Positions 1 through 32,613 of a stretch of DNA of 32,613 bases are shown in pieces. Position 1 is the stretch's first letter, and each line of letters opens with the position of its first letter. Both the position numbers and the translations under genes were made by a program. This DNA is from Candidatus Methylacidiphilales bacterium (GTDB lineage Bacteria; Verrucomicrobiota; Verrucomicrobiia; Methylacidiphilales; JANWVL01), in NCBI GenBank assembly GCA_025056655.1, contig JANWVL010000171.1, positions 1-32,613 of the forward strand, written 5' to 3'. The notes under the pieces were generated by a model. The model worked only from the letters and a program-made list of their open reading frames with translations, ran no database searches and had not been told where the DNA came from.

Positions 1-1110
1 GAGGGCTTTTTGGTAGGCGGTGAGGGTGGCGCGGGCGCAGGCGGTCCAGGTGAATTTTTGGGCTTGGGCGAGGCCTTTTTGGCGGAGGGTGGCGGCGAGG
101 TCGGGATTTTGAAGGATGCGGCAGATGCCTTCGGCGATGGCGCGCGGGTTGTAGGGGTCAACGAGGACGGCGGCGTCGCCTGCGATTTCGGGGATGGAGG
201 TGGTGGCGGAGGAGACGACGGGACAGCCGCAGGCCATGGCTTCGAGGACGGGGAGGCCAAAGCCTTCGTAGAGGGAGGGATAGACGGTGACGGCGGCGTG
301 TTGGTAGAGGTGGATGAGGTCGGATTCGGTGACGTAGCCGGTGAAGTCGACTTGGTCTTGGAGGCGGTGGGCGCGGACGGTGGCGAAGATGTCGTGGGCC
401 ATCCAGGCGACTTGGCCGACGATTTTGAGGCGGTGGGGGAGGGTGGTGGTTTGGCGGAGGTGGACGAAGGCTTGGAGGAGGCGGACGAGGTTTTTGCGTG
501 GGTGGAGGTTGCCGACGTAGAGGATGTAGGGGGGGGAGGTGGGGTGCGGTGGTTGGGTGGTGGGTGGGGAGTTCTCAGAGGGGGGGTGAAAGGCGGGGTT
601 GACGCCGTTGTAGGTGACGGTGATGTGGTGGGCTGGGATGGCCCAGTGGCGGATGAGTTCTTGCTTGGAGAATTCGGAGACGGTGAGGAGGTGGTGTGCG
701 CGGCGGGCAGAGGCTCGGATGAGGTGGCGGTAGATGGGGAGGTGGTGTGGTGGGTAGCCTTGGGGGAAACTGACGTAGGAGAGGTCGTGGACCATGAGGA
801 TGACGGGGACGGGCATGGCGTAGAATCGGGTCCAGTAGATGGCGTGGTAGAGGTGGGGGCGGAGTTTTTCTAGGGTGCGTGGGATGGTGGCGAAGTTGCG
901 GGTGATGAAGTTTCCGAGGGGGATTTCGTGCCAGTGGAAGAAGGGGTCGCGGGGCTGGGTGTAGTGTGAGGTGGTGAGGACGGTGATGCGCCATTGGTCG
1001 GGGGAGGCGACGGTTTTGAGGCCTTGGAGGAGGCCGCGGAGGTAGGTTTCGTTGCCGGTTTTGCGGCGTCCGAGGCAGCAGCCGTCTATGGTGATGTGGT
1101 AGGGGGGCAT
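1..1110 (-). CDS. GT-B glycosyltransferase, family 4 type (C-terminus cut by window edge)
   Basis: Reading the minus strand from the ATG at 1110 gives an open frame of 370 residues with no stop before the window edge, so the gene continues to the left. It has the usual GT4 order: an N-terminal acceptor half with a variable region, then a Rossmann half beginning around the YVGNLHPRKN segment (about residue 200). The diagnostic EX7E motif is present, with E282 and E290 in EGFGLPVLEAMACG, followed by the GCPVVSS and PEIAGDAA stretches that contact the nucleotide-sugar. It should transfer a sugar from a nucleotide donor onto a glycan or lipid acceptor in the cytoplasm; the substrate cannot be told from sequence. 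Third codon positions are almost all C, which reflects the strong strand bias here. There is no clear Shine-Dalgarno. The family call is secure, the specific activity is not. Confidence 0.9.
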   Translation of the reverse strand, partial: MPPYHITIDGCCLGRRKTGNETYLRGLLQGLKTVASPDQWRITVLTTSHYTQPRDPFFHWHEIPLGNFITRNFATIPRTLEKLRPHLYHAIYWTRFYAMPVPVILMVHDLSYVSFPQGYPPHHLPIYRHLIRASARRAHHLLTVSEFSKQELIRHWAIPAHHITVTYNGVNPAFHPPSENSPPTTQPPHPTSPPYILYVGNLHPRKNLVRLLQAFVHLRQTTTLPHRLKIVGQVAWMAHDIFATVRAHRLQDQVDFTGYVTESDLIHLYQHAAVTVYPSLYEGFGLPVLEAMACGCPVVSSATTSIPEIAGDAAVLVDPYNPRAIAEGICRILQNPDLAATLRQKGLAQAQKFTWTACARATLTAYQKAL

Positions 1111-1374
1111 GGTGTGGTGGGATAGGTTATCGGTGTAAGAGGGCGAGGTCGAGCTTTGATGCGGGGTGTGGGGAGTGTGGGCAGTGGAGGCAGCGGAGAG
1201 CGAATGGATGTTTGGTGAGTTTGTTTAGGGTCGAGGGTCTCTTGGGCAGTGGTGATGGGGCAGTAGGTGTTAGAAGGCTGGCTGTAAAGGGTTAAGGCGG
1301 CCTTTTAGTGCAGAGGTTGAACTAGAGGGAGTCTAGGGGGGGAGAGGGAGGATCGGGCGGTGCTTTGCTGTGGC

Positions 1375-1587
1375 TTAGATAGTGGTGGGGGTTTTGGAGT
1401 TGAGGGAGAAGTAGCCCCAGGTGTTGAGGCGGCGTTCGCGTTTTTTGCGGCGGGCGCGTTCGGCTGGGCTTTCGTAGTTGCGGCGTGCGCGGGCTTCGCG
1501 GAGGGTGCCTTCGCGGTCGAGTTTGCGTTTGAGCCGTTTGAGGGCTTTGTCTACGGATTCTCCTTTTTTGAGTTTTACTTCTGACAT
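1375..1587 (-). CDS. rpsU: 30S ribosomal protein bS21
   Basis: The 70-residue, strongly basic product begins MSEVKLKKGESVDKALKRL and continues with the LDREGTLREARARR and ERARRKKRERR segments typical of bS21, the small-subunit protein that helps mRNA and initiator contacts near the anti-Shine-Dalgarno end of 16S rRNA. A longer frame runs upstream to 1656, but those 23 extra residues are Pro/His/Thr-rich and overlap the end of the upstream gene, so I place the start at the ATG at 1587. That start lies 4 bases after the stop of the pseudouridine synthase gene, which implies co-transcription and possibly translational coupling. There is no recognisable ribosome-binding site. The C-terminal tail after the basic cluster is slightly longer than the shortest family members. 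Confidence 0.92.
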   Translation of the reverse strand: MSEVKLKKGESVDKALKRLKRKLDREGTLREARARRNYESPAERARRKKRERRLNTWGYFSLNSKTPTTI

Positions 1588-1591
1588 TGGG

Positions 1592-2377
1592 TTAGTTGTT
1601 GGGTGTTGTTTTGGGATGGGGAGATGGGATGTTATTGGGTGGAGGTGTGGCGTCAAGTTTTTTGGTGGGTTTTTTTTCAGGGGCTTTGCTGAGGGCGTGG
1701 ATTTCTTTTGGGGTGAGGAGTCGGTAGTGGCCTTTGGGGAGGCCTTTGAGGGTGATGGGGCCGAATTGGACGCGGATGAGGCGCTCGACTTCGTATCCGA
1801 GGCGGTAGAGCATGTGGCGGATTTGGCGGTTGAGGCCTTGTGTGAGGGTGATGCGGAGGGTGCGTGGGGAGAGGGGTTGGACGTGCTGGCATTGGGCGTA
1901 GCCGCCTGGGATGGGGAATCCGTGTGTGAGTTTTTTGGTGTGAGTGGGGTCGTAGGGGCGGTCGAGGGTGACGTGGTAGATTTTGGGGATTTTGTAGCGG
2001 GGATGGGTGAGGGTGTGGGCCCAGGCGCCGTCGTTGGTGATGAGGAGGAGGCCTTCGCTTTGTTTGTCGAGGCGGCCGACGTAGAAGGTGCGGGGCCAGT
2101 GGCGGGGGAGGAGTTGGTAGATGGTTTTTTCGGCGTGTTGTGGGGAGGCGGTGCAGGTGTAGCCTTTGGGTTTGTGGAGGATGGCGTAGATGGGGCGGGC
2201 TGGGGTGAGCGGGCGTCCGCGGTAGGTGACGGTGTCGGTGGGGTGGATTTGGGTGGCGAGGGAGCGGGTGATTTGGCCGTTGACGGCGATGAGGCCTTGG
2301 AGGATGAGGGTTTCGACGGCGCGGCGTGAGCCGAGGCCTGCTTGGGCGAGGAAGCGGTTGAGGCGGATGGGGGGCAA
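1592..2377 (-). CDS. rRNA pseudouridine synthase, RsuA/RluB/RluE/RluF family
   Basis: The 261-residue protein has an N-terminal S4 RNA-binding domain (residues about 3-50, IRLNRFLAQAGLGSRRAVE) and then the RsuA/RluB catalytic domain. Visible motifs are the KPKGYTCTAS segment, the catalytic-Asp motif GRLDKQSEGLLLITNDG (Asp near residue 103), and GLNRQIRHM. These enzymes convert specific uridines to pseudouridine in 16S or 23S rRNA; which site is not evident. After about residue 230 there is a Lys/Pro/Thr-rich tail unlike the folded family core. The start is a TTG at 2377, two bases after the stop of the small basic protein gene; it is preferred because the S4 domain begins only four residues later. 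It sits in a minus-strand run with a tRNA, a probable ribosome-linked protein and bS21, so the cluster is about translation. Confidence 0.9.
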   Translation of the reverse strand: MPPIRLNRFLAQAGLGSRRAVETLILQGLIAVNGQITRSLATQIHPTDTVTYRGRPLTPARPIYAILHKPKGYTCTASPQHAEKTIYQLLPRHWPRTFYVGRLDKQSEGLLLITNDGAWAHTLTHPRYKIPKIYHVTLDRPYDPTHTKKLTHGFPIPGGYAQCQHVQPLSPRTLRITLTQGLNRQIRHMLYRLGYEVERLIRVQFGPITLKGLPKGHYRLLTPKEIHALSKAPEKKPTKKLDATPPPNNIPSPHPKTTPNN

Positions 2378-2379
2378 GG

Positions 2380-2532
2380 TTATTCGGGTTTAGTCTTGGG
2401 GAGGCCGATGACGGGTTGACCTTCTTTCCATTGGCCGCGTTTTTTCATGAGGTCGATGCGTTCGATGCGTTTGAGGACGTTGCGTTTGGCCATGGTGGCT
2501 GCTTTGGATCGTAGGCTGCGGTGTTGGGACAT
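2380..2532 (-). CDS. Small basic protein of the Verrucomicrobia/Chlamydiae family (TIGR04137 type)
   Basis: A 50-residue basic protein begins MSQHRSLRSKAATMAKRNVL, continues with KRIERIDLMKKRGQW and ends with a GLPKTKP segment. I recognise this as the small basic protein family found in Verrucomicrobia, Chlamydiae and relatives, thought to be connected with ribosomes or RNA though its role is not established. A longer open frame extends to 2628, but its first 32 residues lie in the tRNA gene and are low complexity, so the ATG at 2532 is the likely start. It is the second unit of a minus-strand cluster (tRNA-Leu, this gene, pseudouridine synthase, bS21) with a 2-base gap to the next gene. The family recall is from memory; the sequence itself shows only that it is small, basic and tightly linked to translation genes. 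Confidence 0.8.
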   Translation of the reverse strand: MSQHRSLRSKAATMAKRNVLKRIERIDLMKKRGQWKEGQPVIGLPKTKPE

Positions 2533-2583
2533 AGGGTGGATGGGGTTTTGGGGTTTTTGTTGATGGAGTTTTTTTGGGTGATG

Positions 2584-2664
2584 TGCACTCGGGGAGACTC
2601 GAACTCCCATGGGTTGCCCCACTAGCACCTCAAGCTAGCGCGTCTGCCATTTCGCCACGAGTGC
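2584..2664 (-). tRNA. tRNA-Leu (anticodon GAG)
   Basis: The minus strand folds as a cloverleaf. The acceptor stem GCACTCG pairs with CGAGTGC; a D arm of GCGAAATGGCAGACGC type follows; the anticodon stem CTAGC/GCTAG is perfect around the loop TTGAGGT, giving anticodon GAG (plus-strand positions 2629-2631). There is a variable arm with GGG/CCC pairing, as expected for a class II tRNA, and a T arm GGGAG-TTCGAGT-CTCCC. The discriminator base is A, and CCA is not encoded. It reads CUC/CUU leucine codons; CUC is very common in the neighbouring C-rich minus-strand genes. It lies about 50 bases upstream of the small basic protein gene and may share its transcript. Confidence 0.95.
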
Positions 2665-2759
2665 GGTAGGGTGGTGTTTAACAGAGAGGGGTGTGTGGTC
2701 AAGAAAATCTGCGGTGGTGGAGGGGTGGGTTTGGACTTTTCTTGCGTGGGTGGTGTGGT

Positions 2760-2767
2760 AGGAGGTG
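2760..2767 (+). promoter_or_regulatory. Strong Shine-Dalgarno sequence fixing the start of the GmhB-like gene
   Basis: AGGAGGTG lies 4 bases before the ATG at 2772. A longer open frame starts at 2691, but the extra 27 residues are Trp/Gly/Arg-rich and not family-like, so this site decides the start. It is one of the few textbook ribosome-binding sites in the window; most genes here show none. Confidence 0.85.
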
Positions 2768-2771
2768 TGGT

Positions 2772-3335
2772 ATGGCGCGTGCGGCTGTTTTTCTGGATCG
2801 GGACGATACGTTGATTGTGAATGTGCCGTATCTTGGGGATCCGGAGGGGGTGGTGTTGTTGAATGGGGTGAGGGAAGGGTTGTGGCGGTTGAAGGGGGCG
2901 GGGTTGGCGTTGGTGGTGATAACGAATCAGTCGGGTGTGGGGCGGGGGTTGATCTCGGTGGAGCAGGTGGAGGCGGTGAATCGGCGGGTGATGGAGCTTG
3001 TGGGGGAGGGGGTGATCGAGCGTGTGTATAGTTGCTACGGGACGCCGGAGTGGGATCCTGAGGGGTGTCGGAAGCCTTCGCCGAGATTGGTGTGGCAGGC
3101 GGCGAGGGAGTTGGATTTGGATTTGGGGCGTTCGTTTTTTATTGGGGATAGGAGGAGCGATATGTTATGCGCGAGGAATGCTGGGGTGAAGGGGGTGTTG
3201 GTGTTGACGGGGAGGCATGATCCGGCGGAGGTGGAGCGCGCGAAGGGGGAGGCGGATTGGGTGGCAAGGGATTTTGCGGAGGCTGTGGGGTGGGTGATGG
3301 TTCGGTTGAAAGAGGCGATGGATGGGAGGATTTGA
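2772..3335 (+). CDS. HAD-family phosphatase, D-glycero-D-manno-heptose 1,7-bisphosphate 7-phosphatase-like (GmhB)
   Basis: The 187-residue product starts MARAAVFLDRDDTL, which is HAD motif I with the nucleophile Asp and the general-acid Asp in DRDD. Motif II is TNQSG, the motif III lysine is in CRKPSP, and motif IV is IGDRRSDMLCARNAG. Length and the N-terminal pattern match the GmhB/HisB-N group, which remove a phosphate from heptose bisphosphate on the way to ADP-heptose for lipopolysaccharide core or S-layer glycans, or histidinol phosphate. The family's usual zinc loop has four ligands (Cys-x-His followed by Cys-x-Cys); here only a Cys in SCYG and the Cys before RKP are seen, so zinc binding looks weakened or lost. 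It is the only plus-strand gene in the first 5 kb and still shows the plus-strand G excess in its codons. Confidence 0.8.
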   Translation: MARAAVFLDRDDTLIVNVPYLGDPEGVVLLNGVREGLWRLKGAGLALVVITNQSGVGRGLISVEQVEAVNRRVMELVGEGVIERVYSCYGTPEWDPEGCRKPSPRLVWQAARELDLDLGRSFFIGDRRSDMLCARNAGVKGVLVLTGRHDPAEVERAKGEADWVARDFAEAVGWVMVRLKEAMDGRI

Positions 3336-3485
3336 GTGAGGAAGAGGCGATGGGCGAGCGGATCGGGGTTGTAGGATGGCGACGGTATGGCGGTGGAGGT
3401 TAACGTGAATCTAGACTTCAGGTGCTGGAGCTGATGAGAATGGAGGGAGAGAGGGTGAAGGGTGGCGTGGAATGGGCGGGGGAAG

Positions 3486-4883
3486 TTAGTCGAGATCGAT
3501 TTCGATTGATTCGCGAGGTGGGGGGATGATGACGTTGATGTGGGGGGCGGAGGTGTGGATGGATTGTTTGAGGTTTTGGAGGGCTGCGGGGTCGCCGTGG
3601 ACGAGGATGCAGTGGCGGGGGTTAGTTTGGAGGATGTATTGAAGGAGGTCGTAGCCTTGTGCGTGAGCGGTGAGGTCGAAGTGCTCGACGGAACAGTGGA
3701 CGGGGAGAGGCTCTTCTTCTTCATCGAGGGAGATTGAGGGGGGAGAGGCGGTGGAGGTGTTTACGGAGTGTAGGAGGCGGCCTGCGGGGGATTCGGGATC
3801 GCAATAGCCGATGAAGAAGATGGCGTGCCGGGGGTCGTTGAGGAAGTGGGGGGCGAGGAAGTTGGAGAGCGTCTTGGGGGTCATCATGCCGGAGGAAAGG
3901 AGGTAGATGGTGCGTGGGGCGGGGCGGAAATTATGAGCGGTGCGGCCATCGAGGAGGCGGGGTTGGATTTGGCGTTGGATGTGGAGATCGGGGTGGGCGC
4001 GCGGGGAGCGGTGGGCAAGACGGTCATAGATCTCGGTGAACGCTTTGCTGAGACCGCCGATGTAGATTGGTGTAGGGGGGAGCTGACCTTGTAGTTGGGC
4101 GTGGTAGAGCAGGGTAAGGGTCTCTTGGGTTTTTCCTAGGGCAAAGCATGGGATGAGAATGGAACCATCGCGCTCAAAGACTTCTCGGATGCGAGTGATG
4201 AAGTGGTTAATGATTTGTTCGCGATGGATGGTGGGGGCAGAGGTGTTTTCTCCGCGCGTAGCTTCGATGATCAGGAGGTCCCATCGGATGTGAGGAAGGC
4301 GAGCTGGGAACATGAGTGTCTGTGAAGAGAGATTGATGTCTCCGGTGTAGAGGACTTTTTTGTTTTGCACTGTGAACTCAATGGCCGTGGAGCCGAGGAT
4401 GTGACCGGCATCGTGGAAGCGAAAGGTGCAAGTCTCTTTCGGGGTAGCAGGGTCGCCTTGAAGATCGTAATGACGGCCAAGGGAGCAAAGTTGCCAACGT
4501 TTAGAGATGCGTGTGATTTCTTTGTGGGTGTAGAGCGGGTATTCGGGGTGGACTGTGGTGCGTTGCTTGGACATGACCTCAACGGAATTGTGTAGAAGCG
4601 TCTCAGTGAGGCATGCGGTGGCTTCCGTCATGAAGACCGGGACGGATGTATGTTGGCGTTGATAGAGGGGAAGTGTGCCAGTGTGGTCGTGATGAGCGTG
4701 ACTGATAAAAATGGATCGCAGTGGGGTAGAGTGGACGAGGTCGAGTAATGGGAGAGCATCATAGCCCTCGTTTTTTGGATGCATGCCTGCATCGAGAAGC
4801 ACTGCGGAGTCTGGGGCAAGATGAAGGAGATAGCTGTTGGCACCGATTTCGTTGGCTTGTGTGAGGTTTGTGAATCGGAGCAT
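3486..4883 (-). CDS. Metallo-beta-lactamase / beta-CASP family RNA-processing nuclease
   Basis: The 465-residue protein has the full metallo-beta-lactamase core: HAHHDH at residues 62-67, DAGHILGS with H161, TGDINLSS with D182, and a C-terminal VHGDP. The middle (about 200-330) is the beta-CASP insertion, followed by the RNA-specificity segment with IFFIGYCDPESPAGRLL. This is the Ysh1/CPSF-73-like COG1236 group, generally RNA endo- or exonucleases. It is soluble with no signal peptide. There is a Glu/Asp-rich patch (LDEEEEP) near residue 396 not typical of the core. It follows dCTP deaminase on the same strand after 67 bases, so the two may share a transcript, though a functional link is not obvious. 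The end converges on the GmhB-like gene with 150 noncoding bases between, in which I see no convincing terminator. Confidence 0.88.
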   Translation of the reverse strand: MLRFTNLTQANEIGANSYLLHLAPDSAVLLDAGMHPKNEGYDALPLLDLVHSTPLRSIFISHAHHDHTGTLPLYQRQHTSVPVFMTEATACLTETLLHNSVEVMSKQRTTVHPEYPLYTHKEITRISKRWQLCSLGRHYDLQGDPATPKETCTFRFHDAGHILGSTAIEFTVQNKKVLYTGDINLSSQTLMFPARLPHIRWDLLIIEATRGENTSAPTIHREQIINHFITRIREVFERDGSILIPCFALGKTQETLTLLYHAQLQGQLPPTPIYIGGLSKAFTEIYDRLAHRSPRAHPDLHIQRQIQPRLLDGRTAHNFRPAPRTIYLLSSGMMTPKTLSNFLAPHFLNDPRHAIFFIGYCDPESPAGRLLHSVNTSTASPPSISLDEEEEPLPVHCSVEHFDLTAHAQGYDLLQYILQTNPRHCILVHGDPAALQNLKQSIHTSAPHINVIIPPPRESIEIDLD

Positions 4884-4950
4884 GGGGTGAAGTTTTAACT
4901 TAGTAGTAAGAGTGACATGGGGCGCGCGACCCGGTGAGTAGATGGGAGGA

Positions 4951-5517
4951 TTAGGCTTTAGGAATCGTGATACCGGTTTGTTTCATGTATTTTCCTTTGC
5001 GATCGGCATAGGAGACTTCACATACTTCTTGCGCTTTAAGAAAGAGGACTTGGGCTAGCCCTTCACCGGCGTAGATTTTGGCCGGCAGTGGAGTGGTATT
5101 GGAAATTTCAAGGGTGACGTGGCCTTCCCATTCTGGCTCAAATGGCGTGACGTTGACGATGATGCCGCAACGCGCGTATGTGGATTTGCCGATGCAAATA
5201 GTGATAACATCCCGTGGAATGCGGAAATATTCGACGCTGCGGGCTAGTGCGAATGAGTTTGGGGGGATGATGCAGGTGTCGGCGTGAATATCTACAAAGG
5301 AACGCTCGTCAAAAGCTTTAGGATCAACAAGCGCATTATACACGTTGGTAAAGACTTTAAATTCTTTTGCGACACGAAGATCGTAGCCGTAGCTTGAGAG
5401 GCCGTAACTAATCACGCGATGATTCTTGACGCGTGTGACGAGACGATCTTCAAACGGCTCTATCATTCCGTGGTGAAGCGCCATTTTACGGATCCAATGG
5501 TCAGGTTGGATTGCCAT
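4951..5517 (-). CDS. dcd: dCTP deaminase
   Basis: The 188-residue protein carries the Dcd signature: [24 protein letters not shown] from residue 110, with K111, S112 and R116, and the catalytic glutamate E137 in TLEISN. It deaminates dCTP to dUTP, feeding dUMP and thymidylate synthesis. The N-terminal stretch with [13 protein letters not shown] is also typical. Family length is normal. The start at 5517 is an ATG giving [13 protein letters not shown], which matches the usual beginning of the family. It stands between a small membrane protein gene (37 bases upstream) and the beta-CASP nuclease on the same strand. Functionally it belongs with the ribonucleotide reductase genes 15 kb away, but there is no physical linkage. 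Confidence 0.95.
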
Positions 5518-5554
5518 AGATGAAAAAGGGAGAGACCAGGGAATGTTTGAATAA

Positions 5555-5929
5555 TTACGTTTGGGACTGGGCTTGGCGTGCGCGACGGAATGAACGGATA
5601 CAGAGTATAAGAAAAATTAAACAGAGCAGACCCATGATCAGTTGCATGATGATGGCGTTCGGCCGTTGGGCCGTGCCGCTAATTAAATCAGGAAGTTTAG
5701 GGACGGCCATGAAGAGCACCAGTGATCCCAGTGAACTAATAACAGCAGATGCATGCATGAAGTGCTTAGACATGTCTGTAAACTTCATAGCTAATGCTCC
5801 TAAAATCAGAAGCAGCACCCCCGGGATTGTAGGAATCAGAGCACTGGTGCTACGGCTTTCAAGGAGATATTGACCAACCAATCCTGTCGCGATGAGAAGT
5901 AAACCAAAAAAGATTGAGAGTTTTGCCAT
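5555..5929 (-). CDS. Small integral membrane protein of unknown function
   Basis: A 124-residue hydrophobic protein with four probable membrane segments: about 4-22, 31-49, 59-77 and 90-110, followed by a basic cytoplasmic tail containing [10 protein letters not shown]. The first segment begins right after MAKLS, so it is an N-terminal helix, not a cleaved signal. I do not recognise a named family or catalytic residues. It is divergent from acylphosphatase (44 bases between the starts) and upstream of dcd on the same strand. Coding is supported by the consistent hydrophobic pattern and the positive-inside tail; the function is unknown. Confidence 0.7.
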
Positions 5930-5973
5930 GTCTGAAACTTGCAGCTTAAATTTTTCCAGGCAAGCTCGGCTTT

Positions 5974-6258
5974 ATGTCGTCGGAAAAGATCCAGGCTCGG
6001 GTGATTTATAAAGGCCGGGTGCAAGGTGTTGGATTCCGTGCATCTGCCACCAAAATCGCCTGTGGATATGAAGTGACGGGGTGGGTTCGCAATCGAGAAG
6101 ACGGCACGGTTGAGTTATTAGCAGAGGGCACTGCTGAAGAAGTGCATGCGTTCCTATCGGCAATCGAGACAAGCCATTTGAAATCATTTATTCGAGAATC
6201 CAATGTTCAATGGCATCCGCCAGAAAATATCTTTCACAGCTTTCGTATTGTGCCCTGA
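5974..6258 (+). CDS. acyP: Acylphosphatase
   Basis: The 94-residue product matches the full acylphosphatase fold. The phosphate-binding loop is [11 protein letters not shown] (residues 14-24) with the catalytic Arg after VGF, and the substrate-positioning Asn is in [17 protein letters not shown]. It hydrolyses acyl-phosphate bonds such as carbamoyl phosphate or 1,3-bisphosphoglycerate; the physiological role in bacteria is poorly defined. The start at 5974 places the beta-1 strand at the expected distance. The stop codon (6256-6258) directly abuts the stop of the convergent dihydrouridine synthase gene (6259-6261), leaving no room for a separate terminator. Confidence 0.93.
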
Positions 6259-7437
6259 TTACCAAACTTCAACAGGTCCTTTTGGAACGGGGATTGTCCT
6301 TCTTCCTGCATTAGCCAAGTTTTGAGAGGCTACCTCTGTTTTATCAGTAGAATCGGCATTATCCTCAACCAACGTATCTTCAAATTCGGCAGGCTTGTAG
6401 CGAGGCAACAACTCGCCGTTTTCATCCAGAAATTGAGAACGCCAAGCAATATATTCGCCAAGTATCTCTTCAAAATGCCGCCGAGAATGGAGCTGCACTA
6501 TTGCTTTATTAAATACAGAACAAGGGCCAAATCGACGCGCATACCAAGGCCCAATCTTTCGAAACATTTTGCATCCTAATTCCTCCCCGAAAACTTCTAC
6601 CATCAGATCTAAATGACGCCTCATCACACGCACTCGCTCTTCGAAGCTCACCTCAGGCCGAAGTTCACCGGATTTAATGTAATGCAACGTATCGAGAAAA
6701 ATCCAAGGGTTGTAAAAGGCTCCCCGGCCGATACCGATTCCAGCGCAACCCGTCGCTTGCCACATTTTTTCTGCCAAGAGGGGGGTCGTCACATCGCCGT
6801 TTCCGATCACAGGTATCTCCGGCACCGCTTCAACCACTTGCCGGATGCCTGAAAGGTTCACTTTTCCGCCGAACCCTTGTGAACGAGTGCGACCATGGAC
6901 GGTGATGGCTGCGATCCCTTCATCACGTAAGACACGAGCAAGGTCGGGAGCTGTGATATTATCCTCATCCCATCCGAGACGCATCTTTGCCGTGACGGGG
7001 ATTTTGACCGCACGAATCATTTCGCGGACTATTTTCGCAGTGTGTTGATGTTCCCGCATCATGGCAGAACCTCCGCCGACTTGGCAGACTTTGCGGACGG
7101 GACATCCCATGTTGATGTCAACACTAAACGCTCCGGCATCCTCACAAATCCGTGCTGCCTCCGCCATTTCATGAGCTACCGATCCGAATAACTGGATCGC
7201 CAAAGGACGATCCTTTTCACAACTCCGGATCAATCGCAGAGCTTTGGGATTTCGTTCAATCAACGATCGCGCGTTCACGAGGTCAGTTGTGCACAATCCG
7301 ACTCCACCGATTTCTCGGATCAAGATGCGAAAGGGCAAATTCGTGTAACCCGCAAGAGGCGATAAAACCAACGGTGAGGACAAGAGATGGCCTCCTATTT
7401 TCAATGTTGGGATTTTGTTTTGCACTTCACGCAGCAT
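6259..7437 (-). CDS. dusB: tRNA-dihydrouridine synthase, DusB type
   Basis: The protein of about 392 residues is an FMN-dependent TIM-barrel enzyme that reduces uridine to dihydrouridine in tRNA D loops. Visible motifs are SPLAGYTNLPFR near residue 26, DINMGCPVRKVCQVGGG with the catalytic C112, AKMRLGWD, TVHGRTRSQGFGG, VIGNGDV and GIGRGAFYNPWIF. An open frame continues upstream to 7533, but that would overlap the divergent lipoprotein gene; the ATG at 7437 giving MLREVQNKIPTLKIGG fits the family start. The C-terminal 60 or so residues after LPRYKP are acidic then basic and extend beyond the usual family end. Two extra glycines replace the more usual KxxxKG segment after the catalytic Cys. Confidence 0.93.
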   Translation of the reverse strand: MLREVQNKIPTLKIGGHLLSSPLVLSPLAGYTNLPFRILIREIGGVGLCTTDLVNARSLIERNPKALRLIRSCEKDRPLAIQLFGSVAHEMAEAARICEDAGAFSVDINMGCPVRKVCQVGGGSAMMREHQHTAKIVREMIRAVKIPVTAKMRLGWDEDNITAPDLARVLRDEGIAAITVHGRTRSQGFGGKVNLSGIRQVVEAVPEIPVIGNGDVTTPLLAEKMWQATGCAGIGIGRGAFYNPWIFLDTLHYIKSGELRPEVSFEERVRVMRRHLDLMVEVFGEELGCKMFRKIGPWYARRFGPCSVFNKAIVQLHSRRHFEEILGEYIAWRSQFLDENGELLPRYKPAEFEDTLVEDNADSTDKTEVASQNLANAGRRTIPVPKGPVEVW

Positions 7438-7460
7438 CACCACAAAGCTAACAAATCTCC

Positions 7461-9242
7461 ATGCCAATGACCAGCAGACATGCCCTAGCAGTGCTTGCCT
7501 GGCTATCGGCGCTATTTTTAGGCTGCCGCCCAATGAGCATCCCTCCTCTACAACGGCCGAACTACCCGCCTCCGGAGGAATATCTTAAAAGTCCTTTTGC
7601 GACCGGCAAGCCAGGAGGACATTACATTCAAGTAATGATGAGCGAGCCGAACACATTTAACCCGCTCATCAGTGAAGACGCCGCTTCAAGCGCCGCAATG
7701 GCGCCGCTGCAAGGAACGTTACTACGTTACAATCCAATCATAGAGGATGTCGAACCGGGACTCGCGAAGGCATGGACGATTAGCCCTTGTCAAAAACGTT
7801 TTACATTTCATCTTCGCCGAGGCGTCCGCTGGAGCGATGGTGCTCCGTTTACTGCTGATGACGTGGTCTTCACCTTCCAAGCTCTTTACGATCCGCGTTA
7901 TCCCAATCGCAAATCCACAGAATTTAAGATTAACGGTGAACCCTTCATTATCGAGAAACACGATGATTATACGCTCACCATTATCACACCTGATATATTC
8001 GCTCCATTTTTGCTCTACGTGGGAGCGGGTCTAGAAATCTTGCCCAAACACAAACTCGAAGCCGCTTACCAAGACGGCACGCTTCTGAAGACATGGACAG
8101 TCGCCACCGCCCAAGAGCATCCGGAAGAGCTCGTCAGCCTCGGGATGTTTCGCCTCGCTTCATATCGTCCCGGTGAACGCATGATTTATGAGGCCAATCC
8201 TCATTTCTGGATGCTAGATGAAGAAGGCACTCGCCTCCCTTACATAGACCGCATGATCGTGCGCTTCGTCAAGGATGCTACGGCGGCAGCTGTAGCGTTT
8301 GCAACAGGACAGACCGACTCCGCAGGCATTACCCCGGACAACATCGAATGGATACGAAAAAATGAAAAGGTGCACCAATACACCATTTACGACCGCGGTC
8401 CTTCGACTGCAAGCAGCTTCATTTGGTTTAATCAAAACCCTGGCACCAATGCGGAAGGACGACCGTTTGTCGATCCCATAAAACGCAGATGGTTTGCTGA
8501 CCAACGTTTCCGTCAAGCCATTTCATACGGGATCAACCGCCAAGGCATCGTCGAAGGCGTGCTCTTCGGTCGAGGGGCGCCACTTTGGGGGCCTGAGAGT
8601 CCTAGCAACCGAAAATGGTATAACCCCAACGTCCGTCAATACCCCTACGATCCTGCCCGCTCACGGGAATTACTGAAAGAAGCCGGTTTCACGTGGAATA
8701 GTGCAGGCGAGCTTGTTGACTCAGCCGGCCATCGTGTGGCTTTTACATTGATCACAAATCAAGAAAATCCGATACGCCAAGCGATGGCTACCGTCTTTAA
8801 AGAAAACATGCGCCATCTCGGCATAGATGTCCGCCTTCAATTCATGGACTTTGGGAGTCTCGTCAATAAAATCTCAGAGACTTACGATTATGAGGCAGGC
8901 CTTCTAGGCTTTACAGGTGGTGGCGATCCGCACGGCGGCATGTCTATCTATCACAGCTCTGGCCGTCTCCATCAATGGCATCCCAATCAAAAATCACCTG
9001 CGACCGATTGGGAAAAACGCATAGACTGGCTGATGGAAGCACAGTTAAAAACCCTTGATCAAGCTCAGCGAAAAGCTTACTACGATGAAGTGCAGCTCAT
9101 CATGAGCGAACAGCTCCCTTTTATTTACTTGGTTACGCCAAATACTTATTTCGGCATCAAAAATCGTTGGGCCAACGTCCAACTGCCCCCGAGCACGGGC
9201 AGCCCTGAATGGAACCTCGAGGCCTTTTATCTCACGCCGTAG
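7461..9242 (+). CDS. Extracellular solute-binding lipoprotein, family 5 (peptide/oligopeptide type)
   Basis: The 593-residue protein begins with a lipoprotein signal: a hydrophobic stretch ending LSALFLGC, with C22 as the expected lipidated Cys. The mature part matches SBP family 5 (OppA/DppA-like), with features such as NTFNPLISEDAASS near the N-terminus, WSDGAPFTADDVVFTFQ (the family signature, about residue 115), and RQAISYGINRQGIV in the second half. It should bind peptides or similar solutes in the periplasm and pass them to an ABC permease. No permease or ATPase gene lies on either side, so it is an orphan binding protein here. It diverges from dusB with only 23 bases between the starts, and its 3' end overlaps that of the SpoU methyltransferase by 11 bases. 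An ATG two codons downstream is an equally possible start. Confidence 0.9.
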   Translation: MPMTSRHALAVLAWLSALFLGCRPMSIPPLQRPNYPPPEEYLKSPFATGKPGGHYIQVMMSEPNTFNPLISEDAASSAAMAPLQGTLLRYNPIIEDVEPGLAKAWTISPCQKRFTFHLRRGVRWSDGAPFTADDVVFTFQALYDPRYPNRKSTEFKINGEPFIIEKHDDYTLTIITPDIFAPFLLYVGAGLEILPKHKLEAAYQDGTLLKTWTVATAQEHPEELVSLGMFRLASYRPGERMIYEANPHFWMLDEEGTRLPYIDRMIVRFVKDATAAAVAFATGQTDSAGITPDNIEWIRKNEKVHQYTIYDRGPSTASSFIWFNQNPGTNAEGRPFVDPIKRRWFADQRFRQAISYGINRQGIVEGVLFGRGAPLWGPESPSNRKWYNPNVRQYPYDPARSRELLKEAGFTWNSAGELVDSAGHRVAFTLITNQENPIRQAMATVFKENMRHLGIDVRLQFMDFGSLVNKISETYDYEAGLLGFTGGGDPHGGMSIYHSSGRLHQWHPNQKSPATDWEKRIDWLMEAQLKTLDQAQRKAYYDEVQLIMSEQLPFIYLVTPNTYFGIKNRWANVQLPPSTGSPEWNLEAFYLTP

Positions 9243-10056
9243 TTATCTGCCGCTGCCTTGCAACCTCATAAAGAGCGACCGCTACAGCGTTCGCAACGTT
9301 GATTGAAGTCATATTACCACTCATCGGAATATAAGCTTTACCATCCACTGCGCAGAGAACGTCTTTCTTCACGCCTCCGACTTCTTGACCAAAAAACAAA
9401 CAGACGTCTTTGTGCGCACTGAGTTGCCATAAGGGTTGAGCGTCCGGTGTAATCTCTACGGCAATGCTTTTCATTTCACAGCTGCGCATCCATGCGGCTG
9501 CCTGGACGAGATCAACGCCTTCGATTATTTTCAGAGCAAAAACTCCACCCATTGAGCAACGCACGGCACGGCGCAGCCATGGGCTACTGCTCCCCTTCCC
9601 CACCAATAGTCCTTGTGCACCTAGAGCTGCGGCGTTGCGCACGACGACTCCGACGTTTTCTGCATTTGTCAATCCATCAATTGCTATCCATAACCTAGGC
9701 CGTGTGGTGTTTTCCCAAAGCTCCTGAAGGCTGATTGCTCGCGGGACACAAGCTAAGGCCATCACTCCTTGATACAGTGGGAATCCCACCATCTGCTCTA
9801 GTTGTGGCTTCGGAGCAGCATAGATCTTTATGTGAGTGTAGCCATAAAGCCGAGTCAACGCCTCGATTTCCGGCACAGCATCCAGAGGGACTAAGAGCGA
9901 CTTCACCTCAAGCTGTGCAGCCATAAGCCGTTCGACGACCTTGATCCCCTCTGCCACAAATTCGCCACGCTCGCGCATTTCACGAGGACGTCGCATCCAG
10001 AGATAAGGCTCGATGCGTTTATCTTTGAGGTCTGAAAGCAAAATAACTTCAGGCAT
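9232..10056 (-). CDS. TrmH/SpoU family RNA 2'-O-methyltransferase
   Basis: A 274-residue protein with an N-terminal substrate-binding domain (about 10-100, containing REMRERGEFVAEGIKVVERL) and a C-terminal SPOUT knot. The three SpoU motifs are visible: motif 1 DGLTNAENVGVVVRNAAALG with the catalytic Arg, motif 2 LFFGQEVGGV, and motif 3 IPMSGNMTSINVANAVAVALYE. It should methylate a ribose in tRNA or rRNA using S-adenosylmethionine; the exact target (TrmH-like tRNA or RlmB-like rRNA) cannot be told. It is convergent with the solute-binding lipoprotein gene, overlapping it by 11 bases, and divergent from the carB half-gene with 96 bases between starts. Confidence 0.9.
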   Translation of the reverse strand: MPEVILLSDLKDKRIEPYLWMRRPREMRERGEFVAEGIKVVERLMAAQLEVKSLLVPLDAVPEIEALTRLYGYTHIKIYAAPKPQLEQMVGFPLYQGVMALACVPRAISLQELWENTTRPRLWIAIDGLTNAENVGVVVRNAAALGAQGLLVGKGSSSPWLRRAVRCSMGGVFALKIIEGVDLVQAAAWMRSCEMKSIAVEITPDAQPLWQLSAHKDVCLFFGQEVGGVKKDVLCAVDGKAYIPMSGNMTSINVANAVAVALYEVARQRQITTA

Positions 10057-10152
10057 CTTCTCCCATCCTCATGCATCTGCATTTCGCGACAAGCAAAAAC
10101 AAAATCCACCGTTGAATCCTTGCCGTAAATCGCCTAACACCGTTATCCGCTC

Positions 10153-11964
10153 ATGAACGCGAGTTCTCATCCCGATTCTATTGTATCACTGCTGGAACAA
10201 GCCAAACGACACGGTTTCTCCGATCGGCAGCTTTCTCAAATTTGGCAGCTCCCCGAAGAGACAATCCGCGCAGCTCGCTACCGTCTCGGCATCATCCCAG
10301 CCTACCGCCTTGTAGACACTTGCGCCGCTGAATTTGAAGCTGCTACGCCCTATTACTACTCCAGCTATGATCGGGATGTAGACGAGGTAAAGGTAACCGA
10401 TCGGCCTAAAATCGTAATTCTCGGCGGTGGCCCTAATCGCATCGGGCAAGGCATTGAGTTCGATTATTGCTGTGTGCACGCTGCGTTTGCCTTACGCGAG
10501 CTGGGCTACGAGACGATCATGGTGAACTCAAATCCTGAAACGGTCTCAACCGATTACGATACGAGCGACAAGCTTTTCTTCGAGCCTCTCACGCTTGAGG
10601 ACGTTCTTCACATCATTAAACACGAACAGCCTAAAGGCGTGATCGTGCAATTTGGAGGGCAGACGCCGCTGAATCTTGCTGCTGGATTACGCGAGGCTAG
10701 CGTGCCGATTATAGGGACTTCCGTTGAGAGTATTGAGCGAGCAGAAGATCGTCGTCTCTTCGCAGAGATGCTGGACAAACTTGGATTAAATCAGCCCCCA
10801 AACGGCACAGCGACTTGCGAGGAGGAAGCCATTTCGGTGGCACAACGAATCGGTTATCCGGTCCTCGTTCGTCCCTCCTTTGTGCTGGGAGGACGTGCTA
10901 TGCAGATTGTTTATCATCCCGATGATCTTCGCCATTACATGCGGAATGCGATCTCCGTCTCCCCTGATAGGCCGGTTTTAATCGATCGATTTTTGGAAGA
11001 GGCGATCGAAGTCGATGTGGATTGCATAGCAGATGGTGAAATTTCAGTGATAGGGGCAATTATGCAACACATTGAACAAGCTGGCGTTCACTCTGGAGAC
11101 AGCGCATGCGTGATCCCAGCGCCCACGTTGTCAAAGGCGATGAAAAACAAAATCCGAGAGGCGACTCATGCGATGGCAAAGGAGCTGAATGTAGTTGGAC
11201 TGATGAATGTGCAGTTTGCAATTCAAGGAGAGACGCTTTATGTGCTCGAGGTAAATCCACGTGCTTCACGGACTGTCCCTTTTGTAAGCAAGGCGATAGG
11301 TGTGCCGTTGGCAAAACTGGCCGCAAAGATCATGGTCGGCCACACCTTGAAGGACTTAGGTTTCACAGAGGAAATCGAACCCTCACACTACTCGGTAAAA
11401 GAAGCGGTCTTTCCATTTTCACGATTCCCAGGGGTGGATATTCTTCTCGGGCCGGAGATGAAATCCACAGGCGAGGTAATGGGGATTGATACCGATCTTG
11501 GTATCGCCTACGCCAAAGCACAGATGGCAGCTTCGCCTGCCCTGCCGACCTCGGGGCGTGTATTTATCAGCGTCCGAGATGAGGATAAACCGCACATTAT
11601 TTCTGTGGCACAATCCCTACATGAGTCGGGCTTGAAAATCCTAGCGACCAATGGCACTGCACAAGCCCTTCAGCAAGCAGGAGTGCCCTGTGAAAGCGTC
11701 TATAAGCTCACCGAGGGACGCCCCAATGTGCTGGATCGTTTGAAAAATGGTGAAATTCATTTGATCATCAACACTCCAGCCGGAAAAACGGCACGGGAAG
11801 ATGAAGTGAAAATTCGCACCACAGCGCTGCAATGCAAAGTGCCCGTGATGACTACCGTAGCTGCAGCTCGAGCGAGTGCTGAAGCTATTAGATCGATGCG
11901 TTCACGACCTATTCAAATTCGAGCCTTGCAAGAATATCACCCATCTGAAACAAAAATAAAGTAA
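10153..11964 (+). CDS. carB: Carbamoyl-phosphate synthase large subunit, C-terminal half only (split CarB)
   Basis: The 603-residue protein corresponds to roughly the second half of a normal CarB of about 1070 residues. In order: end of the oligomerisation domain (residues 10-80, with RLVDTCAAEF), second ATP-grasp synthetase unit (KIVILGGGPNRIGQGIEFDYCC, then VRPSFVLGGRAM and LEVNPRASRTVPF), and the MGS-like allosteric domain from about 465 to 590. This unit phosphorylates carbamate to make carbamoyl phosphate for pyrimidines and arginine. The N-terminal half, which uses ammonia and bicarbonate, is not encoded upstream: 96 noncoding bases and then an opposite-strand methyltransferase gene precede it. 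The start ATG at 10153 and the intact ends indicate a real separate gene, not a truncated one. Split CarB proteins are known in Aquifex and Methanocaldococcus. Confidence 0.93.
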   Translation: MNASSHPDSIVSLLEQAKRHGFSDRQLSQIWQLPEETIRAARYRLGIIPAYRLVDTCAAEFEAATPYYYSSYDRDVDEVKVTDRPKIVILGGGPNRIGQGIEFDYCCVHAAFALRELGYETIMVNSNPETVSTDYDTSDKLFFEPLTLEDVLHIIKHEQPKGVIVQFGGQTPLNLAAGLREASVPIIGTSVESIERAEDRRLFAEMLDKLGLNQPPNGTATCEEEAISVAQRIGYPVLVRPSFVLGGRAMQIVYHPDDLRHYMRNAISVSPDRPVLIDRFLEEAIEVDVDCIADGEISVIGAIMQHIEQAGVHSGDSACVIPAPTLSKAMKNKIREATHAMAKELNVVGLMNVQFAIQGETLYVLEVNPRASRTVPFVSKAIGVPLAKLAAKIMVGHTLKDLGFTEEIEPSHYSVKEAVFPFSRFPGVDILLGPEMKSTGEVMGIDTDLGIAYAKAQMAASPALPTSGRVFISVRDEDKPHIISVAQSLHESGLKILATNGTAQALQQAGVPCESVYKLTEGRPNVLDRLKNGEIHLIINTPAGKTAREDEVKIRTTALQCKVPVMTTVAAARASAEAIRSMRSRPIQIRALQEYHPSETKIK

Positions 11965-12012
11965 AGCCGCTTGCTCTGAGATTCTTTAGGTTTACTCTAA
12001 CTTACCAGGAAT

Positions 12013-12486
12013 ATGATCCTCCAGCCCGCTCAAATCCACGAATCACCGATCAAGCTCGAAGCCACGCTCCCCCCTTCTGCCCTAGATCTAAACGATGCCC
12101 TTGCCCGAGCCACACATCCGTTAGAAGTTTACTTGATCGCTCAACGTGTGACCCCCGATCAGATTATCGTTCGTGGCACATTAAAAACCACCCTCACACT
12201 TATCTGTGGCCGCTGCGGTCTTCCTATGCCTTGGCCTGTAAACGTCTCCCGGTTTACCTACACTATTTATGCGCCGTTTCCTCAGGCCGTGGACTTGACA
12301 CCTCAGCTACGCGAAGATATTCTCATCGAAATTCCTCATATTGCTCAGTGTAAGCTTGGTCCTGATTACGTTTGCCCATACATGGGAGAAAGATATCCGC
12401 CAAGACCTGAAAACAATGAGCCAATAGGAGGCCAGGATAACTGGAAAGCCCTTGATCAACTCATAAATCTCAAAGATAAGGAATAA
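12013..12486 (+). CDS. yceD: YceD/DUF177 family protein
   Basis: A 157-residue protein in the typical position directly before rpmF. The DUF177 pattern is visible as LICGRCGLPMPWPV in the middle and a Cys-containing segment IAQCKLGPDYVCPYMGERY towards the end, which together give four Cys in the usual CxxC-like arrangement. The family is implicated in 23S rRNA accumulation and is co-transcribed with bL32 in many bacteria. Here the gap to rpmF is 4 bases. The start at 12013 is an ATG without an obvious Shine-Dalgarno. Confidence 0.85.
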   Translation: MILQPAQIHESPIKLEATLPPSALDLNDALARATHPLEVYLIAQRVTPDQIIVRGTLKTTLTLICGRCGLPMPWPVNVSRFTYTIYAPFPQAVDLTPQLREDILIEIPHIAQCKLGPDYVCPYMGERYPPRPENNEPIGGQDNWKALDQLINLKDKE

Positions 12487-12490
12487 AACT

Positions 12491-12676
12491 ATGGGAGTCC
12501 CCAAACGTAAAACATCCAAAGCCCGCATCCGCTCACGCAAAGCCGCCAACGCATGGCGACCGCCACAGTTAGCCATAGATAAGAAAACTGGAGAGGTCAT
12601 CCTCTCGCACACCGTCAATCCCAAGACCGGTCAATACAAAGGTCGTCAAGTTCTCTCTATTACAGCTGAGGGTTGA
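12491..12676 (+). CDS. rpmF: 50S ribosomal protein bL32, cysteine-free form
   Basis: The 61-residue basic product starts MGVPKRKTSKARIRSRKAAN, the standard bL32 N-terminus, and ends with YKGRQVLSI. Many bL32 proteins carry two CxxC pairs that bind zinc; this one has no cysteine at all, the zinc-ribbon region reading LAIDKKTGEVILSHTVNPKTG. It is therefore a zinc-independent version. It follows yceD by 4 bases and precedes plsX by 24, the conserved yceD-rpmF-plsX order that couples ribosome and phospholipid synthesis genes. Confidence 0.95.
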   Translation: MGVPKRKTSKARIRSRKAANAWRPPQLAIDKKTGEVILSHTVNPKTGQYKGRQVLSITAEG

Positions 12677-12700
12677 GCAGGATCACACGGCATCCCACCC

Positions 12701-13753
12701 ATGAAAATCGCCTTAGATGCTATGGGGGGTGATTTTGCACCCCAGCACCCCATCGCAGGAGCAATCATGGCTCTGGATGCGTATGACGACCTTGAGCTCA
12801 TTCTCACCGGGCCTGAAGATCTCATACAAAAAGAACTCGATCGCCAGCCTCATCATCAATTTCACCGGATTGAGATTGTCCATACGACTCAAGTGATCGG
12901 GATGGACGAGTCCCCCATCCAAGCTATTCGGAAAAAACGCGACTCATCACTCACAAGAGCAATTGAACTAGTCGATAACGGACGCGCCCAAGCCGTCGTC
13001 TCTGCTGGGAATACTGGTGCCTTATTCTCTGCTGCCCACATTAAACTTCGCACACTACCCGGGGTAGATCGTCCTGGATTGGCCTGCGTGCTACCAGGAC
13101 GAGACAAGCGTTTCATCCTGATAGATGCAGGAGCCAATCTCGAAGCCCGTCCGGAACACCTCTTCACATATGCCCTAATGGGAAGCCTCTACGCCCGCGA
13201 AATCCTCGGCATCCGCAATCCAAGGATCGGCCTTTTCTCCATCGGCACAGAAGACATAAAAGGGAACGAATTAACCCTTGAAACCCACCGACTCCTGAAA
13301 AACTCCAGCCTCAACTTTATCGGCAACCTTGACGGTCATGAAATTTTCTCTGATCGCTGCGACGTGCTCATTGCCGATGCCTTCGTTGGCAATGCCTTAC
13401 TCAAAACAGCCGAAAGCACTTTCCGAGCCGTAGGCTACTGGCTCAAACAATCCATCCAAAAAAAATTCATTTACAAACTCGGCGCCTTCCTCGCCCGCGG
13501 TGCATTTCGCGACCTAAAACTACGTGCTGACCCTGATGTCTTTGGCGGCGCTATTCTTTTAGGCATCGATGGCCTTGTCCTAAAAGCCCACGGCTCCGCT
13601 TCCCCACTGGCTATTAAAAATACGATCCGTCTAGCCATGGATTTCGTCAGTGACCACTTTAACGACCACATCGTCGAAGAAATTTCCAAGCTAAAAAAAG
13701 AATCGGCGGACAACACAACGCTCGAAGCAGAGTTCAAACTCCAATCCGAATGA
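12701..13753 (+). CDS. plsX: Phosphate acyltransferase PlsX
   Basis: The 350-residue protein starts MKIALDAMGGDFAPQHPIAG, the PlsX signature, and continues with VSAGNTGALFSAAHI, LIDAGANLEARPEHL, GLFSIGTEDIKGN, VLIADAFVGNALLKTAE, and FGGAILLGIDGLVLKAHGSAS. It makes acyl-phosphate from acyl-ACP as the first step of the PlsX/PlsY/PlsC route to phosphatidic acid; a PlsC-like gene lies at 27.7 kb. No fabH follows, unlike many bacteria; the next gene is a D,D-carboxypeptidase. The C-terminal 20 residues are charged and variable. Confidence 0.96.
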   Translation: MKIALDAMGGDFAPQHPIAGAIMALDAYDDLELILTGPEDLIQKELDRQPHHQFHRIEIVHTTQVIGMDESPIQAIRKKRDSSLTRAIELVDNGRAQAVVSAGNTGALFSAAHIKLRTLPGVDRPGLACVLPGRDKRFILIDAGANLEARPEHLFTYALMGSLYAREILGIRNPRIGLFSIGTEDIKGNELTLETHRLLKNSSLNFIGNLDGHEIFSDRCDVLIADAFVGNALLKTAESTFRAVGYWLKQSIQKKFIYKLGAFLARGAFRDLKLRADPDVFGGAILLGIDGLVLKAHGSASPLAIKNTIRLAMDFVSDHFNDHIVEEISKLKKESADNTTLEAEFKLQSE

Positions 13754-13782
13754 CCTAATTTTCTTATAATAAAAAATATAAT

Positions 13783-13796
13783 TTCTTGCGCAAGAA
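13783..13796. promoter_or_regulatory. Perfect 14-base palindrome between plsX and the D,D-carboxypeptidase gene
   Basis: TTCTTGCGCAAGAA is a perfect inverted repeat centred in the 69-base AT-rich gap, 26 bases before the ATG at 13823. It is not followed by a T run on either strand, so it does not look like an intrinsic terminator, and could be an operator for a dimeric regulator. Upstream of it the sequence is T/A-rich (TTCTTATAATAAAAAATATA), which contains a TATAAT match at 13765-13770. This is inference from symmetry only. Confidence 0.4.
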
Positions 13797-13822
13797 TTCG
13801 ATTTTCCATACACTTCAAGCAT

Positions 13823-14770
13823 ATGCACAAAACAATCTATGGGGCGTTGCTAGCAACCTTGGCGCTCATATTACCCATGCATGCAGAATTTAACCCCCTA
13901 GACAATGTCAAGGCCGGCGCCACTTTACTCTTTGACGTTAAAACACGAAGTATCCTCTACGCGAGAAACATCCACACCCCGTTCCCGCCCGCCAGCACAA
14001 CAAAAATCATGACCGCCCTCGTAGCATACGAAGCCAACCGCGGCCTTCATGGAAACGTCACTATCACAAAAGCCGACACCCAGGTGGTTCCAACATACAT
14101 TCCACTAATAGCAGGAGAGACAGTCCCTCTTCGCACTCTCGTCCGCGCCCTGCTTATCAGTTCCAGTAACGATGCTGCACTAGCAATCGCTCGCCACATT
14201 GCAGGTAGCGTCCCTGCATTCGTAAATATGATGAATCAGAAGGCTCGTCAAATTGGCTGCTCACGCACGCACTTTGTTAATCCACACGGCCTTCATGCAG
14301 AAGGGCAAGTGACCACAGCATCAGACCTACTCATTATATTCCAGCATGCCTTGCGTTACCCTGAGCTTAGAGAAATAATGACCACCAATGGTTTTTATCT
14401 ACAAACTCGGGCCGGACGACGCTACATGAAAAACCACAACTTACTTCTCGGTCGCTACTATGGCATGGGCCCAGCCAAGACCGGCTGGACTCGCGCCTCT
14501 CGCCATACCTACGCCGCTTCAGCAACACGGTCAGGACGCGAACTTCACCTGATTATCCTCTATAGCCCCAATAAATGGCATGATGCACAAGAGCTTTTTG
14601 ACTTTGGCTTCTTCCGCACTTTAGGCACCTCAGTTCCACAATATACCTACTACAATCAATATGCGCGCCCACACACGGCCGCATATACACGTCGCCCCTC
14701 GACAGAATCTCTAGCACCTAACAGGCCCTCCATGGCTCAGCAAAAAATCAAAATCGAAGTCTTGCCTTGA
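13823..14770 (+). CDS. D-alanyl-D-alanine carboxypeptidase, peptidase family S11 (PBP5/6 type)
   Basis: The 315-residue protein has a signal peptide (hydrophobic GALLATLALILPMHA, residues 7-21) and the three S11 catalytic motifs in order: SxxK as S58-T-T-K61 in PPASTTKIM, SxN as S114-S-N116 in LISSSND, and KTG at 219-221 in GPAKTGWT. It trims the terminal D-Ala from peptidoglycan pentapeptides in the periplasm. It lacks the full C-terminal beta-sandwich and amphipathic anchor of PBP5; the tail after about 265 is short and Tyr/Pro-rich. It sits just ahead of a tiny membrane protein gene (8-base gap) and may be co-transcribed with it. The L,D-transpeptidase at 25.9 kb would act on the related stem peptides. 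Confidence 0.92.
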   Translation: MHKTIYGALLATLALILPMHAEFNPLDNVKAGATLLFDVKTRSILYARNIHTPFPPASTTKIMTALVAYEANRGLHGNVTITKADTQVVPTYIPLIAGETVPLRTLVRALLISSSNDAALAIARHIAGSVPAFVNMMNQKARQIGCSRTHFVNPHGLHAEGQVTTASDLLIIFQHALRYPELREIMTTNGFYLQTRAGRRYMKNHNLLLGRYYGMGPAKTGWTRASRHTYAASATRSGRELHLIILYSPNKWHDAQELFDFGFFRTLGTSVPQYTYYNQYARPHTAAYTRRPSTESLAPNRPSMAQQKIKIEVLP

Positions 14771-14778
14771 TCCCATTC

Positions 14779-14934
14779 ATGGCTTTTTACCTCACACCTA
14801 GACAACAAGCCATCATCCTGATTTTCTCACTAATTCTAATCATCGGAAATATCGTCTATCGGCTGCGATCTCCTTCCCCAGCACAAAAAAATTCTCTAAA
14901 AAACGTATTCACAAATCCAAAAATTTTTATCTAA
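14779..14934 (+). CDS. Hypothetical 51-residue single-pass membrane protein
   Basis: An ATG 8 bases after the carboxypeptidase stop opens a 51-codon frame ending in TAA 14 bases before the next gene. The product begins MAFYLTPRQQ, then has a strongly hydrophobic helix (AIILIFSLILIIGNIVY, residues 11-27) followed by RLR and a polar, basic tail. The charge pattern fits one membrane helix. The LTPRQQ-helix-R layout reminds me of the anchor at the start of ComEA-type helix-hairpin-helix proteins, but no such domain follows, so it could be a remnant or an independent small protein. The codon use is like the neighbours. Coding is likely, function unknown. Confidence 0.5.
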   Translation: MAFYLTPRQQAIILIFSLILIIGNIVYRLRSPSPAQKNSLKNVFTNPKIFI

Positions 14935-14948
14935 AAATATCCGCTGCT

Positions 14949-15431
14949 ATGGCCAAGGAAAAATTCGAAGAAATCATTGACCAAATCTGCCAGAAAGACC
15001 AACGTTACTGCCGTGAGACATACTCCTTTGTCCGCGAGGGTCTAGACTATACTCTCAAAACATTAAAAAAACAAAATGGTTCAAACGCCCGTCGTCACGT
15101 CACTGGTCAAGAGCTCCTCATCGGACTCCGCGAATACGCTCTCAAGGAGTTTGGTCCTATGACCAAAACGGTGCTGAACGAATGGGGCATACGCAGTTGC
15201 GAAGACTTTGGAGAAGTGGTTTTCAACCTCGTCGATAGCGGCATCCTCGGAAAAACCGAGCACGACAGTCGTAACGACTTCAAAAATGGATACAACTTCG
15301 ATGAGGCGTTCGTTCACCCGTTCCGACCGAAAGAACCTCTACCTTTACTCAACTCTCCGGCCCCAGAAAAAAAGCGATCTCCGCGTGCAATCAGACGCAA
15401 AAAAAATTCAAAGAAACAACCTGCGGATTAA
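14949..15431 (+). CDS. Minf_1886 family protein
   Basis: The 160-residue protein matches the family named after Methylacidiphilum infernorum Minf_1886: FVREGLDYTLKTLKK near residue 27, RRHVTGQELLIGLREYALKEFGPM, TVLNEWGIRSCEDFGEVVFNLV, and GILGKTEHDSRNDF followed by a FDEAFVHPF segment. It occurs widely in Verrucomicrobia, Planctomycetes and related groups and has no known function. After residue 125 there is a Pro/Lys/Arg-rich basic tail, which suggests nucleic acid or ribosome contact, but that is inference. The start ATG at 14949 lies 14 bases after the small membrane protein gene. Confidence 0.82.
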   Translation: MAKEKFEEIIDQICQKDQRYCRETYSFVREGLDYTLKTLKKQNGSNARRHVTGQELLIGLREYALKEFGPMTKTVLNEWGIRSCEDFGEVVFNLVDSGILGKTEHDSRNDFKNGYNFDEAFVHPFRPKEPLPLLNSPAPEKKRSPRAIRRKKNSKKQPAD

Positions 15432-15555
15432 TCGCACTCCTTCTCTTTCCGGTATCTCCTTCAATTGCTTACAGTAAGAGGCTCCAAACGGGGGGACTGA
15501 AGAGGCTCACATATACATATTTCTCCTAGAAAAATTGCATTCCATACTTATCACC

Positions 15556-18105
15556 ATGCAATTCCAAGAAATTTTCCCTCACCACTTGCCTAACGGCGCT
15601 ACATTACTTTTCCTAAGAGAAACTTCAGCCCCTCTCGTCTCCATTCAATACTGGATTCCCACTGGAAGCCTTCACGAAGGGGAATGGCTCGGCAGCGGTT
15701 TATCACACTTAGTCGAGCATTTGATTTTCAAAGGCACTGCTACTCGCAACAGCACACAGCTTGCCCTCGAGATCCAAGACATCGGCGGCCACTTAAACGC
15801 CTACACCTCTTACGACCGCACCGTCTACCACGTAGACTTGCCTTCCCATCATGTCGTGAAAGCATTGGATGTTCTCACCGACGCAATCCTAAATCCCGTT
15901 TTCCCTGCAAATGAATTTGAATCGGAAAAAGATGTTATTCGCCGCGAATTCGCCATGGGAGAGGATAACCCCGATAACCAATTCTGGAAGCTCGCTCTCG
16001 CCACCACCTTTTCCCATCACCCGATTCGCCACCCCATCATTGGTCAACTCGACCTCTTCAATCGCCTGACGCGCGAGCACGTTCTAAGTTACTTTGATAA
16101 ACGCTACGCTCCCCAAAATCTCACCCTAGTGATTGTCGGAGACATTGTCCCTGAAACACTTATTCCACACCTTGAGCAGACCCTAGGAAAAGCTCCTCGG
16201 CGTCTATCGCCCGATATTTCCTTAGCTCCAGAGCCACGGCAAATCGCACCTCGACAGGCCAAACGTCACTTCCCTACAGACCTTGCTCGCGTCGCTTTCC
16301 TTTATCCAATTCCCGGCTTTGATCATACAGACATGCCAGCACTAGAGCTTTTGGCGATGCTAGCTGGAGAAGGTCTCAGCGCCTGGTTGCACAGAAGCCT
16401 CGTCGAAGATCTAGGTCTAGCTGAAGAGATAAACGCTTTCACTTACGCCCCCTGCGACATCGGTGTCTGGGGTGCAGAAGCCTACTGTCTCCCTCACCAA
16501 CAAGACGAGCTCATCCCGAAGCTTCGAGAAATCCTCTACCAACTAGCCTCTCGCCCACTTTCTACACACGATCTCACTCGCATAAAAAATCAAGCTCTGG
16601 CTCAACACTACCACCAACTCCGCACCATGCACGGTCAAGCCGCCGCCATCGGCCAAGGATGGCTCTTGGCAAGAGATCCAGCCCTCTCCTATCGCTATCT
16701 ACAAAAACTCTCTACCGTCACCCCTGATCTCATCCGCGAGGTCGCCCAAAAATACCTTCACCCCGACCAAGAAAATCTCGTTATCTTAACTCCTGCCCCC
16801 TCAGCCTCCACCCCGTCCACATTTTCAAAACAAACCACTACTCCACAGCCTCATACCGCTCAATCCAATGCTATTTTCCATCCTAGCCCCCCTCACATTC
16901 GGATCCCAGAACCACGCTTGCCACTATACGGCCTACATTTCACACTGCTAGGTGCTTTACTCTCCGAATCTCCTGAACAAGCCGGTCTAGCCCGCCTCAC
17001 AGCCCGCTCATGGATAAAATCCACGCAGCGCCGCTCGGCTGCTGATCTCGCTCAAGCCGTCGAATTTCTCGGCGGCCACCTCCACAGCACTACTGGGAAT
17101 AACGCTACCACCATTTCCATCGAAGGCCTCAGCGAGCATAGCCAATTATTAACTGAATTATTCGCTGAAATTCTACTCGAGCCAGAATTTAAGCCTGAAG
17201 AAATCGAGACAGAAAAACGCAAACAGCTCGCAGAAATTGCCGCCGAAATGGATAACCCCTTAAATGTCGCTCGCAAAAAATCACGTGCTCTTCTTTATCC
17301 CGATCATCCTTATGCCCGATCTCCACTCGGCACAGCAGAGACAGTCGCAAATTTTTCTCCTGCACACGTCGTAGCATTCAGTTCACAACTCCGCTCCCGC
17401 ACCCCATGGATTCTCGCCCTACACGGGCCTACTGATTTAAATCCCGATTTATCGTGGCTTTCACCCCTGCCCACCTATCCAGATCCTTCATCAAGCCCTC
17501 TCCATCACCTTACTCCAGCTCCCCTTACTCATTCTAAGACCCTTCACAACTATCATGAAAAAGATCAAGCTGTTCTCGTCCTAGCATTTCCCACAGTCCC
17601 TTTGACGAGTCCGCTAAAACCAATCTTTGACCTCACCTCTGAAGCCTTATCCGATCTCGGATCTAGACTCTACCAAAAAATTCGAGAAGAACTCGGGCTT
17701 GCCTACTACGTCGGTGCCTCACAATTCACCGGCCTCACCGCCGGACACTTCGCCTTTTATCTAGGCACAGCCCCCGAGCGTTTGCAGGAGGTTCTCGAAA
17801 TATTGAAAAACGAAATCACGCTCCTAGCAGAAAAAGGCCTCTCAGAGGCCGAGCTTCAACGGTCACGCTCAAAATTAATTTCACTTCACACCATGGAAAT
17901 GCAAAATGCATCCAGCATCGCCCATCAAGCCACGTTGAATTATCTATACGGACTCGGCTACGATTTTCACACTCGACGCATAGAGCAGCTTGAATCCATC
18001 ACCCTCGATTCTCTCAACGCTACTGTTGCTGAATATCTTCACCCCACGCGACCTTACGTGACTGTCTCGCTTTCACCCTTAAATCCGAAGAATCCCCTTT
18101 CCTAG
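15556..18105 (+). CDS. M16 family zinc metallopeptidase with two M16 domains (one active)
   Basis: From the ATG at 15556 the protein is 849 residues. The N-terminal M16 unit has the inverted zinc motif HLVEH (H51, E54, H55) and the third ligand E131 in KDVIRREFAMGEDNP, 76 residues later as expected. A second M16 unit starts near residue 445 (RIPEPRLPLYGLHF) and lacks the HxxEH motif, so it is the usual inactive partner of a clamshell protease. No signal peptide is visible, suggesting a cytoplasmic peptidase; related proteins degrade peptides. A TTG at 15535 would add seven residues. The last 86 bases overlap the convergent flavin reductase gene. A linker of Pro/Ser/Thr (about 415-440) separates the two halves. 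Confidence 0.92.
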   Translation: MQFQEIFPHHLPNGATLLFLRETSAPLVSIQYWIPTGSLHEGEWLGSGLSHLVEHLIFKGTATRNSTQLALEIQDIGGHLNAYTSYDRTVYHVDLPSHHVVKALDVLTDAILNPVFPANEFESEKDVIRREFAMGEDNPDNQFWKLALATTFSHHPIRHPIIGQLDLFNRLTREHVLSYFDKRYAPQNLTLVIVGDIVPETLIPHLEQTLGKAPRRLSPDISLAPEPRQIAPRQAKRHFPTDLARVAFLYPIPGFDHTDMPALELLAMLAGEGLSAWLHRSLVEDLGLAEEINAFTYAPCDIGVWGAEAYCLPHQQDELIPKLREILYQLASRPLSTHDLTRIKNQALAQHYHQLRTMHGQAAAIGQGWLLARDPALSYRYLQKLSTVTPDLIREVAQKYLHPDQENLVILTPAPSASTPSTFSKQTTTPQPHTAQSNAIFHPSPPHIRIPEPRLPLYGLHFTLLGALLSESPEQAGLARLTARSWIKSTQRRSAADLAQAVEFLGGHLHSTTGNNATTISIEGLSEHSQLLTELFAEILLEPEFKPEEIETEKRKQLAEIAAEMDNPLNVARKKSRALLYPDHPYARSPLGTAETVANFSPAHVVAFSSQLRSRTPWILALHGPTDLNPDLSWLSPLPTYPDPSSSPLHHLTPAPLTHSKTLHNYHEKDQAVLVLAFPTVPLTSPLKPIFDLTSEALSDLGSRLYQKIREELGLAYYVGASQFTGLTAGHFAFYLGTAPERLQEVLEILKNEITLLAEKGLSEAELQRSRSKLISLHTMEMQNASSIAHQATLNYLYGLGYDFHTRRIEQLESITLDSLNATVAEYLHPTRPYVTVSLSPLNPKNPLS

Positions 18106-18631
18106 CCCTAGCCCTGCGAGACTTTAGGATCACCCCCTGTTCAATGAGGTGATGAGTCGTTAGGACATCCTCCGCAGCTCGTTCCCCCTTTGCTCGCACG
18201 AGATCCATTATTGCAAGATGATGATCGCCTGCTTCCCGGACCTCACCAAGACGCAACTGGAAATAAGCAGCCGTCTGAGTCAGGACAGCCCGATGGTTCC
18301 AGATCTTAAGCCAACCGTGCCTGCGGAGGTAGTCTACCTTATCAAAACGCCATCCGCTTCGTTGCCCTAAAACGGGAACTAAGGGCAACTGTTCACGCGA
18401 GAGCAGATGAAGAACCAAATCCGCCTCTGGACATTCAAGAAGGCAACTCAACGTGTAGCTCGGAGTATAAAGCGCGATAGCGTAACGTTTAGGCTGCAAA
18501 GTGATAGGCGTGACGTATGTGCAGATATTTAACGCCCGAGGAAAACACAATGATGATCGAGCGGCCTCCTTTGGATAAACAGCAAGACTATAAACTGCCT
18601 GCGGAGCCAGATTCCATGGGCGAAGCGACAT
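18020..18631 (-). CDS. Flavin reductase-like (FMN-binding split-barrel) protein
   Basis: The 203-residue product matches flavin-reductase-like proteins: LNICTYVTPITLQPKRYAIA in the first strand pair, LHLLSREQLPLVPVLGQRSG with FDKVDY following, and the AGDHHLAIMDLV segment near residue 135, which corresponds to the GDH motif of the family. Such proteins bind FMN or FAD and reduce it with NAD(P)H or use it as a cofactor. The ATG at 18631 is 9 bases after the stop of the photolyase-related gene on the same strand, so the two are very probably co-transcribed. Its 3' end runs 86 bases into the opposite-strand end of the M16 gene; the basic tail after residue 172 (KSRRARARKGD) may therefore be a poorly conserved extension. 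It could supply reduced flavin to its neighbour, which is inference. Confidence 0.78.
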   Translation of the reverse strand: MSLRPWNLAPQAVYSLAVYPKEAARSSLCFPRALNICTYVTPITLQPKRYAIALYTPSYTLSCLLECPEADLVLHLLSREQLPLVPVLGQRSGWRFDKVDYLRRHGWLKIWNHRAVLTQTAAYFQLRLGEVREAGDHHLAIMDLVRAKGERAAEDVLTTHHLIEQGVILKSRRARARKGDSSDLRVKARQSRKVAWGEDIQQQ

Positions 18632-18640
18632 AACAATTGG

Positions 18641-20140
18641 TCAAGAGTGCAGCTTCTGAAGATAGTTATTCGCAACCTCCTGGAGCCGACGACGCCGCGC
18701 CTGAGGCATGCGGTCATATGTTTTCAAAAGCATCGAGAGACGAGGATTGCCTTGAAAAAAAGCTCGTTGTTTATCTACAAACCGCCAGAAAAGCGCATCC
18801 CAAGGCTCAGTCCATGCAGGATCGCGTCGATAAGAACTCATTTTGAGAATGTAGTTGCTGGACGAAATGTAAGGTTTCGTCGTGATCAGACCGCCGTCAG
18901 CGAATTGGCTCATGCCATAAACATTAGGCACCATCACCCAGTCATACGCATCAATAAATAACTCCATAAACCAGCGGTAAACTGCATCAGGATGGATTTC
19001 ACATAGCAACATAAAATTGCCCAACACCATGAGACGCTCGATGTGGTGCGCATAAGCAAGCCGCAAGACTTTCCGTATCGCATCATCTACGGGAAGTATG
19101 CCTGTAGTCGCAGAATAAAAGGCTTTCGGAAGAGGGCGCGTAAAGTTCCAGAAATTCGTGGTGCGCATCCTTCGACCATAGAGATGATAAACGGCACGCA
19201 TAAATTCTCGCCATCCGATAATCTGACGTATGAAACCTTCGAGAGAATTAAGTGGCACAGGTTGTTTTCGGTGCCGTTCCAAAGTCGCTTGAATGACTTC
19301 ACGCGGGGTGAGAAGGCCGACGTTCAAATAGGGCGTCAATACGGAATGAAAGAGGAAATCATGCCCAGGCTCGATGGCATCTTCATACGGGCCAAAGTCG
19401 TGGAGACGTTTTTCGAGAAAGGCTTCGAGTTGTCGCCGCGCACCTGAGTGGGTGACGGCGAAGCAGAATTCATCAGGATTGCCAGGGGATTGTGGAAAAT
19501 GTTTTTCAAGGTAAGGAATACACTCTTTTACCCAGCGCGACGGCCCAGGGGGATCGTATGGAGGAACAGGGTAAAGATGAGGCAGCTTTAAGCGGTTGGA
19601 TGTGTCGTAGGTCCAAGAGCCGCCGGTAGGCTTATTGTTGGCTTCAAGGAGAATGTGGAGACGTTTTCTCTGCGCGATATAGTAGTCGGTTTGAAAAGGC
19701 TTTTTGTTTAGCGGAAGCAGGGCTTCGTTTTGCTCGTGGCTAGTAAGAAGGGCTGGATTGGGGAGGAAACGAATTGCAATGGCATGCGCGAGACAAGTTT
19801 TTACAAGGCGCTGTTTGAGCCAGTCGTCATCTGGCTCGATCGTCAAAATTTGTCCAACGCCTTGCTTAGAAAGATATGGGATAAGCGCACGGACGTCACT
19901 CCGTTCATCGTGTGAACAAATCCTGTAGATTGGGATTGAGCAAGACGCTTCCCATTTGGCTTTAAAAGCTGAAAGAGAGGCCAAATGAAAAAGCAGCTTA
20001 TGTTTGTGGAAAGGGTATTGTCGGAAAAAGAGGATTTCTTCAACGAGGTATGCTTTCGTTGGACAGGCCTCTTGTTGGGCTTGAATACAAGGATGCGGCC
20101 AGAAAAGTTGATGGGGAAAAATCAAAAATGCCTGGATCAT
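18641..20140 (-). CDS. Photolyase/cryptochrome-related protein of the FeS-BCP (COG3046) group lacking the Fe-S cysteines
   Basis: The 499-residue protein has an N-terminal Rossmann-like domain (residues about 1-150, with FPHQLF and HKHKLLFHLASL) and the C-terminal FAD-binding helical domain: IIGWREFMRAVYHLYG, LRLAYAHHIERLMVLGNFMLL, and DAYDWVMVPNVYGMSQFADGG. This is the bacterial FeS-BCP group, which includes (6-4) photolyases and CryB-like proteins. In those proteins four Cys hold a [4Fe-4S] cluster: one before the AYAHHI region and three in a segment shortly after KPYxxSxxYIxxMS. Here the first position is in TTGILPVDDAI and the second segment reads MSSYRRDPAWTEPWDALFW, both without Cys and the latter shortened. 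The cluster appears to be lost. FAD-site residues look kept. Repair versus photoreceptor function cannot be decided. The next gene, 9 bases on, is a flavin reductase-like protein. Confidence 0.88.
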   Translation of the reverse strand: MIQAFLIFPHQLFWPHPCIQAQQEACPTKAYLVEEILFFRQYPFHKHKLLFHLASLSAFKAKWEASCSIPIYRICSHDERSDVRALIPYLSKQGVGQILTIEPDDDWLKQRLVKTCLAHAIAIRFLPNPALLTSHEQNEALLPLNKKPFQTDYYIAQRKRLHILLEANNKPTGGSWTYDTSNRLKLPHLYPVPPYDPPGPSRWVKECIPYLEKHFPQSPGNPDEFCFAVTHSGARRQLEAFLEKRLHDFGPYEDAIEPGHDFLFHSVLTPYLNVGLLTPREVIQATLERHRKQPVPLNSLEGFIRQIIGWREFMRAVYHLYGRRMRTTNFWNFTRPLPKAFYSATTGILPVDDAIRKVLRLAYAHHIERLMVLGNFMLLCEIHPDAVYRWFMELFIDAYDWVMVPNVYGMSQFADGGLITTKPYISSSNYILKMSSYRRDPAWTEPWDALFWRFVDKQRAFFQGNPRLSMLLKTYDRMPQARRRRLQEVANNYLQKLHS

Positions 20141-20372
20141 TAAGAAGGCAAACTACGCCGAAAACCAATTCCCAAAAATAAAGAATAAAGGAAAAAGCAA
20201 AAAAATTTTAATCAAAGTGAGTAAAAAAAGTCGGATTTGCAGTCATCGATACTGATTAAATGGATCGAAACCCGTCTGGATGCTTGAAAAAACTACGGCG
20301 CAAGCAACAAAGACTTAAGTCATGTTGGCAAGCATTTTTTTAAAAAAAAATTAGCTGAATAAAACGAAAGAG

Positions 20373-20378
20373 TTGACT
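20373..20378 (+). promoter_or_regulatory. Probable -35 hexamer of the nrdAB promoter
   Basis: TTGACT matches the sigma-70 -35 consensus at 5 of 6 positions. A suitable -10 would fall at 20395-20400 (CACTAT, 16-base spacing), inside the first NrdR-like box; the -10 is weak, so the exact promoter is uncertain. Confidence 0.4.
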
Positions 20379-20393
20379 TTTAAGCGAGGACAT

Positions 20394-20409
20394 ACACTAT
20401 TTGCTGTGT
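20394..20409 (+). promoter_or_regulatory. NrdR box 1 upstream of nrdA
   Basis: ACACTATTTGCTGTGT agrees with the NrdR box consensus (acaCwAtATaTwGTgt) at about 13 of 16 positions and has complementary ACAC...GTGT ends. It overlaps the likely -10 region, the place where repressor binding would block transcription. A second box begins 33 bases further on. Confidence 0.65.
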
Positions 20410-20426
20410 ATGGAGATTAAGAAACT

Positions 20427-20442
20427 ACACAACATATTGTGG
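20427..20442 (+). promoter_or_regulatory. NrdR box 2 upstream of nrdA
   Basis: ACACAACATATTGTGG agrees with the NrdR consensus at about 14 of 16 positions, the strongest of the pair. Its start is 33 bases from that of box 1, close to three helical turns, which is the spacing rule known for NrdR box pairs upstream of ribonucleotide reductase operons. The nrdR gene itself is not in this window. Confidence 0.7.
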
Positions 20443-20561
20443 ATAACATCTCCAGTAACCCTCAAGATCGTGAGCAGGCGCATTAATTCCAAATTAACAA
20501 ATAAGGCTTTACGAAAGTTTTTATTTTTTTAAATGTAAAAAATCTTAATGTGCATAAGTCT

Positions 20562-23480
20562 ATGGCAAATCCATCAACTTCTTCAAGCGTCCTTCCCGAC
20601 TGGCAGATGACCCTAAATGGGATAGATCCTCTACAAGGTCGAAAATTCCAAGTAAAAAAACGTGACGGACGATGGGTGGATTTCGACGAAACCCGGATCT
20701 ACCTAGCGATAGAGGCTGCCTTTAGGGATGTGTATCAGATTCCGGAATCGACGCCTTTGGATCAAAAGAAGGTAAATGAAATAAGGGAAGTAGCTAACAA
20801 AGTTTCTGGTCAAGCTCTAAGTGCAGCAATAAGAGGCGAAGAACTGGATGTGGAAAAGATACAAGATTTAGTAGAAATGGAGTTGATGCGCCAAGGGCAC
20901 TTAAGCGTCGCCAAATCTTATATTCTATATAGAGAAGAACGTCGTCGTGCTAGAGCACTCAGGGGAGAGAAGGATCATACAGACTATCCTTCCGTTCAGA
21001 TAAACATCATAGAATATGATGGAACTACAAAACCGCTCGATATACAAAAAATCAAGCGCGAAATCATGCTGGCCTGCAGAGGATACGAAGGGATATGTTC
21101 ATGGCAAGAATTGCTAGATGAAACGATTAAAAATCTTTATGATGGGGTAAAGGAATACGAGCTCGAACAAGCGATGATCTACGCAGCTCGCTCCCGTATA
21201 GAAAGAGACCCTGCTTACTCATATGTAGCCGCTAGGTTACTTTTAAATAAATTATACAGAGAAACTCTAGGCTGTGATATTAGTGAACCCAATTTTGAAA
21301 ATACTTATAGGCAGAAATTCCCCGCATACATAAAATTTGCTGTCCAAAAAAATCGTTTAGATGAACGCCTTCTAACAACTTATGACCTAAATAAGTTATC
21401 AGAATCGCTCGCTATAAAGCGCGATGAAAAATTTGCATACATGGGGCTGCAAACAGTATATGATCGATACCTTATCCATCACGAAGATCATCGCTTAGAA
21501 ACTCCGCAATACTTCTGGATGCGTGTAGCGATGGGCTTGGCCCTGCTAGAAGACGATCCAACCAGACGTGCTATAGAATTCTATGATGTCCTATCAAACT
21601 TTTATTTCATCTCCTCCACTCCAACATTATTTAACTCTGGAACAAGGCATCCACAACTTTCCTCCTGTTATATTTCCACAGTCAATGATGATCTAGAACA
21701 TATTTTCAAAGTAATTTCCGACGACGCCAAATTATCTAAGTGGGCGGGCGGTTTAGGAAACGATTGGACAAATGTTAGAGCTACTGGATCTAGAATCCAA
21801 GGCACTAACGGGGTGTCCCAAGGAGTAATTCCATTCCTTAAAGTCGCTAACGATACGGCCGTGGCTGTAAACCAAGGCGGCAAAAGGAAAGGAGCAATGT
21901 GTGCTTATCTTGAGACTTGGCATTACGATATTGAAGATTTTCTCGAACTAAGAAAAAATACTGGGGACGACCGCAGACGCACTCACGACATGAACACCGC
22001 CAACTGGATACCAGATTTGTTCATGCGGCGCGTCAGACAAGGTGGGGTATGGACCCTCTTTAGTCCAAACGAAACCCCTGATTTACACGACCTGTATGGC
22101 AAAGCTTTTGAGGAAAGATATCTATACTATGAATCACTAGCTTCTCAAGGTAAAATTAAAATCTACAAACAGGTTCAAGCAGAGGATTTATGGAGAAAAA
22201 TGTTAACTATGCTTTTTGAAACAGGGCACCCATGGTTAACATTTAAAGATCCATCAAACCTCCGCTCCCCACAATCCCATGTTGGCGTTATACATTCTTC
22301 AAATTTATGCACAGAAATTTTATTGAACACTAGCACGGAAGAGGTCGCTGTATGTAACCTAGGCTCTGTAAATCTCGTAGCACATATTAAAAATGGAAAC
22401 CTAGATCGGGAATTACTTGCGCAGACAATTAAAACAGCTATGCGCATGTTAGATAATGTGATAGATATTAATTTCTATCCGATCCCCGAGGCAAAAAATG
22501 CAAATCTTCGTCATCGTCCTGTTGGGTTAGGTCTAATGGGCTTTCAAGACAGTCTATATGCGCTCAGAATCCCTTATGCAAGCCAAGAAGCAGTCGAGTT
22601 TGCGGATCGGACCATGGAATTTATATCTTATCATGCTATATTAAGTTCTGCTTTGTTGGCGAAGGAACGTGGTCCATACTCATCATTCAAAGGATCAAAA
22701 TGGGATCAAGGGATTTTGCCATTAGATTCGATTGAAATTTTAAGGCAACATCGCCTGCCCGATGAGCTCGACGTAAATACAGATTCTCATATGGACTGGA
22801 CGCCTGTCCGTGAGACAATAAAAAAATACGGGATGAGAAATTCTAATTGTCTCGCTATAGCTCCTACTGCTACCATTTCGAATATCATTGGTGTTTCCCA
22901 GTCAATTGAGCCAACCTTTAAAAACCTTTATGTCAAGTCGAATTTGTCTGGTGAGTTTACAATTATCAACACCTATTTAGTAGAAGATTTAAAAAGTAGA
23001 AATCTATGGGACGATCAAATGCTCGATGACTTAAAGTATTACGACGGTGAACTAGCTGAAATAGAGCGCATTCCTTATGATATCAAGCATCTTTATCAGA
23101 CTGCATACGATATCGAACCCTATTGGTTAATTGAAGCAGCATCTAGAAGGCAAAAATGGATTGATATGGGACAGTCCTTAAATTTGTATATAGCACAGCC
23201 CAGCGGAAAGAAACTTTCGGAAATGTATCAGCTTGCATGGATCAAAGGGCTTAAAACAACATATTACCTAAGATCAAAATCTGCAACTAGCATCGAAAAA
23301 TCTACGCAAGACATTAACCGTCGTGGGTTACAGCCCCGATGGATGAAGAATCAGTCTGCCTCGTCTAGAATTAGAGTTCAACGTGATTCGCCAGAACAAA
23401 AATTAAATCATAATAGTTATCAAACAGTAACTCCACAAGCATGCAGTATAATGGACACAGGTTGTGAAAGTTGTCAATAA
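20562..23480 (+). CDS. nrdA: Class I ribonucleoside-diphosphate reductase, large subunit
   Basis: The 972-residue protein reduces ribonucleotides to deoxyribonucleotides with the NrdB partner that follows. It opens with an ATP-cone (about 30-125, [20 protein letters not shown]) and a second cone-like repeat (about 147-240, [17 protein letters not shown]). The catalytic cysteines are C369 (SSCYIS), C583 (NLCTEI) and C598 (AVCNLGS), matching E. coli C225, C439 and C462, and a Tyr-Tyr pair in TTYYLRSKS matches Y730/Y731. The C-terminus ends CESCQ, with C968 and C971 as the shuttle pair. The C583-C598 spacing is shorter than in E. coli and like chlamydial NrdA. A GTG at 20550 could be the start instead; neither has a Shine-Dalgarno. 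Two NrdR-like boxes precede it. Base composition is much more AT-rich than the genes to the left. Confidence 0.96.
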
Positions 23481-23539
23481 AATATGCAAGTTTATTTTTT
23501 CAACCTAACATATAAACAACCTAAACCCAATTAAATACT

Positions 23540-24601
23540 ATGTCTTGCTGTGTCGCATACAATACACCTCCCAAGCCGTATGATTTAACCAAACGCATCA
23601 ATGTCGAAGACAAGCGTCTAATAAACTGCCATACCGTTGATGTAAACCAATTAATGCCTATTAAATATAAGTGGGCATGGGAGCATTATTTAAACGGTTG
23701 TGCTAATCACTGGATGCCGAATGAGGTATCGATGCAACGTGATATAGAACTTTGGAAATCAAACCGTCTCAATCCTGATGAAAGGCTTGTTATCATGCGC
23801 AATCTTGGCTTCTTTTCGACAGCAGAATCCTTAGTTGGGAATAATATAGTTCTAGCTATATTTAAGCACATTACAAACCCTGAATGTCGTCAATATCTCC
23901 TTCGCCAAGCTTTCGAGGAGGCCATACACACTCATACTTTTCATTATATAGTAGAATCCTTAAATCTTGATGAACGTGAGGTATTCAACATGTATCACGA
24001 AATAGATTCAATACACGGCAAGGATGTTTTTACCATGCGCCTTACAGAAGATATCGTCCAAGACAATTTTAAAACAGATACTCTAGAAAATATACAAAAA
24101 TTTGTCAAGAATCTGGTTGGTTTTTATGTTATTATGGAGGGTATCTTTTTCTATTCTGGTTTTGTTATGCTTCTTTCATTCAGAAGGCAAAACAGAATGG
24201 TAGGTATTGGAGAGCAATTCCAATATATCATGAGAGATGAATCTATACACCTTAATTTTGGTATTGATTTGATTAATGGTATCAAGGAGGAGAATCCTGA
24301 GTTCTGGACTCCTGAATTCCAAAAAGAGATTCAAGAACTTATAGAAAATGCCGTAGAATTAGAGATCTTGTATGCACAGGATACATTACCGCGAGGTATT
24401 CTAGGGCTTAATGCTAACCTATTTAGAGAGTATGTTCAACATATAGCTGATCGTAGATTAGAGCGCATTGGACTGAGAGCTAAATACGGTTCTAGGAATC
24501 CGTTTCCTTGGATGTCAGAAACAATAGATCTCCCAAAAGAGTCCAACTTTTTTGAAAAGAAGGTCACAGAGTATCAAAAAGGCGCAGTTCTTGAGTGGTA
24601 A
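23540..24601 (+). CDS. nrdB: Class Ic ribonucleotide reductase small subunit (Phe in place of the radical Tyr)
   Basis: The 353-residue protein is a ferritin-like radical subunit. The six metal ligands are visible: E96 (STAESLVG), E127 and H130 (EEAIHTHTF), E200 ([10 protein letters not shown]), and E234 and H237 ([10 protein letters not shown]). The position that carries the radical Tyr in ordinary NrdB (E. coli Y122) is F134 here, and the first ligand is Glu not Asp. Both traits define the class Ic (R2c) type known from Chlamydia trachomatis, whose cofactor is a Mn(IV)/Fe(III) pair and which uses no tyrosyl radical. All six ligands and F134 are shifted by exactly seven from my recollection of the chlamydial numbers, consistent with a close relative. 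It follows nrdA after 59 bases and runs straight into nadD. Metal content cannot be proven from sequence. Confidence 0.96.
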
Positions 24602-25231
24602 TTGAAATCTAAGCCTCAGCTACGCATAGGACTTTTGGGCGGCACTTTTGATCCGCCTCATTTAGGTCATATAATGCAGGCTATAGAAGTGTATTACACT
24701 TTTAAATTGGATAGGATTGTATTTATTCCCGCGAATTGTTCGCCCCATAAAATTTCTTACAGAATAACAGATAATCAGATTCGTTGGAAATTGTTAAAAA
24801 GCGCTATCAAGCCATATTCTAAAATTTTAAGTGCTAGCGACGTTGAACTCCAACGCCCCCCCCCCTCATATACCTATGATACTGTTCTTCATTTTAAGAA
24901 ACATTATTTAAATGCTCAACTTTTTTGGCTTTTAGGTGAAGATCAGCTTCCACGCCTACACACCTGGAAACAATTTAAAAATCTTATACAAATCATAACA
25001 TTCATTTTACTTCCTCGCCAGGGAAACCATTCCCGTTGTCAGCTAAGAGACTATACTAGATTTAGAAAATATAAAAACGCGCAATTTCTACCGTGGCCTA
25101 CCCCCCCTCAATTATTTATTACTATATCTTCATCTGAAATCCGAAGGCGTATCAAAGAAAATATACCCTGTTCACATTTACTGCCAACCTCAGTTTATAA
25201 GCTGATTAAAAAAAATAATCTATATGTATAG
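24602..25231 (+). CDS. nadD: Nicotinate-nucleotide adenylyltransferase
   Basis: The 209-residue protein shows the nucleotidyltransferase signature GLLGGTFDPPHLGH (residues 11-24), the LLGEDQLPRLHTWKQF segment, and the C-terminal SSSEIRRRIKE motif. It joins nicotinate mononucleotide to ATP in NAD synthesis. The apparent start is a TTG directly after the nrdB stop (TAA 24599-24601), with no ATG nearby that would keep the GGTFDPPH motif at its normal distance. It overlaps rsfS by 8 bases; nadD-rsfS is a common bacterial pairing. A run of ten C bases encodes the PPP in QRPPPSYTY, where the family usually has GGPSYT. Confidence 0.93.
   Translation: MKSKPQLRIGLLGGTFDPPHLGHIMQAIEVYYTFKLDRIVFIPANCSPHKISYRITDNQIRWKLLKSAIKPYSKILSASDVELQRPPPSYTYDTVLHFKKHYLNAQLFWLLGEDQLPRLHTWKQFKNLIQIITFILLPRQGNHSRCQLRDYTRFRKYKNAQFLPWPTPPQLFITISSSEIRRRIKENIPCSHLLPTSVYKLIKKNNLYV
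24856..24865 (+). repeat. Ten-base poly-C tract inside nadD
   Basis: A homopolymer of ten C lies in an otherwise AT-rich gene. It encodes three Pro codons plus part of an Arg codon and is in frame. Such tracts are prone to slippage in replication and to sequencing error. Confidence 0.9.
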
Positions 25232-25568
25232 AATATCGTCTATTACACTGGCTAAATTTGCACGCAAATTAGCCTTAGAAAAAAAAGCTTTAAATCCAGT
25301 TATTCTAGATATGCGTAAGCTAACAACAGTCTCCGATTTCTTTTTAATACTAACCGCTGAATCGGAGCCACAAATTAAAGCTATTTTAAATCATATAGAA
25401 AAAGAAATTAAGCAGAAATATATAATATCACCAAGAATTGACGGCCATCCATGTAGCAAATGGGTGATTATGGACTATGATAATGTAGTAGTGCATATAT
25501 TTGATAAAGAAAAGCGGAGTTATTATAGCCTTGAAACTTTATGGGGTGATGCTCCCCATATAAGTTGA
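25224..25568 (+). CDS. rsfS: Ribosomal silencing factor RsfS
   Basis: The 114-residue protein has the RsfS/Iojap pattern: ILDMRKLTTVSDFFLI (residues 27-42), the central KWVIMDYDNVVVHIFD segment and the end motif YSLETLWGDAP. It binds uL14 on the large ribosomal subunit and blocks subunit joining when nutrients run low. It overlaps nadD by 8 bases, so translation is probably coupled. Being last in the nrdA-nrdB-nadD-rsfS row it may share the nrd promoter, though that is unproven. Confidence 0.93.
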   Translation: MYRISSITLAKFARKLALEKKALNPVILDMRKLTTVSDFFLILTAESEPQIKAILNHIEKEIKQKYIISPRIDGHPCSKWVIMDYDNVVVHIFDKEKRSYYSLETLWGDAPHIS

Positions 25569-25793
25569 TACTATTTCTATTATCTCACTATAAATCAGCT
25601 CTTATTAAGGTATAATACAAATAGCTATGCCTGGCCTAAACTGCAGTTTTCTATAACTAAGATTACAAATCTTATAATTGTTGGTTAATTTATACTGCTA
25701 CTTGACCTAACTATAGGAAAATTTTCTAAATTAAAGCTAATTTAGCTTACAGAGTTTGATTAAGATCTATTGATTGCGGTCCCATATCCGGAT

Positions 25794-25823
25794 TTTTATA
25801 AAACCACTTTTATAAAACCACTT
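25794..25823 (+). repeat. Two tandem copies of a 14-base repeat
   Basis: TTTTATAAAACCAC occurs twice in direct succession (25794-25807 and 25808-25821), followed by TT, so 16 bases are shared. Each copy contains the 10-base palindrome TTTTATAAAA. It sits 26 bases before the -35 hexamer of the following promoter, a position where an activator or repressor could bind as two dimers about 1.3 helical turns apart. Confidence 0.8.
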
Positions 25824-25848
25824 AAAACTACGCAATTAGATTCATTAG

Positions 25849-25876
25849 TTGACTTTTTGGAAGATTATCGTATAGT
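25849..25876 (+). promoter_or_regulatory. Sigma-70-type promoter of the L,D-transpeptidase gene
   Basis: TTGACT (25849-25854) and TATAGT (25871-25876) are each 5 of 6 matches to the consensus and are separated by 16 bases. The expected transcription start, seven bases past the -10, is 25883, which is the A of the gene's ATG. The transcript would then be leaderless or almost so. Confidence 0.65.
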
Positions 25877-25882
25877 TGAGGT

Positions 25883-26605
25883 ATGAATCTATTATATGTC
25901 TATATAGTTTCACTCACACTAAGTATTATGTTATTGTCTGGCTGTGTTACATCAGATTCTACTGGCAGTGTAAACATACGAAATAAAAAACACACATCTG
26001 CTACCACAAAGGTTGCTTTCATAGGGCATCCAAATGAGGTTAGTAATTATAACCCTGTAGCATACAAACCGAAAAATCCTGACAATGTCCGCGTAAAGGT
26101 ATCATTAAAGGAACAGATGATCTACGTCATGGAGGGAGATCGGCCTCTATTAGTTACAGCCACGACAGTAGGCATACCACAAAAGCCTACCCCCAAAGGA
26201 CATTTCCGAGTTACAAAAAAAGAAGCAAATCGCCGTTCATACACCTACGGATTTTGGGTCAGGGAAAATGAGATAATACCAGGGAAAAGTTCCAATCGCC
26301 CGCCGGGCAGAGGCTGGCGCTACGTGGGGTATCCGATGCCTTACTGGGTAGAGTTTATGCCCGCATACGGTTTTCACGAAGGGTATGTTTGGCCGATTCC
26401 AAGAAGCCACGGTTGTTTGCGCTTACACAAAAATGCATCAAAAAAATTCTTTGACCTCGTTCAGATTGGCACTCCTATACATATCGCTGACTCTCACCCC
26501 GAAGACTTAACCCTTGGCCGGGACGCACCTCGGCCAAATGATTACCGTGATCCAGATCCTCCTGCTTCTTACCTGATTTCTCCAGCTGTATTTGCTAGAA
26601 ACTAA
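25883..26605 (+). CDS. L,D-transpeptidase lipoprotein (YkuD domain)
   Basis: The 240-residue protein begins with a lipoprotein signal ending MLLSGC (C21), although the N-region lacks a positive charge. The YkuD catalytic domain spans about residues 72-198: VSLKEQMIYVMEGDRPLL, IPQKPTPKGHFRV, YGFHEGYVWPIPRSHGCLRL with the catalytic Cys in SHGCLR, and the end VQIGTPIHIAD. Such enzymes make 3-3 peptidoglycan crosslinks or attach proteins to the wall in the periplasm; as a lipoprotein it should sit on a membrane facing it. A tail of about 40 Asp/Pro/Arg-rich residues follows the domain. It has its own promoter and is at the right end of the AT-rich block. Confidence 0.92.
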   Translation: MNLLYVYIVSLTLSIMLLSGCVTSDSTGSVNIRNKKHTSATTKVAFIGHPNEVSNYNPVAYKPKNPDNVRVKVSLKEQMIYVMEGDRPLLVTATTVGIPQKPTPKGHFRVTKKEANRRSYTYGFWVRENEIIPGKSSNRPPGRGWRYVGYPMPYWVEFMPAYGFHEGYVWPIPRSHGCLRLHKNASKKFFDLVQIGTPIHIADSHPEDLTLGRDAPRPNDYRDPDPPASYLISPAVFARN

Positions 26606-26638
26606 ATCCGTTGAGCTACCCTTAGCCGAAAAATTATC

Positions 26639-27478
26639 ATGCAGTATTACTCACCGGCTAAGATTAACCTCTTTCTCAAAATTCTCGGAAAACGCCCTGA
26701 CGGCTTCCATGAGATCGAGACTTTCATGGTTCCTACCTCACTCTGTGATCTAATCACTCTCACGACTCAGCCTTCTGGAATTGTCCTCACTTGCTCAGAT
26801 CCGTCACTGCCGACCAATCAAAAAAATTTGGCCTATCGAGCTGCCCAAATTTTTTTTGAAAAAACCCAAATCTCAGGAGGAGTCTATATACACATTGAAA
26901 AAAAGATCCCTCATGGAGGTGGATTAGGTGGTGGCTCAAGTAATGCAGCCACCGTGCTAAAAGCTCTTCGAAACCTTCATGCGCCAGAAATTCCTGACCA
27001 GACACTTCAAGAGTGGATTGCACCACTGGGATCAGACATTCCGTTTTTTATTTCTCCAAAGCCGGCGATTTGCAAAGGACGAGGGGAAATCATCACTCAT
27101 ATCCCATTTTCGGGTGCTCATTTTGCACTATTGATCTTTCCTCCTTTTTCGGTGCCTACGCCATGGGCTTACAAAACCTATGCTCAACATCCAACCCAGG
27201 GTGAAACCAGTCACACTTGGCCTTACTGCCCATTACGCAACGATCTTGAACCGGCCGTATTCTCGAAATTTATTACCCTCGCAGTCCTAAAGGATTGGCT
27301 CCGAAAACAGACGGCACTGGGTGTTTTTGATGCTCTAATGAGCGGTAGCGGAAGCACGATGATTGCCTTTCTTCATCCAGACGCTGACGTAACAGGTCTC
27401 AAAAAGCTACTAAAAACATCCTTCGGTGAGTCATTCCAATCTCACATAATTCAGTTTCCGAAGTCATCTCCGCTCTGA
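26639..27478 (+). CDS. ispE: 4-diphosphocytidyl-2-C-methyl-D-erythritol kinase
   Basis: The 279-residue GHMP kinase has YYSPAKINLFLKILGKRPDGFHEIET at the N-terminus, the ATP loop IPHGGGLGGGSSNAATVL around residue 90, SDIPFFIS, LRNDLEPAV, and the C-terminal MSGSGSTMIAF. It phosphorylates CDP-ME in the MEP route to isoprenoid precursors. Start and length are normal for the family. It follows the L,D-transpeptidase by 33 bases. Composition changes here back to the more GC-rich level of the surrounding genome. Confidence 0.95.
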   Translation: MQYYSPAKINLFLKILGKRPDGFHEIETFMVPTSLCDLITLTTQPSGIVLTCSDPSLPTNQKNLAYRAAQIFFEKTQISGGVYIHIEKKIPHGGGLGGGSSNAATVLKALRNLHAPEIPDQTLQEWIAPLGSDIPFFISPKPAICKGRGEIITHIPFSGAHFALLIFPPFSVPTPWAYKTYAQHPTQGETSHTWPYCPLRNDLEPAVFSKFITLAVLKDWLRKQTALGVFDALMSGSGSTMIAFLHPDADVTGLKKLLKTSFGESFQSHIIQFPKSSPL

Positions 27479-27505
27479 ACTACGCAACTAAAAACTAGGT
27501 CTCTT

Positions 27506-27523
27506 TTTTGATTCGCATCAAAA
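27506..27523 (+). terminator. Weak AT-rich hairpin after ispE
   Basis: TTTTGAT pairs with ATCAAAA around a TCGC loop, 28 bases after the ispE stop, with a T-rich stretch (TTACTTTCTTTT) ten bases further on. The stem contains only one GC pair, so as an intrinsic terminator it is marginal. The rest of the 180-base gap to plsC shows only a 10-base direct repeat (CCAAGCTGCA at 27633 and 27648). Confidence 0.25.
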
Positions 27524-27658
27524 GACTGCCTTACTTTCTTTTACATCCTACGATTGCACAATCCCCTAAAAATTTAAGTCCATATATCGTTTCATGCTGC
27601 CATTTTCGAAGAGACGCATAGTATACAGTTTCCCAAGCTGCAATTCTCCAAGCTGCAT

Positions 27659-28354
27659 ATGGCTCTTTATTCCCTGCCTATCGTTTATGCCACGTCGAAA
27701 TTTATAGTCCGTTGCTTCTCTCTGCTTTTACTGAGGATTCGGCTAATCTTCGATTCCCTACCGCCAAAGCCACCTTTCATTATTGCCGCGAACCATATTA
27801 GCCACTTCGACCCCCCTTTGCTCACCCTAGCATTTAAACATCACCTTGATTTTATGACTACTTCGGAGCTTTTTGATTCAAAAATCATCGCCGCATGGCT
27901 TCGTATGGTTGGCTGCTTCCCCGTGAACCGCGAAAAGACCGACAGCCGAGCTGCGCGTGAGGCTCTTAAACGCCTGCGAGACGGACGGATTGTGGTGATC
28001 TATCCGGAAGGCGGCATTAGGACTGGCTATCAATCGATTCTCAATGGAGCTTGTATCAACAACGACCTTGCTACACTGGCTTACCTTGCTGATTGTCCCG
28101 TTATTCCATCATTGATAATCGGTAGCGATCAACTCTATGCCTACAAAAAAATCTGGCGCCGCCCGCAAATCTTAATCCGCTTCGGCCCTCCACTCTACAA
28201 ACCCATCGAGATACCAAACAAACATGAAAGCATAGCTTTGTGGACTAGTCGAATCAGCCGGTGTCTGCGCGAACTTTATGAGATAAGCCAAAAACAAAAT
28301 CTCATCACTCCATCAATGATCCCCCGGACGGCTCAAGAGCGATGGCAAGAATGA
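27659..28354 (+). CDS. plsC: 1-acyl-sn-glycerol-3-phosphate acyltransferase-like protein (PlsC family)
   Basis: The 231-residue protein has an N-terminal hydrophobic segment (residues 4-34) and the acyltransferase blocks: motif I NHISHFDPPLL (His and Asp four residues apart), motif II around CFPVNREKTDSRA, motif III YPEGGIRTGY, and motif IV with CPVIPSLIIGS. It should add the second acyl chain to lysophosphatidate, the last step of the route begun by PlsX in this window. Motif III has EGG in place of the more common EGT, so substrate use might differ. It converges on atpH with 4 bases between the stops. Confidence 0.9.
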   Translation: MALYSLPIVYATSKFIVRCFSLLLLRIRLIFDSLPPKPPFIIAANHISHFDPPLLTLAFKHHLDFMTTSELFDSKIIAAWLRMVGCFPVNREKTDSRAAREALKRLRDGRIVVIYPEGGIRTGYQSILNGACINNDLATLAYLADCPVIPSLIIGSDQLYAYKKIWRRPQILIRFGPPLYKPIEIPNKHESIALWTSRISRCLRELYEISQKQNLITPSMIPRTAQERWQE

Positions 28355-28358
28355 CCCT

Positions 28359-28757
28359 CTACGCTGCAAGTAATCGCTCGACTTCTTTCAAACTTCCTTC
28401 AACCGAGTAATCCCACACATCGCTTCCCACCTGAAGACGCACCCCCCCTAAAATCTCTGGATCCACAGTATTGCAGACACAATTCACCTGGGGCAAACGA
28501 CCCCGCACTTCTTGGAAGATACGCTCCTTTTCTTGTTCGCCTAAAGGACTCACAGATGTAATCGTCAGAACCCGTCTCTGTTGATCACTTTTTATTAAGT
28601 AAATTAGCCGATCAAGAATAGCTAGATAGTTTCGAGGCTTACGCGTTATCAGTTCATCAATAATTAACCTTAGCCGCTTTTCGTCCAACTCTCCTTCGAC
28701 CATGCATAAACGAAAAAGGCCTTTAGCTGCACGGCGCACTTCTTGACTAAACTTCAT
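28359..28757 (-). CDS. atpH: Short ATP synthase delta subunit (OSCP-like), away from other atp genes
   Basis: The 132-residue protein matches the AtpH C-terminal pattern, with VDPEILGGVRLQVGSDVWDYSV and a following leucine-rich helix, and the preceding QEKERIFQEVRGRLP segment. The N-terminal helical domain is short: typical AtpH is 170-185 residues. Delta links the F1 head to the peripheral stalk of ATP synthase. Such shortened delta proteins occur in Verrucomicrobia as I recall. None of the other atp genes is adjacent; its neighbours are plsC (convergent) and an FtsX-type permease. I am confident of the family from the C-terminal motif, less of whether it is the only delta gene. Confidence 0.8.
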   Translation of the reverse strand: MKFSQEVRRAAKGLFRLCMVEGELDEKRLRLIIDELITRKPRNYLAILDRLIYLIKSDQQRRVLTITSVSPLGEQEKERIFQEVRGRLPQVNCVCNTVDPEILGGVRLQVGSDVWDYSVEGSLKEVERLLAA

Positions 28758-28828
28758 AACATACTCTACTTCAACACCGTGCTCTTCCTAAATCAAGTCT
28801 TGAATATTTCATGCATCGAATGCGTCGC

Positions 28829-31387
28829 TTAATCCACTTTCATTGCTTGTGCAATGCTTCGCCTTCCCACCCGCCAAGCAGCCATCCACACAGCAATCAT
28901 CACTACTGCAATCCCAGAGAGCGACACGACAAGCAGTTCTTTACGCGGCCATATCAGGTTGATCGTCCAGCCAAAGAAGACCTTATTAATAACCTCAGCC
29001 AACACCCATGCTAAACCATACCCAGCTGCTACTCCAACCACCACCGACACCACAGCAAGCAAAAGAGTTTCCCAAGTGTAAACCTTAAGTATCTGAAAAC
29101 GTGACGCGCCTAAAGCTCGCAGAGCCGCCACAATTCTCGACCGCTCAAATCCATGCACCAAAACATTCAAGTAAACCCCCACTCCACAGATCAACATCGT
29201 GATGACCTGCAAGAGATGCGTAATAGCAAAAGTTTGATCGAAAATCTTCATGACTTGCCGCCGCAATTCACGATTCGATTGAATAGTAAAAGTCCCATAC
29301 TCTTTCATCACATCACGGATTTTTGTTTTGAACTCTTCAATGCTCTCCTCTGGAGGTAGATAAATAGCCACACTACTGATCGAATCATCGTTCCAGTATT
29401 CTTGATAAGTTTTCCGATCCATCAAAATCAAGCCACTCTCGGATGTATAGTCCTGAAAGATCCCTGCAATACGAAACACTTTTTCTCCGCCAGGGGTTAA
29501 TAATCGGATGCGGTGTCGAGCCCTCACTTTGTGTCGCCGCGCAAAACTCTCACTCGCAATAATCCATCCTTTTTCCGCTGCTTCCTTCAATAATTCAGGC
29601 CGAGCCTGCTTTCTCCTCTCCTGATCCAGAAAACGAATTCCACCTCGCTCTGCAGCAATATCAAAACGAATCGCTGCTAATCGAACAGCACGTTCGCCAT
29701 ACTCGACCGACACCTCACGATACAAGTCAATACGGTCATCGGAAATTAGTTGTCGCAATTTCTCAACAGCTTTTTGAGGCAAGATCTCTTGAGAACCTAT
29801 TGTTGAAGCGGACACTGGAGATATGTAAAGGTCTGCACGCACAGTCTGAAGAATCCACTGGTTAACCGTAACGCGAAAACTGGATACCATAATCATAATC
29901 CCCACCACCATTGCGAGCACACAGACAATAGAGCCTGCTAATATCACATTACGCGTAAAGGCGAGCTCAAACTGCTCCATACCAAGACGCCAGAAAGTTG
30001 CCGGAAAAATTTTGGCTACCTTTAAAATGACCCAAAAGATTAACGGACATAAAAACGATACCCCTAGAAGCAAAAATAAAGCCGTTCCAAAGCTTAACCA
30101 CTGCGGCCCGTAACGTTCACTATACCGCGCACATTCCAAGCTTGCCCCTATGAGTAGGAAGCCTACCAATGTCCAACTTGGAATATGCTGCCGAGCGGCC
30201 AGTCGGATATGAGCAGGCTGAAGCGCTTTTACTGGCTCAACGCTTGAGGCTTGCCGCGCAGGTAGCCAAGCCCCTGCAAGTGCCGCAAGAACAGCTAACG
30301 ATAGGGCCACTGCTGCTTGTTCTGATGGAAAAAAGATCTCCTGTATATTCACCGTCACATAGAGGGAACTAATCGTCTGCGAAGCTTGTTCAATCAGAGC
30401 TCGGGACAAAAAGTATCCAAGCGGAAGACCTAGCATCGTCGCGATTAACGCTAAAAAGACCGCCTCAGCTATAAAAGCACGCATTATTTTCCCTCGCGAT
30501 GCTCCAAGAGCGCGCCAGATACCGATCTCGTAATAACGACGAGCCACCATTGCCGTTGTTGTGTTGTAAATTAGAAAAACAGTCACAAGCATAGCCACTA
30601 GGCTAAGCGCGATGAGGTTTAAACGGAAAGCTTCGGTCATTTGTGAAAGCCGCTCTGTCCTCCGCAGAGGCTCTTGTATTCTAGACCCTGCAGTCAAATA
30701 CGGTTGCAATGTCTTCGATAAACTTTCAAGAGTGACTCCTTCGTGACGGATGATATCGATGCGCGAAAGCTGACCGACGTAACCGAAAAAATCCTGCGCA
30801 TGGGCTATGTCCATCACAGCGATATGTTCATCAGCGCCTACCCAAGTCTCTGTGAGCTTATAAATAGCTATAACTTTAGCTCTCTTAACGCCTTCGGAGG
30901 TTTGGAGCCCAAGCTCTGCGCCCTGGCGAATGTTCAGGCGTCTAGCAAGTTTGTCACTGATCAAAATTCCATTTGCTACACTCAGGAATTGTTCCGCCAG
31001 TGACTCATCGCCTGGGGTAAACGAACGTGTCGCAACCGTAGCAAACTCAGCGTTTGAAAAAAAATCTACACCGACAACACGCAAATATTCATTAGGGAAA
31101 TCGGTTAGCGTGGCGAACCTCTCTAAAATTGGTGTGGCTGCTTTGACATCAGGATGCCGAATGACCGCTAAATAATTCTCTTCCGGAAGCATTCCGCTTG
31201 GGTTCACCACTTCGGTATCAGCTCGCCCAGCTACAACGTTCACCGATGCGACAAACGCACGATGTGCGCTTTCATTTACACATTGCACCGCAACGTAAAC
31301 CGCAACAGCAAGCGCTAGGCTCAGCCCATTTAAAACAAACCCGATAGGATACTGTGCCCAGCCTTTAAGCAAGTAGCGAAAGAACAT
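28829..31387 (-). CDS. FtsX-type ABC transporter permease, double-module (852 residues)
   Basis: The protein has the layout of duplicated FtsX/MacB-like permeases. A first TM helix near 14-36 precedes a large periplasmic domain (about 40-255), then three TM helices (about 258-280, 305-335, 360-385). A second unit begins with TM helices near 420 and 485, another periplasmic domain (about 510-730) and three final helices. The cytoplasmic RALGASRGKIMRAFIAEAVFL and ALRALGASRFQILKVYTWE segments are the coupling-helix motifs that contact the ATPase. Such permeases pair with LolD-like ATPases in lipoprotein release or efflux. The ATPase is not in this window, and the next gene on this strand is a rhomboid protease upstream, 16 bases away. 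The substrate is unknown. Confidence 0.88.
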   Translation of the reverse strand: MFFRYLLKGWAQYPIGFVLNGLSLALAVAVYVAVQCVNESAHRAFVASVNVVAGRADTEVVNPSGMLPEENYLAVIRHPDVKAATPILERFATLTDFPNEYLRVVGVDFFSNAEFATVATRSFTPGDESLAEQFLSVANGILISDKLARRLNIRQGAELGLQTSEGVKRAKVIAIYKLTETWVGADEHIAVMDIAHAQDFFGYVGQLSRIDIIRHEGVTLESLSKTLQPYLTAGSRIQEPLRRTERLSQMTEAFRLNLIALSLVAMLVTVFLIYNTTTAMVARRYYEIGIWRALGASRGKIMRAFIAEAVFLALIATMLGLPLGYFLSRALIEQASQTISSLYVTVNIQEIFFPSEQAAVALSLAVLAALAGAWLPARQASSVEPVKALQPAHIRLAARQHIPSWTLVGFLLIGASLECARYSERYGPQWLSFGTALFLLLGVSFLCPLIFWVILKVAKIFPATFWRLGMEQFELAFTRNVILAGSIVCVLAMVVGIMIMVSSFRVTVNQWILQTVRADLYISPVSASTIGSQEILPQKAVEKLRQLISDDRIDLYREVSVEYGERAVRLAAIRFDIAAERGGIRFLDQERRKQARPELLKEAAEKGWIIASESFARRHKVRARHRIRLLTPGGEKVFRIAGIFQDYTSESGLILMDRKTYQEYWNDDSISSVAIYLPPEESIEEFKTKIRDVMKEYGTFTIQSNRELRRQVMKIFDQTFAITHLLQVITMLICGVGVYLNVLVHGFERSRIVAALRALGASRFQILKVYTWETLLLAVVSVVVGVAAGYGLAWVLAEVINKVFFGWTINLIWPRKELLVVSLSGIAVVMIAVWMAAWRVGRRSIAQAMKVD

Positions 31388-31403
31388 ACGAAGTGTTCCG
31401 TTT

Positions 31404-32057
31404 TTACTTCATCGGTGAATCCCAAAATTCCCAACCCGGCAGTAATCCCTCCAATTCTCGTCTCAAAATATAAGCCCTGATCTTGCGACCATACCACCAT
31501 CCGACCATTGCGCCTCCGAGGTGCGCAGTGTGGGCTACAAACGGGAACCAACCCAAAATAACACAGCCAAATTCAAATGCCGAAAGTCCAAGAGCGAGCG
31601 TGCGGGCTTTACAGACCACTGGAAAAAACATCAGCCACACCCTTAGGCGCTGATCTGGGAAGCAGACAGCATACGCGGTGAGAAAAGCGAAGCCCGCACC
31701 ACTGGCTCCGATCACATAAGTCGCATGATTGGACTCATCACTAAGAAGCCACAACACAGCTGCACCTAGCGATCCATATATAAAAAGCCTCCACAAATGA
31801 CGAGGTGTGCTTTTGGCTTCGATGGCTCTTCCGAGGTAACTCAGCACCATTACATTCATCAAGATATGCAGAGGAAAAAGGGGAAACGTATCAGCATGCA
31901 GGAAAGCATATGTGAAGAGTTGCCATATCCATCCACGCTTCACCCCATCTTCGGAAAGCCCCCAGAAATTTAGAAAAGCTTGATCCCAAGGAGTGAGTGT
32001 CAAGAATAGTTGGAGCAATTGAATGACGATGATGGCCGCAATAATCCTTCGGGTCAT
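31404..32057 (-). CDS. Rhomboid-family intramembrane serine protease
   Basis: A 217-residue polytopic protein with about six membrane helices. The catalytic dyad is Ser119 in IGASGAGFAF (GxSG) and His179 in TAHLGGAMVGWWYG, and the H64/N68 pair in PLHILMNVM fits the oxyanion-stabilising residues in helix 2. It cleaves membrane-spanning substrates inside the bilayer. The N-terminal loop includes WIWQLFTYAFLHA, the family's L1-helix 2 region. It is 16 bases upstream of the FtsX-type permease on the same strand, so co-transcription is likely. Substrates cannot be predicted. Confidence 0.9.
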   Translation of the reverse strand: MTRRIIAAIIVIQLLQLFLTLTPWDQAFLNFWGLSEDGVKRGWIWQLFTYAFLHADTFPLFPLHILMNVMVLSYLGRAIEAKSTPRHLWRLFIYGSLGAAVLWLLSDESNHATYVIGASGAGFAFLTAYAVCFPDQRLRVWLMFFPVVCKARTLALGLSAFEFGCVILGWFPFVAHTAHLGGAMVGWWYGRKIRAYILRRELEGLLPGWEFWDSPMK

Positions 32058-32179
32058 GGACAGGCTTCTTTCTTTACCTTCGCCTCAATATTCACCAAGC
32101 GAAAAACAAACAGCCTAAAAGAAGTTTTTTGTCGCTTTTCCATAGCACTCTATACATCCTCTCCATGCCTCTAAATCCT

Positions 32180-32613
32180 ATGAAAATTCTTAGCCTGTTA
32201 TCCGTCTTGGCACTTATTCCCCTTGCCTCTCTTACAGCGCAGAAAAAAGGCCATACTCAAGCTGAACGGATCGTGCGTGAGCCATCCGTAAAGGAAATTC
32301 CATTTCAATCCAAAACTTCTCAAACGTCTTTTTATCGTCCCCCCAACCCCGTCCCACCACCCTCACCTTTGTCTGAGAGAATGCAAAATTTTTTCACTAA
32401 AGTTATTTCAGGCAAAATTGAGGAGGCTTACCGTGAACTTTTGGCCGATAGCACGTTGACGCAGAATCCAACCAATCTGAAACTTTTCATAGAGCGCACT
32501 TCGAAAGCTTTTGAGGTGTATGGCCGCGCACGCTTCTACGAGATCTACGACAATCGCAAAATCGGCGAGCGTCTTGTCGTGTTGACTTATCTTACAGCTC
32601 AACCGGTTCAACC
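32180..32613 (+). CDS. Secreted protein of unknown function (C-terminus cut by window edge)
   Basis: An open frame runs to the right window edge. From the ATG at 32180 it begins MKILSLLSVLALIPLASLTA, a classical cleavable signal peptide, followed by a Lys/Gln/Pro-rich linker (residues 22-75) and then a likely folded part with LSERMQNFFTKVISGKIEEA, YRELLADSTLTQNP and RARFYEIYDNRKIGERLVVL. The second half resembles the alternating pattern of NTF2-like domains, but that is a weak impression. An ATG at 32165 would add five residues. It is divergent from the rhomboid gene. I do not recognise a family. Confidence 0.7.
   Translation, partial: MKILSLLSVLALIPLASLTAQKKGHTQAERIVREPSVKEIPFQSKTSQTSFYRPPNPVPPPSPLSERMQNFFTKVISGKIEEAYRELLADSTLTQNPTNLKLFIERTSKAFEVYGRARFYEIYDNRKIGERLVVLTYLTAQPVQ

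Follow-up and report, generated by a model that had tools for sequence, protein, structure and literature searches.

A cluster-free prokaryotic (6-4) photolyase-type gene in an uncultured Verrucomicrobiota-like bacterium and the conserved segment at its former cluster site

How is a photolyase-related protein stabilised, and what does it do, when the Cys residues that would hold its [4Fe-4S] cluster are missing? This question is raised by one gene in the 32,613-nucleotide stretch of DNA analysed here (the window; features in Table 1). The encoded protein matches the PF04244 (DPRP) family profile with 142.8 bits (cut-off 22.1) and aligns with PhrB of Agrobacterium (4DJA) and CryB of Rhodobacter (3ZXS) at E values of about 1e-78. 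Its nearest solved relatives are prokaryotic (6-4) photolyases, namely PhrB, CryB and those of Synechococcus, Vibrio and Caulobacter; no solved structure of any cluster-free member was found in the PDB set searched. The GC content of the gene equals that of the window (both 0.48), a composition without sign of recent import. A phage origin was considered and rejected (0 matches among 50,697 phage records). The gene product is most likely a prokaryotic (6-4) photolyase belonging to subgroup M, the cluster-free one (PMC9178010), with the repair mechanism and the replaced cluster proposed below.

Table 1 Features of the photolyase-type gene and its neighbour, in window coordinates.
Feature	Coordinates	Strand	Evidence
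Cluster-free prokaryotic (6-4) photolyase-type gene	18641..20140	minus	Intact ORF (ATG at 20140, stop at 18641, 499 aa, 0 internal stops), PF04244, AlphaFold2 model
N-terminal antenna-binding domain (PF04244), residues 6-226	19463..20125	minus	Profile match
Pro350 codon, site of PhrB ligand Cys350	19091..19093	minus	Alignment
His366 codon, catalytic His of (6-4) repair in PhrB	19043..19045	minus	Kept 81/81
Tyr424 codon, lesion-binding Tyr in PhrB	18869..18871	minus	Kept 81/81
Shortened loop YRRDPAWTEPWDALFW, residues 437-452, in place of CxxC...C ligand loop	18785..18832	minus	Alignment
Flavin-reductase-like protein, PF01613, 203 aa	18020..18631	minus	34.7 bits, cut-off 27

Up to the shortened loop, the numbering of the window protein is almost collinear with that of PhrB, so equivalent residues can be read off directly. 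In the alignment, the PhrB ligand Cys350 corresponds to Pro350, Cys438 and Cys441 are deleted, and Cys454 corresponds to Glu445. The earlier note had claimed, from the letters alone, that all four cluster Cys are missing and that the second loop is shortened, and this alignment, which places no Cys at the four ligand sites, confirms both points. The protein thus lacks the four Cys for [4Fe-4S] by which the FeS-BCP subtype is recognised and shows the absence of all four that marks subgroup M. At position 350, Pro is found in 80 of 81 cluster-free relatives and Cys in all 26 four-Cys relatives. Both ligand regions of the window protein contain 0 Cys; the sole nearby one, in FMLLCEIHPD, is Cys380, which sits at a non-ligand position, as had been noticed before, and varies hardly at all within the cluster-free clade. 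A hidden cluster held by Cys380 or another Cys was rejected, as neither ligand region offers a second candidate ligand.

Could the ligands have been lost through an assembly or frameshift error, or through decay in this one genome? This is extremely unlikely: the reading frame is intact, and the shortened loop recurs in the best 80 of at least 579 relatives, in an orthologue from another family of the host's order (L003) and in 40 further loci. The orthologue has 46% identity and a loop of the type KMSDEKKGDWQKIWDGLFW, with Ile at position 350 and the Trp residues kept; a frameshift hiding the Cys is thereby ruled out, and the protein stands as the natural cluster-free member it had been taken for. 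The relatives come from a scan of 84,980 species genomes, in which at least 579 were confirmed. The best 80 of these, in named genomes, all lack the ligand Cys (80/80) and belong mostly to Bacteroidota, with some from Ignavibacteria, Planctomycetota and Balneola; as they were chosen by similarity to the window protein, they show that the type is common and do not give its fraction of the family. In two of the 80, a Cys follows the Pro of position 350 by two residues, which is off the ligand position, and some carry a single Cys within the shortened loop. The 40 further loci, which come from the host's class and phylum, are of the cluster-free type as well, and lower-scoring relatives have all four Cys. 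The cluster-free branch is common in Bacteroidota and in the host's own phylum. Most of the host-phylum cluster-free proteins (L117-L156) have one loop Cys (W-C-x-x-W-D), never a set of four; it is perhaps a remnant of a ligand, and the window protein has Thr where they mostly have this Cys.

Such proteins are already in the literature. In 2015, 7% of 464 FeS-BCP sequences were reported to be without the cluster Cys and Tyr460 (PMC4619345); in 2022, the name subgroup M was given to 20 of 110 sequences, each lacking the four Cys, as no other subgroup does (PMC9178010); and in 2025 several orthologues were again noted to miss the cluster Cys (PMC12082625). The expectation of an unusual member was consequently not borne out: the window protein is an ordinary, new member of a large branch that has been described, not a new kind of protein. 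Added here are the host lineage, the P350/W443/W447/D448 signature, the never-both pattern and the flavin-reductase neighbour, each described below.

To place the protein, a tree was built from an alignment of 82 cluster-free with 27 four-Cys sequences, after deletion of the ligand columns; PromaPL and the other published members of subgroup M lie outside this tree. Even with the trait columns removed, the two types are split on one branch with an SH-aLRT value of 100, a result repeated with another sample, and one loss or replacement event suffices for the cluster-free clade. The root was not inferred, so the direction of the change rests on the literature. Within the tree, the window protein groups, with weak support, with Bacteroidota and apart from 40 cluster-free sequences of its own phylum, and an AU test did not reject the alternative placement with the host-phylum clade (p = 0.49). 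Horizontal acquisition from Bacteroidota would fit this placement. The host itself points to Verrucomicrobiota: the 16S gene of its genome contains an exact match to the EUB338-III probe site.

The residues on which repair depends are kept. Asp179, Asp254, His366, Leu370, Trp390, Met410, Tyr424 and Tyr430 are present in the window protein and in 81 of 81 cluster-free relatives, a set that includes the His366, Tyr424 and Tyr430 characteristic of the PhrB family. Repair by PhrB is lost in the H366N and Y424F mutants and falls to 30% in Y430F (PMC4619345). Two further positions differ from PhrB. Trp342 is Tyr in the window protein, in 46 of 81 cluster-free and in 18 of 26 four-Cys relatives; as Tyr342 is present in both types, the change does not go with cluster loss. 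In 77 of 81 cluster-free proteins Tyr460 is replaced by Phe, in agreement with the 2015 paper (PMC4619345); PhrB with Y460F repairs normally. The window protein is, as judged from its residues, most likely a working FAD-dependent (6-4) photolyase. FAD would be bound in the helical domain and photoreduced via Trp390 and neighbouring aromatics, with Tyr342 replacing Trp342. His366 and Tyr424 would line the pocket into which a (6-4) lesion is flipped, repair would proceed by light-driven electron transfer from FADH-, and Asp179 and Asp254 would form the Mg2+ site, as in PhrB. What we show are the sequence features, the single cluster-free clade, the kept residues and the predicted fold; we infer the repair activity, the type of lesion, the way in which the flavin is photoreduced, and a part in packing for the Trp residues discussed below.

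Conservation of these residues bears on two other readings of the protein. Picocyanobacterial Phr2 is cluster-free, and CPD activity has been suggested for it on the argument of the missing cluster (PMC9426592); by extension, the cluster-free members could have switched lesion and be CPD photolyases. This is unlikely: His366 and Tyr424, on which (6-4) repair by PhrB depends, are kept in 81 of 81 sequences, a class I photolyase is already encoded in the host genome (L116 923-2269, class from sequence motifs), and the cluster-free PromaPL is cited as a prokaryotic 6-4 photolyase in PMC9178010; repair by PromaPL is cited here second-hand, from PMC9178010 and PMC9426592. A class I photolyase gene was also named by eye near up to 47 of the cluster-free genes in L032-L157, and its occurrence both in the host genome and beside many cluster-free genes suggests that CPD repair is left to another enzyme. 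It is very unlikely that the window protein works chiefly as a blue-light receptor (cryptochrome), signalling via a conformational change instead of repairing DNA: CryB does have both roles (PMC9178010), but the window protein keeps all repair-required residues and no regulatory gene adjoins its gene. What a relaxed repair constraint would look like can be seen in L157 (G264:C41:179581-181059), a divergent cluster-free relative from the host's class with His366 changed to Gln and Tyr430 to Thr; by its residues, it may have lost repair and could have a signalling role.

The preferred assignment as a (6-4) photolyase is also consistent with how the two enzyme types are distributed. By score, the cluster-free type occurs in 34 of 384 genomes of the host's class and the other type in 103; each positive genome has exactly one PhrB-type gene and 0 have both, where about 9 would be expected if the types were independent (kinship uncorrected). 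Never finding both in one genome fits interchangeable enzymes, and the simplest reading is that one repair job is done by either type. Other genes named by eye near the cluster-free genes (L032-L157) encode short-chain dehydrogenase-like proteins (25), a TIGR03643-like small protein (22) and a DUF2256-like small CxxC protein (9 loci). In the window, the photolyase gene is adjoined by nrdA and nrdB (ribonucleotide reductase, 20550-24601), with GC contents of 0.41 and 0.37, much lower than the 0.48 of the remaining window.

What, then, has taken the place of the cluster? In a 76-sequence alignment (A2, with L003 outside it), no variation is seen at T346, G347, P350, W443, W447, D448, L450 and W452, and almost none at C380; W447 aligns with PhrB Phe456. 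On this alignment, P350, W443, W447 and D448 appear as the clade's own conserved core. The AlphaFold2 model has a mean pLDDT of 93.1, and the former cluster region (residues 431-450) is modelled at 95-98 as a short turn leading into a helix (441-457); the lowest values fall in residues 401-430, the FAD-side loop, modelled without FAD. In Foldseek, the model has the PhrB-like fold (TM 0.92 to 4DJA), and its best matches are all prokaryotic (6-4) photolyases at about 0.9, with other classes at about 0.6. Cys-to-Ser mutants of PhrB are insoluble (PMC4619345), so loss of the cluster would have needed compensation, the physical basis of which we infer. The [4Fe-4S] cluster is proposed to have been replaced once, at the base of the cluster-free clade, by a short loop and helix with the invariant Trp443, Trp447 and Asp448 and with Pro350 at the old ligand site, which would let the roof subdomain fold without a metal; the Trp pair presumably fills the cluster site. 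The earlier note had suggested a different stability solution or a changed function. The former probably holds, in view of the signature and the high-confidence model, and the former cluster region is probably stabilised in another way; the latter is not supported, as the repair residues are kept. According to PMC12082625, what the cluster does in FeS-BCPs is still unknown. A branch that retains the repair residues and has a Trp-rich segment instead speaks for a structural and against a catalytic role of the cluster, a point that earlier papers had already made, and the size of this branch in nature supplies many test proteins.

Finally, the PF01613 reading frame starts 9 bp downstream of the photolyase stop codon on the same strand, and the two genes probably form a two-gene operon. 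Of 124 cluster-free genes, 26 have a PF01613-type gene at a distance of up to 1.5 kb, versus 0 of 26 four-Cys genes, the latter drawn from the host phylum only (Fisher p 0.008, ignoring kinship, for a pattern noticed before testing). Such genes number 21 in the 80 named loci, and 18 of them are at most 200 bp from the photolyase gene (binomial p about 4e-18 against uniform placement, kinship likewise ignored and the pattern again noticed beforehand). These neighbours fall into two sequence families, and no report of a photolyase and a flavin reductase in one operon was found in the literature searched. We give little credence to a further idea, that a dedicated PF01613 partner from the same operon maintains or loads the reduced flavin and in this way takes over a redox or stability function that the cluster has in the four-Cys branch.

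In comparison with known systems, the window protein shares with PhrB of Agrobacterium about 32% identity over the model match, collinear numbering, the catalytic residues and the fold (TM 0.92). PhrB, however, has Cys350, Cys438, Cys441 and Cys454 with a [4Fe-4S] cluster, Trp342 and Tyr460, where the window protein has Pro350, the shortened loop, Tyr342 and Phe451. CryB of Rhodobacter likewise shares the family and the fold (TM about 0.92) and has all four cluster Cys, whereas the window protein has none. The closest likeness is to subgroup M, which spans multiple lineages and includes PromaPL of Prochlorococcus: its members are, like the window protein, PhrB-type and without the four cluster Cys. 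The window protein differs from them in coming from an uncultured Verrucomicrobiota-like host, and its gene may pair with a flavin-reductase-like gene.
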